Virus record (IMG/VR): IMGVR_UViG_3300013233_000325
Span: 1 to 52,102 of that record
Reading direction: 5' to 3' (one strand)
Source: a virus
Length of the DNA: 52,102 nucleotides
Positions 1-52,102 of this stretch are shown in pieces. Below the pieces are notes generated by a model. That model saw only the letters and a list, made by a program, of their open reading frames with translations. It had not been told where the DNA came from and ran no database searches. The position numbers and the translations under genes are program-made. Position 1 is the first letter of the stretch. The number at the start of each line of letters is the position of its first letter.

Positions 1-144
1 AGTCCTACCCGGTCCTTTGGGGGTGGCGTCGCACGCAGAACGAGCCGACCGGCCCGAATCGCATCCCGCTCCTGCCCGCCCTGTTCGATGCTGCCCGTAT
101 GCACGACGAAGAAGAAGCCTACTCCTGATTCCGTCCTGACCACC

Positions 145-162
145 ACACCACCAACCAAAGCC
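145..162 (+). promoter_or_regulatory. AC-rich leader before the first gene
   Basis: The 13-mer ACACCACCAACCA at 145-157 lies just before the ATG at 163, and no purine-rich Shine-Dalgarno is visible. The same 13-mer is at 1355-1367 before the ATG at 1378, and a related AC-rich run precedes the ATG at 1607. It may be a non-SD translation enhancer or a protein- or RNA-binding site; the function is inferred. Confidence 0.5.
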
Positions 163-927
163 ATGCAAGCCATCACCACCAAAGACCTTTCTCTCGTCTC
201 GCACCCGTCCAGCCCCTCACAATACCTGATCAAGCAAGAGTCGAAAACGGTCGGCCTCATGACGCCTTTCGCCAGCGGGTATACCGTCCAATCCTACGAA
301 AAAGACGCCGATGGGGTCGCCTGTGGCGAGGAACTCGGATTCGCCCTCCTGACCGAGACCGCCAAACATCTCGTCGTGATCCACGTGAACAAGCAGGCCG
401 AAGACCGTCCCGAGGTCGTCGCAAGTGAGCGGGCTAAATGCGCCGTGTGTGACGTCGACTACCCCGTGGACGAGAACGACACTTGCAATTTTTGCGGCGC
501 TAAGGATCCGATCTACCGCCCCGGTGAGAGCTTTTGGTACGAGGAAGACGGTGAGACCTTCGGTCCGTTCGAGAGCCAGGAAGAAGCCGAAGAAGACCGG
601 GACGATACGGTCCGCGAAGACGAAGAGGACCAGAACTCACCGCAAGAAGAGAAACCCAAGTACGGGTCTCCGGGGTTTAGGAGCCATACCTACAAATGTG
701 GGGAGGTTCACCCTAGCACACGCTGTGCACTTCCTGCAGCCCATCATGGTCCTCACAAACAAAACCACGAAGTGGAGGACAAGCCGAACAAGACGAAGAA
801 ACGCCCGATGGGCGTGATGGCCAACCTCAAGTTCGACGCAAACGAGATCCTGGAAAACCTAAACGCAAATGGGGGCGAACTTGATAGGGACTGGGTCATC
901 GAATTCTTGCAGGATATCGTCAAATGA
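163..927 (+). CDS. Zinc-binding hypothetical protein, acidic middle
   Basis: The ATG at 163 is preferred over an upstream in-frame ATG at 88 because the extra 25 residues look non-coding and the AC-rich leader ends here; the protein is 254 aa. Around residues 118-136 two CxxC pairs (CAVC and CNFC) form a zinc ribbon. Next comes a GPFES segment resembling GYF/DUF-type motifs, an acidic stretch, and a second Cys/His cluster (YKCGEVHPSTRC followed by HHGPH). The C-terminus is a short helical region. It overlaps the next gene by ATGA. No family was recognised with certainty; a DNA- or protein-binding regulatory role is a guess from the zinc motifs. Confidence 0.75.
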   Translation: MQAITTKDLSLVSHPSSPSQYLIKQESKTVGLMTPFASGYTVQSYEKDADGVACGEELGFALLTETAKHLVVIHVNKQAEDRPEVVASERAKCAVCDVDYPVDENDTCNFCGAKDPIYRPGESFWYEEDGETFGPFESQEEAEEDRDDTVREDEEDQNSPQEEKPKYGSPGFRSHTYKCGEVHPSTRCALPAAHHGPHKQNHEVEDKPNKTKKRPMGVMANLKFDANEILENLNANGGELDRDWVIEFLQDIVK

Positions 928-1019
928 GCGAAGAAAGACAGTCCACGCCCGTCCGAAATTTCGCAGTCCGCTTCTTGTTCGTCACAGTTCTTTATCAGAT
1001 CGTCCAGCTTTTCCGATGA
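924..1019 (+). CDS. Small membrane-like protein, 31 aa
   Basis: The ATG at 924 overlaps the preceding TGA (ATGA), and its own TGA overlaps the next start (ATGATG). Translation begins MSEERQ and contains one hydrophobic stretch (residues about 13-29, FAVRFLFVTVLYQIVQLF), so it could be a single membrane segment. Evidence rests on the tight overlap at both ends and the uninterrupted hydrophobic run. Function unknown. Confidence 0.5.
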   Translation: MSEERQSTPVRNFAVRFLFVTVLYQIVQLFR

Positions 1020-1315
1020 TGGCCTGCACACCGAACCCTGACCGATGGAGGCGAATTCGCCTCTCGGTCCAACGACAGGACGCCCTTTTTTGGACGCGTC
1101 GAGTTTCCGGCTGGACCATCATTGTCTGCCGACTCTTGGAGGACTTCGGCCCCGTCTACACCCTACACGTCGAGACCCTCCAGGAAAAACGACCGATCGA
1201 GCGCTGCGAAATGCGGGCCGCTCTTCGTCGTGCCCAGGTCTTGACCCTCGACACCATCGCCTCGGCCCACCGTCTCAATGTGAAACATTTACGCAAGCCT
1301 GACAAAAGAGACTAA
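1016..1315 (+). CDS. Hypothetical protein, about 99 aa
   Basis: Starts at the ATGATG at 1016/1019, overlapping the preceding stop, and ends TAA. It encodes a basic protein starting MACTPNPDRWRR with many Arg and conserved-looking amphipathic helices (CEMRAALRRAQVL). The frame is open far upstream, but the operon spacing favours this start. No family recognised. Confidence 0.55.
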   Translation: MMACTPNPDRWRRIRLSVQRQDALFWTRRVSGWTIIVCRLLEDFGPVYTLHVETLQEKRPIERCEMRAALRRAQVLTLDTIASAHRLNVKHLRKPDKRD

Positions 1316-1354
1316 AGGTCGAGGCCCTCATCTGCCGAAAAAGAAAGTAGGAAC

Positions 1355-1377
1355 ACACCACCAACCAGCAACTAACC
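1355..1377 (+). promoter_or_regulatory. AC-rich leader, second copy
   Basis: ACACCACCAACCA at 1355-1367 is identical to the 13-mer at 145-157 and is followed by AGCAACTAACC and the ATG at 1378. There is no Shine-Dalgarno. The gene downstream is unrelated to the gene downstream of the first copy, so the leader rather than the coding sequence is conserved. Confidence 0.5.
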
Positions 1378-1593
1378 ATGAGAAAGATCAAACAACACGT
1401 GAAAGTCGGAGACCGAGTGCGCCACCGCGACACCGGCTGGACCGGCGAAGTCGTGAAGACCCACGGCGTCGTGTCCGGGCAGGCTCTCCAATCCGGTGGC
1501 CACCAGGACGCCAAGGTCCGATGGGACCAGAACGGACGCGTGAGCCTCGTCACCCTCGTTGCAGCGACTTTAACAGTAGTTACCAACGCCTAA
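1378..1593 (+). CDS. Small KOW/SH3-like protein, 71 aa
   Basis: A 71-aa protein starting MRKIKQHVKVGDRVRH. The pattern VKVGDRVRHRDTGWTGEVV, then a loop, then AKVRWDQNGRVSLV resembles a KOW or SH3-like small beta-barrel as found in nucleic-acid-binding and hypermodified-phage accessory proteins. It follows the AC-rich leader. Role unknown; nucleic-acid or protein contact is inferred from the fold-like pattern only. Confidence 0.7.
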   Translation: MRKIKQHVKVGDRVRHRDTGWTGEVVKTHGVVSGQALQSGGHQDAKVRWDQNGRVSLVTLVAATLTVVTNA

Positions 1594-1606
1594 CCAACAC
1601 CACACC

Positions 1607-2014
1607 ATGAGCAACAGCAACCAACAAATCGAACGCGTCTCCCTTCCTGTCGAATCCGGAGACGTCCTGATCGAGAACGTCGGGTCGGAGATCCGGTTTT
1701 GGAGAATCGTCCCCGGCGAAAAACCGAACACGCAAATCGTCAGGCTCTTTGCTCGTACCACGATGTGGAGTCGTCAACGCTATCTCACCACATACAACGA
1801 AGACGGCAGCCAAAAGAAGTCCACACCGGCCAGGACCTGCACACCGTCCAAGCTCTACCGGAGCGCGACGATCGAGACCCTGCAGGAGTTCCTGCCCCAA
1901 ATCGGCATCGTCTCGACTAAAAAGACAGTCCACCTTTGCTATTCGGGCCACGGTCCTAGTGGGGGCTACTCGTACGAGGGGAAACACTTCACCGTTGAGG
2001 TCACCCTCGGCTAA
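1607..2014 (+). CDS. Hypothetical protein, 135 aa
   Basis: ATG at 1607 after an AC-rich leader (CCAACACCACACC). The protein begins MSNSNQQIERVSLP and has a mixed beta-type sequence (IENVGSEIRFWRIVPG) and an Arg/Lys-rich centre. There is no zinc motif, membrane segment or recognised domain. It belongs to the rightward early-looking cluster ending in the sigma-like gene. Confidence 0.65.
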   Translation: MSNSNQQIERVSLPVESGDVLIENVGSEIRFWRIVPGEKPNTQIVRLFARTTMWSRQRYLTTYNEDGSQKKSTPARTCTPSKLYRSATIETLQEFLPQIGIVSTKKTVHLCYSGHGPSGGYSYEGKHFTVEVTLG

Positions 2015-2042
2015 CTCGTAATGGGATGGGAGTCCCGCAGCT

Positions 2043-2123
2043 ATGAGACACCGCATTTTTACCTACCTTCTTTTCGTCATCTTCGGCGTCGCCGCCGTCC
2101 TCGTAATCGCCATCAATGCCTAA
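2043..2123 (+). CDS. Small membrane protein, 26 aa
   Basis: ATG at 2043 preceded by GGGAG about 10 nt upstream. It encodes MRHRIFTYLLF followed by a continuous hydrophobic stretch ending INA, i.e. two or three basic residues and one membrane span. Its TAA overlaps the start region of the next small ORF (2116). Shortness limits confidence; the hydrophobicity and packing are the support. Confidence 0.45.
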   Translation: MRHRIFTYLLFVIFGVAAVLVIAINA

Positions 2124-2289
2124 CTTCCTAGACGCTCTCGAATCTGATATGCTGGAACACATCCGGCGAGTCAACGACACCCTTTCTTCCCTCCGCTTCG
2201 AACTGGAACAAGACGGATTCGACCTGGACGAAGAAATACCGACGCTCAAAATCGTCATGGAGAACCCGCCGTATGCCGAAGCTTCCTAA
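2116..2289 (+). CDS. Small acidic protein, 57 aa
   Basis: ATG at 2116 overlapping the preceding ORF and ending TAA at 2289, 17 nt inside the sigma-like gene. Sequence starts MPNFLDALESDMLEHIRR and is rich in Glu/Asp and Leu, so probably helical. Function unknown; it could be a co-regulator of the adjacent sigma-like protein, which is speculation from position. Confidence 0.5.
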   Translation: MPNFLDALESDMLEHIRRVNDTLSSLRFELEQDGFDLDEEIPTLKIVMENPPYAEAS

Positions 2290-2815
2290 ACTCCACCACG
2301 ACCTAGACCCTGGCTTTCGTGCCCTGGCTCGTCGTTTCAGCGGTGGGGACCAGCACCTGGAACAGGACCTGCTGCAAGGCGCACACCTGCGCGTGATCGA
2401 GCAAGTCGCCCGGTACGGAGCACGACCCAGGACGGAAATCCTTCGGATCTGTGGTACAATTGGCAGAAACTCCATGGTCGACTTCGTTCGGAAGTGGACG
2501 AACCGAGACCCGGAAGAGGGAGGAGAGGCCGTTTACGATCTGGCCGGACCTAGCGTCGATGTCGTCTCAAAAATCAGCGCACAGGGCAAAATCGAACACC
2601 TCTTATTCAGCCTGAGCAAGCACGCCCGCCGTCTTTTCGAACTCACGCTCGATCCGCCTAGTGACATGGACGAGAAAGGTCGTTTTAAGCTGAAAGTCAG
2701 CGACCGCGCCGCTGCCGCCTACCTCGGGATTTCGCCCGCAACTGCCTCGCGGGCACGGAACGAGTTGCGGCAACGCGCAGTCGAAATCGGGCTGCACGAT
2801 CCAACGGCTGTGTAG
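2273..2815 (+). CDS. Sigma-70/ECF-like RNA polymerase sigma factor
   Basis: A 180-aa protein. The N-terminal half resembles sigma region 2 (DQHLEQDLLQGAHLRVIEQV, then FVRKWTNRD). The C-terminal part has a region-4-type helix-turn-helix (SDRAAAAYLGISPATASRAR). The length fits a small ECF-type sigma. A GGAGAA Shine-Dalgarno lies about 9 nt before the ATG. It could redirect host RNA polymerase to phage promoters; an HTH regulator is the alternative. Its last 119 nt overlap the 3' end of the convergent primase gene, which is unusually long for a convergent overlap. Confidence 0.75.
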   Translation: MPKLPKLHHDLDPGFRALARRFSGGDQHLEQDLLQGAHLRVIEQVARYGARPRTEILRICGTIGRNSMVDFVRKWTNRDPEEGGEAVYDLAGPSVDVVSKISAQGKIEHLLFSLSKHARRLFELTLDPPSDMDEKGRFKLKVSDRAAAAYLGISPATASRARNELRQRAVEIGLHDPTAV

Positions 2816-3710
2816 AGTCTAGGATCTCCTGGCACCGGTCGTGCCCGAGTTTCGACGGGTCCTGACCTTTCATTCGTCGCCAGTTCGCCACGCGGACGTC
2901 TTCGAAACCCTCATCAATGAGACGCGCAGCCAGCTTCATCGCCGAGACTGCAGCGTCCGGATCGAGGACCACGTACACGCAAGAGACTTCGTGCTCCTGC
3001 AGAATCTGAATCTGACGCGCCGAAATGGTATTGCCTAAGAGGCACGTTCCAACTCGTCGCACGTCTGGGTCTGTAAGAGGCACCGCGTCAAACGGGCCCT
3101 CACCGATGGCGACCTCACATCCTAGCGTGAAGTCGTCATGAGCGAATAGAACCTCATTTCTAGGCCATGCTTCCTCGGGGTCCGGATTTCTCGTCCTTAG
3201 TCCCTGGTCCCCAAAGATGTCTCGACCCTGCCAGTAGACGGGGACTCCGTACTCCCGGAAGAGCCACACGGCCCGCCCCTGCAGCCGTTCGTCCTCGCAG
3301 ATCCCGACCTCCCACCGGTCGAGGTCAACCCCCCTGCCCTGCATGTACTCGCGGGCCCATTCCTCCATCTTCCCATGGTCCCCCGTGGGGTGAAGACGGC
3401 GGTACCCCACGGGTGTGGCGTCGGTGGGGTTTCCCTTGGCTTCCCTCTGCATCCGAGCCCGGATCTGGGCCCATCGCCCCTCCTGGTTCTTGAGGCCCAG
3501 GAAGGACGCGGGAGACAGCCCGATGTCGAGGGCCAGGAGGACCAGGGAGGGAGCACGCTGGCACCGGAAGCACCATGCCCTACCTTGAGACACGCAGACG
3601 CCAAATTTTTTGCGAGCAGAGCAGTAGGGGCAATCGTAATTGACCCAATCTCGACTAGACCGGTCCGATTGGCCAAGCTTTTCAGTTAACGCTTTGAGGA
3701 AGGGGTCCAA
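2697..3710 (-). CDS. DNA primase (zinc finger plus TOPRIM)
   Basis: A 337-aa DnaG-type primase synthesising RNA primers at the fork with the helicase encoded just upstream. An N-terminal zinc-binding domain has CPYC at about residues 27-30 and CFRC at about 47-50. The TOPRIM domain has GEGPFDAV (catalytic Glu) and VVLDPDA (DxD), metal-binding residues. The last 40 or so residues are Arg-rich and are read antisense to the HTH of the sigma-like gene, so the tail may be a late extension. The start overlaps the 97-aa gene by 25 nt. Confidence 0.9.
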   Translation of the reverse strand: MDPFLKALTEKLGQSDRSSRDWVNYDCPYCSARKKFGVCVSQGRAWCFRCQRAPSLVLLALDIGLSPASFLGLKNQEGRWAQIRARMQREAKGNPTDATPVGYRRLHPTGDHGKMEEWAREYMQGRGVDLDRWEVGICEDERLQGRAVWLFREYGVPVYWQGRDIFGDQGLRTRNPDPEEAWPRNEVLFAHDDFTLGCEVAIGEGPFDAVPLTDPDVRRVGTCLLGNTISARQIQILQEHEVSCVYVVLDPDAAVSAMKLAARLIDEGFEDVRVANWRRMKGQDPSKLGHDRCQEILDSTQPLDRAARFRLRVAATRSVPARQLRAKSRGRRQRRGR

Positions 3711-3979
3711 GGTGCCTCAGTTCCGTTAACGAAGATGCCCATTCGGACCAGGGTGTCGCTACATCTTTTGCACCGCGTGTGTCGGTACGGAACTCTCTCA
3801 CTTCGCCTCATTTGCTCGATGTGGATTCTTCCGTCGTTACATGCGGGTTGGTACTTTCTACTAGTGCGGTCCTGCAACACCGCATGAGCGGCCCGGTCGT
3901 ATGTAGGTGCCGTCCACCCGTCCAGTCTGAAATCTTGGACCTTGTACGCCAGTCGTCTTCGTCTTTTACGCATCCTCAA
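3686..3979 (-). CDS. Small basic Cys-containing protein, 97 aa
   Basis: It sits between helicase (overlap 14 nt) and primase (overlap 25 nt). The N-terminus is strongly basic (MRMRKRRRR), and the second half contains ACNDGRIHIEQM and a HTRCKRC motif that could bind zinc. Position suggests a replication accessory or DNA-binding protein; no family recognised. Confidence 0.7.
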   Translation of the reverse strand: MRMRKRRRRLAYKVQDFRLDGWTAPTYDRAAHAVLQDRTSRKYQPACNDGRIHIEQMRRSERVPYRHTRCKRCSDTLVRMGIFVNGTEAPWTPSSKR

Positions 3980-5231
3980 AATCCCTCACGCTTGCACGCG
4001 CGTAGTCCATCTTCACGATTTCGGTCATACCGGACGGGTTCTCTCGATTCTTCGCCCAGTGGAGTTTGCAAATCCCTCGTCTTTTGTCGGTCTCGGTCAT
4101 GTTGAGCGAAACGATGACGTCGGCGATGGGCCCGACTTCGAAACACTCACCCAGGTCACCCATCCCTGCTACCGCCGTTTTCAGTCCGTCTCGGTTCGTC
4201 TGATGCGCAGACCACAGGGGGACGTAACGTTCACTCGCCATGGCGTGCATGTCTTGGAACACCGACGCGATTTCGAATCTCTTGGCATCGTACTTCCTGG
4301 CGGAGCGTAGCAAGGCACCATAATCGACGATGATCAGGTCAGGAGAGAATCCGTCCCTCTGTGCGATCAGGTCTAGGTGAGCTTCCAGCGTGGCGGGTGT
4401 GGCCTTGTGCATGGGGTAAGACTTCACCATTAGATTCTCTGCGAGCTTAGAATCCACCAGCTTTTTCATCTTCTTCCATACCGTGCCCTGCTTGGTGCGG
4501 AGTTCCTTTTTCGTCACGTTCAGAATCGACATGTCGTATCGGCGTTCAACTGAAGCGGTGCCCATTTCCAACGTGTAGTGGATGACACGGCGACCGGTCA
4601 TCATCGCAGCCTTACCCAGGTTGACGAGCATAGTCGTCTTTCCTGTGTTCGGCGCAGCCAGGATGACACCTAGTTCGGTCGGGGCCAGCCCACCTTCCAG
4701 GTGCTCGTCCATCACAGCCAACCCCGTCGTTACGGTGCCAGGGCGTTCGTCCTCCTTGTACCTCTTCAACCGGTCGCGCATTCCCTCCGACCAGACGGAG
4801 CCAGGGGAGTTCTCCTCATCGGCGAAGAACGCCGCTTGCAAGAGTTCGGCCCGCAGTTCCTCGAAATCCGCATCGTCCAGAATACCGGCCATGCGCTCGA
4901 TGGCAAGTTCCAGGTTCCTTTTCTGCGCGAATTCTAGAACCTTGTCTCGGACGTATCGTACTTGCTTTGGTTTTTGGTAGTAGTCTTCAAGTATGAGGTC
5001 AACATCGTCGGCCTCCATCCCAGCTTTCTCCATTTCGACCTGAATAACAACATCGTCAGGTGCAGACGCGTAGGTGTCAAAGTGGTCAAGTGTGAGAGCG
5101 ACAATCGCCTTCTCGGAGTCACTGGGAAAGAGATCAACAGATAAACATTTCCGGCGATCAATCAAGAAAGCCGGATCGCGTAACATTGCCCTAATGAGGG
5201 ACGTGCGAAATCCAGGGCTGAGAACTTCCAC
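3966..5231 (-). CDS. DnaB-like replicative DNA helicase
   Basis: A 421-aa RecA-fold helicase starting with GTG (5231-5229), directly abutting the TGA of the HAD gene. An N-terminal helical domain (residues 1-150) resembles the DnaB N-domain. Walker A is LAAPNTGKTT at about residue 190, Walker B is DLIIVDYGAL, and the sensor region is LWSAHQTNRDG. It unwinds DNA at the replication fork and should load or partner with the primase two genes downstream. A C-terminal KLHWAKNRENPSG matches the arginine-finger region of phage DnaB-type helicases. Confidence 0.92.
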   Translation of the reverse strand: MEVLSPGFRTSLIRAMLRDPAFLIDRRKCLSVDLFPSDSEKAIVALTLDHFDTYASAPDDVVIQVEMEKAGMEADDVDLILEDYYQKPKQVRYVRDKVLEFAQKRNLELAIERMAGILDDADFEELRAELLQAAFFADEENSPGSVWSEGMRDRLKRYKEDERPGTVTTGLAVMDEHLEGGLAPTELGVILAAPNTGKTTMLVNLGKAAMMTGRRVIHYTLEMGTASVERRYDMSILNVTKKELRTKQGTVWKKMKKLVDSKLAENLMVKSYPMHKATPATLEAHLDLIAQRDGFSPDLIIVDYGALLRSARKYDAKRFEIASVFQDMHAMASERYVPLWSAHQTNRDGLKTAVAGMGDLGECFEVGPIADVIVSLNMTETDKRRGICKLHWAKNRENPSGMTEIVKMDYARASVRDFEDA

Positions 5232-5678
5232 TCAGGGTGTCCAAGGTTTGAAAAATTTAAGTTCGTCCAAAGTAGGATACTTTCCGGTGAAAGTGATAAC
5301 CCTGTCGTCAAGAGCCACTACAGCGGGCGGTTTCACTTTCGGAAAGTACACACTGTTACGGATCACGCGGTCCGCGTTCCACAACATCGACCTGTGGAAG
5401 TTCATGTACCGGCGAATAAGCCAATCACGCATGGCGTCTATCCCGCCCTGTTGGTGGGACCTGGACGAATGAACATGAAGGTCAAAAAACTCGTCTCTGA
5501 TGAGTTCTGTAATCCATTTCATCGCTCCTTCGATGGGGTCGCCTTTGCACACGCTGGCACCTTCCCACCTGTGGTAAGTCATCAACGTGCCGTCAAAGTC
5601 TATGCACAGGATCGGTTTCCCCTTGTACGCGTCAGGCGTCACCCCGTCTACGTTTTCCCATTCGTAACGGTTCATCAT
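5232..5678 (-). CDS. HAD-superfamily phosphatase
   Basis: An ATGATGA overlap with the kinase-MazZ stop sets the start at 5678 (or 5675), giving about 148 aa. HAD motif I is CIDFDGTL (nucleophile and acid Asp), motif II is HVHSSRS, and motif III/IV is KVKPPAVVALDDR. The substrate cannot be read from the sequence. Because it lies inside the purine-modification cluster and no DatZ is present, a nucleotide phosphatase acting on dAMP or another purine nucleotide is a reasonable hypothesis. A polynucleotide 3'-phosphatase is the alternative. Confidence 0.85.
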   Translation of the reverse strand: MMNRYEWENVDGVTPDAYKGKPILCIDFDGTLMTYHRWEGASVCKGDPIEGAMKWITELIRDEFFDLHVHSSRSHQQGGIDAMRDWLIRRYMNFHRSMLWNADRVIRNSVYFPKVKPPAVVALDDRVITFTGKYPTLDELKFFKPWTP

Positions 5679-6730
5679 ACGTCTACCTGCTCGTTGCACA
5701 TGAGACACCGTTGGCATTGTGACCTCAAGTCCCACGCACTTGACCGGTGTTCACATGGTTTCGCTTTGCCAATATGCTCATCATCTTTGCCAACCTTGTT
5801 CCTGGCGGAGTAACCACCGGAACGGGCCCGTGCTTTGTTGATTTCGAGCTTCTTGTAATAAAGCGATGACACGTCATGCGCCGACATACCCAGGGACATG
5901 CACGCCGAGAAGAAGAAATGTAACATGTCTACCATTTCGACCCTGCACGCTCTGAGGTCCGCACCGTCGATCGTCCACCATTTCTCGGGAATCTCGTCTA
6001 TCGCCTCCACACACTCCTTTTTGAGTTGTCGTAGAAAGCGACCGGTCCACTCCACGTAGGGTTGGGTGATAGGGGCAGTGTCTTTACTCGACGCCATGCG
6101 CCTCATTTCTGATAAAGAGGGTTGAATCCCCTGCATTCGAAAAGACTCATCCACAAACTCCAGGTGCGCGTCCATCATCGATTCGAGGTCCGCAGAAGAA
6201 GGACCCCCAAACGTTGATACGGTCTTCGTTTCCAGGTCGGCGATTTTGACGTCCATACCGGATGTGGCCAACGACGCCAGGACATCAACGAAAACCCCGT
6301 CCTCATGTCGTAATCGAGCGTTGATCAACTTTTCGTCATCCGGGTTTTGGGCCCTCTGTGCAATTCGTCGTTTCCGTTCTTCCTCGGAACAGGTGCAGTA
6401 AACGATCTTATGTCGAACGTTCTGGTTTCTGTCTGCGAGTTCTTTAATAAAAGCAACTTGGCTCACCGACCTGGGCATGGAGTCCACCACGAGCGTATCC
6501 CCGTCAGAGAGGTTTTCAAAACACTCCTCGACGAGACCGCGCACGTAATCTTCGGTCATGTCCGGTGTAACTGGGTTTTCGGATTCCGCCATGTCAGACT
6601 CTCCAAACTTCTCGCGGCACGCACGGCCCGTGTGAAGGACTGCGTAATTCACGAACTTTGCGAGCCTTTCGGCTTCGACACTCTTACCGACACACGTTTT
6701 GCCGGTGAGCCAAATCACTTCTCGATTCAT
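5675..6730 (-). CDS. mazZ: NMP kinase-like / MazZ (MazG-dUTPase fold) fusion protein
   Basis: 351 aa, starting at the ATG whose ATGA overlaps the PurZ stop. The N-terminal domain (1-180) is an adenylate/nucleotide kinase-like P-loop protein with GKTCVGKS at about 10-17, a DTLVVDSMPRS segment and an Arg-rich lid (EEERKRRIAQR). The C-terminal domain (about 215-310) has all-alpha NTP-pyrophosphohydrolase motifs: ECVEAIDEIPEKWW and VEMVDMLHFFF, giving ExxE and ExxD metal sites as in MazG/dimeric dUTPase and MazZ. In Z-genome phages MazZ converts dGTP to dGMP for PurZ. A C-terminal Cys-rich tail (CEHR then CQRC, C) may bind zinc. The kinase could phosphorylate dZMP or dGMP; this is inference. Confidence 0.85.
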   Translation of the reverse strand: MNREVIWLTGKTCVGKSVEAERLAKFVNYAVLHTGRACREKFGESDMAESENPVTPDMTEDYVRGLVEECFENLSDGDTLVVDSMPRSVSQVAFIKELADRNQNVRHKIVYCTCSEEERKRRIAQRAQNPDDEKLINARLRHEDGVFVDVLASLATSGMDVKIADLETKTVSTFGGPSSADLESMMDAHLEFVDESFRMQGIQPSLSEMRRMASSKDTAPITQPYVEWTGRFLRQLKKECVEAIDEIPEKWWTIDGADLRACRVEMVDMLHFFFSACMSLGMSAHDVSSLYYKKLEINKARARSGGYSARNKVGKDDEHIGKAKPCEHRSSAWDLRSQCQRCLMCNEQVDV

Positions 6731-7839
6731 GCGATCTCCACCATGTCTTCCATCTTGGGACCGGTACCTAGCAGGGAGACTTTCGGGGGTCGGCCCCACG
6801 CGTCTATGCCACACCCGTGAATTTCTGTAACAAACGACTTGGCACTCGACGACAGAAGGCTCTGAGATCGGACCGCATAATTGCTTTTATGAATGTAGTT
6901 CACAAAATTGACGAAAAGATCCGTGGGGGCGCACACGCGCAGGAACTTTTCGTATTGCATCCACGACCAGGAGAAGATTCGCCGTTGACGCTTGGTCACG
7001 GTGGTGAGTTCAGGGCGCAGGGTCTGACCCATGAGGTCTGACAGTTCATCCCACTCGTATTCCACTTGGTCTCTGTAGTAAGGACCGGAGTCCCCAGTTT
7101 TCACTCCCGCATCGTCGTAGATGTGGCCCACTCGAATCGGGAACGCACGGAGTGATCCCCACACGCGACCGAGACAATGAGGCGGAAGACCCAGGTTGTT
7201 GAGAGCCGATGCCGTAGTGACGTCTCGACTCGTAACGTAAGGGTACGAATGCCCGTGGTTCAGCGACAGGTCGAATCCCTGTGCTGTCTCCGCGAGAACC
7301 GTACCACCGCCACGCAGGGTAGACGCCAGATAGGCCGTCGTGTCCTGGATGAACGGTTTGAGTTCTGGAATGTCCTTAGCAGTCGGGGCTCTGCGCATTA
7401 CTTTACGCACCAGGGCAGCACCAACTCCTTTCTGTGTTGACCCGATGAATCCGGTACCCTTGAGTTCCGATCGCTCCGCGAGAGCATCGTCCTCAGTGAT
7501 GATTCCGGCCATAGGGTGGATTGCCAGTCGATCCGCGACTCCGTACTTATCGAGTTCGTCGATTTCCTGGAGTAGCTTTTCGACCGTGATTCCTGCACTC
7601 GCACCGATTATCACCATGGCATCCAGGTTGACAACCGAACACGGCAGGTGGTGGAGCACGTGGGAAGTGTCATCCTCCAAAACGAACGTGTGACCGGCAT
7701 TGGAGTTGAAATCAGCCGTGACGGCTGCTAACTCTTCCCGGTCACCCAGGTACGCCGCGAGCTTTCCTTTGCCCGTGGAGCCCCATTGTCCGTCAAGAAC
7801 GATGTTGCACTTCCCCTTATCGAGGAAGCGGTTGGTCAT
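6727..7839 (-). CDS. purZ: PurZ-type adenylosuccinate synthetase homologue
   Basis: 370 aa, shorter than bacterial PurA (about 430). The P-loop reads GQWGSTGKGK (residues 17-26), where PurA has WGDEGKGK. The catalytic Asp is therefore Ser21, the substitution reported for PurZ enzymes that join Asp to dGMP, giving N6-succino-2-amino-dAMP on the way to 2-aminoadenine (Z). NAGHT (His50) and GTQKGVGAA are conserved. The product would be processed by host PurB. It is overlapped by ATGA on both sides, downstream of SSB and upstream of the MazZ fusion. A PurA acting on IMP is unlikely because the base Asp is missing. Confidence 0.92.
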   Translation of the reverse strand: MTNRFLDKGKCNIVLDGQWGSTGKGKLAAYLGDREELAAVTADFNSNAGHTFVLEDDTSHVLHHLPCSVVNLDAMVIIGASAGITVEKLLQEIDELDKYGVADRLAIHPMAGIITEDDALAERSELKGTGFIGSTQKGVGAALVRKVMRRAPTAKDIPELKPFIQDTTAYLASTLRGGGTVLAETAQGFDLSLNHGHSYPYVTSRDVTTASALNNLGLPPHCLGRVWGSLRAFPIRVGHIYDDAGVKTGDSGPYYRDQVEYEWDELSDLMGQTLRPELTTVTKRQRRIFSWSWMQYEKFLRVCAPTDLFVNFVNYIHKSNYAVRSQSLLSSSAKSFVTEIHGCGIDAWGRPPKVSLLGTGPKMEDMVEIA

Positions 7840-8936
7840 TTTTTGCCTTTTTTACCCTTCTTGCTGGACTTCTTCTTTGAAGTCTTCTTCTTACTGGACT
7901 TGCCCTTTTTGGCCTTGTTGTAAGCCTCCAGAGCTTTAGGAGTCAGAGTAACGAAGTCGTCGCGGCCCATGGTGTAGGTCTCACCATCGAGTTCCGCCTT
8001 GACATCGTATTCCCCGTCCTCGTACCCGGTGATTTCGCCGTGGGACTTGCCTTCGTCGAGTTCGAACTTGCAGATCGTACCGTTGGGCTCGACGTCCTCC
8101 TCCTCCTCTTCTTCGTCGTCCTCGGGCTCTTCTTCCTCTTCCTCTTCCTCTTCCTCTTCTTCCTCGTCGTCGGACTCCTCTTCCTCCTCTTCCTCCTCTT
8201 CTTCCTCGTCATCCTCGGGGGCGTCGGATTCCTCTTCTTCCTCTTCTTCCTCTTCTGACTCCTCTTTATCGGAATCGTCCTTCTTGTGACCGGCTTCCAA
8301 GTAGTCGGCGTCGAACAGATCTTTCAGGTCCTCGGCCACGTCTTCTTCGAGTTCCGGCGACTTTTTCGCAGTCCGCACAACCATCTTGTACATGTTGGAC
8401 GGTTCCAACTTGCTGTTGCGGGTCACGATGATGTCACACCCTTTGCACCCGAAGATGTCTTCGGACTCGTACTCACCAGACGTGAGGAGTTCGAGGATCT
8501 TCGCAAAGAGGGACTGGGGCATGGTCAGGACTTGCATCCCGCCTTCCAGGTTCTTCATGTCGATCGCGTTGACGTGGAACTGACGCGTGACTTTCATCCG
8601 CTTGCCAGCCGACTGTTCCGACTTCTTGCTGGAACCCATAAGTTCCGACGCCTCAGCACACGTTTTGCACTTCTTGCCTGAGCAAGGACGAGGCGGTTCA
8701 TTCGGAACGAAGTGCTGCAGGGTCTCCCGGTGGATTTCCTCCTGTGTGCTTCCGACCTTCGGTGCGCCAGGAGCGCCCTTGATGTAGAAGCCTTTGCCGT
8801 AGTCGCCTTTGGTGACTTTGTGATTGAACGTGAAAACCCGAATGTCGGTCCTCCCGTCCTTGAGTTTCAGGAACCCGCCACCGCGAGTTTCGATGTTGTC
8901 CTGAGTTGCTTTGTATCGGTCTAAATTGAGAGCCAT
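7836..8936 (-). CDS. gp32-like single-stranded DNA-binding protein with acidic and Lys-rich tails
   Basis: 366 aa. The N-terminal 190 residues resemble T4 gp32-type SSBs: a GGGFLKLKDGRTDIRVF start, an H plus CSGKKCKTC cluster for zinc (about 75-90), and basic/aromatic stretches. A very long Glu/Asp tract (about residues 225-285) follows, then a small SH3/KOW-like unit (GEITGYEDGEYDVKAELDG), then a Lys/Ser tail. Acidic SSB tails recruit replication proteins; the acid-barrel-Lys arrangement here is unusual. The coding strand is an almost pure purine run over the acidic tract. Confidence 0.85.
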   Translation of the reverse strand: MALNLDRYKATQDNIETRGGGFLKLKDGRTDIRVFTFNHKVTKGDYGKGFYIKGAPGAPKVGSTQEEIHRETLQHFVPNEPPRPCSGKKCKTCAEASELMGSSKKSEQSAGKRMKVTRQFHVNAIDMKNLEGGMQVLTMPQSLFAKILELLTSGEYESEDIFGCKGCDIIVTRNSKLEPSNMYKMVVRTAKKSPELEEDVAEDLKDLFDADYLEAGHKKDDSDKEESEEEEEEEEESDAPEDDEEEEEEEEEEESDDEEEEEEEEEEEEEPEDDEEEEEEDVEPNGTICKFELDEGKSHGEITGYEDGEYDVKAELDGETYTMGRDDFVTLTPKALEAYNKAKKGKSSKKKTSKKKSSKKGKKGKK

Positions 8937-8938
8937 GA

Positions 8939-9193
8939 TTACTTACCCTTGCGGGCCTTCTTTTTCCTACTGGGGGTTTTACGCTTCGCGGGGGCTTCGC
9001 CCTTCGCTTCTGCGAGTTGTTTGGACAGTTCCTTTTCGACGAAGTGCACGCAAGCTGCGAGCGCATCCTCGGGATCGGTATCATCCAGAATAGGGAGGGT
9101 AATGCCAACGTCGATTCTTTGAGATTCGAAGTTGCCGAGATTGAGGGTCACTCCCTGAGAGTAACGCACTTCGCCGTTTGTGTTACGCGGCAT
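8939..9193 (-). CDS. Small Lys-rich replication-cluster protein, 84 aa
   Basis: The ATG at 9193 is preferred because it just overlaps the polymerase stop (9185-9183); the frame is open further upstream. The sequence begins MPRNTNGEVRYSQGVTLNLG, has a core ISLPILDD-like strand and helix (EDALAACVHFVEKEL), and ends in a Lys/Arg tail. It lies 2 nt upstream of the SSB gene. Probably a DNA-binding or SSB-partner protein; no family assigned. Confidence 0.75.
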   Translation of the reverse strand: MPRNTNGEVRYSQGVTLNLGNFESQRIDVGITLPILDDTDPEDALAACVHFVEKELSKQLAEAKGEAPAKRKTPSRKKKARKGK

Positions 9194-11561
9194 GTTCAGT
9201 GATTTGGTGCTTGAGGTTCGGCCCGCTAGTGACATCTGCAATCAGCGGGATCGTAAGGAAGGGGAACATTTCGGTCGTCCATTTCGTCATCCAGTAGTGG
9301 AGCAGACTGCTGACGGTCCGGATTTCTTCCGGGGGACAATCGATAATAATAGAGTCATGCACTTGGCCGATGATTACCGCGTCCAGCCCGAGACGGAAAA
9401 TGTCATCTTCGACCATTTGCATAACGATGAGGGTGATGTCGCTGCCGAGACTTTGAATCTCGTGGTTTGTGGCTTGACGTTCGGCCCTCCACCGTTCGTA
9501 GTTGACATCGGATCGGATCCCCGGCAAGTGACGTGGGCGACCAAGCTTGGACACCGCCATTTGGGAATGGTACGCTGCATCCCTTGTGTCTTGAATCCAC
9601 TTATCAACAGCTTTGTGGGTGCCGAAATAGGTATCCAACAGAGCTTGTGCGTAACGGGTGTCCCCAGGTCGGCCCAGTTGGATGGCCAACTTCTTGGGAC
9701 CAATGCCATAGATCACGCCGAATCCCGCCCGTTTCCCTTCCATTCGTTGAGTCTTCGTGACTTTCTCAGGCAGAATGCCATAGATCTTCGCCGCCGTGTT
9801 TGTGTGGGCGTCGATTCCCTTGGAGAACGTTTCGTGTAGGACCGGCTCTCCACTTAGTGAACCAAGGAGTCGAACTTCCAACTGCGAGAAGTCAGCCTGA
9901 ATGATAGCGCCTTTCGGGAAACGACTGGTAAAGACCTCTTTAACCCGTCCTTCCACTGCGATGTTTTGCAGGTTTGGGTCCTGGCTCGACAATCGACCCG
10001 TCACTACAACATCTTGTCGGAATGAGGAGTTGATGCATGAATCGGGGCGCAGCCTTAACCGGTAGTCTTTGAGATCCCGAACAGCGTACTGCAGAGACCT
10101 CAATGCCGTGAGACGACCGGCGATTTTGTGATCGATGGCCCAAATCCGCAGGTATTCGCCTTTCGTGGACGGTCCACCACCTGGGGTTTCACCCAGGACC
10201 GGCAGTTTCAGAACAGTGAACAACAGCACCTGCATCTGTTTGGTACTGTCCACATTGAACAACACGCCCGGTTTCAGTCCACAGATTCTCTTGGCTTTCT
10301 TGACCGCAGGGTAGGATTCGAGTTTGGCCCGTGCTTTGTCCTTCTCCTCGTCCAGTTCCTTTATGAGTTGGTCCGCGTTTGCGCGGTTAATGTACATGCC
10401 GTTGAGTTCGACACGGGCGAGAGTCTTGCATGCACCAAGGGAAATGTTGCGGTAGTTCCACAACATTTGTTCATGGTCGGGGTGCTGCATGGCTTCTTCA
10501 TAAAGACCATCGCGGAGCCTGTATGTAACATCACAGTCACCAGCGCAGTAGGGCCAAATGTCGTCCATAGGCCCATTTGCGTAGGCCTCGGACACGCCCA
10601 TTTCCGCCTTCAATTCCTCCATCTTCGTATCATACCCGCCAATCGTCGTGTACTGGTACGCCAGGGGAGAAAGAGCGTGCGCCTCCTCTTCCCTCAGGTA
10701 GGAGTGGAGTAGGATTGTGTCATCGTCCAGGTTTCGGACGGGCACGCCCCAAATGGCGTGTGCGACCTTGATCTCGAATTTCGCGTTATGACACGTTTTT
10801 CGACAGGGGTGAGATCCCACCCACCTAGCACACTCTATCCACGCCTCGGGACAGGCTTCGAGGTCGATGACAAAAGCCTCCCCCTCACGTACCGCGACAC
10901 CCATGCATCGGATCCGGAAGTCAGGATCACACATGTTGAGGCCGGTAGCTTCGAAGTCGAACGTAGGGCGATCGAAAACGCCAATGCCAGCAAGGCGTCG
11001 CTTCGCCTCTTTGCGATCCGTAACGAGGTCCCAGGTTGTGTCACTGAGGTCGATTTCTTTGTTTGCATAGATCTCACGCACAGAGCGCATCTGAGTGATG
11101 AACTCCCGCATTTTGCCCGGAGTGTGAGCCATCTGGTCTGGGTGGAACACTGGGACGCATTTCCGCTCACCCAGGTCCTCGCGAGTCTTCACCTGCCGAC
11201 CGGCCCATGACGTGATCTTTTTGAGATCGGTCACGGCCTCGAATGCGTGAGACCCCAGAGGCACGACCAGCGACGGGTCCAGCCGTTTGATCTCGGCTGT
11301 AATTCGCTCCCGGTTTGCCGCGATCATCGCCTTTGTGGGCTTGCGACCCCTCACCAAGTAATCATCTACGATCACGAGGTCTACGATTGTCACCTTGTCG
11401 GCAAATCCGTCCTTGTTGAATTCCGAGACTAGAGCCTCACCACCTGAGTCGTGTCGGCAAACCGTGGTCTTTTCTTCATCGCAGAAGTTCGGCCACACGA
11501 CAAGCACAACATTCGACTTGCGGATCTTCCGCTTCCGTTTGATGCCTTTGCGTGCGATCAT
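9183..11561 (-). CDS. dpoZ: Family A DNA polymerase (DpoZ-like) with UDG-like N-terminus
   Basis: 792 aa. Residues 1-165 resemble a uracil-DNA-glycosylase fold (VPLGSHAFEAV, then VPVFHPDQ). A DEDD 3'-5' exonuclease follows: Exo I FDFEATGLN (about 192), Exo II CHNAKFE where the usual Asp is Glu, Exo III YCAGDCD. The palm has motif A ADFSQLEVRLLG (about 553), motif B RMEGKRAGFGVIYG (about 605) and motif C QVHDSIIID (about 732), with Ser replacing the usual Glu. No 5'-nuclease domain is present. With PurZ and MazZ nearby it is the likely DpoZ that incorporates dZTP. Start by ATGA overlap with the nuclease gene. Confidence 0.93.
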   Translation of the reverse strand: MIARKGIKRKRKIRKSNVVLVVWPNFCDEEKTTVCRHDSGGEALVSEFNKDGFADKVTIVDLVIVDDYLVRGRKPTKAMIAANRERITAEIKRLDPSLVVPLGSHAFEAVTDLKKITSWAGRQVKTREDLGERKCVPVFHPDQMAHTPGKMREFITQMRSVREIYANKEIDLSDTTWDLVTDRKEAKRRLAGIGVFDRPTFDFEATGLNMCDPDFRIRCMGVAVREGEAFVIDLEACPEAWIECARWVGSHPCRKTCHNAKFEIKVAHAIWGVPVRNLDDDTILLHSYLREEEAHALSPLAYQYTTIGGYDTKMEELKAEMGVSEAYANGPMDDIWPYCAGDCDVTYRLRDGLYEEAMQHPDHEQMLWNYRNISLGACKTLARVELNGMYINRANADQLIKELDEEKDKARAKLESYPAVKKAKRICGLKPGVLFNVDSTKQMQVLLFTVLKLPVLGETPGGGPSTKGEYLRIWAIDHKIAGRLTALRSLQYAVRDLKDYRLRLRPDSCINSSFRQDVVVTGRLSSQDPNLQNIAVEGRVKEVFTSRFPKGAIIQADFSQLEVRLLGSLSGEPVLHETFSKGIDAHTNTAAKIYGILPEKVTKTQRMEGKRAGFGVIYGIGPKKLAIQLGRPGDTRYAQALLDTYFGTHKAVDKWIQDTRDAAYHSQMAVSKLGRPRHLPGIRSDVNYERWRAERQATNHEIQSLGSDITLIVMQMVEDDIFRLGLDAVIIGQVHDSIIIDCPPEEIRTVSSLLHYWMTKWTTEMFPFLTIPLIADVTSGPNLKHQITEHAA

Positions 11562-12436
11562 TTGAGTCTCTTAGAACCTCGGCAGCGGTCCCAAAAACCA
11601 CAGAATCGATCTGAGCATGCCCACGAGTCGGGCTGTGCAAGGGGGAAGACGCCCGCTTTGATGGACTTGCCAACGTCAATGAAGATTTCCCGTGCCCACG
11701 CTTGTCGTTGAGGCGACATCGCTGCACGTGTGACGTGGACTTTCGGCTCTTTGGTCTTCGCCAGGGTGATGAACTTCGTCTCTTTGATGCCTGTGGCTTT
11801 GGCATACGTGGCCAATTGCAGGGAGTTTTCGGCATCAGAAACGGACTTCTTGCGAGCGGCGACCTTGTAATCGGCCACGGCCATTCGCGGGGCTCCTTTT
11901 TGGAACTCCGGATCTTCCACCCTACCTTCGAAGTCGGTGAACCCGAAGACAGGAACATCGCCCATCATTATTTCGAACTTGTTCTCCGCTCTAACCGGTG
12001 TCAAGGTGGACGCAACGTTCTCTAGGTAGACTTTAACAAGACCCGGCCCACGTTCAATCGCTTCATTGCGATAGATCATAGGGATCTTGTCTCGTTTGGC
12101 ATTATCGCTGAAATAATCGAGGAACATAGTCGTCGCCGGTTTTACCGCCATGTCCTCCCCAGTCTGGATTTTGCGCACGTTGTTGGCCTCAAGCCAATCG
12201 TGGTGACTGGAACCCTCCGTCATCGCGACACCGGGCGGTTCCTTCAGTCCGTCGATGTATCGGAATTCGAACTGCTTTCCGCACCTTTGGTACATGCTGG
12301 CAGCAGAGACCGATAGATAACCTTTTGGCAACCAGTCAACAGGTTCGAGGGTTTCTAGGCCGAAGACCTTCCCGCCCTTTGGATTCTTGACCGTGGTTAC
12401 TTTGCCTAACGTCTTTTTCTTCTTACTTATCGCCAT
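11558..12436 (-). CDS. RecB/Cas4-like PD-(D/E)XK nuclease
   Basis: 292 aa. Motifs in order: LSVSAASMYQRCGKQFEFRY, GSSHHDW, VFGFTDFEGRV, VADYKVAARK and LQLATYAKATG, matching the PDDEXK_1/RecB C-terminal nuclease domain (Asp and Lys of the active site in ADYK). A C-terminal Cys cluster CSDRFCGFWDRC, with the early RCGKQF Cys, is the usual Fe-S ligand set. It probably works in recombination or end processing with the polymerase. Confidence 0.88.
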   Translation of the reverse strand: MAISKKKKTLGKVTTVKNPKGGKVFGLETLEPVDWLPKGYLSVSAASMYQRCGKQFEFRYIDGLKEPPGVAMTEGSSHHDWLEANNVRKIQTGEDMAVKPATTMFLDYFSDNAKRDKIPMIYRNEAIERGPGLVKVYLENVASTLTPVRAENKFEIMMGDVPVFGFTDFEGRVEDPEFQKGAPRMAVADYKVAARKKSVSDAENSLQLATYAKATGIKETKFITLAKTKEPKVHVTRAAMSPQRQAWAREIFIDVGKSIKAGVFPLAQPDSWACSDRFCGFWDRCRGSKRLK

Positions 12437-13013
12437 AGTGAGAAAGCTGCATCAGCCGGGTTTGATCTGTTTGGAGGAGGGACTCGATCACGTCCACACA
12501 GGAAACTATATCCTGGCGCAGACGTTTGTTCAGTAGGAAATTCTCACCCTCAATCTCTCTTGCCGCGACCCAGTAAGAGGAGCAAACTCCAGATGTTAAG
12601 GCTATAGCAATGGAAGCCTGAACATCGGTCGATGAACGGGCCCATTTGACAGACTTCAGTATCGCCAAAGTTATCCGTCGAATACGCAGGTTGTTACTCG
12701 GTTTTTCACGGACGATTCCCTGGTCATATTTGTACCAGCGAGCAATCGCCCCATCCGAGCACAAACAACGCATCGGGGGATAGGGGACTTTGAAGACCTG
12801 TTTGCACCAATCTGGTGACATCGCCTCGAACGTGGCTTTCACGAAATCCGTGGGATTCGCGTGGCACTCCATCATCTTCGATGTGGCCGACTCCAGGGCG
12901 TTCGCGTCCATCTTCGACAGCTTGCGGTGATTGAAGCCACGAGAGCGCACGCCTCGGATGAAGGCGTCTTCGAGGGCGCGGAACGCCACTCGGTTAGCTA
13001 GGGGGAGAGCCAT
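12423..13013 (-). CDS. Hypothetical protein, 196 aa
   Basis: Ends 14 nt inside the nuclease gene. The ATG at 13013 (MALPLANRVAFRALEDAF) is chosen; a GTG at 13073 would add 20 residues. Mostly helical, with a central region MRCLCSDGAIARWYKYDQG and a C-terminal pair of amphipathic helices. No HD motif is present, so it is not the missing DatZ. Function unknown. Confidence 0.7.
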   Translation of the reverse strand: MALPLANRVAFRALEDAFIRGVRSRGFNHRKLSKMDANALESATSKMMECHANPTDFVKATFEAMSPDWCKQVFKVPYPPMRCLCSDGAIARWYKYDQGIVREKPSNNLRIRRITLAILKSVKWARSSTDVQASIAIALTSGVCSSYWVAAREIEGENFLLNKRLRQDIVSCVDVIESLLQTDQTRLMQLSHYGDK

Positions 13014-13083
13014 GTGGGGATATACGGTGGGCCAGCCCAAGGAGGACCGGCCCAGTAGTAACGTAGGGGACACCCCGAGTGTT

Positions 13084-13572
13084 TCAGGTGTCTTTCTGCG
13101 CGTCGGGTAGGGTGCCCACGGAGTTTACCGAGAGCCCGTCCCCTGTGGAATCAGGGGTGTCGTTGTCCGTGATCGACTTGGGGCAGGAGACCCTTGTCAT
13201 AGACGACCATGTTCCGTCCGTGTTACGTTTCTGGACTCGACCTCTACGGGCTCGATACTGTTCGCCATCGTGAGCGATGGATTCAGATTCTTCGACACCA
13301 CCACCCTTATAACTGGTACCGGATGCTTCGTTGGAAACGTCACCGTCCTCGTCTTCAAGAGTCAGAAGAGTTTGGCCCATCGTGTTCCCCGTTACATGGG
13401 AACGGACGTATTTGCCACCCTTCTTCCAACATTCGCCTTCTTTGATACCTCGGTCCGCGCTTTCCTGAGAGTCAGGTCGTTCGTCATGGGCCGTGGTGGT
13501 CTGGTCGGCGTTCGCTCCTACACTTCCAACAATGAAAGTGAGTAACAGAGCTAGAATAAATTGCAATCTCAT
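13084..13572 (-). CDS. Secreted hypothetical protein, 162 aa
   Basis: A clear Sec signal peptide (MRLQFILALLLTFIVGSVGA then NADQ) directs export. The mature part is polar, acidic and low in hydrophobics, with Gly/Ser-rich segments and two Cys. It directly abuts the lipoprotein-like gene upstream (stop and start adjacent). Exported early-cluster products can act in superinfection exclusion or envelope modification; here that is only a suggestion. Confidence 0.75.
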   Translation of the reverse strand: MRLQFILALLLTFIVGSVGANADQTTTAHDERPDSQESADRGIKEGECWKKGGKYVRSHVTGNTMGQTLLTLEDEDGDVSNEASGTSYKGGGVEESESIAHDGEQYRARRGRVQKRNTDGTWSSMTRVSCPKSITDNDTPDSTGDGLSVNSVGTLPDAQKDT

Positions 13573-14310
13573 TTAGGATCCTTTTGGGTTTAGGGCGTCA
13601 CTGATGATCTGCCCAGAATGCACGGCGTTTTCCGTATCTAACAGGTGGTAAAGCTCCCATCGATCTTCGGCATCGTCGAGGTCCGGTGAGATGTCACCAG
13701 CAAGCCAAATCTGTTCGACTACGGCCTCTTCGTAGTTGCGGATCAACCGGGAAGCTTCTTCTCCAATTCCCTGCATTTCAAACCAGGACGTGTAAATGCC
13801 CAGTTCGTTCCAAAGAGGAACTGACGATTCGCCATCTTTGTATCTGTCTTCCTCACGGTTGCGGTATTCCACCAGGAACGTCCGCATCACGCGTGTTTGT
13901 TGAATGTAGCCCCAACTTTCTTTGACACCGGGAATACTCCATGCGGCCTCTACTTTCGCCAGGGGGTAGCCTGACATCGTGGACCACTCGACGAATTGTT
14001 CCTTCGTGGGGGCAAAATGCTCGCGTCTTTCTATTGGAAAGAGGGAGGCGGGGCCCGCAACGTTAATGAGGGTTCCTTCCGGAGTGAAACTGGTGTCCTC
14101 TCCGACACCTACCATGACCGGTACTCTCATCCCGATTCCCTCTTCAAACGTGCGAGCCCCAGACGGTGACGGGGAACCAATTTGAATTGCAGGGTTGGTC
14201 CCAGGTGTCACCGCGTCCGGTGAAAGCAAACCACTTGTGCAGTTGCTTATCATCCCTATTCCAAATAATAGGAGGAGGGCAGTCAGTAAAATGTCTTTGA
14301 ACTTATTCAT
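13573..14310 (-). CDS. Lipoprotein-like exported protein, 245 aa
   Basis: The N-terminus MNKFKDILLTALLLLFGIGM followed by ISNC resembles a lipoprotein signal, but Asn at -1 to the Cys is atypical. The mature region is acidic with a helical C-terminal half (EEASRLIRNYEEAVVEQIW). The ATG overlaps the stop of the 42-aa ORF (ATGA). It forms an exported pair with the next gene. No enzymatic domain recognised. Confidence 0.75.
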   Translation of the reverse strand: MNKFKDILLTALLLLFGIGMISNCTSGLLSPDAVTPGTNPAIQIGSPSPSGARTFEEGIGMRVPVMVGVGEDTSFTPEGTLINVAGPASLFPIERREHFAPTKEQFVEWSTMSGYPLAKVEAAWSIPGVKESWGYIQQTRVMRTFLVEYRNREEDRYKDGESSVPLWNELGIYTSWFEMQGIGEEASRLIRNYEEAVVEQIWLAGDISPDLDDAEDRWELYHLLDTENAVHSGQIISDALNPKGS

Positions 14311-14435
14311 TTGTAAAAATGGGACTGGATTTCGCTTTCCTCGACCCCGAGTTCATCCAGTCCCACATTCTCCGAACACGGGGCTTCTTCTCTAGCCGGA
14401 TTGTAACGGATCAGAACCTCAGGTGTTTCACTCAC
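14307..14435 (-). CDS. Small protein, 42 aa (GTG start)
   Basis: The GTG at 14435-14433 overlaps the stop of the upstream ORF, and its TGA overlaps the ATG of the lipoprotein-like gene (ATGA). The sequence reads MSETPEVLIRYNPAREEAPC and ends QSHFYK. The overlap at both ends is the main reason to call it. Function unknown. Confidence 0.5.
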   Translation of the reverse strand: MSETPEVLIRYNPAREEAPCSENVGLDELGVEESEIQSHFYK

Positions 14436-14616
14436 TCGCGCGTCTTGGAGAACTTGTTCTCTTTCGATTGCTTGCAATCGCCTCGACTTGTTCGAGGTTT
14501 CCCGTGTCTGGAATTGGGATTCGTGGAATCCGGATGTCTACCCACTGTAACTGCGTACTCCAGTCGAGTGTTTCATAAATCCGGTAAGAGCCTTGTAAGA
14601 GTTGCATGAGGCCCAT
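14428..14616 (-). CDS. Small protein, about 62 aa, first gene of the leftward replication cluster
   Basis: The frame runs 14428-14694; an ATG at 14616 (MGLMQLLQGSYRIYETLDW) is the most plausible start since the upstream part is antisense to the histone-like gene. It continues LQWVDIRIPRIPIPDTGNL and ends with a basic tail. It overlaps the 42-aa ORF by 8 nt. Beta-like core; unknown function. Confidence 0.5.
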   Translation of the reverse strand: MGLMQLLQGSYRIYETLDWSTQLQWVDIRIPRIPIPDTGNLEQVEAIASNRKRTSSPRRASE

Positions 14617-14646
14617 CCCGGATACCAGAGAGTCGGGTCTAGAGCG

Positions 14647-15411
14647 ATGAAACATCCGGGTACCGGACCCCGTTACTTCTGGCGAGGACAACATTTGTTT
14701 ATTATGAAAGATGGAACATGCGACGCGTCAGGATGTAGGGAGAAGGGGTCCGGAGTTTATTTGGGAGCGGACCTCTGCGGAGGTTGTTCATCCCGTCTCC
14801 GGGATCTTTGTGGGGGGTACTGGGATTCTCAAGATGAGACATCTACCCGGCGACTCCTCGGCGTGTTGAAATCTTCGGTCCTCCGAGGCGTTATGGAAAG
14901 TACGGGTCTCAAACCGCTGTACCCAACCACGAAAACGATCGCCTCCGAACACCAAACTCCACAAGAAAAGGAAACTGTTATGGCCCGTGTTAAAAAGAAA
15001 GTGACTGCTAAGAAGACCACCACCACCAAGCGAAAGCGTTCCGGTATCGCCGAAAAGGTTGCCAAGCAACTGAGCAAGCCGGGTCCGAAGAAGAAGGGGC
15101 CGATCAAGAAGAAAACGGTTTCCAAGAAGAAGGCGACCACGAAGCCTCGCAAGGCTGTCGCCAAGAAGACCCGCAAAGGTGTTGGTGATTTCGGTCGTCG
15201 TTCGAATGACACGATCGACAAGGTTGGCGGTCAACTCCTGGAATGTGATACCGTGGCCTCGATGGTCAAGCTCGCCAAGAGATTTCCGGAGATCAACACC
15301 GAACGTCTGATGGCTGCCAAAAAGGACGCGTCGAACGGAACCCAAATGGGTCTGATCCGTATGCGCATTGGCAACCTGATCCGTGGTGCCATCGCTCGTG
15401 CAGACCGATGA
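14647..15411 (+). CDS. Histone H1-like basic protein, possible zinc N-terminus
   Basis: One open frame with two plausible starts. From 14647 the protein has an N-terminal Cys motif (CDASGC, then CGGC) suggestive of a small zinc domain. From 14980, preceded by AAGGAAA, MARVKKKVTAKK begins a Lys/Ala/Thr-rich H1-like tail (about 75 residues) followed by a compact C-terminal domain (IDKVGGQLLECDTVASMVKL). The tail should bind DNA non-specifically, perhaps organising the modified genome. Whether one fused protein or two nested products are made cannot be decided here. Confidence 0.75.
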   Translation: MKHPGTGPRYFWRGQHLFIMKDGTCDASGCREKGSGVYLGADLCGGCSSRLRDLCGGYWDSQDETSTRRLLGVLKSSVLRGVMESTGLKPLYPTTKTIASEHQTPQEKETVMARVKKKVTAKKTTTTKRKRSGIAEKVAKQLSKPGPKKKGPIKKKTVSKKKATTKPRKAVAKKTRKGVGDFGRRSNDTIDKVGGQLLECDTVASMVKLAKRFPEINTERLMAAKKDASNGTQMGLIRMRIGNLIRGAIARADR

Positions 15412-15701
15412 GCCAAGCGTTCAAAGAATGGTGGAGTCTTCATCGGGACTCCATCGATACCGACGACGAAGTAACGTTTGCGCAGTTCGTCCAGCCTGAA
15501 TTCACCCGAGGTTTCGGTAACATTCCCAACGATCTTTGTGCGAAAGATTCGTCTGGAAAGGTTAGCCTCCCGATTCTCCGGTTGTACACGTTGGACTGTT
15601 GCATGCAACTCGATCTCTCGGCGAATTTCGTTCCTGGAGTTGTCCGGTATGCTGAGGCCATTGAAAGATGGCGTCTAGGGGAAGTCGTCCTAGAGGATTG
15701 A
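15408..15701 (+). CDS. Hypothetical protein, 97 aa
   Basis: ATGA overlap with the histone-like gene. Begins MSQAFKEWWSLHRDSIDTDD and has an amphipathic middle with two Cys (LDCCMQLDL). No domain recognised. It is the last gene before the hairpin-rich spacer that precedes the terminase small subunit. Confidence 0.7.
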   Translation: MSQAFKEWWSLHRDSIDTDDEVTFAQFVQPEFTRGFGNIPNDLCAKDSSGKVSLPILRLYTLDCCMQLDLSANFVPGVVRYAEAIERWRLGEVVLED

Positions 15702-15731
15702 CCGGGACCTGCGGCCCTGGTTCATTATCTA

Positions 15732-15749
15732 GGAAGTCCCTCGACTTCC
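15732..15749. repeat. Inverted repeat hairpin upstream of terminase
   Basis: GGAAGTC (15732-15738), loop CCTC, GACTTCC (15743-15749): a perfect 7-bp stem. There is no T-run after it. With the next hairpin it fills the spacer before terS; it may be a terminator, an RNA-processing site, or part of a packaging site. Confidence 0.6.
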
Positions 15750-15758
15750 CTCAATCCT

Positions 15759-15799
15759 GCACCCCCAGGAGGCCCCTTTTAGGTGTTTTCTGGGGGTGC
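15759..15799. repeat. 10-bp inverted repeat upstream of terminase small subunit
   Basis: GCACCCCCAG (15759-15768) and CTGGGGGTGC (15790-15799) are perfectly complementary with a 21-nt loop. It ends 37 nt before the terS start. Candidate cos/pac recognition element or transcription attenuator; the lack of a T-run argues against a simple intrinsic terminator. Confidence 0.6.
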
Positions 15800-15836
15800 T
15801 CTTGTATTCGGACCCTCGGTGTGTTTTCTTTTGGGT

Positions 15837-16355
15837 ATGGGAACGATCCGCAAGAAAACAGCCCCCAAGAAGGCTAAAACAATGGTGGCCGGTGTGGATC
15901 GGTCCTGGTGGGATGAGTTTTTCATTCACTTCCAGAAGGTCAAACACGCCCCTGCTGCTGCAAAATTTTGTGGCACAAACATGCAGGCGGTGAACAACGC
16001 GAAGAGGGAGAATGAGGATTTCCGTCGAGCGTATGAGGACATCTGGGATGGGTTGACTCTGGAACTGGAATCCAACGCCATGCAGCGGGCATCGGAAGGT
16101 TGGGACAAGCCGGTATGGTATCAGGGCGAATTGGTCGGGTACGAGCGAGTTTACTCCAACTCCCTCACGATCTTTATGCTCAAGGCCAACCATCCTGAAC
16201 GTTATCACCTGGAACGTCAAGTCGCCGATCGTTCAGCAGAAGAACAAGCCCGTCTGCTCCGGTCATTCTTCCACCAAACAGACCCGGCAAACCCGTTCGA
16301 GCCCATTGTGGACGAACCTCGAACGAAGACGCCTCCCACACCAAGTCGAAATTAG
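15837..16355 (+). CDS. terS: Terminase small subunit
   Basis: ATG at 15837 (MGTIRKKTAPKKAK); an upstream in-frame ATG would add an unlikely hydrophobic leader across the hairpin. 172 aa. Helical N-terminal DNA-binding region (WWDEFFIHFQKVKHAPAAAK, NMQAVNNAKRENEDFRRAY) and the typical SLTIFMLKANHPERY motif of phage small terminase subunits. It recognises the packaging site and recruits TerL, encoded 1.5 kb downstream. Confidence 0.85.
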   Translation: MGTIRKKTAPKKAKTMVAGVDRSWWDEFFIHFQKVKHAPAAAKFCGTNMQAVNNAKRENEDFRRAYEDIWDGLTLELESNAMQRASEGWDKPVWYQGELVGYERVYSNSLTIFMLKANHPERYHLERQVADRSAEEQARLLRSFFHQTDPANPFEPIVDEPRTKTPPTPSRN

Positions 16356-16595
16356 ATGTTTCGCCCACCCGTCTGGGATTCACACGCGTTCGATACCATA
16401 ATCTCAAGACGTGGAATCACGTTGACTGAGTTGGCTGTACAACTAAAGTCGAGAGTTGGTCATTTGAAAGGGACGAGGTTAGCGTCAGTGACGGCGTGGC
16501 ATCGACAAGGTAGAGAACCGGCGAATTTTGCAATCCTATGTGCAGTCGCCGAGATTCTTAAATGTGATGTCGAACAGTTGTTTCGAAGGTCTTAG
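16356..16595 (+). CDS. Cro/CI-type HTH DNA-binding protein
   Basis: 79 aa. Pattern FDTIISRRGITLTELAVQLK, SVTAWHRQGREPANFAILCAVAEILKC is a classic HTH_3 (Cro/CI) fold. It starts right after the terS stop. In the late operon it may regulate transcription or assist packaging; there is no integrase or partner repressor to support lysogeny. Confidence 0.8.
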   Translation: MFRPPVWDSHAFDTIISRRGITLTELAVQLKSRVGHLKGTRLASVTAWHRQGREPANFAILCAVAEILKCDVEQLFRRS

Positions 16596-16597
16596 TT

Positions 16598-16783
16598 ATG
16601 GCCAAGATTGAGAAAGTTCCGATCGGACCGACTTACTACGGCTATCACATCTGGTGCCCTGCAGAAGACAAACTGCACCTGATCGTACGTGAAGACTCCG
16701 GTGACATGCGAGGAACCGAAGATACTCCTACCTTTTCAAGTCGACTTTCATTCGAAGAAATAGAAGGCAATGGTCGGTGGTGA
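16598..16783 (+). CDS. DUF6527-like protein, part before the in-frame UGA
   Basis: ATG at 16598, 61 codons to a UGA at 16781-16783. The segment YYGYHIWCPAEDKLHLIV and DTPTFSSRLSF resembles the start of DUF6527 proteins (CPxC...H, PTFxPSL). Family members continue with a conserved Cys-His-x-Phe and a G-x-I-x-F-x-x-D-S-x-H-x-x-A-G motif, and exactly this follows the UGA in the same frame. The annotated stop therefore probably truncates a longer protein: UGA recoding or a nonsense mutation. Recognition is from memory of the family. Confidence 0.75.
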   Translation: MAKIEKVPIGPTYYGYHIWCPAEDKLHLIVREDSGDMRGTEDTPTFSSRLSFEEIEGNGRW

Positions 16784-16993
16784 AGATTTACCTTGACGGC
16801 GGGCGTCGTCACTTATAGCCGAGACAGTTACCATAGGAACGCGGGAAAGAGTGCAGGTCTTGTCGACCAGACTTTCCTGAAAACAGACGTCGAGAGGCAG
16901 GACGGTGACGAACCGCTCCAAACGGAGTCCTGGTCTCGCGAAGACGCAATAGCAAGCCGTGACGCACGGAGGAACAGAAATGGACCCGATTAG
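16781..16993 (+). other. In-frame extension after UGA (DUF6527 C-terminal half)
   Basis: Same frame as the 61-codon ORF. After the UGA: RFTLTAGVVTYSRDSYHRNA, then GKSAGLVD. Aligned without gaps to DUF6527 (C-H-x-F-x-x-x-G-x-I-x-F-x-x-D-S-x-H-x-x-A-G), the UGA falls on the conserved Cys, with matching Gly(+7), Asp(+14), His(+17), Ala-Gly(+20,+21) and Leu(+26). The frame ends at TAG 16993, 14 nt inside the next gene, so it fills an otherwise odd 196-nt gap. An independent TTG start at 16793 is possible but would lack the first half of the domain. Confidence 0.7.
16794..16811 (+). promoter_or_regulatory. SECIS-like hairpin after UGA (DUF6527-like gene)
   Basis: TGACGGC (16794-16800) pairs with GTCGTCA (16805-16811), one G-U included, leaving loop GGGC. 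The loop starts 17 nt after the UGA and begins with G, within the limits I recall for bacterial SECIS elements (loop 16-37 nt away, G in the first two loop positions). Seen by eye; a chance hairpin is not excluded. Confidence 0.45.
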
Positions 16994-17249
16994 TTTTTCA
17001 CAAGCAAATGCCACATTCGGCCCCTCTGATGGCAAGACAGAGAAGGAAGTCCGGACGGTGCGGGCTCACCGGTACAAGATGGACGACGGGACACCGTGCA
17101 CCATCCTATGTTACAAGGTAACAGGCAAGGACATCCGGGCGTTGAAGAAAGACGGGACGATATGGCTTCAAGTTATGGGAGAATCTTTCCCTCCTGTGTC
17201 TCTTGACGTTGTGAGCCCGTTCGAGGAAGTCACCCCTTCCAAGACGTAA
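16980..17249 (+). CDS. Hypothetical protein, 89 aa
   Basis: The ATG at 16980 has a strong GGAGGA Shine-Dalgarno 8 nt upstream. Starts MDPISFSQANATFG. Beta-rich with alternating charge (VRTVRAHRYKMDDG, CTILCYKVTGKDIRAL), looks like a small compact domain. It lies in the short-gene block before TerL. Function unknown. Confidence 0.75.
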   Translation: MDPISFSQANATFGPSDGKTEKEVRTVRAHRYKMDDGTPCTILCYKVTGKDIRALKKDGTIWLQVMGESFPPVSLDVVSPFEEVTPSKT

Positions 17250-17274
17250 CTTCCTGTGGTTCCCTGTTAGGGTA

Positions 17275-17490
17275 ATGGAGAATCACAAAACCGAATCTCG
17301 CGGCGTTGCCGTGGTGGCGTTGGTAGTGGCTCTTGGGTTTTATTACCTGGGAACCCCCTCGCAAGTGGTGGAACCTCTGCCCGTCCCGGAAGGAAAAATC
17401 ATGGTCGGCCAGACCAGCACTTTCCGGGTTTACATCGATGCGGACGACAACTCCGCGTGGAAATTCATCCCTGACGAAGTAGCCGAATGA
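17275..17490 (+). CDS. Small membrane-anchored protein, 71 aa
   Basis: N-terminal membrane segment (GVAVVALVVALGFYYLG) after a short polar start, then a Pro-rich linker (PLPVPEGK) and a small beta-like outer domain. The end overlaps the next ATG (ATGA). Might be an envelope or lysis-control factor; no direct evidence. Confidence 0.7.
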   Translation: MENHKTESRGVAVVALVVALGFYYLGTPSQVVEPLPVPEGKIMVGQTSTFRVYIDADDNSAWKFIPDEVAE

Positions 17491-17834
17491 AACAGTTCAT
17501 AATGGAAGACGTCATGCCTCACATCATTCACGATGTGGCGCGTGCCGACAAAGAAATTCTCGGAAAAAAGACGTGCAGATTCGTCCTAATCAACGAGACA
17601 GAGTCCACCCAACTTTCAGGTATTAACGCAGTTGACCGTGGAACGTGGATCGTCAATCTCCCGCCTAACGATTTCTTCGATCGTTGTAATAAGGTGAGGG
17701 ACTGGTTCGGGTCGGAAGAGACGGAAGGTCTTATCAACCCCGAAACCACGATCAAAGAGCAAGTTGAAGAAAGCTTGCCTGATCTGCCCGTCGAAAATGA
17801 AGGCGAAGAAACCGAAGAAACACTCGACGAGTAA
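17487..17834 (+). CDS. Hypothetical protein with acidic tail, 115 aa
   Basis: Starts ATGA-overlapped at 17487. A helical/beta N-terminus (MEDVMPHIIHDVARADKEIL) is followed by an acidic C-terminus (NEGEETEETLDE). It directly precedes TerL, so it may be a packaging accessory, but no family is recognised. Confidence 0.7.
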   Translation: MKQFIMEDVMPHIIHDVARADKEILGKKTCRFVLINETESTQLSGINAVDRGTWIVNLPPNDFFDRCNKVRDWFGSEETEGLINPETTIKEQVEESLPDLPVENEGEETEETLDE

Positions 17835-17836
17835 CC

Positions 17837-19183
17837 GTGGAACCTACCAGTCGGTTCAAAATCCCGCCGCGTTGGACTCCTCTCCGACCGCATGAAGCTC
17901 AAGAAAAGTTTTATGCGGCCAAAGAGAGATTCGTGGTCTGTGCGGCGGGACGCCGTTCTGGTAAGACAGAAAGGGCAAAGAGGAAGCTCGCCCGAGAAGC
18001 AGTAATCTTCGCTCAGATGAGACCAGATCTGGACGATGGTTTCTTCTACGGGTGCGCTCCCACTTTTCCTCAAGCAAAGCGGATTTGGTGGAACGACATA
18101 AAAAAGTTGATTCCACCTGCTTTCGTCCGGCGCATTTATGAAGCAGACTTGATTATTAGTCTGACGACTGGAGTAGACATCGGCATTGTCGGGTTGGACA
18201 AGCCGGAACGCATGGAAGGCAACCCCATTGATGGCATTTGCATTGATGAATTCGGCAACGTTAAGAAAAAGGCTTGGGACGAAAACATCCGGCCCGCACT
18301 CGACACACCGGGTAGAGAAGGTTGGGCGTGGATGTTCGGCGTACCGGAAGGGAGGAACCATTTCCACACTCTATGGAAGAAGGCTGCTATTCGAAAGAAC
18401 TGGGGTCAACACCATTGGAGGTCTGATTCGTTCTTGTCGCCGGAAGTCATCCAAGCTGCTATGGAGGATCTGGACGAACGGACATACGAACAAGAATACG
18501 GCGCGAGTTTCTTGAATTTCTCAGGTCGGATCTACTACACGTTCGAGGAGTCGCAGAACGCCGTTTACGAATCGGCTCTCCCCTACGATGATGAAGCTCC
18601 ACTGATCATTTGTTTCGACTTTAATATCGAACCCGGCAGTGCCGTGATGTGTCAGGAAGCGAAACCGGCCTCGATTAAAGAAGGGTCAGTCACTCTTTGC
18701 ATTGACGAAGTTCACATTCCGGTTCGTTCAAACACGATTGAAGTTTGTCAGTCCATCGTCCGAAAATTCGGTAAGCATAAGGGCCAAGTCCTCTGCTATG
18801 GAGATGCGTCGGGTGGTTCGGGCGGTTCGGCGCAAATAGACGGGTCGGATTGGGAACTCGTGAGGAAGGAACTCCGTCCCGTATTCGGGTCTCGACTGCA
18901 TTTCCGGCTCCCTGGTCGAAACCCCGCCGAGAAGTCCCGGATTAATGCCGTGAACTCTCGGATGAAACCGAAGAAAGGTCCCGCACGGATCCTGATTGAC
19001 GGGAATAAATGCCCTCAGCTAATCTTGGACTTTGAGGGCGTCGTTGCCCTAGAGGGTACAGATGGAAAAATCGACAAAAGGAAGGACCTTTTGCGAACTC
19101 ACTGGTCAGACGGGTTTGGGTATTACATTCACAAGAAGTTCCCGGCCCGCACCGTTATCATAACTGAAGTCGAGGTAGCATGA
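17837..19183 (+). CDS. terL: Terminase large subunit
   Basis: 448 aa with GTG start at 17837. ATPase domain: Walker A CAAGRRSGKTE (about 32-42), Walker B GICIDEFGN (about 132). RNase H-like nuclease domain: ICFDFNIEPGSAV (first Asp), YGDASGGSGGS (second Asp) and a distal DLLRTHWSDGFGYY (third Asp). It packages DNA into the prohead and cuts the concatemer. Length is typical of short TerL proteins. The end overlaps the lipoprotein gene (GCATGA). Confidence 0.95.
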   Translation: MEPTSRFKIPPRWTPLRPHEAQEKFYAAKERFVVCAAGRRSGKTERAKRKLAREAVIFAQMRPDLDDGFFYGCAPTFPQAKRIWWNDIKKLIPPAFVRRIYEADLIISLTTGVDIGIVGLDKPERMEGNPIDGICIDEFGNVKKKAWDENIRPALDTPGREGWAWMFGVPEGRNHFHTLWKKAAIRKNWGQHHWRSDSFLSPEVIQAAMEDLDERTYEQEYGASFLNFSGRIYYTFEESQNAVYESALPYDDEAPLIICFDFNIEPGSAVMCQEAKPASIKEGSVTLCIDEVHIPVRSNTIEVCQSIVRKFGKHKGQVLCYGDASGGSGGSAQIDGSDWELVRKELRPVFGSRLHFRLPGRNPAEKSRINAVNSRMKPKKGPARILIDGNKCPQLILDFEGVVALEGTDGKIDKRKDLLRTHWSDGFGYYIHKKFPARTVIITEVEVA

Positions 19184-19878
19184 AACTAATGATTTCTGCG
19201 GTGCTTCTAGTTGCTCCCCTATTAGGGGGATGCACCCTGGAACAAACCGCCACCCCAGAAGAACTCGCCCGCGTCACACAACTGGAACAGGAGATCGTCG
19301 CCCAAGAAGGTGTCCTGAGGGCCAGTGAGATGCGAGGCAAAGAACTCTTCGCCACTTTACAAGAAACGATCAAGATGAACGACAAAGCGGGGCAAGAAGC
19401 CGCTTGGTCTGAACTCGCAATCCGGAGAGCAGAGTGGGAGAATGCAAAGCAAGTTATCGAACCAAAACGGACTGAAATCAATCAGATCGTTACGACTTCG
19501 AATCAGAGATCTACTGGCAACATCGTCAGTATGGTGGCCCCTTGGCTTCCCGCTCCCCTCCAACCACTTGTGCCGTTAGGCATGTACCTTGGAGGGTTGC
19601 TAGCCACGAAACGCGGACGGGAAAACCTGGGTAAATCCGTGGGGACCATGTTTACCGGACATATTTGGCAAGCAGCCGAACAACTCGGTAAATCTGTGGG
19701 TTACTTCCACACGAACAAGGACGCGCAGACCGTAGGCGTTGCGTCCGCGAAGATGTTCAAGAAGGAAGGGAATATTGAGGCAGCCGAAATTATGGCCAAT
19801 GCCGCTAAAGAAGTGAAGGCGATGGAACGGCGTAAAGCCGCCGAAGCTGAAGAGCGTTTTGAAGCTCTGACCGTCTGA
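19180..19878 (+). CDS. Lipoprotein, coiled-coil, 232 aa
   Basis: Signal peptide MKLMISAVLLVAPLLGGC with a good lipobox (LLGGC), then a long helical region (TQLEQEIVAQEGVL) and a mid-protein hydrophobic patch (PLQPLVPLGMYLGGLLA) and Lys/Glu-rich C-terminal helix. It is followed by a strong terminator. A spanin-like or envelope role is possible; placement in the packaging region makes a lysis function plausible but unproven. Confidence 0.8.
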   Translation: MKLMISAVLLVAPLLGGCTLEQTATPEELARVTQLEQEIVAQEGVLRASEMRGKELFATLQETIKMNDKAGQEAAWSELAIRRAEWENAKQVIEPKRTEINQIVTTSNQRSTGNIVSMVAPWLPAPLQPLVPLGMYLGGLLATKRGRENLGKSVGTMFTGHIWQAAEQLGKSVGYFHTNKDAQTVGVASAKMFKKEGNIEAAEIMANAAKEVKAMERRKAAEAEERFEALTV

Positions 19879-19886
19879 TCCACACG

Positions 19887-19916
19887 GGGGCGGGTGCTCT
19901 AGCCCGCCCCTTCTTT
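19887..19916 (+). terminator. Rho-independent terminator after lipoprotein gene
   Basis: GGGGCGGG (19887-19894), 8-nt loop, CCCGCCCC (19903-19910), then TTCTTT. A GC-rich stem followed by a T-rich run just after the stop codon marks the end of the terminase transcript. Confidence 0.85.
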
Positions 19917-19959
19917 GCCGCACAGCCTTCCTCCACGAGGCCTAGCCCCTAAGACCAAA

Positions 19960-20247
19960 ATGAGCCCCTGGATGGAAAAACTGATTGAACAAGCACCAGT
20001 AGTCGGTGCCTTGGTGTTTCTCGTAGTGTACGCATTGAAGTTCCTTCGGGAACGTGATGTGGCATTCCTGCGACACGTAGAGACGAGAGACAAAAACTTC
20101 ACGGATTGTCTTGAAAGAGTCAGTAGTGAATGTCACGCAAACCAAGCGGACGCGACGGCTGCGATTCGAGAGGTCAGGCTGACCGTTTCGGAAAACACCC
20201 GAGTTCTGGGACACGTTGACGCAACTCTGCAAAGGTTGTCAGGGTGA
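19960..20247 (+). CDS. Membrane protein, holin-like size, 95 aa
   Basis: ATG at 19960 chosen (MSPWMEKLIEQAPVV); the frame is open upstream from a TTG. One membrane segment (VVGALVFLVVYALKFL) and a helical, charged C-terminus (ECHANQADATAAIREV). Size and topology fit a one-span holin or phage membrane accessory, next to a second exported protein; this is inferred. Confidence 0.65.
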   Translation: MSPWMEKLIEQAPVVGALVFLVVYALKFLRERDVAFLRHVETRDKNFTDCLERVSSECHANQADATAAIREVRLTVSENTRVLGHVDATLQRLSG

Positions 20248-20711
20248 AGAAACTACTTCTTGTTTGCGCGTGCGTTGTCATCATCGTTCAGGCGTGCTTG
20301 CTTCCTGACCAACTCGGGGTTGGCGTTTCAGGTGGCGGACAGCAGTACTCGGCACCGGACGGATCGTCCCGATTCGATGGAACAACCGAAACCCTCTCCA
20401 TTTGGGGGATTTGGAACGTCGGGGAGTCTTGGCAAGAAAAGACCTACAAAGCATTAGAGAGACAAAACACAATTTTGTTGGCAGGTGGGACTCAGCCGGT
20501 GGCTACTCCTGCACAACCCATCATTATCGATCATCGTGACGATTCGCCGGATGTACACCCCATTGTCATAGAAAACAGTGATGGAACGTTGGACGACCTT
20601 CCTCCTCCTCCTAAAACAATAGAAGAGGGACTCCTCTTCATTATGTGGGCGCTGGGATTGTTGATCCTGTCCTTCGCGGGCGTCAAAGTCGTCAAATACT
20701 TCAAGAACTAA
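20244..20711 (+). CDS. Exported/membrane protein with C-terminal anchor, 155 aa
   Basis: GTG at 20244 overlaps the preceding TGA. Signal MKKLLLVCACVVIIVQACLL may be a lipobox (VQAC). The middle is polar, with a Pro-rich stretch (LPPPPKT), and the C-terminus has a strong membrane span (LLFIMWALGLLILSFAG) and KVVKYF tail. A lipid and a C-terminal anchor on one protein would suit a spanin-like bridge; not proven. Confidence 0.65.
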   Translation: MKKLLLVCACVVIIVQACLLPDQLGVGVSGGGQQYSAPDGSSRFDGTTETLSIWGIWNVGESWQEKTYKALERQNTILLAGGTQPVATPAQPIIIDHRDDSPDVHPIVIENSDGTLDDLPPPPKTIEEGLLFIMWALGLLILSFAGVKVVKYFKN

Positions 20712-20712
20712 C

Positions 20713-22419
20713 ATGTCCCTCAACACACGATCGATCGCGACCGGCCCCTCTGCGCCGAATTCCGACAAAAATCAAGTCGACTCAATGTCGGCAGCGCGTC
20801 GCCGGATGCATTTCCACTGGGACGCAATCACTGATTTGCTGGGCAAGACTCCAAGAATGAGGGCAGCCCGAAATAAGTGGCTTCCTCAGGAAGAGGTCGA
20901 GTCTGCCAAGGCATACAACGTTCGGTTGAACCGGTCTTTCCTCATGGACGGATTTGGTGATGCGATTGATAAGGTTGTGGCTCGTCCGTTCTCTCGTCCT
21001 TTGACGATGGTGAATGACGACAGCATGCCAGAACAACTGGGTATGATTGAGAAGAATGCGGACCTTTGCAAGTCCACTCTCTCTACGGTCGCGGCTCAAA
21101 CGTTCCGGGACAAGGTGACTTACGGTCTGTGCTTCGTGTTGGTGGATTACCCCGACGTAGAAGGTGGGCTAAACCTCGCAGAGATCCGAAAAGCGAAAAT
21201 CCGCCCATATTTTACGGTGATCTCGCCCCCTGATCTCCTCTATGCGCGTGGTGTCAAGCTCCGCAGCGGTGAGGAAGTTCCGGTTGAAATCCGGTACCGA
21301 ACACACGGCACAGTCCCGGACGGAAAGTTCGGTGATCAGACCGTCGAGACGATTCGCGTCCTCCGTGCCCCGCTGCTGGACCGGGACGGTTTCCCGTTCG
21401 ACTCCCTCGATGGGACGAACATGGGCACATGGGAAGAGTGGGTGAAGGTCAAAGGACAAAACGGGCAGGAAACGTTCACCATGGTACGCATGGGGACTCA
21501 CACTTACCCCGGCATCCCGATCGAAGTTTCCTACTCCAACAAAAAAGGATTCTTCGAAGCAGAGCCCCCGATGGAACGTCTCGCGTGGAAGAACATCGAG
21601 CATTGGCAGAAGTCCAGTGACCACAACAACATTCTTCGATTTTCCCGGTTCGGCATCCTGTTCGGATCCGGGTTCTCCGAGGAGGAAATCGAAAAAGGCA
21701 TCGTCATTGGTCCGAACCGGTTCGTCGGATCGACCAACAAGGAAGCGACTCTCGGGTACGTTGAGCACACCGGCAAAGCGATCGGTGCAGGCGTTGATGA
21801 TCTGAAAATGATCGAGGAACAAATGCAATTGATGGGGATGGAACCCTTCATGCGTCGGACCTCTGGTGGTGATGGACGTGCGACCGGCCAATCCCTCAAT
21901 GCGGCGAAGACTCACTCCGCCGTTCAGGAGTGGATCCGCGACCACGAGGAATTCCTGCACCAACTCTATGTCACAGCGGGCAATTGGATCAAGAGTCCTC
22001 CTCCTGAAGATTTCAAAATCAAGATCTTCTCAGAGTTCGCAATCTCTTTGATGCCGTCCGACGACATGAAGATCATCGACCTCGCCCGTGCTCGGAAAGA
22101 CATCGACCGCAAAACTTACATCAACGAAGGCAAGCGCCGTGGTCTCTACGCGGACTCCGTGAACGTCGATGAGATCGAGGCAAACCTTGAAGCCGAAGAG
22201 GACCTGATGGGGTTCAATGAAGCCAAAGGGGACGGCGACGAGAACGACGGTGAAAACGACACCGAAGGTCAACCGTCCATGACGGGCGAGTCCAACGGTC
22301 ACAAGCACCAGTTCTCACCGGGAGCATCTCGCACCGATGAGAAAGACGGTCACACCCACACGGTGAAAGACGGCGATAAGACAACCGGCGAAACTAACGG
22401 TCACAGCCACAGCCTGTAA
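20713..22419 (+). CDS. Portal protein (DUF4055-like)
   Basis: 568 aa. N-terminal features WLPQEEVESAKAYNVRLNRS and TLSTVAAQTFRDKVTYGLCFVLVDYP match DUF4055-type portals; the stem region and a long C-terminal helix (DDMKIIDLARARKDID) follow. It ends with a His-rich tail containing three GH(K/T/S)H-type motifs. It forms the dodecameric ring for DNA entry. It follows terL and precedes the minor head protein, whose ATG overlaps its TAA. Confidence 0.88.
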   Translation: MSLNTRSIATGPSAPNSDKNQVDSMSAARRRMHFHWDAITDLLGKTPRMRAARNKWLPQEEVESAKAYNVRLNRSFLMDGFGDAIDKVVARPFSRPLTMVNDDSMPEQLGMIEKNADLCKSTLSTVAAQTFRDKVTYGLCFVLVDYPDVEGGLNLAEIRKAKIRPYFTVISPPDLLYARGVKLRSGEEVPVEIRYRTHGTVPDGKFGDQTVETIRVLRAPLLDRDGFPFDSLDGTNMGTWEEWVKVKGQNGQETFTMVRMGTHTYPGIPIEVSYSNKKGFFEAEPPMERLAWKNIEHWQKSSDHNNILRFSRFGILFGSGFSEEEIEKGIVIGPNRFVGSTNKEATLGYVEHTGKAIGAGVDDLKMIEEQMQLMGMEPFMRRTSGGDGRATGQSLNAAKTHSAVQEWIRDHEEFLHQLYVTAGNWIKSPPPEDFKIKIFSEFAISLMPSDDMKIIDLARARKDIDRKTYINEGKRRGLYADSVNVDEIEANLEAEEDLMGFNEAKGDGDENDGENDTEGQPSMTGESNGHKHQFSPGASRTDEKDGHTHTVKDGDKTTGETNGHSHSL

Positions 22420-23522
22420 TGGTCAGCCGTCGAGAACTACGGGACCTCATTGATTCAATCAATGGGCGAATCTCAGACTCCACAATCCGCCACCAAACCC
22501 AGGTTTTTCTTTACACGAATGGCCAAGTCCGGGAGACACTCAAGCTCCTGGAAGGGTTGGTGTTCGAGAGGATCATCTCTCTTGTTGACCGCCGGTTGAA
22601 CCGGATCGCGGCACGTGGGTTTGACGTCACACCTAGAACGTCGAAGGCGATCAAGAATCTTCTCGAATCGATCGACAAAATTCTCAAAGACGGCTATTCT
22701 CAGTCGTACGCGTCTCTCGCGGCAAATCTCGATGCTTTCTCCACTTTGGAAGCTCGATTTGCCTTTGCCACATTGGGACAGAACATTCCCAATGATGTGT
22801 TCCGCATGCCGGATCCTGGTAGGATCGCACAAGTCGTCCGGTCTCGTCCTATTCACGGCAGGTTCTTGCGGGATTGGTTCCACAACCTTGAAAATGGAAC
22901 CCGACAACGGATAAATCAAGAACTCGTGATTGGTATTTCTCAAGGAGAGAGTGCCGATTCATTGGTACGGCGTATCAGAGGAACAGCAGCGGCCCGATTC
23001 TCTGATGGAGTGTTTAACGTCTCCAGGGAACACGCCCGTACGGTCGTCAGAACGGCGAGCACGCACGTTTCCGCATTCTCTCGGGAAGAAGTCTACAGAG
23101 CGAACGCGGACCTGATCGAAGGAGTCAGGTACAAGGCGACCCTCGACTTGCGCACGACTCTCATTTGCGCGAATCTGGACGGGAAGGTTTTCCTAATCGG
23201 CGTCGGACCCCGCCCGCCACAACATCCAAGGTGCCGGTCGGTCACTGTTCCGGTCCTCAAGCCGTCCAATTCGTACGGGCTCGACGCATTCAACCAAGGT
23301 CAGAGAGCGGCCCTCGGAGGCCCCGTCCCGGCGTCTGAAACGTTCCCGGCTTGGTTCAAGCGGCAGTCCGTCGCAGCCCAGAACCAGTCCATTGGGGCCG
23401 TTCGAGCACGTCTCTTTAGGTCAGGAGTGCCCCTCGAAAAATTCGTGGACCGGCATAACCAGATATTGACCTTGGACCAGTTGGAACGGATAGAAGGTCT
23501 TGACGTCGGACTTTCCGCGTGA
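22419..23522 (+). CDS. Minor head protein (SPP1 gp7 / Mu gpF family)
   Basis: 367 aa, starting inside the portal stop codon. Helical N-terminus, then the family's signature: VRYKATLDLRTTLICANLDG followed by PPRPPQHPRCRS-type motif (RPPQHPRCRSV). These proteins sit inside the head at the portal and are ejected or assist assembly. Position after the portal fits. Confidence 0.88.
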   Translation: MVSRRELRDLIDSINGRISDSTIRHQTQVFLYTNGQVRETLKLLEGLVFERIISLVDRRLNRIAARGFDVTPRTSKAIKNLLESIDKILKDGYSQSYASLAANLDAFSTLEARFAFATLGQNIPNDVFRMPDPGRIAQVVRSRPIHGRFLRDWFHNLENGTRQRINQELVIGISQGESADSLVRRIRGTAAARFSDGVFNVSREHARTVVRTASTHVSAFSREEVYRANADLIEGVRYKATLDLRTTLICANLDGKVFLIGVGPRPPQHPRCRSVTVPVLKPSNSYGLDAFNQGQRAALGGPVPASETFPAWFKRQSVAAQNQSIGAVRARLFRSGVPLEKFVDRHNQILTLDQLERIEGLDVGLSA

Positions 23523-23545
23523 TTGTCTTTGGGTAGACCCTTTAG

Positions 23546-23583
23546 GCGGGATGCCTAATCCGTCCACTCTGTGGCGGGATGCC
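23546..23583. repeat. Direct repeat GGCGGGATGCC upstream of scaffold
   Basis: The 11-mer GGCGGGATGCC occurs twice in the 75-nt spacer before the scaffold gene (near 23546 and 23573). The first copy is embedded in an inverted repeat TTAGGC-GGGAT-GCCTAA. It could be a regulatory or RNA-processing site for the head operon. Confidence 0.4.
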
Positions 23584-23597
23584 CAAGAGAAATTATT

Positions 23598-24407
23598 ATG
23601 GCTAAAGCAATCATCACGGCGGACGAGCGTACTGCTCTTCCTGAACCCCTTCAAAAAGAGTACAAAGAGCACAAGGACGGCAAGTTCATCCTAAGTGTGG
23701 AACCGGTCAACGGGTTCGATCTGCAAGACATTGGTGGTCTCACGACTGCTCTGCAAACAGAACGTTCCGACAAGAAGAAGCTGAACGAGCAACTTGCTGC
23801 GTTCGGCGGTCTCGACGTCGAGGCGGCAAAAGCGGCTCTGGAACAAGTCAAGAACTTCGATCCAGAAAACGCGAGTGCCGAAGCGAAAGCTGCGCACGAC
23901 GCCAAAATCTCTGAGTTGGTCAAAGCCCACGAGTTGGAAAAAGATGGTCTCACGACCAAGAACACCGGCCTCATCTCAATCATCCAAAAAGAGATGATAG
24001 AGTCACGTGCTGCAGTCCTCATGGCAAGGGACGAAGTCAGGGGAAACCCCACACTTCTCATGCCTCACATTTTGCAAGAAGCCAAAGTAGTTCCGGACGG
24101 AGATCAGTTCCGTGTCAGTGTTATTGATCCGGCGACGGGTCAGGAACGCATCATGGCTACGGGCGATCGCATCGGACAACCGATGGGACTGGATGGACTT
24201 CTGGAAGACATGCGCAAGCGTCCAGATTTGTCCGCCGGTTTCAAAGGTCCTGATGCGAGTGGATCAGGGTCTACTACCACCACAGGGACGGGAGGTTCCA
24301 GCGGTGACCACACCATCTCGCAAACCGATGCACAAGACATTGGCAAGTACAAAGCGGCGAAAGCCGAGGCGGAAAAAGCCGGTGCCGAGTTGCAAATCTC
24401 CGAATAG
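23598..24407 (+). CDS. Scaffolding protein
   Basis: 269 aa; ATG at 23598 (MAKAIITADERTALPEPLQK) chosen over a non-coding-looking upstream extension. A long coiled coil (TALQTERSDKKKLNEQLAAF, HELEKDGLTTKNTGL) is followed by a Gly/Ser/Thr-rich linker and a short helical, basic end. Coiled-coil content and position before the coat gene identify it as scaffold, a head-assembly core lost on maturation. Confidence 0.85.
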   Translation: MAKAIITADERTALPEPLQKEYKEHKDGKFILSVEPVNGFDLQDIGGLTTALQTERSDKKKLNEQLAAFGGLDVEAAKAALEQVKNFDPENASAEAKAAHDAKISELVKAHELEKDGLTTKNTGLISIIQKEMIESRAAVLMARDEVRGNPTLLMPHILQEAKVVPDGDQFRVSVIDPATGQERIMATGDRIGQPMGLDGLLEDMRKRPDLSAGFKGPDASGSGSTTTTGTGGSSGDHTISQTDAQDIGKYKAAKAEAEKAGAELQISE

Positions 24408-24429
24408 TCCCTAAGGACACCAAAGAATC

Positions 24430-25572
24430 ATGGCTAACACTCTCGGGGTATATAATCCCCAATTCTACGCAAACGAAGCCCTCCTCCAGCTTGAAAAAGC
24501 ACTGGGTATGGCTGGTCGCGTTCACCTGGGGTTCGACGAAGAACGTCGGTCCTTCGGCAAAGGCGATGTGATCAACATTCGCAAGCCTTCGACCTTCATA
24601 GTTCAAGACGCTCCTTCCACTGCGCAGGACGTCACGACCGAAACGGTCCAGCTTACTCTTGACAAATGGAAAGAAGTCAAGTTCAAGCTCACCGACCGCG
24701 AGTTGGCCTTCACCGGCAATCGCATCATCACGGATCACATCCGCCCCGCCGCTTACGCGATCGCCGATTTCGTCGATCAGACGTTGGCTGCTCATTACAC
24801 GGATGTCCCGTGGTTCGCCGATCTCGGCGGCACGGTTTCCACCAGTGACATCACCGCCGTTCGCAAAGTGATGTTCGACAATGCCGCACCGATTCAAGAC
24901 ATCGGGCGCATGCACTACATGATCGATGGTGCCCTTGAACAGGGCTTCCTCGATCTGACTGCGTTCAGTCAGCACCAAGGTGCGGGCGACACGGGTGTTT
25001 CAACGCAAATGCGTGGTACTCTCGGCACCAAATTTGGTATCGAGACCTACGCGAACCAGAACACCCCGTCACACGTCAAGGGCACCGCGTCCGTGACTGC
25101 CCTTCTCACGAACGGCACACCCGCCGTTGGTGCGACGTCGATGAGTTTGGATGCGGTCTCGGTCACCGGCACCTTGGTTGCGGGCGATACGTTCGTCATC
25201 GCTGGCAACACGCAGCGTTACGCAGTCACCGCCACGGCCACCGCTTCGGGTAACGCTTTTGCTAGCGTGTCGTTCACCCCCGCGCTGGTCGCGGCTCCGG
25301 GTGATGGTGCTGCCGTCACGGTCTCGCTGGATAACCACGTGGCCAACCTGATGCACCACCGAAACGCCTTCGCAATCGCGATGGCCCCCCTCTCCACCCT
25401 CGGGTCGGAACTGGGTGCCAAGATCGCCATTGCGCAGGACCCCATCACGGGGTTGGCCATCCGAAGCCGGATGTACTACGTCGGTGACTCTTCTGAGGTC
25501 CACGTGGCCCTTGACATCCTGTTCGGGACCAAGACCTTGGATCCGAACCTCGCGTGTCGCGGTCGAGGCTGA
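24430..25572 (+). CDS. Major capsid protein (P22 coat-like)
   Basis: 380 aa. N-terminal MANTLGVYNPQFYANEALLQ, KGDVINIRKPSTFIV and the P22-type pattern of the HK97 fold are visible; C-terminus KIAIAQDPITGLAIRSRMYY. Residues about 220-300 form an Ala/Thr/Val-rich beta domain (VTALLTNGTPAVGATSMSLD), an inserted I-domain-like module. It builds the icosahedral shell. A strong terminator follows. Confidence 0.9.
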   Translation: MANTLGVYNPQFYANEALLQLEKALGMAGRVHLGFDEERRSFGKGDVINIRKPSTFIVQDAPSTAQDVTTETVQLTLDKWKEVKFKLTDRELAFTGNRIITDHIRPAAYAIADFVDQTLAAHYTDVPWFADLGGTVSTSDITAVRKVMFDNAAPIQDIGRMHYMIDGALEQGFLDLTAFSQHQGAGDTGVSTQMRGTLGTKFGIETYANQNTPSHVKGTASVTALLTNGTPAVGATSMSLDAVSVTGTLVAGDTFVIAGNTQRYAVTATATASGNAFASVSFTPALVAAPGDGAAVTVSLDNHVANLMHHRNAFAIAMAPLSTLGSELGAKIAIAQDPITGLAIRSRMYYVGDSSEVHVALDILFGTKTLDPNLACRGRG

Positions 25573-25579
25573 TTTAATG

Positions 25580-25610
25580 GGCCGGGGTCCTTCTGGGCTC
25601 CGGCCTTTTT
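25580..25610 (+). terminator. Rho-independent terminator after major capsid gene
   Basis: GGCCGG (25580-25585) pairs with CCGGCC (25600-25605), extended by G-U and G-C pairs, followed by five T. It lies just after the coat stop codon and would set high coat expression relative to downstream genes. Confidence 0.85.
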
Positions 25611-25643
25611 CATATACCATCCCCTAAACAACGGAGAAATCTC

Positions 25644-25889
25644 ATGGCTGGCGGAAAATCCTGTGTTACTATCGAACTTTTCAAAGACCTCGGTGATGAA
25701 GTAGACGTTATTCGCGTCAACAACGACAACGAGGCCAAACGCCCTTGGCTCGAAGCTGGCTACTCGGAAGAGAAGCCGGAAGGAATCGAGGAAGAAGAGG
25801 AGGGGGAAGAGTCCGATGAGGACGAAGAGGGGGAAGAGTCCGAGGAATCCGATGAGGAGGACGAAGAGGAAGAAGAAGACGAAGTGTAA
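25644..25889 (+). CDS. Small protein with extreme acidic tail, 81 aa
   Basis: MAGGKSCVTIELFKDLGDEV, then a Glu/Asp/Ser tail of about 35 residues. It follows the coat terminator. Acidic tails occur on capsid accessory and DNA-mimic proteins; a coat-bound or portal-adjacent role is possible. The tail is the second long poly-acidic stretch in the window (the other is in SSB). Confidence 0.75.
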   Translation: MAGGKSCVTIELFKDLGDEVDVIRVNNDNEAKRPWLEAGYSEEKPEGIEEEEEGEESDEDEEGEESEESDEEDEEEEEDEV

Positions 25890-25946
25890 TCTCACTTCAC
25901 CACGAATTTACTAAGATCCCGGCTAACGCCGAGGGGAGTTACTGAC

Positions 25947-26276
25947 ATGATGAGAACCAAAGTTCTGTTTCGCCACAACGAGAAGACGTCGCTTCGGCGG
26001 ATCGTCTGGTCGGAGAACGCGGAAGCAATCGCAGCCAAGTTGACAGTGGACGGGAAACCCCGTTGGACGGAGGTCAAGCGCTGGGTCACCCACAATTGGG
26101 GTGAGAAGGTTGACGGAAAATTCCGTTACTCGTTCGATGAGTTGGTGGAATTCTGCATCGCACAGAAGGTGGTATCGGTGAACGAGGAAACGGGAATGCC
26201 CAAACTTCCTGGTCATTGTAACCGTTTCCACCTGCAGGAAAAACTTGAAGGAACCGGGCACGACCCGGAGGAGTAA
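25947..26276 (+). CDS. Hypothetical protein, 109 aa, head region
   Basis: Starts MMRTKVLFRHNEKTSLRR. Mixed alpha/beta with basic N-terminus and helices (VTHNWGEKVDGKFRYSFDEL). Located between capsid and head-tail connector genes, so a head completion or structural accessory role is likely; no family recognised. Confidence 0.7.
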   Translation: MMRTKVLFRHNEKTSLRRIVWSENAEAIAAKLTVDGKPRWTEVKRWVTHNWGEKVDGKFRYSFDELVEFCIAQKVVSVNEETGMPKLPGHCNRFHLQEKLEGTGHDPEE

Positions 26277-26279
26277 AAC

Positions 26280-26813
26280 ATGGCTGCTACGTTCGTCGTG
26301 GAGACTGGAGCCGGAATTGCGGGTGCTAACTCGTACGTGTCCGAGGCCGATGCTCTCCAAATCATCGAAAATTTAGAAACTGCGGCGAACGTAACACTGT
26401 GGTCTGGGTACACAGACGATCAAAGAAAAGCTGCGCTGAGGGACGCAACTGCTTTCCAAGATCAACGATTCGGAACGTTGTGGCTTGGAGTTAAATCTAA
26501 CGCTGATAACCCTCTCGATTGGCCGAGGTATGACCTCGAAACGAGGGACGGTTACAGACTCGACGCAAACGAGGTTCCTGAGAAGGTCAAAGCGTGTACG
26601 TCACTCCTGGCGGTCAAATCCGCCGCAGGAACCGACCTCTGGGCCGACCTCACTGCGCCGGTTGGAGGCGTCAAGAGTAAGAAGGTTAAAGCCGGTCCGG
26701 TGATGACTGAAACCGTTTACGCGGGATCAGCCTCCACCCGTCGTTCGTTTCCTCGGGCGATCGCCATGCTCGACGATTTCGTTCTCTCCGGTAGTGGAGT
26801 TCGCAGGTCATGA
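26280..26813 (+). CDS. Head-tail connector, DnaT-like/adaptor family
   Basis: 177 aa. MAATFVVETGAGIAGANSYV, DATAFQDQRFGTLWLGV and the DWPRYDLETRDGYRLDANEV pattern match phage head-tail adaptor proteins often labelled DnaT-like. They bind under the portal and close the head. Overlaps the next ATG by 4 nt. Confidence 0.8.
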   Translation: MAATFVVETGAGIAGANSYVSEADALQIIENLETAANVTLWSGYTDDQRKAALRDATAFQDQRFGTLWLGVKSNADNPLDWPRYDLETRDGYRLDANEVPEKVKACTSLLAVKSAAGTDLWADLTAPVGGVKSKKVKAGPVMTETVYAGSASTRRSFPRAIAMLDDFVLSGSGVRRS

Positions 26814-27175
26814 CATCACTTGACGACGAACTTCTCCCTGCAGTTCTAGACCTTATTCTAGAAGTCGGCACTGACATCGTGTACGAAGAAGTCACGAAGA
26901 CGCCGGATCCTACGACCGGCACTGTGGCCCTAGGCACTCCGGTCCTCAACACCGAAAAGTCAATTCCTCCGTACGAAACCGAAGAGAAATACTTCGATGG
27001 AGACACGGTTCAAAGAGGATCGTTGATGACCGGTGTGGCCGGTTCGGGTCTGACCTGGACGCCGGTTCTCGGAATGAAGGCGACGCACGGTTCTAACGTG
27101 TACCGAGTGACCAAGGTCACACCCGTCTATTCCGGCGATTCGATCTGTTTGTATCTGATCTTCATGGAAAAGTAA
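26810..27175 (+). CDS. Head closure/neck protein, 121 aa
   Basis: ATG overlapping the connector stop (ATGA). Beta-rich (VGTDIVYEEVTKTPDP, GLTWTPVLGMKATHGSNVYR) with the size of neck or head-closure proteins. Identification is by position between connector and HK97 gp10-like gene plus fold-like pattern. Confidence 0.65.
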   Translation: MTSLDDELLPAVLDLILEVGTDIVYEEVTKTPDPTTGTVALGTPVLNTEKSIPPYETEEKYFDGDTVQRGSLMTGVAGSGLTWTPVLGMKATHGSNVYRVTKVTPVYSGDSICLYLIFMEK

Positions 27176-27176
27176 A

Positions 27177-27647
27177 ATGGCATACGCCAATCTGGGTGCG
27201 CATTTGGCGGATTTTGTTGCCAAGTTGGGTGACGAAGAAAAGAACATAGAAGCAGTTTACAGAGCGACGGCTCTGGACCTCTTTGCTCGGACCGTTTTCC
27301 GTACTCCAGTGGACGAAGCCATTCTAGTTGCCAACTGGAATTTGACTATCGGACAGCCAGACGAAACTGCGACGAACACCCCCATGGACGTGTCCTCGGT
27401 GATCGATGCGGGTCTTGCAGGACTCTCCGGGTTCACCCTTGGAGATCAAATCTGGTTGACAAACCCCTCCCCGTATAGTGCAGTATGGGAGTTCGGGACG
27501 TTCGTCCCACCTGACCCCGGCCCTTCTAAGGACCCGCGCCCCGGTCGTCTAGGAACCATACTGGTTGCTGGAGGATTTTCGACGCAAGCGCCGCAGGGGA
27601 TGCTTGGGGTTTCCATCGAAGAGATCATCGCAAAACTGGGATCCTGA
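27177..27647 (+). CDS. HK97 gp10-like tail-completion/neck protein
   Basis: 156 aa. FVAKLGDEEKNIEAVYRATA, RTVFRTPVDEAILVANWNLT, and SPYSAVWEFGTF-type motif (NPSPYSAVWEFGTFVPP) are characteristic of HK97 gp10-type proteins. It joins tail to head. Its stop and the next ATG are in the same frame separated by two codons, but these are separate genes. Confidence 0.82.
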   Translation: MAYANLGAHLADFVAKLGDEEKNIEAVYRATALDLFARTVFRTPVDEAILVANWNLTIGQPDETATNTPMDVSSVIDAGLAGLSGFTLGDQIWLTNPSPYSAVWEFGTFVPPDPGPSKDPRPGRLGTILVAGGFSTQAPQGMLGVSIEEIIAKLGS

Positions 27648-27650
27648 ACC

Positions 27651-28085
27651 ATGGCCGTAACGACCACATTCTACAACAACTTTTACGAACAAACCCTCAT
27701 CGCAGGGATCGATTGGGACGCTGACACTTTTAAAGTGGCTCTCACCACATCAGCTTACGTGTTGGACATTGATCTCCATGACCACTTCGACAATATTACA
27801 AACGAAGTGACGGGTACGGGTTACACGGCGGGAGGCGACACGGTTACTTCTATTGTGGTGACTCAGGATAACACAAACGACCGGGCTACTCTTGATTTTG
27901 ATGACCCGGAATGGCTCGCCTCGACCATCACCGCAAGAAACGGCATCCTATACAAGGATACCGGCGTGGCTTCGACCTCCCCCCTCGTGTGTGAAATCGA
28001 CTTTGGTGCTGATTTTTCATCGAGTGCAACGCCGTTCCGAATCGAGCTTGATTTGATCGGATTCCTCACTCTCGACCAAGCGTAA
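27651..28085 (+). CDS. Structural protein, 144 aa
   Basis: MAVTTTFYNNFYEQTLIAGI, TFKVALTTSAYVLDIDLHDH and a beta-sandwich-like C-terminus resemble small phage virion decoration/fibre proteins found between neck and tail genes. Exact virion position unknown. Confidence 0.7.
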   Translation: MAVTTTFYNNFYEQTLIAGIDWDADTFKVALTTSAYVLDIDLHDHFDNITNEVTGTGYTAGGDTVTSIVVTQDNTNDRATLDFDDPEWLASTITARNGILYKDTGVASTSPLVCEIDFGADFSSSATPFRIELDLIGFLTLDQA

Positions 28086-28091
28086 CGGCTA

Positions 28092-31000
28092 GTGGGTCAA
28101 AGAGTCCTTAGAGGCTTAGGATCTGTGCAAGGTTTGGTCTCTGGCACTGCTGGGGTCACGACTCAGGATTGGACTGTGCCTGCGTTTAATGACAAAGACA
28201 CGTCTGGGATCAACAACCATCCCAAATTTGTAATGTGTTGGGTCACCACAGATGCGGACACAGCAGGGGACCCGGAAGCCGCTTTTGCAGTTGGACTATC
28301 CGACATGAATGTCCAGTTCACCGAAGGTGTGTGGCAAGCATCTGGAAGCGCGAGTATTGACTCTGTTCGATACGCGCACGGTGGACGGCTGTTAGAGATA
28401 AAGCGGTCTTCTGGGTCTCTATGGTTCTCGGTGTCCCTAGACTCCACAATATCGAACGGAATCCGAGTTACTTACGAGGTAATTCCGACTTACAGGTTTA
28501 CGATTAATTTCCTGTTTTTAGGAGGGGAAGGTTTTGAGTCGTTCGCAGGATTCAACACCACGGGGGGTACAGCGGGAGACGAGTCAAACATTACGGGTCC
28601 GGCGTTCGAACCAAATATCGTTCTCACGTTGTCTAACGGTCTTGCTCTCAACTCGACGGCTCAAATTTCTTCTGCATACGCCAATTTCAGTCTAGGAATG
28701 GCCGTTTGGGACGGGTCGACCTTAATTAGGCGATCCGACACGATTGCACAGCAGTCTAGTCAAACGTTGTCTTACCGATATCACTCTAGACGAGCGGACG
28801 ATATGGGACAGTTTTGGATTCCAAAAACGACGTCCGGAGCTTCATTGATTTCTCGTTATGATATTAAAGACTTCGATGCAGACGGTTTCACCCTTGAGAC
28901 AATCACAATCAATCGGGCTTCTGTTGTTGGGTGGGTAGCCCTCAATTTGCCTCCCTCGTGTCAAGCCACGATTGTCGATTTTCTCACTCCCACAACTGCG
29001 ACGAATAAAGATTCACCTTCAGTTGGATTCCGCCCCGGCGTGGTTATTGGGGTGCTGAATGAAATGCGATCTAACTTATTAAGCTCGCACATAGATCCAC
29101 ACGCTTCGTATTTTGGTCTGTCAGCAGCAACAGCAGCCTTCGACGCGGTTGCTCTTGTGGAAAAAACGGCCAACTATTATGACGAAGACGCCGCTACAAC
29201 GATGAACGCAGCGGCAGAAGCCACTAGCAACTTCGTTGACATGTATGATGGGACGTCCTTTGTTACCACAGGTACAATCGATCTCGATTTTGATGATAAG
29301 TTCAACATTGATTTTTCTGCTGTTCTGAATTCGAACGTTGAACTTTACCATTGTCTAGTAATCATGGATTACGCGGTGGTAATTGATTCAGACGTCGAAA
29401 ATGTCGTTTTCAGTAGAAACGCAGAACCCGGAGTGTCCACTCCCCCTCCTCCTTTGACTTCTAAAATTCTGGAAGTTACGGGACTCGCAGCTATACCTAT
29501 TTCCCCCATACCCGCTGGACTTGAAACTTTAAAAATTAATGAACAAAACCCGGACGTAGTGTCTGCGATTTTGGTATCTGTTGCGGGGCTGTCCGTTACC
29601 AGCCTTGCAGTAGACGTGCCAGCCCTGGTGGCACACTCGGTGGTCGGGTTGAACGTTACGGAAATTGGCGTTCTACTGGAAACCCCGGTCGTCGCACCGT
29701 TGTCGTCTTTGAACATGAATGACATTGCACTTGTCGTTCTATCTCCGGTAGAGCAGTCTACTGCGAGTATTCAAATCACGGCGCTACAAGCGATCCCGAC
29801 GACACCTATTTTGGCTCCCTTGTCATCTGCCTTGTTGACCATGGTAGAGCCTGACGTGGTGTTGCCGGTACTGGTGGGAATCTCAGTATTGGAGTTGGAG
29901 CCTCTAATACCGGTGATTCCCACCTTGATCGCACCGGGGTTAATCAGTGCTCAATTCAATTCTTTGACTGTGCTAATTCCAGTCACGGTTTTACCCGGTG
30001 TCGCAAGTCTACAGTTCACAACTATAGAACCGGACCCCCTTACCCCGGTACTGATCGGATTGTCTCAGATTGAGATTACTGACCAGTCCTTGAGTGCACT
30101 TCTTCCCGTGCCGTTTCCCTTGTCTTCCCTGGCCCTCACACCCCTTGGGGTCTTCCCAGTAGCCCCTATCCCTTCCGGAGTCCAGGGACTGCAACTCGTA
30201 GCCCAAGGAACATCCCCCGTTGCTCCGGTGTCGGCTCCGGTCGTAGTAGTGGAATTCAGCCCCCAAGTTCCTGAGGTTCTGTCGTCTTTGTCCTTGGCTG
30301 TTCAATCACTCAAAGCAACTGCACTTGCAGTCACCGTTGACGCTTTTGTTGGGAACACTCCTGGTTGTTATCGCAAGATACGCAGTGCAGTGATTGGTCG
30401 ATTCTTCACTTTAGTTGAAGACATGTTCTCTTATGAGGTCGTTCACGACAACCAACCAGATGAGGCCAACAAAGATTCAGTTTGGGCTCGAACTCGGGTG
30501 ATCTTCGACGGGGCGAGCCATGTGATGACCGGAGATGGGCAAGTCTTCCGGAAGTTCGGACGTCTTGAAGTCTCCTGGTTCGTTCCTGTGGAGACGGGGT
30601 GGGACGCCGCATTGACAGCGGCAGACCGGCTCTCTGATGCCTTCCGTGCCACCAAATCGGTTGACATGCTGTACCGGACCCCCCGCCTCTATAAGCGCGG
30701 ACGGGCGGGTTTGTGGTGGCAGATTGACGTACACATTCCGTTCCTGTCCGATGACAGTACGACTCTGACCCCGATGACTTCGGGATCCGCTATGAGCTTT
30801 AACGCCCTCCACGACGCCATTAACACTCGATTCAAGGTCGAGGTCGCAGACGCGGAGTCAGTTTACACCGTTTACGACAACTTCCCGGATGCGAAAACTG
30901 ACGACACTGAGTTCGTCCGTTTCACGGTTCTTCCAGGGGAGTCAATCCAGGTCACGACCGGATCACCAGGGAATAACCGGTTCCGGACGGCAGGCATCGC

Positions 31001-31199
31001 AGTCGCGTCGGTTTACAACAAGGTTGAAACCGGCGATAATAGTAATCTTGTTCTCATCGACAAGATTAACGAAGCATTCCGCGCTGTAACGGCTGGCGGA
31101 GTGACATACAGAACCCCTAGAGTGATCACCGTTGGTCGCTTGGGTAATTGGTACCAAACCAATATCGAAATCCCGTTCTACGCGGACACTCTGGAGTAA
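28092..31199 (+). CDS. Giant fusion: virion appendage, hydrophobic Pro repeats, two tail-terminator domains
   Basis: GTG start at 28092, 1035 aa. Residues about 1-450 are a beta-rich appendage-like region (HPKFVMCWVTTDADTAGD). Residues about 456-750 contain some 13 units of 20-22 residues with a loose pattern P-V/I-x-PL-x-SL-x-L, very rich in Val, Leu, Ser and Pro. Then come two related tail-terminator-type domains (about 751-895 and 900-1035), each with a (Y/H)DNxPD and a YRTPR...GRxGxWxQ motif. Directly upstream of the tail-tube gene, where a single-domain tail terminator normally sits. It probably caps the tail and carries an external arm. No stop codon or start signal separates the parts. 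Confidence 0.75.
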   Translation: MGQRVLRGLGSVQGLVSGTAGVTTQDWTVPAFNDKDTSGINNHPKFVMCWVTTDADTAGDPEAAFAVGLSDMNVQFTEGVWQASGSASIDSVRYAHGGRLLEIKRSSGSLWFSVSLDSTISNGIRVTYEVIPTYRFTINFLFLGGEGFESFAGFNTTGGTAGDESNITGPAFEPNIVLTLSNGLALNSTAQISSAYANFSLGMAVWDGSTLIRRSDTIAQQSSQTLSYRYHSRRADDMGQFWIPKTTSGASLISRYDIKDFDADGFTLETITINRASVVGWVALNLPPSCQATIVDFLTPTTATNKDSPSVGFRPGVVIGVLNEMRSNLLSSHIDPHASYFGLSAATAAFDAVALVEKTANYYDEDAATTMNAAAEATSNFVDMYDGTSFVTTGTIDLDFDDKFNIDFSAVLNSNVELYHCLVIMDYAVVIDSDVENVVFSRNAEPGVSTPPPPLTSKILEVTGLAAIPISPIPAGLETLKINEQNPDVVSAILVSVAGLSVTSLAVDVPALVAHSVVGLNVTEIGVLLETPVVAPLSSLNMNDIALVVLSPVEQSTASIQITALQAIPTTPILAPLSSALLTMVEPDVVLPVLVGISVLELEPLIPVIPTLIAPGLISAQFNSLTVLIPVTVLPGVASLQFTTIEPDPLTPVLIGLSQIEITDQSLSALLPVPFPLSSLALTPLGVFPVAPIPSGVQGLQLVAQGTSPVAPVSAPVVVVEFSPQVPEVLSSLSLAVQSLKATALAVTVDAFVGNTPGCYRKIRSAVIGRFFTLVEDMFSYEVVHDNQPDEANKDSVWARTRVIFDGASHVMTGDGQVFRKFGRLEVSWFVPVETGWDAALTAADRLSDAFRATKSVDMLYRTPRLYKRGRAGLWWQIDVHIPFLSDDSTTLTPMTSGSAMSFNALHDAINTRFKVEVADAESVYTVYDNFPDAKTDDTEFVRFTVLPGESIQVTTGSPGNNRFRTAGIAVASVYNKVETGDNSNLVLIDKINEAFRAVTAGGVTYRTPRVITVGRLGNWYQTNIEIPFYADTLE

Positions 31200-31205
31200 G
31201 ATCCA

Positions 31206-32357
31206 ATGTCAGACACAAACCTACTCCGTTTGGCGTACGCGAAGGAAACAACCTTCAAAACGTCCCCCACTGGTTCTTATCAGATCGTCCGGACAACCGG
31301 CGAATCCTTGCGTATGGACGCGGGTTTCACCCGGTCAGCGGAGATCCGAGCGGACCGTCAGATTGCAGATGTTGTACGAAACTCATTCGTCGGCGCTGGT
31401 GATCTGAACATTGAACTCCCCTACGGAGCGCACGATGATCTGTTCGAGTACGCTTTGCAATCCGCAGGGTGGAGCACGGAAGATGATGACCTCTCTGGTG
31501 TTAATACCACGACGGTAAACGGGTCAAACGTTTACACGATCGACGCTGGTGCATGGAGCACGACTCCTTCAGTTGGCGATTGGGTGGAAATCCGTGGTGA
31601 CGCGGTTGCAGCCAACAACGGCTACAAGAGAGTCACGGCGGCAACTTCCACGACCATCACGGTCGGCGGTGCTGCCACGTCAGTTTCCTCCGCTCAGGAT
31701 TTGACCATCGATCTCGGTGAATACACCACGAATGGTGTCACCGCCTCGTTCGTCACGTTTGAGAAGCAGTTCACGGATCTGTCCAGCAAATACACCTTGC
31801 TGAAGGGTTTCCAACCCAACGGCCTCAACCTCGCCGTTGCGACTGGAGCTATCATGACGGGATCAGTCCCGTTCATTGGTGGTACGCAAACGATGACTAC
31901 TGCGGACATCGGTTCGGGTTACGTGGCGGTGAACAGCAATGAGGTCATGAACGCTATTGACCACGTGTTGGCCATCCAAGAAGCCGGTGCCGATTACGGC
32001 GTTACAAACTTCTCATTCTCGATGGGTAACAACCTTCGAGCGCGTGAACAAGTCGCGACCCTGGGTCCGATCTCGATTGGCTCCGGCGCGGTGAACCTCA
32101 CAGGCACCAACCAAGCGTACTATGCCACCGAAGCAGTGATGAACAAGTTCTTGGATGGAACCGTTTCGTCGAACGCTTTCCTGGTGGAAGACGCCTCTGG
32201 AAACGCCTACGTCTTCGACTTCCCTCGACTCCGGTACACGTCCGGACAAGTGGTCGCGGGGGGCCAGAACGGGGACATCATTGCTGATATGGCGTGGGAA
32301 GCCTACCGAGACCCGCTCTCCGGTAGCACTATGCGGATCACCCGCTTCGCCGCGTAA
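31206..32357 (+). CDS. Major tail tube protein
   Basis: 383 aa. MSDTNLLRLAYAKETTFKTS and RSAEIRADRQIADVVRNSFV are typical of siphovirus tail tube proteins. An inserted Ig/beta module (TTITVGGAATSVSSAQDLTI) lies in the middle, and a second domain closes the tube fold (EAYRDPLSGSTMRITRF). It polymerises around the tape measure. Confidence 0.9.
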   Translation: MSDTNLLRLAYAKETTFKTSPTGSYQIVRTTGESLRMDAGFTRSAEIRADRQIADVVRNSFVGAGDLNIELPYGAHDDLFEYALQSAGWSTEDDDLSGVNTTTVNGSNVYTIDAGAWSTTPSVGDWVEIRGDAVAANNGYKRVTAATSTTITVGGAATSVSSAQDLTIDLGEYTTNGVTASFVTFEKQFTDLSSKYTLLKGFQPNGLNLAVATGAIMTGSVPFIGGTQTMTTADIGSGYVAVNSNEVMNAIDHVLAIQEAGADYGVTNFSFSMGNNLRAREQVATLGPISIGSGAVNLTGTNQAYYATEAVMNKFLDGTVSSNAFLVEDASGNAYVFDFPRLRYTSGQVVAGGQNGDIIADMAWEAYRDPLSGSTMRITRFAA

Positions 32358-32390
32358 TCTAGACACGAAGCCTAGACGACGATCTAATGG

Positions 32391-32416
32391 GGGACCAGTC
32401 AATTCCGGCTGGTCCC
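32391..32416 (+). terminator. Hairpin between tail-tube and chaperone genes
   Basis: GGGACCAG (32391-32398), 10-nt loop, CTGGTCCC (32409-32416): a perfect 8-bp stem followed by TCCTGCT, weakly T-rich. Probably a partial terminator that lowers expression of chaperone and tape-measure genes relative to the tube protein. Confidence 0.6.
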
Positions 32417-32432
32417 TCCTGCTATACCGAAC

Positions 32433-32843
32433 ATGAAAATTTCAAACCTGCTCCTGGACCTCAAGAAGATCGAACTCGGAGCTTGGATGAAGCACCCCTC
32501 CGGTGCTGAGTTCAAAATTGCCAGGAACAACAACACGCGTCAGCGTGAGATGATCAAAAAGCTCAAGGCGGAGCTTGGCAAGAAAGAGGAAGACTTTACG
32601 GAGGCGGACCGTATGGCCATGTCCGCACGAGTTCTGGCGTCTACAGTCCTCCTCGATTGGCGTGGCCTTGACGATGAAGACGAGAACGGGAAGGACGTTC
32701 CCTATGAGTACACATCAGCGCGGTCCCTGCTCATTTTCCAAGACAAGGAGTGGGAAGAAGTCGCGTTGTGGATCATCAACAGGTCCCTGAACGTTGATTC
32801 CTACTTCCAGTCTGACGAAAAGAAAGACGCAAAAAACTCCTAA
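32433..32843 (+). CDS. Tail assembly chaperone (gpG-like)
   Basis: 136 aa. MKISNLLLDLKKIELGAWMK, helical and charged, ending QSDEKKDAKNS. It lies between tail tube and tape measure, as lambda G does. The slippery A-AAA-AAC at 32831 just before the TAA allows a -1 shift into the T-like frame. Confidence 0.9.
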   Translation: MKISNLLLDLKKIELGAWMKHPSGAEFKIARNNNTRQREMIKKLKAELGKKEEDFTEADRMAMSARVLASTVLLDWRGLDDEDENGKDVPYEYTSARSLLIFQDKEWEEVALWIINRSLNVDSYFQSDEKKDAKNS

Positions 32844-33202
32844 AAGCTCTGGAATCGGCTCTAACCGTCGATTTTTCGAAGGTTAATCCAGAGCAGTTAC
32901 GGAAACTCGCAGAGTTTCGAGCCAAACAGGGATTGGAGACTCCGATGGTTGAGGAGTCTTTTATCACACTGGACCAGGATGCAAGGTGGATGTGGGACGC
33001 TTTCGAGTTCCTCAATAACCGCAGGTCTACCCAGGTCACGATGTCCGGTTCTATTCTCCCTTCTAACATACCCGTCGAGGCCATGGAATCCTACGCGAAC
33101 ATGTCCGGAGTGGGGTCGGAGTTCAAACCAGTGTTTATGCGATTGATCGGAAAGCTCGATGACTATTGGATGAAGGTCAAGATCGACCGGCTCACTAAGT
33201 AA
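32433..33202 (+). CDS. Tail assembly chaperone, frameshifted GT fusion
   Basis: At the A AAA AAC heptamer (32831-32837), in phase with the codons AAA and AAC, a -1 shift continues as K-LLKALESALTVDFSKVNPE and on through MVEESFITLDQDARWMWDAF to the stop at 33202. About 256 aa. The T-part binds tape measure in lambda. The TAA of the zero frame is 3 nt after the slip site, which favours shifting. Frame, heptamer and gene order all agree. Confidence 0.88.
32831..32837 (+). promoter_or_regulatory. -1 ribosomal frameshift slippery site A AAA AAC
   Basis: GCA AAA AAC in the zero frame contains the canonical heptamer A AAA AAC. After slipping, AAA AAA CTC CTA is read in the frame of the downstream T-like ORF. 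Confidence 0.88.
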
Positions 33203-33210
33203 TTCGACTG

Positions 33211-35901
33211 ATGGTTAACATTCGCACACTCAAGCTTCTGATCGACACCGCAACTGCGCGGACGTCGTTGGACCAGCTTAAAGTAGCACAAAAGTCTTAT
33301 GCTGCGTCCACCGGGGACGCGAATAGGGACAATAAGAAGCTAGATAAGTCCATGAAGGGTGTTGGGAACACCGCAAGGGAGCTTCGACGTGCGTTGATCG
33401 GAGTCTTTGCGGGTGTCTCTGCTGGACAGGCTATCCGGTCGTCCATTTCCCTCATCTCGGAATACGAAAAGCAACTCGTAATCCTGGGTGGCGTGTCCCG
33501 AGCTTCGGCGAAGGATCAGTTACTGCTGGCGGCTGCCAACCGAGAACTGGGAGCCACAACCCTTTTCACAGCTTCGCAAGCTGCTGAGGCACAGGTTCTT
33601 CTTGCGCGATCCGGTTTGGACACGCAAGCAATTCTCGAAAATACAGCCCCCATCCTCGATTTGGCGGCTGCTGCCAACCTTGATCTGGCGCGTGCTGCGG
33701 CGATCGCAACGGAGTCTCAAAAGCAATTCGGGTTCGAGAATGATGAACTCGCTGACGCTCTAAACGATCTGTTCGTTATTTCGAACAGAACGGCTCCCAC
33801 GGTTGATCAGCTTGCTGCCGCTATGACCGACGCCGGTATTGCCGGTGCCCAGTTCGGTGAGTCGGTTGGCGATGTTGCTGCCCTGGTCGGTGTCCTGATT
33901 GATCGTGGTTTCAAAGCAGAACGAGCGGGCGTCGCTGTCCGACAGACGTTCTTGCAGTTGGCTAATCCGTCTTCTGCAGCCCTCAAAGCTCTCAAATCCT
34001 TGAAAATCGGGTTCGATGAGGTTAACCCGGAAGTTAGAACAGCCGAGGAAATCTGGAACCGATTCGCAAAGGCTGAACTCAGTGCAGGTGTTGCGTCGCA
34101 GATCTTCGGTGACCGTGCCGCTCTGGCTGCGGTCGTCCTGGCGGGCAACACAGAGAAACTCGATGAACTGCGCTTAGCGACACGCGGTAACGCGGACGAG
34201 TTGACCAATCTCGCTCGTGCCATGGAGCAAACGCTCTCTGGCGAGACGCGAGCGCTCATCTCCGCATTCCAGGAACTCATCCTGCAGATGGGTGATAACA
34301 CTGGTGGTGGATTAACCTCCGCCGTTGTCACTCTGCGTGACGCGTTGCGATTCTTCGCTGGTGTGGAGAAGGACGTTTCCGAGGAAGGCAAGATCTTGGC
34401 CGGTGTAATCGGCGGGATTTTGACTACGGCCACCATCGCATTCACCGCTGCTCTGCTCAAAATGACCGTGGTGGCGTTAGCCAACCCGTTTGGTTTGTTG
34501 GCCGCAAGTATGGGGCTCCTGGTCGGTGCGACTATCAAATACCGGAAGTCCTTGGTTGAAGTCGCGGGCGAGACGGTCCAAGTCGGTGACATCACCGAGG
34601 CTGCATTCGAGTTCATGGGCGACCAGGGGGAAGTCTTCTTCAAAACGATGGAAGTCTTCTGGTCTCAGTTCGCCGGAAACGCAGAATTGGCGTGGATTGC
34701 CATTTCAGGTGTGTCACGGAACACGATCGATAACATCGTACTGAACGCCATTTCAGCCAGGGCCCTCATTCCGGAAATCCTTGGCGGTCTCAGTGACAAC
34801 GAGGCTTCCGGTGCTATTTTGGACATTGGACGTCGAAGTTTCGATGATGCAAAACTTCGTGAGCAACGATTCTCTGAAATCACCGAGGGTCAAGCATCCT
34901 CACGTGCTGAACTTGGGTCAGCGAGAGATAGATCCGGTCCTTCATTATTTGACCGGATCAGGTCCACCAAACAGGGCAGGGAATCCGAAGAAGCCAAAGG
35001 CGCTGGCGTCGCGTTCCTGGTCGCCCAACGTGCGGCCAAAGTCGCTGCTCTCGCCTTCGCGGGAATCACACCGCGTACGGACACTCTCGCGGAGTCAACG
35101 GCCAACCTGACCCTCACGATCAACGACAATACCACTGCCTTCGATGTTAGTGATAAGGCTAGAAAGAAAGCCCTTAAAACGATTGATGACATCATTAATG
35201 CAGCGGAGTTCGAAACCAAGGTCGTTGGTCTCTCCAACGATGAACGTCAACGAGAAGTCGACATCCTCGACCTTCGGTCCGCCGCTACTACAGCGGGAAT
35301 TGAAGACGTTGAAAGCCTGATTGAAGCGTACGACAAGCTCACCGAGAAGACGGCTAAACTGAATCAAATCCAAGAGCTTTCCACTGACATTGGTAATGCT
35401 TTTGGAGATTTCACCAACACCGTTTTGAAAGATTTCAGCGACATCGGTGAAGCTTTCGAGAACATGGTGAGGCAACTCATCGACTCCACAATTCAAGCTG
35501 CTGTCATCAAACCTTTCATTGATTTGATCACGGGTTCTGCCAGTGAGGGTACTGGAATCGCTGGTTTCATTGGCAACATCACAGGTGCGAACACGAACAC
35601 GGAATCGGCTCAGGGAAACTTCTTCTCCAGTGGGACACTTAGCCCCATGGCCAGCGGTTCCTTCATCGATCGCACAACCTTCTCGCCTAAGATCGGTGGC
35701 GGGGCGAACGTCCTGGGTGAAGGTGGTGGCGAATTTGTCATGCCTGCCGCCCGTGACTCCCGAGGTCGACTCGGCATCCGTGCCATGGGCGGCAGTTCTG
35801 GTCCCAGCATGACATTCAACATCACCGCGCCGGATGCGAAAACCGGAATTGGCATGAGTGAACGGCAAATGAGAAACCGCTTCCGCAAGGCGCTGCGATA
35901 A
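33211..35901 (+). CDS. Tape measure protein
   Basis: 896 aa, which is short for a tape measure and implies a short tail. Long helical stretches, the TMP-family core (GVAVRQTFLQLANPSSAALK), a hydrophobic region (GGILTTATIAFTAALL) and a C-terminus (MTFNITAPDAKTGIGMSERQ) like lambda-type tape measures. Sets tail length and may form a channel for DNA passage. Confidence 0.9.
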   Translation: MVNIRTLKLLIDTATARTSLDQLKVAQKSYAASTGDANRDNKKLDKSMKGVGNTARELRRALIGVFAGVSAGQAIRSSISLISEYEKQLVILGGVSRASAKDQLLLAAANRELGATTLFTASQAAEAQVLLARSGLDTQAILENTAPILDLAAAANLDLARAAAIATESQKQFGFENDELADALNDLFVISNRTAPTVDQLAAAMTDAGIAGAQFGESVGDVAALVGVLIDRGFKAERAGVAVRQTFLQLANPSSAALKALKSLKIGFDEVNPEVRTAEEIWNRFAKAELSAGVASQIFGDRAALAAVVLAGNTEKLDELRLATRGNADELTNLARAMEQTLSGETRALISAFQELILQMGDNTGGGLTSAVVTLRDALRFFAGVEKDVSEEGKILAGVIGGILTTATIAFTAALLKMTVVALANPFGLLAASMGLLVGATIKYRKSLVEVAGETVQVGDITEAAFEFMGDQGEVFFKTMEVFWSQFAGNAELAWIAISGVSRNTIDNIVLNAISARALIPEILGGLSDNEASGAILDIGRRSFDDAKLREQRFSEITEGQASSRAELGSARDRSGPSLFDRIRSTKQGRESEEAKGAGVAFLVAQRAAKVAALAFAGITPRTDTLAESTANLTLTINDNTTAFDVSDKARKKALKTIDDIINAAEFETKVVGLSNDERQREVDILDLRSAATTAGIEDVESLIEAYDKLTEKTAKLNQIQELSTDIGNAFGDFTNTVLKDFSDIGEAFENMVRQLIDSTIQAAVIKPFIDLITGSASEGTGIAGFIGNITGANTNTESAQGNFFSSGTLSPMASGSFIDRTTFSPKIGGGANVLGEGGGEFVMPAARDSRGRLGIRAMGGSSGPSMTFNITAPDAKTGIGMSERQMRNRFRKALR

Positions 35902-36875
35902 TGGGCTTTATCAACGATCGTCTACCCACCAACGCGAACTATAGTTCAGCCGGTGGACCTGGGTACAGAACCGCAATCATCGCCACGAGATCCGGCGCAG
36001 AACAACGACTCCAGAGGTCGTCTGCTGCCCGTAGATCGTACGATGCGTCATACACGATCAGGTCAGTACCAGACGCGTATGGTCTAGTCGTGTTCTTCCT
36101 CTCAGTCGAGGGTGCTACTAACACCTTCCGCTGGAAAGATTGGTTGGACTACGCCACCACGTCTGACGGTACAACGCACCATGGACTGGCGGTGACGAGT
36201 TCGGACGTGATCATTGGTGCCGGTGATGGTGCTCAGGTTGTGTTCCAACTGATCAAAAAGTACAGCAACGCGATCAGCACGAAGAGCAGGAACATCATCC
36301 TGCCTATTTTGTCTACTCTTGTTGTTGCAGTTGACTCCGTGGCCCAAACACTTGGTGTAGACTACTCACTGAGTGCAACGACCGGCGAGATCACATTCGT
36401 GGTCGCTCCGCCGAACAACGACTCCATCACAGCCGGGTTCGAATTCGATGTTGCGGTCCGATTCACAGAGGATATCGACGTTGCGTTCTTCTCCTCAATT
36501 GACAGCTTCGATTCGAACTCGATTCCCTCCGTTCCCCTGATCGAGGACCTGTCCCTTACTGCGGACCCGGAACTCACATCAAACGGTGGGTCTTGGGACT
36601 TTGGGGCGACTACAATTGTTCAGGCCATCACCCTGGCTGATGGAAAAGCCGTCAGATTCGCTCCCACAGCGGCTCACAACGTGAATTTCCCGGATGCCAC
36701 GGTGATCGAACCGGGCGGACCTATTTTCTTCATCGTCAATGACGGGTCGCAAACTTTGACTCTCAAATATTCGGACACCACAACTACGATCGGTTCGGTC
36801 GCGGCTGGTGCCCGTGCAGAACTTTGGTTGGTTGAGAACGCGAGTTCTGGTCTCAAAGAGTGGCAACTCAAGTAA
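35901..36875 (+). CDS. DUF2460 distal tail protein with extra C-terminal domain
   Basis: 324 aa. MGFINDRLPTNANYSSAGGP and FRWKDWLDYATTSDG match DUF2460, the distal tail protein of gene transfer agents (about 210 aa). Residues about 230-324 are an added beta domain (VNFPDATVIEPGGPIFFIVN) that resembles the N-terminus of the adjacent kelch protein. ATG overlaps the tape-measure stop. Confidence 0.85.
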   Translation: MGFINDRLPTNANYSSAGGPGYRTAIIATRSGAEQRLQRSSAARRSYDASYTIRSVPDAYGLVVFFLSVEGATNTFRWKDWLDYATTSDGTTHHGLAVTSSDVIIGAGDGAQVVFQLIKKYSNAISTKSRNIILPILSTLVVAVDSVAQTLGVDYSLSATTGEITFVVAPPNNDSITAGFEFDVAVRFTEDIDVAFFSSIDSFDSNSIPSVPLIEDLSLTADPELTSNGGSWDFGATTIVQAITLADGKAVRFAPTAAHNVNFPDATVIEPGGPIFFIVNDGSQTLTLKYSDTTTTIGSVAAGARAELWLVENASSGLKEWQLK

Positions 36876-38113
36876 TGGGCACACAAAAAGAGTACCACGG
36901 TAATTCTGCTACGATTACCTTCTCAGCAGACATCAGCCTTCATCGTGAACGAGCTTGGGTTTACCAACTCGAAGCCAGCACCATAGGACTAACGGTTACC
37001 TTACCAGATGCGACAAAATTGGATACGGGTTATCCCATCATCCAAATTGTCACTACGTCGGGGTCCAGTGTCTTTGCCGTGGAAGATGCTAGTGGGGGGA
37101 CGGTGATTGCTGCCACGTCTGCTGGGAAGGTTTACACTTTCGCTTTGTTTGACAAGTCTACTGCTGCTGGCTCTTGGGAATATGGAGAGTGGACGCTAAA
37201 TTCGACCGGTGCACCGCCCGCTGTCATCTTCCCTTGGACATTAGGGGGAGGGACCTCGACAATGCTCAAAACTCCGTACAAATACGATTTTGTAGCAGAT
37301 TCCTGGAGTACCGGTGCTAACGATTCGACCGCCAACATGGCGGACCCTGGAGGAGCAAGGGTAGGTGGAAATGGTATCGTCTGCAACAATCTGAAAGATG
37401 TGGAGAAATTAAATCCAGAAACCTGGACAGTCCGAACAGATTCCACGGCTGATCACTCCCAATGTCCTGGTGCGGAACTCTCCTCCGCTGAAGACCGGGG
37501 ATATTTCTTTGGATCCAATGTTGGAGCGGATGGAGCGGAGACGTGGTATTTCGATGAATCGGTTAATGCGTGGACCCAAGTAACATCCATGCCGGGGGTG
37601 AAGCATAAGGGTGCAGTTGGTAGAAACGGAACGAAATTCACCCTTGCGTCCGGAACTGCATCATTTGCAGCGTTCCAAACCGCACACACGGTTGTTTACC
37701 AATACGATCAAGTCGGCGATAGTTACTCAACAAAAACGGCTATTACGATAGCACGGGTCCAATTCGCGGGAGTCAACGATGAGAGTGACAATCTCATTTG
37801 TTATTGCGGAACCTCAAGGGACTCTGCCGCGATCATTTACGATGATGTCGAACGGTACAACGTGTCTGGTGACTCCTGGACCTCTCTTTCTGTGCACCCT
37901 CAAGGGGACATGAACGATGGAGGAGGCACCCATGTTGAAGCTAACGAACGAAATTATTTGTTGACTGGTGCACTTTCAGGTGGCGGATCAACAGACCACA
38001 AGAAATATTATCAACACATACCCGTTTCCGACGCGTACACCGAAAAGGCTTCTCACGGAGCGGCTGACGGTTACGTGGGAACGATGCACTCCAACCTTTC
38101 TCTAACGAACTAA
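36875..38113 (+). CDS. Kelch-type beta-propeller tail protein
   Basis: 412 aa from the ATG at 36875, which overlaps the DUF2460 stop (TAATG). The N-terminal 110 residues contain VTLPDATKLDTGYPIIQIV, like the DUF2460 tail domain. The rest has kelch-like blade motifs (VERYNVSGDSWTSL, TWYFDESVNAWTQV, VYQYDQVGDSYSTK). Probably a receptor-binding or side-arm protein of the tail tip; it is inserted in an otherwise gene-transfer-agent-like order. Confidence 0.78.
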   Translation: MGTQKEYHGNSATITFSADISLHRERAWVYQLEASTIGLTVTLPDATKLDTGYPIIQIVTTSGSSVFAVEDASGGTVIAATSAGKVYTFALFDKSTAAGSWEYGEWTLNSTGAPPAVIFPWTLGGGTSTMLKTPYKYDFVADSWSTGANDSTANMADPGGARVGGNGIVCNNLKDVEKLNPETWTVRTDSTADHSQCPGAELSSAEDRGYFFGSNVGADGAETWYFDESVNAWTQVTSMPGVKHKGAVGRNGTKFTLASGTASFAAFQTAHTVVYQYDQVGDSYSTKTAITIARVQFAGVNDESDNLICYCGTSRDSAAIIYDDVERYNVSGDSWTSLSVHPQGDMNDGGGTHVEANERNYLLTGALSGGGSTDHKKYYQHIPVSDAYTEKASHGAADGYVGTMHSNLSLTN

Positions 38114-38880
38114 TGTTCCAAAAATTACTTGCACTTCATAATCCAGTTCACACGCAATTCCAATGCGAAGAACTGATCGTGCACAAAGAAGGAGTGTCCC
38201 ATTGGGGCATGCTCCGCCAGTCAATTCGAGAACTTGTCACGCGCGTAACGGTGTGTGCCAACCTTTCATTCGAGTTGAAAGAGATGCAAATCGACATGGA
38301 CGAAGCTAAGTCCAAATCTTCGGACGGCGGAAACCCTAGTATATTTGGCAGACGCCGACACGCTCTTAAGTACGAGAAACTCAAGTTTCAAATTCCTTTC
38401 GTGGAGCACGACCTGGAATGCCGAATCGAGGAATTCCGTCATTTTTACGCGTGCGCCACGGCTTTGTATGGTGTTATTGAAAACATGAAAGTGAACGCAG
38501 AAGGCGGGGCGTTCGGTTTGGACTCAATGCAGGAACTAGAATACCTTCATTGGGCTCAACATTGGGGGTCGCAGATCGCAACACGACGGGCGTCCGGGCA
38601 GGGTGTGTCGGCTGATCTAATGCGCCACCTATTGACCTTGCCTGACCGATACGCTGGAATTGCCAGATCCGCTTTGGAGGGGGACCCCGAAGAGTGGATG
38701 AAGAACAACACCCCAGAACTGCCTAGTCTTGAGAAAGAACAAATCACGGTCGTAGAGGCCAGGAGAATGATCGATGGTTTTAACCCTAAGCGGAGCCTTG
38801 GGCGAAATCTTGGAGGGGCAATCGCTCCGTCAAGCAACTCTTTGGAAGATCGTGGTAGCCGACGCGGGTCTCACGCTTAG
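38113..38880 (+). CDS. Hypothetical tail-tip protein, 255 aa
   Basis: Starts at the ATG overlapping the kelch stop. Helical and charged (CANLSFELKEMQIDMDEAKS, FVEHDLECRIEEFRHFYACA), with a basic disordered end. Overlaps the hub gene by 107 nt, an unusually long same-strand overlap. It may be a chaperone or adaptor for the kelch or hub protein. Confidence 0.7.
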   Translation: MFQKLLALHNPVHTQFQCEELIVHKEGVSHWGMLRQSIRELVTRVTVCANLSFELKEMQIDMDEAKSKSSDGGNPSIFGRRRHALKYEKLKFQIPFVEHDLECRIEEFRHFYACATALYGVIENMKVNAEGGAFGLDSMQELEYLHWAQHWGSQIATRRASGQGVSADLMRHLLTLPDRYAGIARSALEGDPEEWMKNNTPELPSLEKEQITVVEARRMIDGFNPKRSLGRNLGGAIAPSSNSLEDRGSRRGSHA

Positions 38881-39595
38881 GTACACCGACCACGATCGAC
38901 CGATCCAGTTTGATGAAAGTGACGATGCATCCGGATCTGTCCAAGAGTACACTCCTTTTTACGGGTGGGATGTTTCTGCTCGCCAGCTTCAATCTGGTTT
39001 GGCAGAAGCCAACCTCGACACGTTTGGCATCATTAGTTCGGCACAGGTTACCCATAGTGACCTGCGAGCCGGAAGGTACGATAACGGAGCAGTCACCGAA
39101 TTTCTCGTGGACTGGCGAGTTCCTCACCGAGGAGCGGTCCGAAAGCGTACGTATTCAATCGGTGGCATTCGTTTCACAGGTGAATTCTGGATTGCCGAAC
39201 TCAATGGGCTCCCTAATCGTCTGCAGAATAGAATCGGCGCAATCTTCACGAGGAATTGTGGGTACACCCTGGGTGTTGATCGATGCCCGGTGATTATCGG
39301 TTCATTTGATGTGGAAGAAGTTCGGGTTGTGGCGGCAAGTCAGGACGCAACTGAACCGAAGAGGAAATTCCAAGCTACAATAGGGGATTTGCCCACCCAG
39401 GTTGATGATTACTACAAGTACGGTACTATCACCTGGACCACAGGTCTCAATTCTGTCATCGCGCACGTGTCAACGTGCAAAGTGTACAGCGACACGGCCC
39501 GAGACATTGAGCTTTACGAGAACACTCCGTTCGACATTGGTGATAATGACAAATTCACCATCGTGGCTGGGTGTGATAAACTCTTTTCCACCTGA
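38774..39595 (+). CDS. Tail hub protein, DUF2163/BR0599 family, up to in-frame UGA
   Basis: 273 codons to UGA at 39593. N-terminus MVLTLSGALGEILEGQSLRQ; then the family's RNCGYTLGVDRCPVIIG (two Cys) and AGCDKLFST. In lambda gpL and relatives four Cys bind a 4Fe-4S cluster; here three are encoded and the fourth position (GCDKxFxTC-R-x-KF) is UGA. The frame continues with the conserved C-terminus. The hub sits under the tail tip; GTA homologue is orfg13. Confidence 0.85.
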   Translation: MVLTLSGALGEILEGQSLRQATLWKIVVADAGLTLRYTDHDRPIQFDESDDASGSVQEYTPFYGWDVSARQLQSGLAEANLDTFGIISSAQVTHSDLRAGRYDNGAVTEFLVDWRVPHRGAVRKRTYSIGGIRFTGEFWIAELNGLPNRLQNRIGAIFTRNCGYTLGVDRCPVIIGSFDVEEVRVVAASQDATEPKRKFQATIGDLPTQVDDYYKYGTITWTTGLNSVIAHVSTCKVYSDTARDIELYENTPFDIGDNDKFTIVAGCDKLFST

Positions 39596-39685
39596 CGAGA
39601 CACTTTCAACGTAGCAGTTAGCTACGGCGGAAATCACCTGATGCCCGGAACCGATCGTGTCCTCAAGACGCCCGGAACTCGATAA
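39593..39685 (+). other. In-frame extension after UGA (hub C-terminus)
   Basis: In the hub's frame the UGA is followed by RDTFNVAVSYGGNHLMPGTD and then RVLKTPGTR to TAA at 39685. Family members read TCRxKFxNxxNFxGxPHxPGxD, so the match is nearly complete and the UGA replaces the conserved Cys. The extension overlaps the NlpC/P60 gene start by 29 nt and removes an odd 61-nt gap. Recoded UGA (Sec) or a recent nonsense mutation are the choices. Confidence 0.75.
39610..39626 (+). promoter_or_regulatory. SECIS-like hairpin after UGA (hub gene)
   Basis: CGTAGC (39610-39615), loop AGTTA, GCTACG (39621-39626): a perfect 6-bp stem. The loop starts 20 nt after the UGA and has G as its second base, within the bacterial SECIS limits as I recall them. 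Chance occurrence is possible; covariation would be needed. Confidence 0.45.
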
Positions 39686-40109
39686 AGTTGTTGAGGCGGC
39701 TCGCTTGTGGATGGACACTCCGTTCAAACACCAGGGGCGCAGCAAAGCAGGAATTGATTGCGTCGGGCTGCAGGTCTTCGCAGGTCTGGCAGCTGGTGCG
39801 GTAATTAACGATTTCACGGATTATTCTCTGTATCCTAATCCTGAACAACTTCTTAAAAATTTTGAAGAACAAATGGACCCAATTCCGGCGCACGAAGCCG
39901 GACCTGGGGACGTCCCAATCTTCTGGATTAAGGAACGTAAGGTTCCTAAACATGTTGGCATTCTTACCACAGGCCCCTACTTCATCCACACGCATTCTTC
40001 AATACGCGTTGGGAAGCAGAAGGGCAAGGTCTGTGAAGTGACCCTTGACGACAGATGGGCTCCTAGAGTCCACTCTTTCTGGAGATACCGTTGGCAACAA
40101 TCGCACTAA
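39657..40109 (+). CDS. NlpC/P60 cell-wall peptidase (tail tip)
   Basis: 150 aa, GTG start at 39657. Catalytic Cys in GRSKAGIDCVGL, catalytic His in KHVGILT, and a polar partner at FIHTHSS. GTA homologue orfg14. It would open peptidoglycan for tail passage. Overlaps the tip gene by 19 nt. Confidence 0.9.
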   Translation: MSSRRPELDKVVEAARLWMDTPFKHQGRSKAGIDCVGLQVFAGLAAGAVINDFTDYSLYPNPEQLLKNFEEQMDPIPAHEAGPGDVPIFWIKERKVPKHVGILTTGPYFIHTHSSIRVGKQKGKVCEVTLDDRWAPRVHSFWRYRWQQSH

Positions 40110-42745
40110 CAGGCGCAGGGATCATTGGTCCCGCTACCGCACTCAACCCGTTCGCCGCAGCCGGTATCGGCCTAGCGGCTGCTGTCTTTGATCAGCAAGT
40201 CCTTCTGCCCTTCCTGTTCCCTCCGGATCCGGTTGTAGGGCCGAGAATCAACGAACTGCAGATTGGCGGTGCAGACGAAGGACACCCTCGTAACAACGTC
40301 TATGGTCGCAAGTGTCGTGTTGCTGGCTCGATCATTTGGTCGTCAGAACTGAAAGAAACGAAAACCACAGACGAGGTTGGTGGTAAGGGTACCGGACAAG
40401 AGGTAGAAAACTACACCTACTCGATCGATTTGGCCCTTGAATTTGCGGTCGGACCGGCTGACGGTCTGGGCATAGAAGCGTTTGGGCGGATTTGGGCCGA
40501 TGCAGGCGTGGTCTATGATGATGACGTCGATAAGTCTATAAGTGGAACGGTGATCTCGGTTGAAGCGATTGTAGAGGGATACTTTAGTGTCTCCTCAAAC
40601 GCTTTTGTCACCTTACAAGTCACTATTACTCTGAAGAGCACGTCTGCTTCGGCAGATCTTTCACTCCTGAAGTCCGGTTATGATGCCGTGATTACGGGTT
40701 TCACTGAAACCGACTACAACGGTACATTCCGCTGCCTCTCATCTTCCAAATCTGGGTCAAATTCAGAAGCCGAATTCGAAATCATCAACACCGCGAGCGT
40801 TCTTGGGGAGGCGGCTGGCAACTCGATTACGGTTGTGCAAGGTACTGCCCAGGGTGTGCCGAAATACGACCCCTCTCGCATGGATTCGAATCCTGTCTTG
40901 CATTTAGGCACGGATGTTCAAACAGCAGACAGCTTGATCGAGGCCACTGAGGGAGCGGGGAACGTTCCGGGGTACCAAAGGTCAGTTTACATTACAATCG
41001 AGGACTATCAGCTTGAAGCTCATGGTAACCGAGTACCAACCACATGGACAGCTGAACTAATACGATCGTCAACGGCTACACTGCAAGATACGATGGAAGA
41101 TATTTTGGAGGAGACGGATCTGTTAAGTTCTCAGTATGATTGCAGCGCTCTGTCGGCAATTGTCGAAAAAGGCTATGCGACGCGGGGCCCGCAAACCGCC
41201 ATTTCGAAGCTGCAACCCTTGATGATGTTCTATAACATTCTCGCCAGGGAAAACAATGGAATGTTGGTCTTCTTTGAGCGCAAGAACGCATCGGTGAAGG
41301 CAATACCTCTTGGCGACTTGTCAGCCCGAGAAGGACAGGAAGAACCGCAGAACGATCCGGCTATGTGGGAGAAATCGCCGGTCCTTGTTCCTCCTCGTCA
41401 GGTATACGTAAAGCATATCGACACGGAGAACGACTACCAACCCGGTGAGCAATCCGAAACGCACAACAACCCCGGTAGTAGTACCGAGTCGAAAACCGTT
41501 GATATTACGATTTCGATGAACGGCGGCGAAGCACGAGATCTGGCAGCGACCATCCTTTGGATCGCATGGATTTCTCGGGACTTAATTGAAGTGGCGATTC
41601 CTCCGCGTCACATGGATTTGCAAGAGAACGACCTTATCACGTTTACTTATGACGGGACTGATTACCGGTTCTTGATTGTTGGTATTCGTGAAGGTGTCAA
41701 TGGTGTGTCTCTCTTGGAAGCCACACCGGAACTTTCGTCGGCCACCACGCACAGTAGTCCTCACGAAGCTCCGCGAGGAACGCTGTCTTCACTGTACTCC
41801 GCCCCGGATATGAAAGTCGAAGTCATCGACCTTTCATCCCTCCAGGATCAGTATGCTGAAATGACCGGCGTTTTCCTGGCTGCGACCACCCGCGTCCCGG
41901 ATCAACTCTACAAAGGTGGGTCCATTCATCAGTCCACAGACGACGGCGTAACGTATAATCCGATCGTCAGTCCCTACACTACTCAGGCAACCATGGGCGT
42001 TGCCACGGTGTCTCTTAACGACTCAACCAACCTACACTCCTTCTGGGATCCCGTCTCCTCTGTCACCGTCAAACTCTTCGAAGGAACGCTGTCATCCAAG
42101 GTGGCCAGTGAGGTTCGAAACGGCGCGAACCGCGCCCTCATCGGGGACGAAATCGTTGGGTTCCTCTCCGCCGTCTTGGAAGCCGACGGGACCTACACTA
42201 TTTCCCAGTTCCTTCGTGGTCTTGGCACCACGGAATACGCATATGGAGAACACGTCGATGGAGAGAGGTTCATCCTCCTGAACGCGGTTGGTATCCAATT
42301 CGTCCCTCACTCCCTGGCTGCCGTGGGCACCACCCGGAACTATAAGGCCGTGAGTATCGGCGGAGGGCTCACCGACGCCATCGCTCGCCCTCAGGTCCTG
42401 GCAGGGGCTACCGTGCTTCCCCCAGACGCCGTGAATCTCCGGGGCAAGAGAAACAGTTCCTCGGGGGACTGGACGCTGACATGGCGTCGCCGGTCCCGGT
42501 CGAACTTCACGTGGTTCAAAACCCCAAACCCCCCTCTCCTGGAAGATACTGAGTCCTACGAAGTCGAAATCATGAATGGCACAACTGTCGTCCGTACGAT
42601 TACGGGGATTACGTCTTCCACTACTCCCTACACGAGTGCTCAACAGTCCACCGACTTTGGTGGTGACCAAACGACACTCAAATTCCGCGTTTACCAGATT
42701 TCGGCCCGAGTTGGTCGAGGCCGCAAGGCCGAAAGGACCGTCTAA
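40091..42745 (+). CDS. Tail tip/central fibre protein (GTA orfg15/gpJ-like)
   Basis: TTG start at 40091 with GGAGAT six nt upstream; 884 aa. N-terminal membrane-like segment (ALNPFAAAGIGLAAAVF) then NNVYGRKCRVAGSIIWSSEL, typical of the orfg15/TipJ family; C-terminal fibronectin-like segment (GDWTLTWRRRSRSNFTWF). Shorter than GTA orfg15 (about 1300 aa). It closes the tail tip and contacts the host. Confidence 0.85.
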   Translation: MATIALTGAGIIGPATALNPFAAAGIGLAAAVFDQQVLLPFLFPPDPVVGPRINELQIGGADEGHPRNNVYGRKCRVAGSIIWSSELKETKTTDEVGGKGTGQEVENYTYSIDLALEFAVGPADGLGIEAFGRIWADAGVVYDDDVDKSISGTVISVEAIVEGYFSVSSNAFVTLQVTITLKSTSASADLSLLKSGYDAVITGFTETDYNGTFRCLSSSKSGSNSEAEFEIINTASVLGEAAGNSITVVQGTAQGVPKYDPSRMDSNPVLHLGTDVQTADSLIEATEGAGNVPGYQRSVYITIEDYQLEAHGNRVPTTWTAELIRSSTATLQDTMEDILEETDLLSSQYDCSALSAIVEKGYATRGPQTAISKLQPLMMFYNILARENNGMLVFFERKNASVKAIPLGDLSAREGQEEPQNDPAMWEKSPVLVPPRQVYVKHIDTENDYQPGEQSETHNNPGSSTESKTVDITISMNGGEARDLAATILWIAWISRDLIEVAIPPRHMDLQENDLITFTYDGTDYRFLIVGIREGVNGVSLLEATPELSSATTHSSPHEAPRGTLSSLYSAPDMKVEVIDLSSLQDQYAEMTGVFLAATTRVPDQLYKGGSIHQSTDDGVTYNPIVSPYTTQATMGVATVSLNDSTNLHSFWDPVSSVTVKLFEGTLSSKVASEVRNGANRALIGDEIVGFLSAVLEADGTYTISQFLRGLGTTEYAYGEHVDGERFILLNAVGIQFVPHSLAAVGTTRNYKAVSIGGGLTDAIARPQVLAGATVLPPDAVNLRGKRNSSSGDWTLTWRRRSRSNFTWFKTPNPPLLEDTESYEVEIMNGTTVVRTITGITSSTTPYTSAQQSTDFGGDQTTLKFRVYQISARVGRGRKAERTV

Positions 42746-43093
42746 ATGGCACTCTTCAAGTTCGGCACTGATCTTCTGTCTGAAAACCAAGCCTCCGCTG
42801 CAGCAGATGCCAACCTTAATTGGCAGGTGCTCGCGGTGTTCACTCCGCAACCTAACGTCCTCGATCTCGACCTTACGGCTCCTCCCGGATCTCCGACCGT
42901 AGGGGACGTTTACATACCCCTCGCGACGGCCACTGGTGACTGGGCTGGACAGGAAGGCAATTTTGCGGTTTACTTGGACGTCGCAGGGGCAAACACCTGG
43001 GTGTTTGTGATTCCCTTGGAAGGAATGACGAGGTGGATCGCGGACACAAACGTCCATGAAGTCTATAACGGCAGCATCTGGGCTGCAATCTAA
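42746..43093 (+). CDS. DUF2793-like tail protein, 115 aa
   Basis: MALFKFGTDLLSENQASAAA, DLTAPPGSPTVGDVYIPLAT, GDWAGQEGNFAVYLDVAGAN and TWVFVIPLEGMTRWIADTN give the DUF2793 pattern used in tail fibres and tip proteins. It abuts the tip gene. Confidence 0.82.
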   Translation: MALFKFGTDLLSENQASAAADANLNWQVLAVFTPQPNVLDLDLTAPPGSPTVGDVYIPLATATGDWAGQEGNFAVYLDVAGANTWVFVIPLEGMTRWIADTNVHEVYNGSIWAAI

Positions 43094-43094
43094 C

Positions 43095-43343
43095 ATGAAA
43101 AAGTACAAAGCCAAAAACAATGAGGTTGAAGTAACTATTTTTGACGATCATCAAAATTTACCGGATGAGATTGATTCATTTGTGTCCAACGGAGCCGTTT
43201 GGTATATGTTTAAACATCCGTCTGGAACTGAAGTGGGAGTTACTCCCGGCTGTGTAGTAGTGGCCCATCCTGGTGAGGCAAAAGCACGTTTGGAGGTTAT
43301 GAACTTCCAGAAGTTTGAAGAACAATACGAACCGATTGATTAA
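43095..43343 (+). CDS. Small hypothetical protein, 82 aa
   Basis: ATG at 43095 right after the preceding TAA. MKKYKAKNNEVEVTIFDDHQ; acidic, beta-rich with one Cys. No family known. Lies between tail-tip and spike genes, so may be a fibre accessory or chaperone. Confidence 0.7.
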   Translation: MKKYKAKNNEVEVTIFDDHQNLPDEIDSFVSNGAVWYMFKHPSGTEVGVTPGCVVVAHPGEAKARLEVMNFQKFEEQYEPID

Positions 43344-43361
43344 CCAAAAAGGATTGAGGTT

Positions 43362-44816
43362 ATGGCTAAGCAAATAGAGGAACTCCGTAAGAGCTTCCGT
43401 AGATTCGACCGGGTAAGTAAGGATGTGGACATCCTCCGGGGTGACTTCGAGAGGGTCTCCCGTTCCCTCGTTCGCGCTCAGAGGCAGGAAGACGACCTCC
43501 TGGTGGACGACCCGCCCGTGGACGAGAGAGGGCCCAAGGAAGAGCCCGGAGAGTACATCAAGCCGGTGAAGCCGGAAATCCGTGTGGACCTGGACGCAGA
43601 TGCACCGGACTTCATTCTAGAAGACCGTATGTTGACGGACAAGCACAACAAACGAATTCCCATCGACGACACGGAGGGGATCGCCCGTGCTGTGTCACTT
43701 GCCCCGATTAATCAAAGACGAATTGTCATCGCGATTAAGGGCAAGACGAATCACACGCCCAATCTCTGCGGAGCAGTTTGGGGACCGAAGGTTGTGCGCA
43801 AAAACGCTACGGGCGTGCCCATTGGATTGGACTTGGTTCTGGTTGGTGTCGACGCCACGGCGGGTATTGGTTCCATTTCGACGCACGACACAGACGGACG
43901 AATCGATCATTTCGTCGCTCAGGGTCTCGACCTACACTTTCCCGAAGACTCCTATGGTGGGCACACGCATCACATCAACAAGGCGGGTCTGTTCGGGTTC
44001 TCCGGCTGCCGGTATGTTGGCCACCCGAAGATGAACAAGGGCAAGTACGACATGCACCGGTCTGCATTCGACTTCAATGACCCTTTCGACGATCTCATTA
44101 TCGAGGGACAAAAGCCGCCCGTAACTGCGTTCGGTTATGACATGTACTTTGGCGATCACGGCCTCGCGTACATTAAGAACCAAGGTAATGTCTACATCGT
44201 CAAATGTTATCTTCCGCACGCGGGCCGAACTTCATTTCAGATCCGCCCGCACACGGTGGACCCGTCGAATCAGAATGCACCGTACGGAACCGTCCTGGTT
44301 GAGGGCTGTTGGTCAGATTACGCCGAGAAGAAGAAATGGTTGGAGGACAAGCCTTATGAAGGTGGTAGCCTCGCGACGGTATGGTATTCTGCCGGTGGCG
44401 GAATGTGTTGGATTGAGGGAAACGCTATCGACTCCAAGGCAGGCGCAATTTCCGTCGAGTGGCAGCCCGCTTCCAACGGCAACTACACCAACGCTCGTGG
44501 TTACACACACGAAAAGGTGGTTGTAAAGAACTGCAAATTCCGCTCCGTAGATGCCAATCGTTCTCCGGCCATGTTTTCCGCAATCGAGGATCTCCGGTTT
44601 GTGGGGAGTAACGAGTTCGAAGGCAATGGTCGCCATGGTGATCTGATTTTCAACTCGCAGACTGCTTCCTACAAGTGGGGTGCTCCCCCTGTCCGCAAGA
44701 TCTCGTTCGAATCTCAAGCCTCACGTAACACCAAGCGAAAGGGAACCTATTCGTCGATTTCCGGTATGCCGGTTCAGATCGTTGAACGCGAACTCGCTAT
44801 GATGACCGGTCGATGA
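43362..44816 (+). CDS. Tail spike, probable right-handed beta-helix
   Basis: 484 aa. N-terminal coiled coil (EELRKSFRRFDRVSKDVDIL) serves as trimerisation/attachment stalk; then a long beta-solenoid-type region (GDHGLAYIKNQGNVYIVKCY, IEGNAIDSKAGAISVEWQPA). Fits a receptor-binding spike, possibly a polysaccharide depolymerase; no catalytic residues identified. Confidence 0.78.
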   Translation: MAKQIEELRKSFRRFDRVSKDVDILRGDFERVSRSLVRAQRQEDDLLVDDPPVDERGPKEEPGEYIKPVKPEIRVDLDADAPDFILEDRMLTDKHNKRIPIDDTEGIARAVSLAPINQRRIVIAIKGKTNHTPNLCGAVWGPKVVRKNATGVPIGLDLVLVGVDATAGIGSISTHDTDGRIDHFVAQGLDLHFPEDSYGGHTHHINKAGLFGFSGCRYVGHPKMNKGKYDMHRSAFDFNDPFDDLIIEGQKPPVTAFGYDMYFGDHGLAYIKNQGNVYIVKCYLPHAGRTSFQIRPHTVDPSNQNAPYGTVLVEGCWSDYAEKKKWLEDKPYEGGSLATVWYSAGGGMCWIEGNAIDSKAGAISVEWQPASNGNYTNARGYTHEKVVVKNCKFRSVDANRSPAMFSAIEDLRFVGSNEFEGNGRHGDLIFNSQTASYKWGAPPVRKISFESQASRNTKRKGTYSSISGMPVQIVERELAMMTGR

Positions 44817-45334
44817 CCAAACCCGAAGTAATCATCGGTGTTGACCCTGGGAGGTCTGGTGCGCTCGTCGTGCTGGACCTCTCATCAGGTCGACTTCTCT
44901 CCTGTTCGCGTCTCTTCAAGAGCGGGGTAATCAGCCGGGAAGCTTTCGTTCAGCTTTTTGAGGAGATCAATGAGGAGTACCTCGTCACCTTGTGTGTGAT
45001 CGAAAAGGTACACTCACGTCCCGGCAACGGAGTGAAACAAGCCTTCGCATTTGGGATGTATTCCGAAATGGTGCGTATGGTGTGCGTTTTCTTCGAATAC
45101 CCAACTGTCGAGGTCGTGCCGCAGACGTGGCAGAGGCAGATCGACATTCCGAAGAAACGCCAGGGTCAGGATAGCAAAAAACGACGAGAAGAAGTCAAAT
45201 TGACCGTCAAGCTCGCCGCGTTAGACAAGTGGGGTGACATCCCCGTGACCCTCGTTGCTGAGGAAGGCGTTTATGACGCCGTGTGGATTGCCGAATACGG
45301 CAGGAAGAACTTAGTCACCATCTTTGGGAAGTGA
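44813..45334 (+). CDS. RuvC-like Holliday junction resolvase
   Basis: 173 aa, ATG overlapping the spike stop. RNase H-like fold with acidic residues in GVDPGRSGA, CVIEKVHSRPG and YDAVWIAEYGRK. Resolves branched DNA before packaging. Its 3' end overlaps the convergent 45311 gene by 24 nt. Confidence 0.88.
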   Translation: MTKPEVIIGVDPGRSGALVVLDLSSGRLLSCSRLFKSGVISREAFVQLFEEINEEYLVTLCVIEKVHSRPGNGVKQAFAFGMYSEMVRMVCVFFEYPTVEVVPQTWQRQIDIPKKRQGQDSKKRREEVKLTVKLAALDKWGDIPVTLVAEEGVYDAVWIAEYGRKNLVTIFGK

Positions 45335-45622
45335 CGGGACCTCGATGTTCGCGAGCCATACAGCAATGGTTTGCTTCCTGTGCTTCGGTCCGTCCACTCC
45401 CTTGAGTAGGCCAAGGTCGAAAGCGGATACGTGCTGGTTGAGCTTGTGGTTCTCGTGGTAGGCGCTACTCCACTCCCACGAGACGGTGGTATCACCGTTC
45501 GGCATGACTATCATTGAAGGACGCACGTTGGTTGCGCCCATTCGGTCTCGCAAGAAGCCTTCAACTCGACCAGTCATGATGGCGAGTTCGAGGGCCGCGT
45601 CGAATCTGTCTTCTAGGTTCAT
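45311..45622 (-). CDS. Hypothetical protein, 103 aa
   Basis: ATG at 45622 (ATGA overlap with the upstream gene). MNLEDRFDAALELAIMTGRV, VMPNGDTTVSWEWSSAYHEN. Mixed alpha/beta. Last gene of the leftward right-arm cluster. Unknown. Confidence 0.7.
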   Translation of the reverse strand: MNLEDRFDAALELAIMTGRVEGFLRDRMGATNVRPSMIVMPNGDTTVSWEWSSAYHENHKLNQHVSAFDLGLLKGVDGPKHRKQTIAVWLANIEVPSLPKDGD

Positions 45623-45906
45623 TTGATCTCTTCCCAATACTTAGTAAATTCGGATTGTTCGAGGAAGTCGATTGCTCCCTCCTGCGTAAGATAACACCAG
45701 TCGCCTCGCTCAGCAATGTTTACGACGACCCTCCTATTGAGCTTGGCATCGTACTCCATTCCGATAACGTTCTGAATCGCGCCGGTCGGACCGTACACGA
45801 GTTCCTTCTTATTAGAGAAAGCCTCTAGGAACCAGCGGGGCGCAGCGTGTGTACCGAGTTGGAAGGCTTCAAGTCTTGCAGATTCTTTTAGTCTGATGGT
45901 CGGCAT
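45619..45906 (-). CDS. Hypothetical protein, 95 aa
   Basis: MPTIRLKESARLEAFQLGTH. Alternates beta and turns (KKELVYGPTGAIQNVIGMEY) with a helical C-terminus (IDFLEQSEFTKYWEEI). Overlaps both neighbours slightly. Unknown. Confidence 0.65.
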   Translation of the reverse strand: MPTIRLKESARLEAFQLGTHAAPRWFLEAFSNKKELVYGPTGAIQNVIGMEYDAKLNRRVVVNIAERGDWCYLTQEGAIDFLEQSEFTKYWEEIK

Positions 45907-46133
45907 TTGATCATCTCCTTGAGTTCTTTGATCTCTTGATCTAGTTGACCGATCTTGCGGTTCTGGGCTCGGTTGATTTTCTGCTGTTGTTCAGATATAT
46001 CGACAGAATTTGCGTTGATGGCTATTTGGTCACGGTTGAACTGGAAGACGTGGCCCATGTCTGACAGTAAGTGTAGCACCACATACGCAAACCATATAAT
46101 CAGAGCGAAAACAGCTATTACGATCCAGTTCAT
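45888..46133 (-). CDS. Membrane protein with coiled coil, 81 aa
   Basis: N-terminal membrane span (MNWIVIAVFALIIWFAYVVL), then a heptad-like coiled coil (QQQKINRAQNRKIGQLDQEI). Looks like an envelope-anchored adaptor or lysis accessory. ATG overlaps the stop of the 42-aa zinc protein. Confidence 0.75.
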   Translation of the reverse strand: MNWIVIAVFALIIWFAYVVLHLLSDMGHVFQFNRDQIAINANSVDISEQQQKINRAQNRKIGQLDQEIKELKEMIKCRPSD

Positions 46134-46258
46134 TTTGGTTTAGGGGTAGGAGGGTAGGGGACTTCCCCGGAGCCGTAACACTCATTACATGACCACCCGT
46201 CTTCGGGGTAAGGTGTTGGGGAGAAGACCCCAGTTCCGTCACATTCAGGACATTTCAT
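46130..46258 (-). CDS. DnaJ-like CxxCxGxG zinc mini-protein, 42 aa
   Basis: Overlapped by ATGA at both ends. Two copies of a DnaJ-type motif, CPECDGTG and CNECYGSG, then a Pro-rich tail (PYPPTPKPK). It is a stand-alone zinc finger of the kind used in DnaJ and small phage proteins. Confidence 0.7.
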   Translation of the reverse strand: MKCPECDGTGVFSPTPYPEDGWSCNECYGSGEVPYPPTPKPK

Positions 46259-46428
46259 TTCTTTGTTACCCTTGCAATGAGGAAGAGGCACGCGGGACAC
46301 GTGACCTCAGTGATTTTCTTGGTGGTGTGGTGGAGCGGGTTCTTCTTGCGTTGACACCGTGCCCCTCCAGGACCAAGACCCTTGTACGGACTTTGGTAGA
46401 AGATGTGAACTTTCTTCTTCTTAATCAT
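46255..46428 (-). CDS. Small basic Cys protein, 57 aa
   Basis: ATG at 46428 (MIKKKKVHIFYQSPYKGL) overlapping the GNAT gene stop by ATGA. Cys in GGARCQ and a CPAC pair, possible zinc site; basic ends. Unknown. Confidence 0.6.
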   Translation of the reverse strand: MIKKKKVHIFYQSPYKGLGPGGARCQRKKNPLHHTTKKITEVTCPACLFLIARVTKK

Positions 46429-46823
46429 TCGACGAAGATAAAATCGTGAGTGATGTTGTTTGCAGCTAGAAACCCCACATGTTCCCAAAAGGGCTCGGCA
46501 CTCTTCTTTACTAGAGTCGCCCGGATTTCACCGTTGAGCCCATTGGCTCGTGCCCAGGTGATGAGGTCACTGACTGCTTTGGTTGCGTGCCCTTGTCGTC
46601 GGACGTGGGGCTCGACACCAATAACCGTGATCACAACATCGGCCCCTGTTTGGTAGTCTTTCAACTCGATACGCAGGACCATCGTGCCGTCGCCTACAAG
46701 ACGTTTCATGTAAAGTGACACGCATCCTTTATTCTCGGGAATGAGCATTACCTCGAATCCGTACTTTGGAAGACTCTTCGCTTGTTGTATCAAGCTCTTG
46801 CGTTCCTGGTCTGTGAGCATCAT
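46425..46823 (-). CDS. GNAT-family N-acetyltransferase
   Basis: 132 aa. Acetyl-CoA-binding motif VEPHVRRQGHATKAVSDLIT (R/Q-x-x-G-x-A) and later beta strands (EPFWEHVGF) are typical. The target is unknown; in phages GNATs can acetylate host proteins or modify nucleic acid/nucleotides. Confidence 0.88.
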   Translation of the reverse strand: MMLTDQERKSLIQQAKSLPKYGFEVMLIPENKGCVSLYMKRLVGDGTMVLRIELKDYQTGADVVITVIGVEPHVRRQGHATKAVSDLITWARANGLNGEIRATLVKKSAEPFWEHVGFLAANNITHDFIFVE

Positions 46824-47074
46824 TTGAGAATAATCTCCTCGAATTTTACGATATCTGTGTACAGAATACCCATAAAATAATCGGCTCGGTTAGTGCCAAT
46901 CCGGTTTGATGTGCACAGGAGTAAAATACGTTCGTCATCACTTTCTGCTTCCCAACCAATTGTTCGAATGTGAATAGGCTTATGGTGATAATCACCCGCA
47001 CTTGCCCACCCATGACCTGACCAGTGATCAAACCATTCTACAAGAATCAGTCGTCCAGTGAGTTGATTAGTCAT
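46820..47074 (-). CDS. Hypothetical protein, 84 aa
   Basis: ATG at 47074 (MTNQLTGRLILVEWFDHWSG). His- and Trp-rich middle (HWSGHGW, DYHHKPIHI). The start overlaps the stop of the 44-aa membrane gene. Unknown. Confidence 0.65.
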   Translation of the reverse strand: MTNQLTGRLILVEWFDHWSGHGWASAGDYHHKPIHIRTIGWEAESDDERILLLCTSNRIGTNRADYFMGILYTDIVKFEEIILK

Positions 47075-47201
47075 TTTTCTTCCACCCTGGCCGATCACGA
47101 CCCATTTCTCGAATCCAGTTCGCAATGATGAGCACGGTGTCGTACAATCCGACAAAGGGTAAACTGCATAAATAGACGATGCCAATTATGAAGTCTTTCA
47201 C
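47067..47201 (-). CDS. Small membrane protein, 44 aa (GTG start)
   Basis: GTG at 47201 overlapping the upstream stop (GTGA) and ending within the next ATG (ATGACTAA). Reads MKDFIIGIVYLCSLPFVGLY, then a basic, polar tail ending KKND. One membrane span. Called from hydrophobicity and packing. Confidence 0.55.
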   Translation of the reverse strand: MKDFIIGIVYLCSLPFVGLYDTVLIIANWIREMGRDRPGWKKND

Positions 47202-47437
47202 TCGATCTGTCCTTCTTTTAGCAATTTTTCCTCGGCTTCCTTCCGTCTCTTCGTCACGCGCCAGGACTCGTACTCTTTTTGCACGTCCTCGTATAGGTAA
47301 TTAGTCTTGTCGGCAATTTCCAACTGCAAGGCGCAGTCCGAAATCACACGGGCTCGCTTCTGCTCGTCTACAGACCTCTGCAGGTTCCTAATCCTAAATT
47401 TGAGCTTTTTAATCTCATCTTTTTGTTCTTTGGTCAT
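47198..47437 (-). CDS. Coiled-coil protein, 79 aa
   Basis: ATG at 47437 (TGATG overlap). MTKEQKDEIKKLKFRIRNLQ and a Lys/Glu-rich C-terminal helix give a probable coiled coil. Unknown role. Confidence 0.65.
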   Translation of the reverse strand: MTKEQKDEIKKLKFRIRNLQRSVDEQKRARVISDCALQLEIADKTNYLYEDVQKEYESWRVTKRRKEAEEKLLKEGQIE

Positions 47438-47754
47438 CAGATCTTCACCCACACGTGGTAAACGAGGTTCATTTCCGGATCTGTCACGGTGCCAATTGGC
47501 CACGCCATTATTCTGTCACCTTTCCACTTCTGGCCGGTGAACATGACGATGAATTTTTGATCCTCATACGCGCTTTGGTAAATGGCGTCCTGGGATACGC
47601 GGGCCCAAACCTGGATTCCATGTCCCTCCTGCCACCCGACCGAGAGGATTTCCGCGTTAGCGTGCATCCTAACTGCGACGATCGTGTTCAAAGGGTCATC
47701 CGGAATGGTGTATTTGAAAATCCGGTCCCCTTTATTCAACGGTTGGAAGTTCAT
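47437..47754 (-). CDS. Hypothetical protein, 105 aa (DUF7352-like pattern)
   Basis: MNFQPLNKGDRIFKYTIPDD; VRMHANAEILSVGWQEGHGI; IQVWARV, then a distal IGTVTDPEMNLVYHVWVKI. The sequence resembles a small phage protein family often named DUF7352. ATGA overlap at its start. Confidence 0.7.
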   Translation of the reverse strand: MNFQPLNKGDRIFKYTIPDDPLNTIVAVRMHANAEILSVGWQEGHGIQVWARVSQDAIYQSAYEDQKFIVMFTGQKWKGDRIMAWPIGTVTDPEMNLVYHVWVKI

Positions 47755-48266
47755 GACTCCGTTCCTTTCTCCAGACACACCGGAGGTAGGTGATGAACCG
47801 GAATGTCGGCCCCACCAGCTTTGGAACATGCGGGACACTCGATCGAGTCCTCTTTGACAATGTCCTCTTCGGCAAGTCCTTTCAAGGAGATAATGCGGTC
47901 TGCGGTTTGGGTGGGATTAGGCTCGTGAGAGCCAACGGCCAGCCACAGAGCTTTTTCCAGAATTCGGCGGTTTCTTTGGTGATCAACCTCCACTTCCCGA
48001 AGACGCCGGATCTCCTCTTCTGCGTCGATCACCTTGAGGCCAATGGAATCAGGTTGGAAGTTGTCCGGACCTAGTGCGTTCCTTGTGGTTAGTTCACCAT
48101 AAAGGACGTCCATAGGGGCGACATTTCCTTCGGTGTCTGTCAAATAGAGAGTGATGAGTTGGTTCATGTCAAACACAACCACTGCCCTCTTGAACTCGCG
48201 ATCATCCTCGTCCTCGCCTCGTTCGAACTCGATGTCGGTAGGGCTGTCTTTGAATATGATTTTCAT
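47751..48266 (-). CDS. Hypothetical protein, 171 aa
   Basis: MKIIFKDSPTDIEFERGEDE; a helical middle (DAEEEIRRLREVEVDHQRNR) and a C-terminal ECPACSKAGGADIPVHHLPP that may bind zinc (CPAC then HH). Unknown. Confidence 0.65.
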   Translation of the reverse strand: MKIIFKDSPTDIEFERGEDEDDREFKRAVVVFDMNQLITLYLTDTEGNVAPMDVLYGELTTRNALGPDNFQPDSIGLKVIDAEEEIRRLREVEVDHQRNRRILEKALWLAVGSHEPNPTQTADRIISLKGLAEEDIVKEDSIECPACSKAGGADIPVHHLPPVCLEKGTES

Positions 48267-48850
48267 TGGCCATTTACCTCGTCAGTGATTTTATCAATGA
48301 ACCGCACGGCCTCACTATTGACAGCCACCACCACTAGATTGGTGCTACTGGCTATTTCACAGAGGGGTTGGGGTTCCAAATTGTATACGAATTCCCTCAA
48401 CATCCGGAGTTCCATTTGCAACGTGTCCACACTGATAACTGTACCCGGCTCTACACAAGGAACGTAAGTCTTGTTCAAAATCTCCTGCGTTATGGGTGAC
48501 AGAACCCCATCGTCGTGACGCATGACACACTGTCCAGTCCGGATCTCTGTGGATGAAGACTCCGAACACTGCAAAATAAGACTCTCTCCGCCGTTGCTTA
48601 CCGCCCCAATTTCCCTTGCGTCTTTGGCCCACGCTTCGTGCATCCATTGAGGCCAGGATTCGTTCGAGTGCCGGTTCTCCTCTGTTAGAATGAACACGTC
48701 CACGTACATCGCTATCGTTTTGTATCTCATGTTGGTTTTGAAGATTTGCTCTTCGAATCTCTTGTGCATCGCTAGGCCGGTTGCCATAGCGAGTTTTCGT
48801 CGGAGCGCGTCTCCGTCCTTGTAAATCTTAAATAGGTCGAGTCTACCCAT
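48263..48850 (-). CDS. Hypothetical protein, 195 aa
   Basis: ATG at 48850 (MGRLDLFKIYKDGDALRRKL). Alpha/beta; Cys/Ser-rich middle (ESLILQCSESSSTEIRTGQC). Not a recognised family. Overlaps the 171-aa gene by ATGA. Confidence 0.65.
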   Translation of the reverse strand: MGRLDLFKIYKDGDALRRKLAMATGLAMHKRFEEQIFKTNMRYKTIAMYVDVFILTEENRHSNESWPQWMHEAWAKDAREIGAVSNGGESLILQCSESSSTEIRTGQCVMRHDDGVLSPITQEILNKTYVPCVEPGTVISVDTLQMELRMLREFVYNLEPQPLCEIASSTNLVVVAVNSEAVRFIDKITDEVNGQ

Positions 48851-48851
48851 T

Positions 48852-48953
48852 TTACCACACCAAGAGGATTGCAAGTAGGATCAGCGGGGCGCACCCGCAG
48901 CCGGATCTCCTCCGCCGTCTCGATCGTCTGCGCCGTCTATGGTGTGCGCTCAT
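48852..48953 (-). CDS. Arg-rich membrane mini-protein, 33 aa
   Basis: ATG at 48953 inside the end of the upstream gene; stop one nt before the next start. It reads MSAHHRRRRRSRRRRRSG then CGC and a hydrophobic LILLAILLVW. Ten Arg in 14 residues next to a membrane span. Could disturb the membrane or bind nucleic acid at it; the call rests on composition and packing. Confidence 0.5.
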   Translation of the reverse strand: MSAHHRRRRRSRRRRRSGCGCAPLILLAILLVW

Positions 48954-49224
48954 TTTTCAGTCCTTCGACTTCGTAGTCGTCTTGAATTGTGTAAGTGTGA
49001 GAACAGTTGCAACTGGGGCAAGGGCCGATCCCCCGCCATATGTGTAGATTAGAACCGACTTTGCGGACTGCTGTTGTTTGATGACCACAACAAGGGAAGT
49101 TGAAATGCACGACGACTTCCCATTCGTTAGACATCCATTCGAACACAGTCCCGATGTCGAGCACGATGTCCATGGAGGCTACCCATCCGTCAGACGCGGC
49201 GTACTGTCCATCCGGAAAGATCAT
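48937..49224 (-). CDS. Cys-rich hypothetical protein, 95 aa
   Basis: ATG at 49224 (ATGA overlap). MIFPDGQYAASDGWVASMDI; a probable zinc site from FNFPCCGHQTT and GPCPSCNCSHTY. Unknown. Confidence 0.68.
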   Translation of the reverse strand: MIFPDGQYAASDGWVASMDIVLDIGTVFEWMSNEWEVVVHFNFPCCGHQTTAVRKVGSNLHIWRGIGPCPSCNCSHTYTIQDDYEVEGLKNERTP

Positions 49225-49487
49225 TTGGTGCCCCACACGTCTACTTTGTGGTGTTCCAGGATGTCGATAAGTTCGTTGACTGCGGATTTGCTTTTCAAAC
49301 GCAGTCCGATGTGGAGTTCTTTCTCTTTTTCTTTTAGGTGAAGGACTAGCACCACGGCCACGGGCGGTGTGCGGTCGGGAACCGGATCACTCGACCAGGA
49401 TCCTACGGTGTAGCTCACCAAGGCAAGATCCGGCATTGCCGGTACGGGTCCCGGCCCATGTGCCTCGGACAGTTTACGTCTCGGCAT
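49221..49487 (-). CDS. Hypothetical protein, 88 aa
   Basis: ATG at 49487 (MPRRKLSEAHGPGPVPAMPD). Pro-rich start, then beta and a C-terminal helix (SAVNELIDILEHHKV). Overlaps the coiled-coil gene by 14 nt. Confidence 0.6.
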   Translation of the reverse strand: MPRRKLSEAHGPGPVPAMPDLALVSYTVGSWSSDPVPDRTPPVAVVLVLHLKEKEKELHIGLRLKSKSAVNELIDILEHHKVDVWGTK

Positions 49488-49845
49488 CTTTTGTCCTTTT
49501 CTGTTTCTCAATTTCGAGTGTTACCTCATGAATCCGTCGCAAGACTTTGCGTTCGAGTTCAATTGGTGTGCTTGCACCTTTACTACTAACGATCTCCTGT
49601 CGGAGCGCAAGGCCGAGGATCTGTTCGGACCGGCGCATGTCTTCCAGTTCTTTTTGAAGTCGTTCGATCTTCTCACTGTAGACGTCTTTACCGTCTCGCT
49701 CGTAATTGCGCTCCTCTCGGAACTGGTCCCTGTCCCTTGCCAGTTGTTCGCCTTTCTTCAACGCGTCTTTGGCAAGGTTGGCGAGCTTCTCGATTCCCTC
49801 GTAGATGCTGGTGAAGTCACCTGGATCCGTATTTCCGTCGCTCAA
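49474..49845 (-). CDS. Coiled-coil protein, 123 aa
   Basis: MSDGNTDPGDFTSIYEGIEK, then a long charged helix (KIERLQKELEDMRRSEQILG). Likely forms a coiled coil. It lies in a group of three helical proteins starting MSD (49842, 50634). Confidence 0.68.
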   Translation of the reverse strand: MSDGNTDPGDFTSIYEGIEKLANLAKDALKKGEQLARDRDQFREERNYERDGKDVYSEKIERLQKELEDMRRSEQILGLALRQEIVSSKGASTPIELERKVLRRIHEVTLEIEKQKRTKDAET

Positions 49846-50168
49846 GGCTCTATCCTCCAGGGGCGACCGGCTTCCCGGTCCTGTTTGACGTGTTTGGCTC
49901 CTTTTGCGACCTCTCTGTATAGGAGTTCCACAATCTGCGGACGGCTAAGGTCCGGACGCTGCATCTGCAGGTGGAGGATCATGTACCGGCGAAACGCCTC
50001 AGTCATGTCACCTAGTGCTGTTTGCATTTCACCCATTCTTTCTCGGGATCGGTCCCTCTGGCGCTCCACCTTGCTGAATCGTGCGGCTAGCCACTCAAGA
50101 GTTACCCGGATCTCAATAAGTCCTTCACTGTGTGTCAGTTCCCTTGTGGGTTGGTTCTCATCGCTCAT
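49842..50168 (-). CDS. Helical protein, paralogue of the 50634 gene, 108 aa
   Basis: ATG at 50168 (ATGA). MSDENQPTRELTHSEGLIEI; shares with the 50634 product the MSDxxQxTRE start, SKxxxQxxR heptads and a MxEAFRRY motif followed by a PQxxxxLxxR helix. Gene duplication product. Function unknown. Confidence 0.72.
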   Translation of the reverse strand: MSDENQPTRELTHSEGLIEIRVTLEWLAARFSKVERQRDRSRERMGEMQTALGDMTEAFRRYMILHLQMQRPDLSRPQIVELLYREVAKGAKHVKQDREAGRPWRIEP

Positions 50169-50434
50169 TTGTTCCACCAATCCTGTTTCTTGAGTTCGTC
50201 CCGGTAATGAACGAGGGACGCCTTTGTAGCGTAGTATTGGGCCTTTTGCGGTGTGGCCGCGTTCGAGAACACGTCGGTCGAGTGGTCCAGTAGCATGTTC
50301 AACGCTTGACGTGTCCGGTCGCGTAGTGTATCCCTTTCCTTCATCAGTTCTTCATTCTGGTCTTGAAGCTCGGTGATGATTGTTCTCACTTTTTCGACAT
50401 TCATGACGTCGATTGTGATGTTTGCAGTTGCCAT
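50165..50434 (-). CDS. Coiled-coil protein, 89 aa
   Basis: MATANITIDVMNVEKVRTII; heptads in LQDQNEELMKERDTLRDRTR. Its ATG shares a base with the stop of the upstream gene (TAATG). Helical; unknown. Confidence 0.68.
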   Translation of the reverse strand: MATANITIDVMNVEKVRTIITELQDQNEELMKERDTLRDRTRQALNMLLDHSTDVFSNAATPQKAQYYATKASLVHYRDELKKQDWWNK

Positions 50435-50634
50435 TATTTACTCCAGTCTCGTTCGCGGGCCGGATTTGTGATCGCTACCAGAGTCCCGTCCAGTTCGTAA
50501 AAGTAAAACATATGTTCAGGACTATCACCTGACACCCTGCGTCGGACTACGATCAGTTTCTTGACCTCAACCTCCATGTTTTGGTCAAGAACTTCCGGAC
50601 GCGTGGCTATAAGTAACATTCTGGGAATTTCCAT
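50434..50634 (-). CDS. Small protein, 66 aa
   Basis: ATG at 50634 (TGATG overlap with the upstream stop). MEIPRMLLIATRPEVLDQNM; beta-rich with basic RRRVSG and an FYFYELDGTLVAITNP hairpin. Unknown. Confidence 0.65.
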   Translation of the reverse strand: MEIPRMLLIATRPEVLDQNMEVEVKKLIVVRRRVSGDSPEHMFYFYELDGTLVAITNPARERDWSK

Positions 50635-50945
50635 CAATCCGTCTCCCTGCTCTCTTCACGCTTCTCCTTGTTGACGCATTGGATCGCGTCAGTGAGTCGT
50701 GTTTGAACCATAGTTATGAATTCTTGTGGAGTCACGTAGGATTTGCGGTCAGACAGGGCGGCGTGTATGTAGCGCCGGAACGCCTCCTCCACGGACTCTT
50801 TCATGTCCTGCATGTCTTTGCAGTTTTGTTCAATACGTTCCTTTTCTTGTTTATACTTAGACGCGACACGAGACAGAGCAGCAGCCATCATGACCAGTTC
50901 CTCTCCCACGTTCATTTCCCGCGTCGCTTGAATATCGTCGCTCAT
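50634..50945 (-). CDS. Helical protein with EAFRRYI motif, 103 aa
   Basis: ATG at 50945, preceded by GGGAAG; an in-frame upstream ATG at 51056 would add residues without homology to the paralogue. MSDDIQATREMNVGEELVMM, SVEEAFRRYIHAALS and TPQEFITMVQTRLT align with the 49842 product. Unknown. Confidence 0.72.
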   Translation of the reverse strand: MSDDIQATREMNVGEELVMMAAALSRVASKYKQEKERIEQNCKDMQDMKESVEEAFRRYIHAALSDRKSYVTPQEFITMVQTRLTDAIQCVNKEKREESRETD

Positions 50946-51056
50946 AATTTCTTCCCTTATTCTTTGGCGCATGGCTGGACCGATGGTCTTTGTAGTTTTG
51001 GTTCGTAGAGTCCGGCCTCTCCATAAGAAGCTCAAATAGTAAGACGTTCCACTCAT

Positions 51057-51115
51057 ACCCGCGTAACGGGTGGAGTCCCTAAGTGTTTCATTGTCCTATT
51101 TGTACTACAAATAGG
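51057..51115. repeat. Two hairpins between genes
   Basis: ACCCG-CGTAA-CGGGT (51057-51071) and CCTATTTGT-ACT-ACAAATAGG (51095-51115, perfect 9-bp stem). The second overlaps the 3' end of the 51105 gene. Without a T-run on either strand, they may attenuate or be processed rather than simply terminate. Confidence 0.55.
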
Positions 51116-51443
51116 CAGCTTTATTACATTCTCGGCAATAGCATTTTGAATGACCTAACACGATCTGTAATGTCCTTTTGGCTTTTTGTATCTGTTGCTG
51201 TGCCTCGCCTTCTGTAGGAAATGTGGCAAGGGACCTTTTCAACGATCGTAACATGTCTTTAGTGCATTTATCACATTTCCATGGTTCTAACCCACCTTTC
51301 GTGTGATTGCATCCTCTTCGCCAAACATTGAAGACGTCTTTGGGAGGGTACACCCCGTTCATGTTTCCCAAACTGGGGACGTGGCCTCGGTTTCTATTTT
51401 CGTCCATACGTGTAATAACGGGAGGGGTCCCCCAGTGTTCCAT
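51105..51443 (-). CDS. Zinc-binding hypothetical protein, 112 aa
   Basis: ATG at 51443 with GAGG close upstream. The Cys/His pattern RRGCNHTKGG, WKCDKCTKD and HSKCYCREC suggests two zinc sites. First gene of the leftward right-arm cluster, about 40 nt after a good promoter. Possible early DNA- or RNA-binding regulator. Confidence 0.7.
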   Translation of the reverse strand: MEHWGTPPVITRMDENRNRGHVPSLGNMNGVYPPKDVFNVWRRGCNHTKGGLEPWKCDKCTKDMLRSLKRSLATFPTEGEAQQQIQKAKRTLQIVLGHSKCYCRECNKAAYL

Positions 51444-51490
51444 GACCTCATGGTGCGTGTATCATCTCGAGACATTACTGAACCATTTGA

Positions 51491-51520
51491 ATTAGACATT
51501 CTAGGATATCATGATATCAA
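51491..51520 (-). promoter_or_regulatory. Sigma-70-like leftward promoter with overlapping palindrome
   Basis: On the minus strand, -35 TTGATA (51520-51515), 18-nt spacer, -10 TCTAAT (51496-51491), each 5/6 to consensus. The 14-bp perfect palindrome GATATCATGATATC (51505-51518) overlaps the -35 and spacer, so it may be an operator. Outer arms TAGGATAT/ATATCCTA (51502, 51535) add a second inverted repeat. Confidence 0.6.
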
Positions 51521-51609
51521 ATCATTCGTGAGATATATCCTACCATGGGAAGCATTGAGAACCCAGAGAGTGTGGGTACAAGCATGCCTCAGGCTGAGAT
51601 TCGGGGTAT

Positions 51610-51861
51610 ATAGGGGGGACCCTAACGAATAGGAAACCATTTCCACATTTCTTGGGGTTTTCCCTAATGTGCCTTGCTTTGGTACACACATGTGAAACGC
51701 TTTCCTACTTGTTAGGGTTTGCCCTAAGACGCGTTGGGGTCTGCCCTGACCTAACGGGAAACGGCTTCCTATGTGTACCACGTTGAAACACATATACGAA
51801 ACGCTTTCCTATACGTTGGGGCGGACCCTAACAAATGTGAAACGCTTTCTATTTGTTTCAC
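51610..51861. repeat. Array of ten alternating palindromic repeats
   Basis: Five copies of YTRGGG-N4-CCCTRA (51610, 51652, 51712, 51734, 51816) alternate with five of GGAAA/GAAAC-type palindromes, GAAA-CGC-TTTC or close (51632, 51694, 51757, 51798, 51839). The last is flanked by GTGAAAC...GTTTCAC (51837-51861). Such iteron-like arrays bind initiators, partition proteins or repressors. Confidence 0.75.
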
Positions 51862-51862
51862 G

Positions 51863-52102
51863 GTGAGACGCTCTGGGCCTAGGACCCCCTGTCTCAGGGC
51901 GAGATTGACAGTTTGAGCGACGCGCCCGGTGTCTCCAAACGGGACATCTCAGTCTGGAACGTTTTAGGATGGGGCATGTTTTTGTTTGGTACATGTCTCA
52001 CGTTTGTTGACACGTATCCGGGTGAGACACCCTACCACGTCCCCACCTGAGTCATGGTCCAGGGTGAGACACACGCCCCTGCTGGGGGACGTGTCTCGGG
52101 AC
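51863..52102. repeat. GTGAGAC motif array, gene-free end
   Basis: GTGAGAC or its complement occurs exactly at 51863, 51995, 52022 and 52064, with further near copies (GTCTCAG, GTCTCC, GTCTCGG). The copy at 52020-52032 lies in a GGGTG-AGA-CACCC palindrome. The whole 51444-52102 stretch has no credible gene. Confidence 0.6.

What the first reader, a model, noticed from the sequence alone, without database searches (positions are those of the whole stretch)
6727..7839. PurZ signature: genome probably contains 2-aminoadenine instead of adenine
The PurA-like protein has Ser21 in GQWGSTGKGK in place of the catalytic Asp, the known PurZ change, and is flanked by a MazZ domain and a DpoZ-like polymerase. 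This is the third-purine pathway replacing A by Z.
Basis: partly seen in the sequence, partly recalled or inferred. Interest (0 to 1): 0.75.

Follow-up and report, generated by a model that had tools for sequence, protein, structure and literature searches.

The report
Third-purine gene cluster with own kinase
This uncultured phage carries a real PurZ gene, the key enzyme for building DNA with 2-aminoadenine (Z) instead of adenine, but its neighbouring genes are an unreported set that pairs PurZ with an adenylate-kinase-like enzyme (probably the missing step that phosphorylates the new base) and a DNA polymerase unlike the known Z-polymerases.

Summary
The PurZ call holds. The 370-aa protein has Ser21 in place of PurA's catalytic Asp, keeps nearly all mapped dGMP-pocket residues, and branches inside PurZ, away from PurA and PurZ0; its nucleotide-site motif (NFVN) is the ATP type. 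Two props of the finding fail. The polymerase is not a DpoZ: it lacks the helix-O Phe, and a common clade with DpoZ is rejected (AU p=7e-5). The downstream gene is not a MazZ but an adenylate-kinase-like domain fused to a dUTPase_2-type NTP pyrophosphohydrolase. No DatZ was detected. This is a recurrent variant: in 26 non-redundant PurZ loci an AdK-like kinase follows purZ directly, 40 have DatZ instead, none has both, and 70 polymerase-matched loci without purZ (1.34 Mb) have no such kinase. The kinase keeps the Gln that reads adenine in adenylate kinase, so I infer a dedicated dZMP kinase, a step credited to host enzymes in the papers I could read. No named phage carries the cluster. Substrates, polymerase Z-selectivity and the extent of A-to-Z replacement are untested. 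PurZ itself is a new member of a known family; the cluster is a new variant of a known kind.

The parts
6727..7839 (-). purZ: succino-aminodeoxyadenylate synthetase, 370 aa; ATP-type
7777..7779 (-). Ser21 codon (TCC), replaces PurA catalytic Asp13
   Evidence: sequence; alignment
5675..6730 (-). bifunctional gene directly after purZ (ATGA overlap): NMP kinase + NTP pyrophosphohydrolase, 351 aa
6209..6730 (-). adenylate-kinase-like domain, residues 1-174 (Walker A, GxxxR, DSMPRSVSQ)
5801..6187 (-). dUTPase_2 / all-alpha NTP-PPase domain, residues about 182-310, with conserved ExxE and ExxD motifs
5232..5678 (-). HAD-like phosphatase gene (DFDGT motif), ATGA overlap with the kinase gene; role unknown
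7836..8936 (-). single-strand DNA binding protein, ATGA overlap with purZ
   Evidence: PHROG 1192, 6.8e-10; one search shows it upstream of purZ in relatives
9183..11561 (-). family A DNA polymerase with UDG-like N-terminal domain and 3'-5' exonuclease; third PurZ-linked PolA lineage, not DpoZ
9708..9710 (-). Tyr618 in motif B (helix O), Phe in most DpoZ enzymes
   Evidence: PMC8599892
3966..5231 (-). DnaB-like replicative helicase, same gene order in relatives
2697..3710 (-). DNA primase (weak Toprim/DnaG match)
11558..12436 (-). PD-(D/E)XK nuclease, upstream of PolA as in relatives

Best explanation
The locus is a 2-aminoadenine (Z) synthesis cluster of a variant kind, called here the kinase-type Z-cluster. 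PurZ condenses dGMP with aspartate, using ATP (or dATP), to give dSMP (inferred from residues and phylogeny, about 0.9). A host PurB would convert dSMP to dZMP, as no PurB was found in the window. The gene joined to purZ encodes a two-domain enzyme: its pyrophosphohydrolase domain cuts dNTPs to dNMPs, most likely dGTP to dGMP to feed PurZ and perhaps dATP to dAMP (about 0.5), and its adenylate-kinase-like domain phosphorylates dZMP to dZDP (about 0.5). A host NDK would make dZTP. The UDG-exo-PolA polymerase then copies with dZTP; whether it prefers Z over A is unknown. Shown here: gene content, order, domain identity, conserved catalytic and base-reading residues, and the recurrent link between purZ, the kinase and this polymerase lineage. 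Inferred: every substrate, and the presence of Z in the DNA.
For: PurZ: of 28 mapped sites of the S-2L dGMP and ATP pockets, 25 are identical in the window and two more match phiVC8 or SH-Ab 15497 (S21, T135, R149, V237, T279-T282, R286 and the ATP-site motif N311-F312-x-N314, where GTP-using PurA and PurZ0 have Asp at the last site; structures in PMC8342488). Trees: PurZ clade 100/99 without PurA or PurZ0; window in a ten-row subclade 96/95 in which nine rows are kinase-type. Cluster: in 26 non-redundant loci an AdK-like kinase follows purZ, with frames -97 to +281 nt apart in 24 of them and overlapping stop-to-stop frames in the window and L035; 40 have DatZ, none both; 38 of 42 kinase hits in PurZ loci are adjacent; 0 hits in 70 polymerase-matched loci without purZ, 1.34 Mb. 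Kinase versus DatZ needs one change on the careful tree. An independent contig reached through the polymerase (L171/L237) also has purZ-kinase-NTPPase. Kinase: best solved relatives are UMP-CMP and adenylate kinases (8.6e-15); model pLDDT 87, Z 16 to both; in the adjacent kinases the residue at AdK Gln92 is Gln, as in adenylate kinase and unlike Asn in UMP-CMP kinase. PPase: ExxE/ExxD invariant, dUTPase_2 family. Polymerase: of 19 PolA rows in the window's clade, 18 come from purZ phages.
Against: No biochemical data on any member; no isolate carries the cluster. Sequence cannot separate dZMP from dAMP or AMP as the kinase's substrate, and the PPase family is known for dUTP and dCTP, not dGTP. 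PolA keeps the ordinary Tyr and no DatZ was found, so exclusion of dATP is unexplained. L173 has the same PolA clade without purZ, and L023 sits in the kinase-type PurZ clade without a kinase. Loci were picked by similarity to PurZ, so counts are not a random sample.
Confidence: 0.6

Rival explanations
1. PurZ makes Z, but the fused kinase is a general (d)AMP/AMP kinase that regenerates ADP/ATP or recycles adenylates, and the PPase is an ordinary dUTPase/dCTPase; host enzymes phosphorylate dZMP as in phiVC8.
For: Closest families are adenylate kinase and dimeric dUTPase. PMC8342488 reports that V. cholerae host enzymes complete the pathway in vitro.
Against: The kinase sits directly on purZ in 26 non-redundant loci, never together with DatZ, and is absent from 70 comparison loci. 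Phosphorylating dAMP would oppose replacing A by Z.
Confidence: 0.3
2. Only part of the adenine is replaced: a non-selective polymerase and no DatZ leave a mixed A/Z genome. (Compatible with the best explanation for the enzymes; it differs in the outcome.)
For: No DatZ found (best profile hit E 2.9); PolA keeps motif-B Tyr and is outside both DpoZ clades. In S-2L the polymerase takes both A and Z and DatZ removes dATP (abstracts of PMC8065100 and PMC8342488).
Against: PurZ of S-2L consumes dATP as phosphate donor (PMC8342488), and the fused PPase may cut dATP as the DutZ enzymes do (PMC12884076). The PolA lineage co-segregates with purZ.
Confidence: 0.35
3. The gene is a diverged PurA that acts on IMP and only supplies adenylate to the infected cell.
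For: Same superfamily; PurA profiles also match.
Against: Asp13 to Ser; PurZ-type loop TTVT; ATP-type site; tree placement.
Confidence: 0.04
4. The enzyme is a PurZ0-type, GTP-using synthetase.
For: A dUTPase-like pool enzyme instead of DatZ recalls PurZ0 phages (PMC12884076).
Against: NFVN rather than T/S-M-x-D at the NTP site; outside the PurZ0 clade, which has 100/99 support.
Confidence: 0.04

Closest known systems
datZ-mazZ-purZ Z-cluster of cyanophage S-2L and phiVC8-like phages (PMC8342488)
   Same: ATP-type PurZ with the same active-site residues; a nucleotide pyrophosphohydrolase gene joined to purZ.
   Different: No DatZ found; PPase is of the dUTPase_2 type and fused to an AdK-like kinase; the cited cluster contains no kinase.
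PurZ0 phages with DutZ, DmtZ, DUF5664 and DpoZ-1 (PMC12884076)
   Same: PurZ-family enzyme with Ser at the catalytic position, and a pool enzyme drafted from a dUTPase-like family.
   Different: Different PurZ clade and NTP site; no DmtZ or trimeric Dut in the window; unrelated polymerase clade.
DpoZ Z-selective family A polymerases (PMC8599892)
   Same: Family A polymerase with 3'-5' exonuclease encoded close to purZ.
   Different: UDG-like N-terminal domain, Tyr kept in helix O, separate clade (AU p 7e-5).
SPO1-type UDG-exo-PolA polymerases
   Same: Best named-phage matches over most of the length are SPO1-like Bacillus phages, 27-29% identity.
   Different: Low identity; SPO1 DNA carries hydroxymethyluracil (own knowledge), not Z.
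Adenylate kinase / UMP-CMP kinase family
   Same: Fold (Z about 16), Walker A, NMP-phosphate Arg, DGFPR-x3-Q motif.
   Different: No long LID insert; fused or adjacent to a dNTP pyrophosphohydrolase and joined to purZ; substrate unknown.
Bacillus phage vB_BpsS-140
   Same: PurZ-type gene plus an AdK-like kinase and a Dut in one genome.
   Different: Kinase lies 8.9 kb from purZ; the genome part read has a DnaE polymerase in two frames; PurZ branches outside the kinase-type clade.

Membership tests
PurZ | Ser in place of PurA catalytic Asp13 | tested here: met
   Ser21
PurZ | Branches with PurZ, not with IMP-using PurA | tested here: met
   99; 100/99
PurZ | ATP-type nucleotide site (N-F-x-N/Q), not PurA/PurZ0 type (x-x-x-D) | tested here: met
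   N311 F312 N314
PurZ | NCBIfam NF038379 curated score of 300 (an annotation threshold, not a mechanistic feature) | tested here: not met
   217.6 bits, though still the best NCBIfam hit
PurZ | Converts dGMP + Asp + ATP to dSMP | not testable with these tools
   Needs an enzyme assay
PurZ0 | Clusters with PurZ0 and has the GTP-type site | tested here: not met
DpoZ | Clusters with DpoZ-1 or DpoZ-2 | tested here: not met
   joint clade with the PurZ-type DpoZ rejected, p-AU 7.4e-5
DpoZ | Helix-O Tyr to Phe | tested here: not met
   Tyr618 kept
DpoZ | Prefers dZTP over dATP | not testable with these tools
   Needs a primer-extension assay
MazZ | Matches MazZ-1 or MazZ-2 profile | tested here: not met
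   MazZ-1 6.5 bits, E 0.31; MazZ-2 best hit elsewhere, E 0.29
MazZ | All-alpha NTP-PPase catalytic motif | tested here: met
   E64xxE67 and E90xxD93 (domain numbering) invariant in 9 sequences
MazZ | (d)GTP-specific diphosphohydrolase | not testable with these tools
   Needs an enzyme assay
datZ-mazZ-purZ Z-cluster | datZ present next to purZ/mazZ | tested here: not met
   No DatZ-profile hit in the 52-kb window (best E 2.9); the record may be incomplete
Adenylate-kinase family | Walker A, NMP-phosphate Arg, DGFPR-x3-Q | tested here: met
   the window has DSMPR
Adenylate-kinase family | AdK/UMP-CMP kinase fold | tested here: met
   pLDDT 87; Z 16.2, 2.9 A over 161-163 residues
Adenylate-kinase family | Phosphorylates a 6-aminopurine NMP | not testable with these tools
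   Needs a kinase assay with dZMP, dAMP, AMP, dGMP

The most novel reading that the evidence does not exclude
A third type of Z-DNA phage exists that encodes its own dZMP kinase, often fused to a dNTP pyrophosphohydrolase so that one protein both supplies dGMP to PurZ and phosphorylates dZMP, together with a third, independently recruited Z-tolerant or Z-selective polymerase lineage and no DatZ.
Probability: 0.45. Interest if true: 0.78.

Novelty: new variant of a known kind. Interest (0 to 1): 0.58.

Why it matters
In the papers I could read, the steps from dSMP to dZTP are credited to host enzymes (PMC8342488), while exclusion of dA is credited to DatZ in S-2L and to DpoZ, helped by DatZ, in phiVC8. 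This cluster offers a candidate phage kinase for the middle step and a lineage in which neither DatZ nor DpoZ is seen, so both assumptions become testable. A dedicated dZMP kinase would also be a practical part for making Z-containing DNA in the laboratory.

Tried and rejected
Single-sequence searches of viral contigs with PurZ and with the fusion protein found nothing; the alignment search was needed. PurA and PurZ0 identity rejected. DpoZ identity rejected. DatZ, DmtZ, trimeric Dut, DUF5664 and PurB sought in the window and not found. A fold search with the PPase domain alone gave no significant match (best E 0.58), although top ranks were all-alpha NTP-PPases; the sequence match to dUTPase_2 was used instead. 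No paper held in the library mentions a kinase in a PurZ cluster; subscription papers (for example the 2021 Science papers) could not be read, so absence of a report is provisional.

Full report
What is there. The window is a 52,102-base virus record without tRNA genes whose structural genes are those of a tailed phage (portal, major head protein, terminase large subunit, tape measure). On the minus strand lies a tight block: PD-(D/E)XK nuclease, family A polymerase, a small protein, single-strand binding protein, purZ, a kinase-pyrophosphohydrolase fusion, a HAD-like protein, DnaB helicase and primase. The SSB-purZ, purZ-fusion and fusion-HAD junctions are ATGA overlaps, so these genes are probably translated together.

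The PurZ call. The 370-aa product has GQWGSTGKGK with Ser21 where E. coli PurA has Asp13. Of 28 mapped residues that line the S-2L PurZ pockets (PMC8342488), 25 are identical in the window and two more match another characterised PurZ: the dGMP pocket, the TTVT loop, Arg286 and the ATP site N311-F312-x-N314. PurA and PurZ0 have Asp at the last position, so the window enzyme should use ATP or dATP. Named phages are at most about 38% identical. In a maximum-likelihood tree the PurZ clade excludes PurA and PurZ0 with 100/99 support, and the window sits in a ten-row clade (96/95) of uncultured phages (quick tree). The NCBIfam PurZ model gives 217.6 bits, under its 300-bit cut-off, which I read as distance from the isolates used to build the model.

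What is not as stated. The polymerase has a UDG-like N-terminal domain (PF03167), an exonuclease and a PolA domain; its best named-phage matches are SPO1-like polymerases (27-29% identity). It keeps the helix-O Tyr; the Phe at this site is the one characteristic change shared by both DpoZ clades according to PMC8599892 (in my alignment Hiyaa, one of the PurZ0 phages, also reads Tyr). A tree in which the window-type polymerases and the PurZ-type DpoZ form one clade is rejected (p-AU 7.4e-5). The 'MazZ' is a fusion. Residues 1-174 are adenylate-kinase-like: profile matches to UMP-CMP and adenylate kinases at 8.6e-15 and weaker, AlphaFold pLDDT 87, Z about 16 to both families, with PFKFB kinases equally high on fold alone. 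Residues about 182-310 match dUTPase_2 (8.7e-8; dimeric dUTPases in the PDB) with the ExxE and ExxD catalytic motifs invariant across nine relatives. MazZ-1, MazZ-2, DatZ, DmtZ, DutZ, DUF5664 and PurB profiles find nothing convincing in the window.

A recurrent cluster. An alignment search of IMG/VR gave at least 585 PurZ relatives, of which the best 80 were kept, and 63 loci from genome contigs. Profiles for each accessory gene were run over all of them. After removing loci with identical PurZ cores, 143 remained: 26 have an AdK-like kinase immediately after purZ, 40 have DatZ within 2.5 kb, none has both, and 77 have neither (mostly PurZ0, cellular, large-phage or Clostridia-type PurZ). Of 42 kinase hits in PurZ loci 38 are adjacent to purZ. 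Seventy loci retrieved through the polymerase and lacking purZ, 1.34 Mb in all, have no kinase hit. In the window's closest relatives the kinase is fused to the same PPase domain (L016, L017, L019, L020, L025, L160); in L021 and L237 the two domains are separate neighbouring genes; in a second group (L026-L028, L031, L046, L056, L061) the kinase is followed by a trimeric dUTPase-like gene. On the careful tree kinase-type and DatZ-type PurZ need a single change of state. L023 lies inside the kinase-type clade but has a DUF5664-like gene and a Dut instead of the kinase, so the cassette is not universal there. The Fisher p-value ignores relatedness and is not relied on.

The polymerase lineage. 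A polymerase-based search was used as a separate handle. The closest polymerases all came from contigs that carry purZ and the kinase. In the larger tree 18 of 19 rows of the window's PolA clade are from purZ contigs; the exception is L173, whose 42-kb record has no PF00709 match. In the smaller careful tree the nine-row clade holding the window is 99/94, while the polymerases of the second kinase group fall apart from it, so a single PolA origin for all kinase-type phages is not settled. L171 was found through its polymerase and turned out to have purZ, kinase and PPase at the other end of its record.

How it most likely works. PurZ makes dSMP from dGMP; a host PurB makes dZMP; the kinase makes dZDP; a host kinase makes dZTP. 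The kinase keeps Gln at the position of E. coli AdK Gln92 in all adjacent kinases read, where UMP-CMP kinase has Asn. From established knowledge of adenylate kinases this Gln contacts the adenine of AMP, so the kinase should accept a 6-aminopurine monophosphate. In a phage that replaces A by Z, dZMP is the useful substrate and dAMP the harmful one, hence the inference of a dZMP kinase. The PPase would feed PurZ with dGMP and may lower dATP, by analogy with DutZ and DUF5664, which were drafted from other families for this task (PMC12884076). PurZ using dATP as donor, as S-2L PurZ can (PMC8342488), would lower dATP further. None of these substrates has been tested.

Comparison with what is known. 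[quoted passage not shown] PMC12884076 describes two accessory sets (DatZ/MazZ/DUF550 with PurZ; DutZ/DmtZ/DUF5664 with PurZ0) and two DpoZ clades; the word kinase does not occur in its text. No named phage has a matching kinase. The cluster is therefore a new variant of the known third-purine system as far as the held literature shows.

Limits. All members are uncultured, the distant BpsS-140 case apart; loci were chosen by similarity to PurZ; many contigs are fragments; the most important claim, the kinase's substrate, rests on context and one base-reading residue.

Noticed in passing
L003 (Bacillus phage vB_BpsS-140): 16956-18077, 27003-27536, 28805-32418: A cultured phage with a PurZ-type gene (GQVGSEGKGK), a distant AdK-like kinase, a Dut, and a DnaE-type polymerase read in two overlapping frames; no PolA seen in the 35 kb read. 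It may be the nearest isolate for testing a PurZ genome with a kinase.
   Followed up: partly
L058, L062, L063, L065, L073, L083, L085, L090: Mostly large contigs (36-408 kb) carry a separate PurZ clade with neither DatZ nor the kinase cassette; in L063 a different P-loop protein and a glutamine-synthetase-like gene follow purZ.
   Followed up: no
L101-L127, L129, L130, L136, L157: Clostridia and Bacilli assemblies hold a divergent PurZ-type clade (mostly GQAGSCGKGK, NFAQY) with none of the known Z accessory genes nearby.
   Followed up: no
L131, L134, L137, L139, L141-L146, L148, L150, L151, L158: Alphaproteobacterial and other cellular contigs (Sphingomonas, Devosia, Sinorhizobium, Hellea) carry a Ser-type PurA/PurZ (GQFGSEGKGK, NHLDY) next to a dUTPase-like gene; whether these are prophages or cellular systems is unknown.
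   Followed up: no
L173:9743-12103: Polymerase of the window's clade with an intact UDG GEAPG motif in a 42-kb record without purZ: a possible natural comparison for Z adaptation of the polymerase.
   Followed up: partly
window 5232-5678 (-): HAD-like phosphatase gene between the fusion and DnaB, with relatives in Microcystis and Bradyrhizobium phages (39-40% identity); possibly a nucleotide phosphatase.
   Followed up: no
window 7836-8936 (-): The SSB has a very long acidic, Glu-rich tract followed by a Lys-rich C-terminal end.
   Followed up: no

Follow-up and report, generated by a model that had tools for sequence, protein, structure and literature searches.

Among the closest described parallels to the genes considered here is the bacterial selenoprotein gene. 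The likeness lies in a UGA that occupies the position of Cys in homologues, in homology on both sides of that codon, and in a stem-loop 16–37 nt downstream with a G early in its loop. The differences are that the genes here belong to a phage and to two families for which we found no report of a selenoprotein, that their decoding is predicted, that one of the two sites appears to be a structural iron-sulfur ligand, and that no second UGA-bearing homologue accompanies them. A different route is offered by the selC*-type tRNACys with an opal anticodon, which, together with selB* and cysS*, has been described in Desulfobacterales (PMC7609411); such a tRNACys(UCA), acting with SelB* and CysRS*, would likewise place Cys at UGA in chosen contexts. 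Finally, Basilisk-like Bacillus phages have been reported to encode tRNA-Sec (PMC6145125), which is a reported link between phages and Sec decoding. Those phages carry the tRNA gene, whereas the DNA studied here has no tRNA gene but does have candidate Sec codons.

The window, by which we mean the whole 52,102-base stretch of an IMG/VR virus record that was analyzed, comes from a siphophage and carries genes for the terminase, portal, head, and tail. Its minus strand (5675–11561) also encodes a PurZ-like adenylosuccinate synthetase, whose best NCBIfam match (NF038379, 217.6 bits) lies under the cut-off of 300, a kinase plus dUTPase/MazG-like fusion, and a family A DNA polymerase with weak similarity to DpoZ; judging from these genes, the phage may use 2-aminoadenine (base Z). 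In addition, residues 72–164 of this polymerase (gene at 9183–11561), close to the N terminus, bear a weak resemblance to uracil-DNA glycosylase.

Two genes of the window, one a divergent member of DUF6527 and the other a baseplate hub, are each interrupted by a UGA at the codon for a conserved Cys (Table 1). For the DUF6527 gene, reading of the sequence confirmed the positions first proposed for the ATG (16598), the UGA (16781), the 69 further open codons, and the TAG (16991), and the extension after the UGA does span the gap up to the next gene, with the 14-nt overlap. In a codon-usage scan trained without this gene, UGA 16781 had the strongest coding signal on its two sides of any TGA in the window that has open frame both before and after it. 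The original prediction had called this UGA the second of its kind; the first was very probably UGA 39593 in the hub gene.

Table 1. Features of the two UGA-interrupted genes and their surroundings.
Feature	Coordinates	Strand	Remarks
Shine-Dalgarno-like GAAGG	16585..16589	+	8 nt upstream of ATG 16598; read from sequence
N-terminal half of divergent DUF6527 gene, 61 codons	16598..16780	+	C20, H27, PTF motif
In-frame UGA at DUF6527 invariant Cys	16781..16783	+	
C-terminal half, 69 codons plus TAG 16991–16993	16784..16993	+	G, D-S-x-H, A-G motif
SECIS-like hairpin 1, 7 bp, loop GGGC, 17 nt past UGA 16781	16794..16811	+	Weak support
Next gene, ATG 16980 preceded by GGAGG	16980..17249	+	14-nt overlap with read-through extension
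Baseplate hub protein, PF09931 and most of BR0599, 273 codons before UGA	38774..39592	+	
UGA at one of four invariant hub Cys, presumed fourth iron-sulfur ligand	39593..39595	+	
SECIS-like hairpin 2, loop AGUUA, inner stem 39610–39626, 20 nt past UGA 39593	39604..39632	+	
Hub C-terminal extension, 29 codons plus TAA, completes PF09356	39596..39685	+	

The family assignment of the first gene required profiles more sensitive than that of Pfam. A Pfam DUF6527 match for the joined translation, which the original prediction had named as its check, was not obtained: PF20137 gave no match even at E 10, and the joined protein does not reach the Pfam cut-off of 23.6 bits. A weak match to phrog_3362 (E 0.052) covers residues 19–91 and thus spans the UGA, and this group can be equated with DUF6527 because gp23 of phage 9NA matches both PF20137 (1e-14) and phrog_3362 (4e-42). 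Against a custom DUF6527 profile of about 85 relatives, gathered from phages and IMG/VR, the joined protein scored 18.6 bits with Cys at the UGA and 14.3 bits with X, and full shuffles of it reached at most 5.3 bits. In a control where only the part after the UGA was shuffled and the Cys was kept, scores did not exceed 15.0 bits in 2000 trials, two of which passed 14.3. Since the joined protein outscores these shuffles, there is a real DUF6527 signal in the downstream half, and the gap-free family match proposed across UGA 16781 holds. So does the placement of that UGA on a conserved Cys, the column being Cys in 45 of 45 aligned homologues.

The resemblance to DUF6527 (PF20137, phrog_3362) consists of C20, H27, the PTF motif, the UGA/Cys column, and the downstream G, D-x-x-H, and A-G. 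Of the residues that do not vary among the 45 relatives (CxxC...H, W, PS, CH, G, I, D..H), about half are kept. The window protein retains C20, H27, P44, G69, D76, and H79. Unlike the family, it has no C23 (CPGC motif), no Trp, no Pro-Ser, and no His following the Cys; its I is also changed, it carries a C-terminal tail of about 40 residues, and it is not detected by Pfam. From these comparisons, we take the joined protein to be a very divergent DUF6527 relative, seen by sensitive profiles and missed by Pfam. The missing residues fit relaxed constraint, which counts against recoding. The conserved Cys and His residues suggest that DUF6527 is a small metal-binding protein. Sequence searches found no relative of the family in the PDB and no match in PADLOC; a relative for which the predicted model was good (pLDDT 89) likewise had no convincing PDB match, and the predicted model of the window protein itself was mediocre (pLDDT 72). 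In the examined DNA of phages related by major capsid protein (43–62% identity), no DUF6527 gene was found. Two Dickeya Limestonevirus loci (L028, 968–1207; L020, from 601) have a DUF6527 gene that consists of the N-terminal half followed by unrelated sequence; because such shortened genes exist, loss of the C terminus alone is tolerated somewhere.

The hub gene emerged from a search in which TGA-terminated genes were joined to their extensions and then matched to families. With its 29 further codons, the gene at 38774–39595 aligns with phrog_778, a tail assembly family, almost to the end of that family. PF09356 matches over 59 of its 80 positions (35.6 bits) when the gene stops at UGA 39593, and over all 80 (61.5 bits; cut-off, 22.9) when this UGA is read through. 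It also matches the baseplate hub family TIGR02218 at 150.4 bits (cut-off, 80.5). Its relatives in the PDB are the hubs of RcGTA (6tba) and roseophage R4C (8gtc), and it shares with the gene transfer agent and siphophage hubs (TIGR02218, BR0599) the whole domain order and all four Cys positions, differing in that one of the four codons is UGA. In nine aligned hubs, the invariant Cys residues are 162, 171, 267, and 274; the window hub has the first three, and position 274 is UGA 39593. Across related loci, Cys stands at that position in 11 of the 11 compared. In the two solved hubs, four conserved Cys residues bind an iron-sulfur cluster that is reported to be indispensable for assembling the tail (PMC7296036, PMC10276861), and from the alignment we infer that the four invariant positions here are the same ligands. 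The hub is an essential part of the virion, so termination at UGA 39593 should be lethal. Among the 21 window genes with homologues, no stop but this UGA falls within a region of homology; we read the other stop crossings in that comparison as gene junctions or wrong frames.

Elsewhere in the window, UGA behaves as a stop. It is the commonest stop of this phage, with half of the large genes (14 of 28) ending in TGA, and the capsid gene terminates where those of its relatives do, which rules out a general reassignment. Because UGA is an ordinary stop elsewhere, context must direct its decoding at the sites considered here. Other UGAs were examined as candidates and rejected: UGA 5234, between a small gene and the DnaB helicase, is an ordinary junction; UGA 27645 and UGA 25570 are both gene ends; and UGA 46257 has no family support. 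The last lies on the minus strand (46032–46428), where a 57-codon gene with the motif TCPAC is followed by the UGA and then by 74 open codons up to the next gene; neither a family match nor a SECIS-like hairpin was found for it. A phage GNAT acetyltransferase gene is at 46425–46823 on the same strand.

If context is supplied by RNA structure, the two sites are unequal. The published bacterial SECIS model calls for a spacing of 16–37 nt, a stem of 4–16 bp, a loop of 3–9 nt with G in one of its first two positions, and an MFE of -7.5 or lower. Hairpin 1 fits this model (-8.5), but it is weak evidence because the model also accepts about 8% of coding stretches in this phage, 18% of synonymous recodings fold as stably, and its z-score of -0.3 is no better than chance. 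Hairpin 2 fits at -11.3 with its outer stem, the inner stem alone (-7.2) just missing the threshold; its z-score is -2.84, none of 200 shuffles was equally stable, and 7% of synonymous recodings were. Hairpin 2 is thus the better evidence of the two.

Searches for the same patterns in other genomes were negative. In viral contigs, the UGA–DUF6527 pattern returned only a decayed remnant, and in 84,980 genomes only chance-like matches; the UGA–hub pattern was not found in viral contigs. These patterns require several conserved residues, so divergent forms may escape them, and the collections searched may omit records very close to the window. The remnant, GDCEHALAGKTV, is a C-terminal DUF6527 segment that lacks the N-terminal half (L006 near 8501; L007 near 6595). 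None of 52 BR0599 matches, from 47 of 289 genomes of the alphaproteobacterial class, has an interior stop. Within the 52,102-nt window, we found no tRNA gene, tRNA-Sec, or Rfam element, and no SelA, SelB, SelD, or other recoding machinery. The hosts of its hub and capsid relatives are mainly Alphaproteobacteria and Vibrio. In the part of the literature covered, DUF6527 was not named in any paper, and no selenoprotein gene of a phage was found.

Recoding of some kind at both UGAs, to Sec or Cys, is the reading best supported by the sequence comparisons, and it is probably correct. As originally proposed for the DUF6527 gene, recoding draws strength from the family match and the UGA-on-Cys placement, but loses some through the Pfam result, the several missing invariant residues, and the want of a UGA-bearing relative. 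The principal competitor is chance: nonsense mutations, population polymorphisms, or assembly errors would have fallen on the two Cys codons by coincidence, with a DUF6527 gene in decay and, in this contig, a truncated or defective hub. The failure to find UGA homologues in the viral contigs and genomes searched agrees with this account, as do the missing residues of the DUF6527 copy and the shortened genes of the Dickeya phages, and scanning many windows selects for such coincidences. We nevertheless consider it unlikely. About 51 single-base routes lead to a stop in the DUF6527 gene and about 104 in the hub gene, of which one each is the Cys in question, giving roughly 1 in 51 × 1 in 104 for two nonsense mutations both on these codons, a rough estimate that ignores mutation bias and the selection of the finding for the coincidence. 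Moreover, no further interior stop occurs in the 21 genes with homologues, the hub is essential, and both coding signal and homology persist in the downstream halves. With a second UGA-on-Cys gene in the same phage, recoding is much likelier than a chance nonsense mutation, although decoding itself is predicted.

Accidental read-through is another way to reach the downstream halves. UGA is a leaky stop, and its reading by a near-cognate tRNA (for example, that for Trp) would produce each protein in two lengths, of which the shorter would look stable for both genes. This would leave the coincidence of both UGAs with conserved Cys unexplained, and Trp could not act as an iron-sulfur ligand in the hub, and thus the idea seems very doubtful. 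Among mechanisms that direct a specific residue, selenocysteine inserted through host SelB machinery seems likeliest, with about an even chance of being right; here, we infer the translation, the residue, and the host machinery alike. In this standard-code siphophage, UGA 16781 and UGA 39593 would be translated in place of conserved Cys with no termination. The stem-loop just downstream of each would recruit host SelB with Sec-tRNA(Sec), the host presumably supplying the Sec machinery, and selenocysteine insertion would yield full-length DUF6527 and hub proteins. At each site, however, the Cys looks like a metal ligand and not like a redox residue, which counts against Sec. The main mechanistic rival is Cys insertion, in which a host selC*-type tRNACys (UCA anticodon), SelB*, and CysRS* would read both UGAs and keep the ordinary Cys ligands. 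The hairpin and UGA evidence fits this too, Cys at iron-sulfur and presumed metal-binding positions requires no special chemistry, and the components have been described (PMC7609411). But the system is rare, and the relatives by hub and capsid suggest Alphaproteobacteria and Vibrio, not Desulfobacterales, as hosts, making Cys insertion rather improbable here.

The selenocysteine reading carries a more specific picture, to which we would give slightly less than an even chance: a tailed phage with at least two selenoproteins made by means of SECIS-like elements, whose hub iron-sulfur cluster has a selenolate ligand and whose particle assembly depends on the host Sec machinery. If recoding is true, ordinary phage gene calling cuts such genes short, and two more protein families would be added to those with a recoded UGA. 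Sec, or a UGA-encoded Cys, would stand at a structural iron-sulfur ligand. A phage structural protein would then require the host to redefine a stop codon, which would link virion assembly to selenium metabolism or to a rare tRNA that inserts Cys.

Follow-up and report, generated by a model that had tools for sequence, protein, structure and literature searches.

What kind of protein takes the place of the tail-terminator gene in this phage, and what would it add to the virion? The window analysed here is one virus DNA of 52,102 nucleotides (positions 1 to 52,102 of IMG/VR record IMGVR_UViG_3300013233_000325), in which an earlier note had described a single giant protein joining an appendage, a hydrophobic repeat tract and two terminator domains.

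A 1035-residue fusion at the tail-terminator position

Positions 28092-31199 of the plus strand form a single, uninterrupted open frame of 1035 aa, as the earlier note had read it, starting with a GTG at 28092, six bases past the stop of the preceding gene, and stopping at 31199. The features of the fusion and its immediate neighbors, with the terminator domains abbreviated as TT1 and TT2, are as follows.

26280..26813, plus strand: head-tail adaptor Ad1 (phrog_477)
26810..27175, plus strand: head closure Hc1 (phrog_161)
27177..27647, plus strand: Neck1 / tail completion protein (phrog_169)
27651..28085, plus strand: phrog_644 protein of 144 aa (PHROG match), candidate bead or fiber subunit
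28092..29456, plus strand: N-terminal 455 aa of the fusion, presumed distal payload or adhesin (no family match; low-confidence model)
29469..30308, plus strand: arm or putative rope, 14 tandem hydrophobic repeats of 20 residues (residues 460-739)
up to 30368 (residue 759), plus strand: possible degenerate 15th repeat
30366..30767, plus strand: TT1, first tail-terminator domain (residues 759-892), the arm-bearing, fast-diverging copy
30792..31199, plus strand: TT2, second tail-terminator domain (residues 901-1035), the conserved copy
31206..32357, plus strand: major tail tube protein, directly downstream of the fusion (PF18906, 5e-28; phrog_290)

By its predicted gene content, the surrounding region is an ordinary siphophage-type morphogenesis cluster, in the order portal, minor head protein, P22-type coat protein, Ad1, Hc1, Neck1, fusion, tail tube, chaperone and tape measure. 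The fusion thus sits between the neck genes and the tube, with the phrog_644 gene separating it from Neck1. In the cultured relatives by tail tube (Xp15, R5C, Pan1, DoCa5, QDWS359 and PaMx74), a single terminator or structural protein of ∼125-140 aa directly precedes the tube; relatives encode one ∼135-aa terminator at the position of the fusion, which bears out the earlier placement of the protein where a terminator gene is expected. Elsewhere in the window, a short acidic repeat protein is encoded between the coat and neck genes (25644-25889), a low-complexity repeat tract lies within a minus-strand ORF (8095-8256 in 7836-8936), and a glycoside hydrolase-like gene (phrog_2913; 35901-36875) directly follows the tape measure; tail-tip genes come next, among them those for a tail assembly protein (phrog_778) and a large tail protein (phrog_4271).

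Armed and doubled terminators

The C-terminus of the fusion is matched in two stretches both by PF13554 (Pfam; 7e-8, 33.1 bits against a cut-off of 27) and by phrog_179 (PHROGs; 2e-33). TT1 and TT2 are 36% identical over 119 residues (E 2e-22) and are separated by a linker of only about 10-20 residues. Both are modeled by AlphaFold2 with a pLDDT of ∼90 (TT2 ∼95), with the same order of elements, and the TT1 model superposes on the terminators of T1 (9l0e_N; Z 16.1, rmsd 2.0 over 126 residues) and lambda (gpU, 3fz2_A; Z 11.7). The claim of two related terminator domains is therefore upheld by both profiles, by the kinship of the copies and by the modeled fold. TT2 groups with ordinary single terminators in a phylogenetic tree. 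The phiCD508 neck chain 9gb5_H was considered as a tandem terminator and rejected: it spans both domains but with an rmsd of 13.8, and the corresponding paper reports a sheath-binding terminator instead.

The earlier note had proposed a search for the same fusion in other phages. Scans with the coat protein and the tail tube yielded several hundred viral loci, on which an iterated terminator profile identified 288 terminator frames, representing 142 nonredundant loci after clustering at 60% identity. Most terminators in the nonredundant loci are plain, and long N-terminal arms were found on terminators of seven lineages, namely the window and the six listed here.

Manatee Spring phage ctIqW946: 546 aa, two terminators fused
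L239/L197: 610 aa, two terminators fused
L222: 587 aa, one terminator, followed directly by a separate plain terminator gene
L210/L201: 1119 and 571 aa, one terminator each, followed directly by a plain terminator gene
L255 (prophage in a Planctomycetota MAG): 562 aa, one terminator; plain terminator gene ∼1.6 kb upstream
L218: 295 aa, arm on its only terminator

A second, arm-free terminator is kept in six of the seven arm lineages, fused in three (window, Manatee, L239) and separate in three. About four lineages (L167; L415; L172 and relatives; L142 and relatives) have a doubled terminator and no arm, such that the second arm-free copy accompanies 6/7 arm lineages as compared to ∼4/134 arm-free nonredundant loci (Fisher 1.5e-7, kinship ignored). 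The terminator tree is built on a short alignment and is poorly resolved, and only local statements are drawn from it. In all six pairs the arm-bearing copy has the longer branch (2.48 versus 0.84 in the window). In L222 and L255 the arm-bearing copy is closest in the tree to its own partner, and in L201/L210 the two fall within one supported clade, pairings which indicate that doubling happened more than once.

A prophage survey with phrog_179, covering Planctomycetota and the class of the L260 genome, returned few terminators, including the known L255 case; two long frames (G396, 703 aa; G333, 442 aa) carry a stop codon inside the matched stretch. Two further architectures were observed among the loci. 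A terminator at L240:1994-2911 begins with an FN3-like domain and contains a further, inserted domain of ∼65 aa; the latter recurs, repeated, in the adjacent tail tube protein and is a domain common to tube and terminator. A 1029-aa protein with a 42-residue period (L297:3509-6625) lies unfused between terminator and tail tube.

The 20-residue arm and the small genes beside it

The arm of the window protein is built of exact 20-residue, Val/Leu/Pro-rich units, 14 of which run in unbroken register from residue 460 to 739. The tandem repeats previously noted are thus real, and their count is slightly higher (14-15, rather than "13 or so"). A lag of 20 is the strongest in the arm's autocorrelation, at 21.6% identity, a level reached by no lag in 2000 shuffles, and the same test detected no periodicity in the N-terminal or terminator parts of the fusion. 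No DNA tandem array underlies the arm (TRF and a DNA repeat finder); the units repeat at the protein level only, which implies that they are ancient or that selection acts on the structure of the protein. The earlier suggestion of a beta-solenoid arm fared less well: AlphaFold2 returned no confident fold, with a pLDDT mostly under 50 from a 60-row alignment, and the nearly perfect 20-aa repeats of L218 reached a pLDDT of about 30 from a single sequence. Such low model confidence is weak evidence against a stalk that folds by itself.

The period is shared across the family. Lag 20 is strongest in six of seven repeat arms, drawn from six lineages, the exception being L201, where its double, 40, ranks first and 20 second. 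Six of the seven exceed all 1000 shuffles, the short Manatee arm not being significant alone (P 0.1), and the L255 arm showed no repeats. Composition varies from Val/Leu/Pro in the window to Ala/Gly/Arg in L222, Gly/Ser in L002, Asn/Ser/Ile in L201 and Ala/Ser/Thr in L239. One period with unrelated compositions, as read from these sequences, is what a fixed geometric constraint would give. Repeats of this length also occur outside the arms. The tail tube protein of L210 (7336-8556) and L201 (3319-4539) ends in one copy of an arm-type 20-residue repeat, and L094 (3237-6787) encodes a pair of repeat proteins, of 831 and 351 aa and with an ESLGITD motif in their 20-aa units, between the head-tail adaptor and a coat protein that is the closest to that of the window.

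A protein of ∼145 aa is encoded directly upstream of the arm gene in L002 and L222, where it matches Pfam Gp80, and in the window, where it matches phrog_644; in L239, a Gp80 gene lies three genes upstream. The combination of an arm, a second terminator and a small bead-like upstream gene recurs. Matches to Gp80 (PF23140) were obtained at 3e-21 (L002), 1.5e-16 (L222) and 3e-12 (L239), and a Gp80 profile built from relatives matched 10 chains of PDB 8jou at 1.8e-19. The entry is that of the Ralstonia podophage GP4, with gp80 as the bead of its fiber I, a fiber at the tail vertex in which an elongated rope protein reportedly connects gp80 dimers. The resemblance of phrog_644 to Gp80 is collinear and weak (hhalign E 5e-5, 2e-4 and 0.01, with differing alignments and probabilities of 4-68%), and it beats all 14 control families; the phrog_644 profile gave no match to 8jou. 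Directly upstream of the arm, a bead-type gene is absent from L210, L201, L218 and L255.

Elsewhere, phrog_644 genes normally lie outside the neck cluster, immediately before long adhesin-like proteins, several of which have repeats of 20-24 aa. A search for syntenic neck clusters by way of phrog_644 ended at these adhesin loci instead. The family is unannotated; it occurs in phages of Mycobacterium, Gordonia, Caulobacter and others, as a rule right before the gene of a long adhesin-like or tail protein, as with CcrBL9 gp136, which precedes a tail protein of roughly 2,750 aa. Beside Gp80-like genes of unrelated phages, a 20-residue period was found in BcepMigl gp57 (neighbor of gp56; P 0.004) and in mycobacteriophage Hocus gp32 (P below 0.0005), both of which are candidate ropes by sequence; in phiM5_18 the period of 20 was only nominal. 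Genes with strong 19-24-aa repeats stand at +1 or +2 of bead-type genes in 18/78 cases as compared to 8/388 elsewhere, these loci not being phylogenetically independent, and a strict ±1 neighbor test of the same association was not significant. The head-neck clusters of L233 and L247 each hold an unfused repeat gene together with a bead-type gene, both upstream of an ordinary terminator. Searches of the PDB for the rope chain found none with the L218 arm, and no 8jou chain with BcepMigl gp57.

A putative neck fiber, its rivals and its counterparts

The best explanation of these observations, and one that we regard as somewhat probable, is a neck (collar) fiber covalently anchored by the doubled terminator, with the repeats as a rope carrying small bead proteins and the N-terminus as an adhesin. 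Anchoring of the arm at the neck, as read from the sequence and from where terminators are known to sit, is likely. The appendage that the earlier note had placed there is supported by the two terminator domains, by their position and by fusions of the same kind elsewhere. For the rope-and-bead step, we would put the chances slightly below even. TT2 would be the ordinary terminator capping the tail tube and TT1 an extra, diverged copy in the same cap, holding the arm. The fourteen to fifteen 20-residue units of the arm would probably not fold by themselves and would act as a line on which small bead subunits assemble; in the window, the product of the upstream phrog_644 gene is the most likely bead. 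The result would be a chain-like fiber resembling fiber I of podophage GP4.

The N-terminal 455 residues would form the tip, probably binding the host surface or another glycan. They matched nothing in Pfam, PHROGs, the PDB, phages or IMG/VR, including any recognizable glycan-binding domain, and residues 45-143 are modeled by AlphaFold2 at a pLDDT of only 40-70. Scans of viral contigs with the whole protein and with the N-terminus, and of genome contigs with the whole protein, returned no relatives. Among the relatives in arm architecture, the tip of the L210 arm protein has DUF2341 and a sub-threshold GH16 match, and that of L201 a weak F5/8 type C match. These lectin-like tips (weakly so in L201) support a possible surface-binding role in the family, as would, by analogy, the neck carbohydrate-binding modules of lactococcal phages (PMC6669499). 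Primary receptor binding should not be assumed, since the neck-fiber tip of cyanophage A-1(L) did not bind its host (PMC10966104).

Parts of this reading have rivals. The arm might instead be a self-folding, beta-structured stalk (a solenoid or similar) with a tip, anchored by the terminator and free of any bead partner, the phrog_644 gene being unrelated. Its strict register without indels, the alternation of hydrophobic positions and the half-period of 10 in some arms would suit such a stalk, which we nevertheless consider unlikely given the lack of a confident fold for the window arm or the L218 repeats (the latter from single sequence only), the shift in composition from V/L/P to A/G/R to G/S at constant period, and the bead-type genes that immediately precede the arm gene in L002, L222 and, by weak resemblance, the window, with another nearby in L239. 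The kept second terminator, the constant period and the bead-like upstream gene, none of which the earlier note had picked up, together favor a rope with beads over an arm that folds alone. A different doubt is whether the arm stays on the virion, as it could be cut off or serve in assembly only, leaving an ordinary terminator. The arm is not needed for termination and most relatives lack one; repeated arm acquisition with a kept second terminator suggests that it is carried on the virion, and its removal is very unlikely.

The neck fiber favored here allows more than one arrangement of the cap. TT1 and TT2 could alternate in one pseudo-hexamer of three chains, bearing three arms, or six chains could form two stacked terminator rings, bearing six. 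The three-chain cap, whose chances we place somewhat below even, has a parallel in the T5 tube protein, for which domain duplication with C3/pseudo-C6 rings is known (PMC11784142), and accords with the short linker between the domains. Against it stand the far greater divergence of TT1 than TT2, which would fit a cap in which contact with the tube is required of TT2 alone, the separate tube and sheath terminators of T4 and P2 (PMC11784142), and the single armed terminator of L218, which fits a six-arm ring; alignment of the halves of the window's tail tube (hhalign) gave no sequence support for a T5-like duplicated tube. The number of arms would also fall if TT2 were made alone as well, the cap then mixing armed and unarmed subunits with few arms per virion. 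Internal starts, raised by the earlier note as a source of separate proteins, were found to have no strong ribosome-binding site anywhere in the fusion ORF. One start is less easily dismissed: ATG 30792 encodes Met901, with which TT2 begins, and is preceded at six bases by a GGA, a weak signal of a strength like that at the starts of the neighboring Neck1 and phrog_644 genes, and the unarmed terminator is its own gene in L222, L210 and L201. The fused homologues of L002 and L239 lack a Met at this point and, together with the missing strong site, make a separate TT2 quite improbable.

Extended beyond the window, the proposed neck fiber suggests that terminators have been repeatedly duplicated, with one copy becoming the anchor of rope-and-bead fibers, and that each 20-residue repeat docks one bead unit of phrog_644 or Gp80 type, the repeat number acting as a ruler of fiber length. 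This generalization is tentative, and more doubtful than the rope itself. It would offer a simple rule for neck-fiber attachment in long-tailed phages (the fiber is fused to a spare tail-cap copy) and a suggested function for phrog_644 and for tracts of 20-24-residue repeats, which are common, unannotated and beyond structure prediction. If the repeats are bead-docking sites, the sequence itself could tell how long a fiber is and how many beads it carries; if the ruler reading is true, it would account for a large group of phage virion proteins that are repetitive, defy prediction and are encoded beside these small genes. Neck fibers, terminator duplication and bead-chain fibers are each already known. 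A literature search covering few subscription papers turned up no account of a fusion between terminator and fiber, of a second terminator retained beside an armed copy, or of a 20-residue repeat as the partner of Gp80-type proteins.

Both terminator domains share fold and gene position with the terminators of lambda (gpU), T1, T5 (p142) and GTA; those of lambda, T1 and T5 are single siphophage proteins of ∼130-160 aa, none with a repeat arm. The terminator of PVC16, which has a duplicated fold (PMC11784142), is a precedent for the doubling, without a repeat arm. In lactococcal siphophages, the neck passage structure likewise displays carbohydrate-binding modules from the neck, but on a BppU-type ring and coiled-coil stalk separate from the terminator (PMC6669499). 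Cyanophage A-1(L) has bead-chain neck fibers whose tip contains a carbohydrate-binding module, reminiscent of the fiber proposed for the window, but built from three separate proteins on a pentadecameric neck ring, without terminator fusion (PMC10966104). In LSH1 (gp34-gp36), an adhesin with an unpredictable C-terminal region adjoins a homologue of the GP4 fibril, and its authors wonder about a repetitive motif, with no repeat period reported (PMC13243795); the succession of adhesin domain, unpredictable region and GP4-fibril-like neighbor resembles the window, whereas these genes follow the lysis genes and have no terminator fusion.

The nearest counterpart is fiber I of GP4. The likenesses are a bead-type gene of ∼140 aa beside a 20-residue-repeat gene (tested in the GP4 relative BcepMigl, gp56/gp57), a fiber at the head-tail junction (a predicted placement in the window) and, in L002, L222 and L239, a Gp80 homologue encoded upstream of the arm. 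The window differs in that its bead candidate, phrog_644, is only weakly related to Gp80, and in its mode of attachment: the GP4-type rope is a protein of its own on a separate collar ring, whereas the repeat chain of the window is fused to the duplicated terminator of a siphophage-type tail.

Follow-up and report, generated by a model that had tools for sequence, protein, structure and literature searches.

The baseplate hub gene of the 52,102-nt virus record analysed here, the whole of which is called the window, carries an in-frame UGA at the codon where its homologues encode the fourth cysteine ligand of a [4Fe-4S] cluster. In the leading interpretation, this UGA (39593-39595) would be a selenocysteine (Sec) codon, to which we give an even chance; this weighting is a matter of judgement and was not computed. 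The fuller proposal, namely that the hub is a selenoprotein of the phage virion in which Sec ligates the tail-tip [4Fe-4S] cluster, having been inserted by the Sec machinery of the host via a SECIS in the hub coding sequence, is slightly more doubtful. Directly seen are that the UGA occupies an invariant Cys column, that the frame behind it is open and encodes a recognizable C-terminus, and that a hairpin there conforms to the model of the bacterial SECIS (bSECIS). The selenocysteine reading leads because it explains the position of the UGA, the open tail, and the hairpin together.

The hub ORF (38774-39595) encodes 273 amino acids, the last of which are GCDKLFST, and it ends at the UGA, which is hub codon 274. 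Beyond it, the frame is open for 29 further codons (RDTFNVAVSYGGNHLMPGTDRVLKTPGTR) before TAA is reached at 39683-39685, thereby overlapping the NlpC/P60 ORF, which begins with GTG at 39657, by 29 nt; overlaps of like kind are found in several relatives. Both the continuation to the conserved C-terminus and the overlap had been claimed in an earlier note on this DNA, and reading frame and alignment bear them out. With the UGA read through, the hub has 303 amino acids and, the UGA being read as Cys, scores 150.4 bits against TIGR02218, which places it above the curated NCBIfam cut-off of 80.5 bits and within the GTA-like baseplate hubs. The Pfam domains Phage_phiJL001_Gp84_N and Phage_BR0599 and a match to PHROG 778 (tail assembly protein) are also found. 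Judged by these matches, the 303-amino acid read-through product is a predicted baseplate hub of the GTA/lambda-gpL type. Its neighbourhood is that of a normal GTA-like tail module, consisting of the tape measure, a glycoside hydrolase-like protein, the hub, NlpC, and a megatron-like protein. The features of the region are compiled in Table 1.

Table 1. Features of the hub region of the window.
Feature	Position	Strand	Basis or remark
Baseplate hub, part before the UGA, with Cys 162, 171, and 267	38774..39592	+	TIGR02218, Pfam
In-frame UGA, codon 274, aligned with the fourth of the conserved cluster Cys residues	39593..39595	+	Alignment of homologues
29-codon continuation resembling the conserved C-terminus, which is the clip region of solved hubs	39596..39682	+	Alignment; more diverged than most relatives
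Extended stem-loop UUUC-AA-CGUAGC-AGUUA-GCUACG-GC-GGAA	39604..39632	+	Fold of the first 45 nt after the UGA, -11.3 kcal/mol
Candidate bSECIS apical hairpin, 6-bp stem, loop AGUUA	39610..39626	+	Loop begins 20 nt downstream of the UGA and has G as its second base
NlpC/P60-like tail peptidase	39657..40109	+	29-nt overlap with the read-through frame
GTA-megatron-like tail protein (phrog_4271)	40091..42745	+	Next in the baseplate module

Of the four cluster ligands of TIGR02218 hubs, three are encoded as Cys in the window, namely C162 (NCGY), C171 (DRCP), and C267 (GCDK), just as the earlier note had listed them, while the fourth codon is the UGA. Lambda gpL binds [4Fe-4S] via Cys173, Cys182, Cys205, and Cys212 (PMC10721106), and in the hubs of RcGTA and R4C the cluster was seen on four Cys residues (PMC7296036, PMC10276861). 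The spacings of 9 and 7 within the pairs 162/171 and 267/274 are identical to those of 173/182 and 205/212 in gpL, and this agreement, together with the alignment to the cluster hubs of RcGTA and R4C, indicates that the UGA replaces the fourth cluster ligand. Lambda gpL differs from the hub of the window by having Cys at all four positions and a far shorter stretch between the pairs. RcGTA gp13 (PDB 6tba) and the R4C hub (8gtc), which are matched by sequence with E values of 3.8e-23 and 1e-20, share with it the four cluster positions and the gene order hub, NlpC, megatron, and such solved hubs are the best Foldseek matches of the hub model; they are set apart by the UGA for the fourth ligand, an identity of only about 25%, and the replacement of two near-invariant Asn residues in the window. 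By analogy with these solved relatives, a cluster would be present in the hub of the window. The AlphaFold model is of poor quality around the cluster site (block means of about 41-53 for residues 151-180 and 271-300), too poor for the cluster geometry to be judged.

In an alignment of 12 hubs, Cys is invariant at positions 162, 171, 267, and 274, the UGA of the window being entered as Cys. The earlier note had held that the ORF stops exactly where relatives have the Cys of the motif GCDKxFxTC and had proposed an alignment of homologues at this column as a check. The claim proved right: Cys was found in 91/91 sequences of a first set (80 TGC, 11 TGT) and in 101 of the 103 distinct sequences of a larger one, the two exceptions being the window itself and the record IMGVR_UViG_3300023223_000861 (L108). 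Hence the pattern known from bacterial selenoproteins, UGA at a conserved Cys with conserved flanks, is found here, with a 3' flank that is recognizable yet diverged. The coincidence of UGA and cluster Cys is what prompted the earlier note, and as evidence it is not fully independent. A code with reassigned TGA (tables 4 and 25) was rejected since TGA is the stop of 32 of the 62 main ORFs in the window, so that the genetic code is not altered.

According to the bSECIS model, a loop of 3-9 nt with a G within its first two positions is carried by a stem of 4-16 bp, with 16-37 nt between UGA and loop and an MFE of at most -7.5 (PMC13188914). The candidate hairpin downstream of the UGA lies within all of these limits (loop 5, stem 6, G at position 2, spacing 20, -11.3 kcal/mol); it is devoid of the common N1-N2 loop pair, having A-A instead. 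The test was devised after the UGA had been found, and how surprising the hairpin is depends on the yardstick. The loose SECIS model is matched by 21% of all TGAs in the window and an equally stable apical stem by 2.9% of them; among the 101 Cys homologues, eight conform to the bSECIS model, 3/101 conform to it with a G[GU] core, and one has an equally stable stem. Tails simulated from the family columns with the codon usage of the window reach the stability of the hairpin in 0.67% of cases (P 0.0067), and versions of the window's tail recoded with synonymous codons do so in 2.5% (P 0.025). A search of Rfam yielded no match. Two codons of the stem, GTA for Val at +6 and AGC for Ser at +9 counted from the Cys position, occupy columns in which 99/103 and 98/103 sequences, respectively, have Asn, and no model-conforming hairpin is left if an Asn codon is put back at either of them. 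This exchange could be expected of a coding sequence constrained to form an RNA structure; drift downstream of a genuine stop could have produced it as well.

In a Sec-using host, SelB with Sec-tRNA(Sec) would read the UGA at 39593, aided by the hairpin just downstream. The product would be the 303-amino acid hub with Sec in place of Cys as the fourth cluster ligand, in which Sec274 would hold the [4Fe-4S] cluster of the tail tip together with C162, C171, and C267, and read-through would also supply the C-terminal clip region. We infer the host Sec machinery, the insertion of Sec, and the ligation of the cluster by selenium; a tRNA-Sec was not found in the 52-kb virus record. The suggestion of the earlier note that the fourth ligand is Sec or a read-through Cys is upheld as regards the identity of the column, and the bSECIS-type hairpin argues for recoding, while Sec itself is what we infer. 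Against the selenocysteine reading stand the lack of a tRNA-Sec, the single metagenomic record, the divergence of the tail, which is also expected from decay behind a stop, the share of TGAs in the window that fit the loose SECIS model, the want of other UGA hubs in the scans described below, and, for L108, the TGT of its relatives and its non-conforming hairpin. That L108 has UGA at the same codon speaks for the reading.

The UGA of L108 is located at the same codon (4536-4538, minus strand) of a hub that is 33% identical to that of the window and whose tail is intact up to the junction with its own NlpC gene. Its nearest relatives (L166/L167), which are 65% identical, have TGT at this codon, and the hairpin of L108 fails the bSECIS model for lack of a G at the loop start. 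L108 was the one other UGA hub detected in three pattern scans of IMG/VR, the patterns covering part of the hub family. A scan of 84,980 species genomes for GC[DN]KxxxT-UGA-xxxF, a pattern that likewise covers only part of it, gave none. A matched control with TAA/TAG at the neighbouring Lys codon gave 12 matches and no hub; one case against none is too few for a test, and L108 is suggestive only. Three UGA-pattern matches from sample 3300005859, 43 matches from the scan of species-genome contigs, and all other matches of the third viral scan were discarded as unrelated sequence. PF09356 (BR0599) was matched about 120 times in genomes of Desulfobacterota (395) and Pseudomonadota (398), twice with TAA and never with an internal TGA.

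That the UGA stems from an error in sequencing or assembly or from a nonsense mutation that arose recently, with TGC or TGT as the true or ancestral codon and a hairpin arisen by chance, is a rather unlikely but serious alternative. There is one record without reads, a single base separates TGC or TGT from TGA, L108 is an isolated UGA at the same codon without a SECIS, and the loose hairpin model is matched by chance in the eight Cys homologues mentioned above. However, no internal stop occurs in 29,717 codons across 109 homologous hub loci, so a stop within the hub gene is rare; only four of the 104 possible single-base nonsense changes in the gene (4%) would fall on the four conserved cluster Cys; and the hairpin has a P of about 0.01-0.03. 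Still less probable, though with a hold in the data, is a true stop, by which the hub would be truncated at Thr273 with three cluster Cys, the sequence behind it being a decaying remnant and the leader of NlpC. UGA regularly terminates genes of this genome, and among 98 ungapped tails only one is more diverged than that of the window, which has kept 5/10 near-invariant residues, compared to 29/37 before the UGA, whereas other aligned hubs have lost two such tail residues at most. Tail divergence and loss of Asn fit both an imposed RNA structure and decay behind a stop. On the other hand, the frame runs uninterrupted to where hubs usually end and still encodes F, G, PG, and D, and the fourth Cys is present in every checked homologue except L108. 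In addition, the cluster has been described as essential to the assembly of tails (PMC10276861), so that losing cluster and clip would be expected to impair the tail tip.

Programmed or leaky read-through of the UGA, in which a near-cognate tRNA for Trp, Cys, or another amino acid would yield a long form of the hub beside a short one, is very improbable. UGA followed by C, as it occurs here, is a leaky stop context, and a hairpin 3' of a stop can promote read-through. Such a mechanism does not account for the position of the UGA on a cluster Cys, however, and Trp at position 274 would not serve as a cluster ligand.

Close relatives of the hub were not found in IMG/VR, nor were phage relatives of the window at the DNA level; the collections may omit records very near to the window, and this lack is therefore not evidence. 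The relatives that were found reach at most 62% identity in the capsid and about 35% in the hub. Only two records with a detectable hub are among the IMG/VR phages nearest by capsid (62% and below), and neither has internal stops.

Apart from the hub, a probable 2-aminoadenine (Z) genome cassette is located at 5675-11561 on the minus strand of the window. It comprises a PurZ-like synthetase (217.6 bits to NF038379, below the cut-off of 300; 33-38% identity to annotated phage PurZ/adenylosuccinate synthetases), a protein with matches to guanylate kinase and MazG-type pyrophosphohydrolase (possible MazZ), and a family A DNA polymerase (9183-11561, minus strand), in which a uracil-DNA-glycosylase-like domain (residues 41-152, E 8.6e-9) precedes the exonuclease and polymerase domains. 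In the same replication and nucleotide region, a small protein resembling phage phosphoheptose isomerase is encoded (5232-5735, minus strand; phrog_1238, E 2.6e-12). An ORF of 1035 amino acids at 28092-31199 matches tail terminator proteins (phrog_179) with its last 140 residues or so, its large N-terminal part being without PHROG match.

With bacterial selenoproteins that use a bSECIS, for example, formate dehydrogenases, the hub of the window has in common a UGA at the Cys of homologues and a G-loop hairpin about 20 nt downstream. It is unlike them in being a structural protein of a phage, known here from sequence, in which the residue would be a putative Fe-S ligand, whereas theirs acts in redox catalysis. 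Phages are also linked to selenocysteine decoding by a tRNA-Sec gene reported in Basilisk-like Bacillus phages (PMC6145125); in contrast to the window, they carry that gene, and no selenoprotein was shown there. The literature searched yielded no account of a selenoprotein in a phage, and phages are not mentioned in a 2026 review of the prokaryotic selenoproteome (PMC13188914). Further UGA-containing hubs would be concealed by standard gene calling as truncated hubs. If the selenocysteine reading is true, a selenoprotein would be part of the phage particle, with Sec serving as a structural Fe-S ligand, and the phage would be tied to selenium-using hosts; the unexplained role of the hub cluster would become testable via its redox change.
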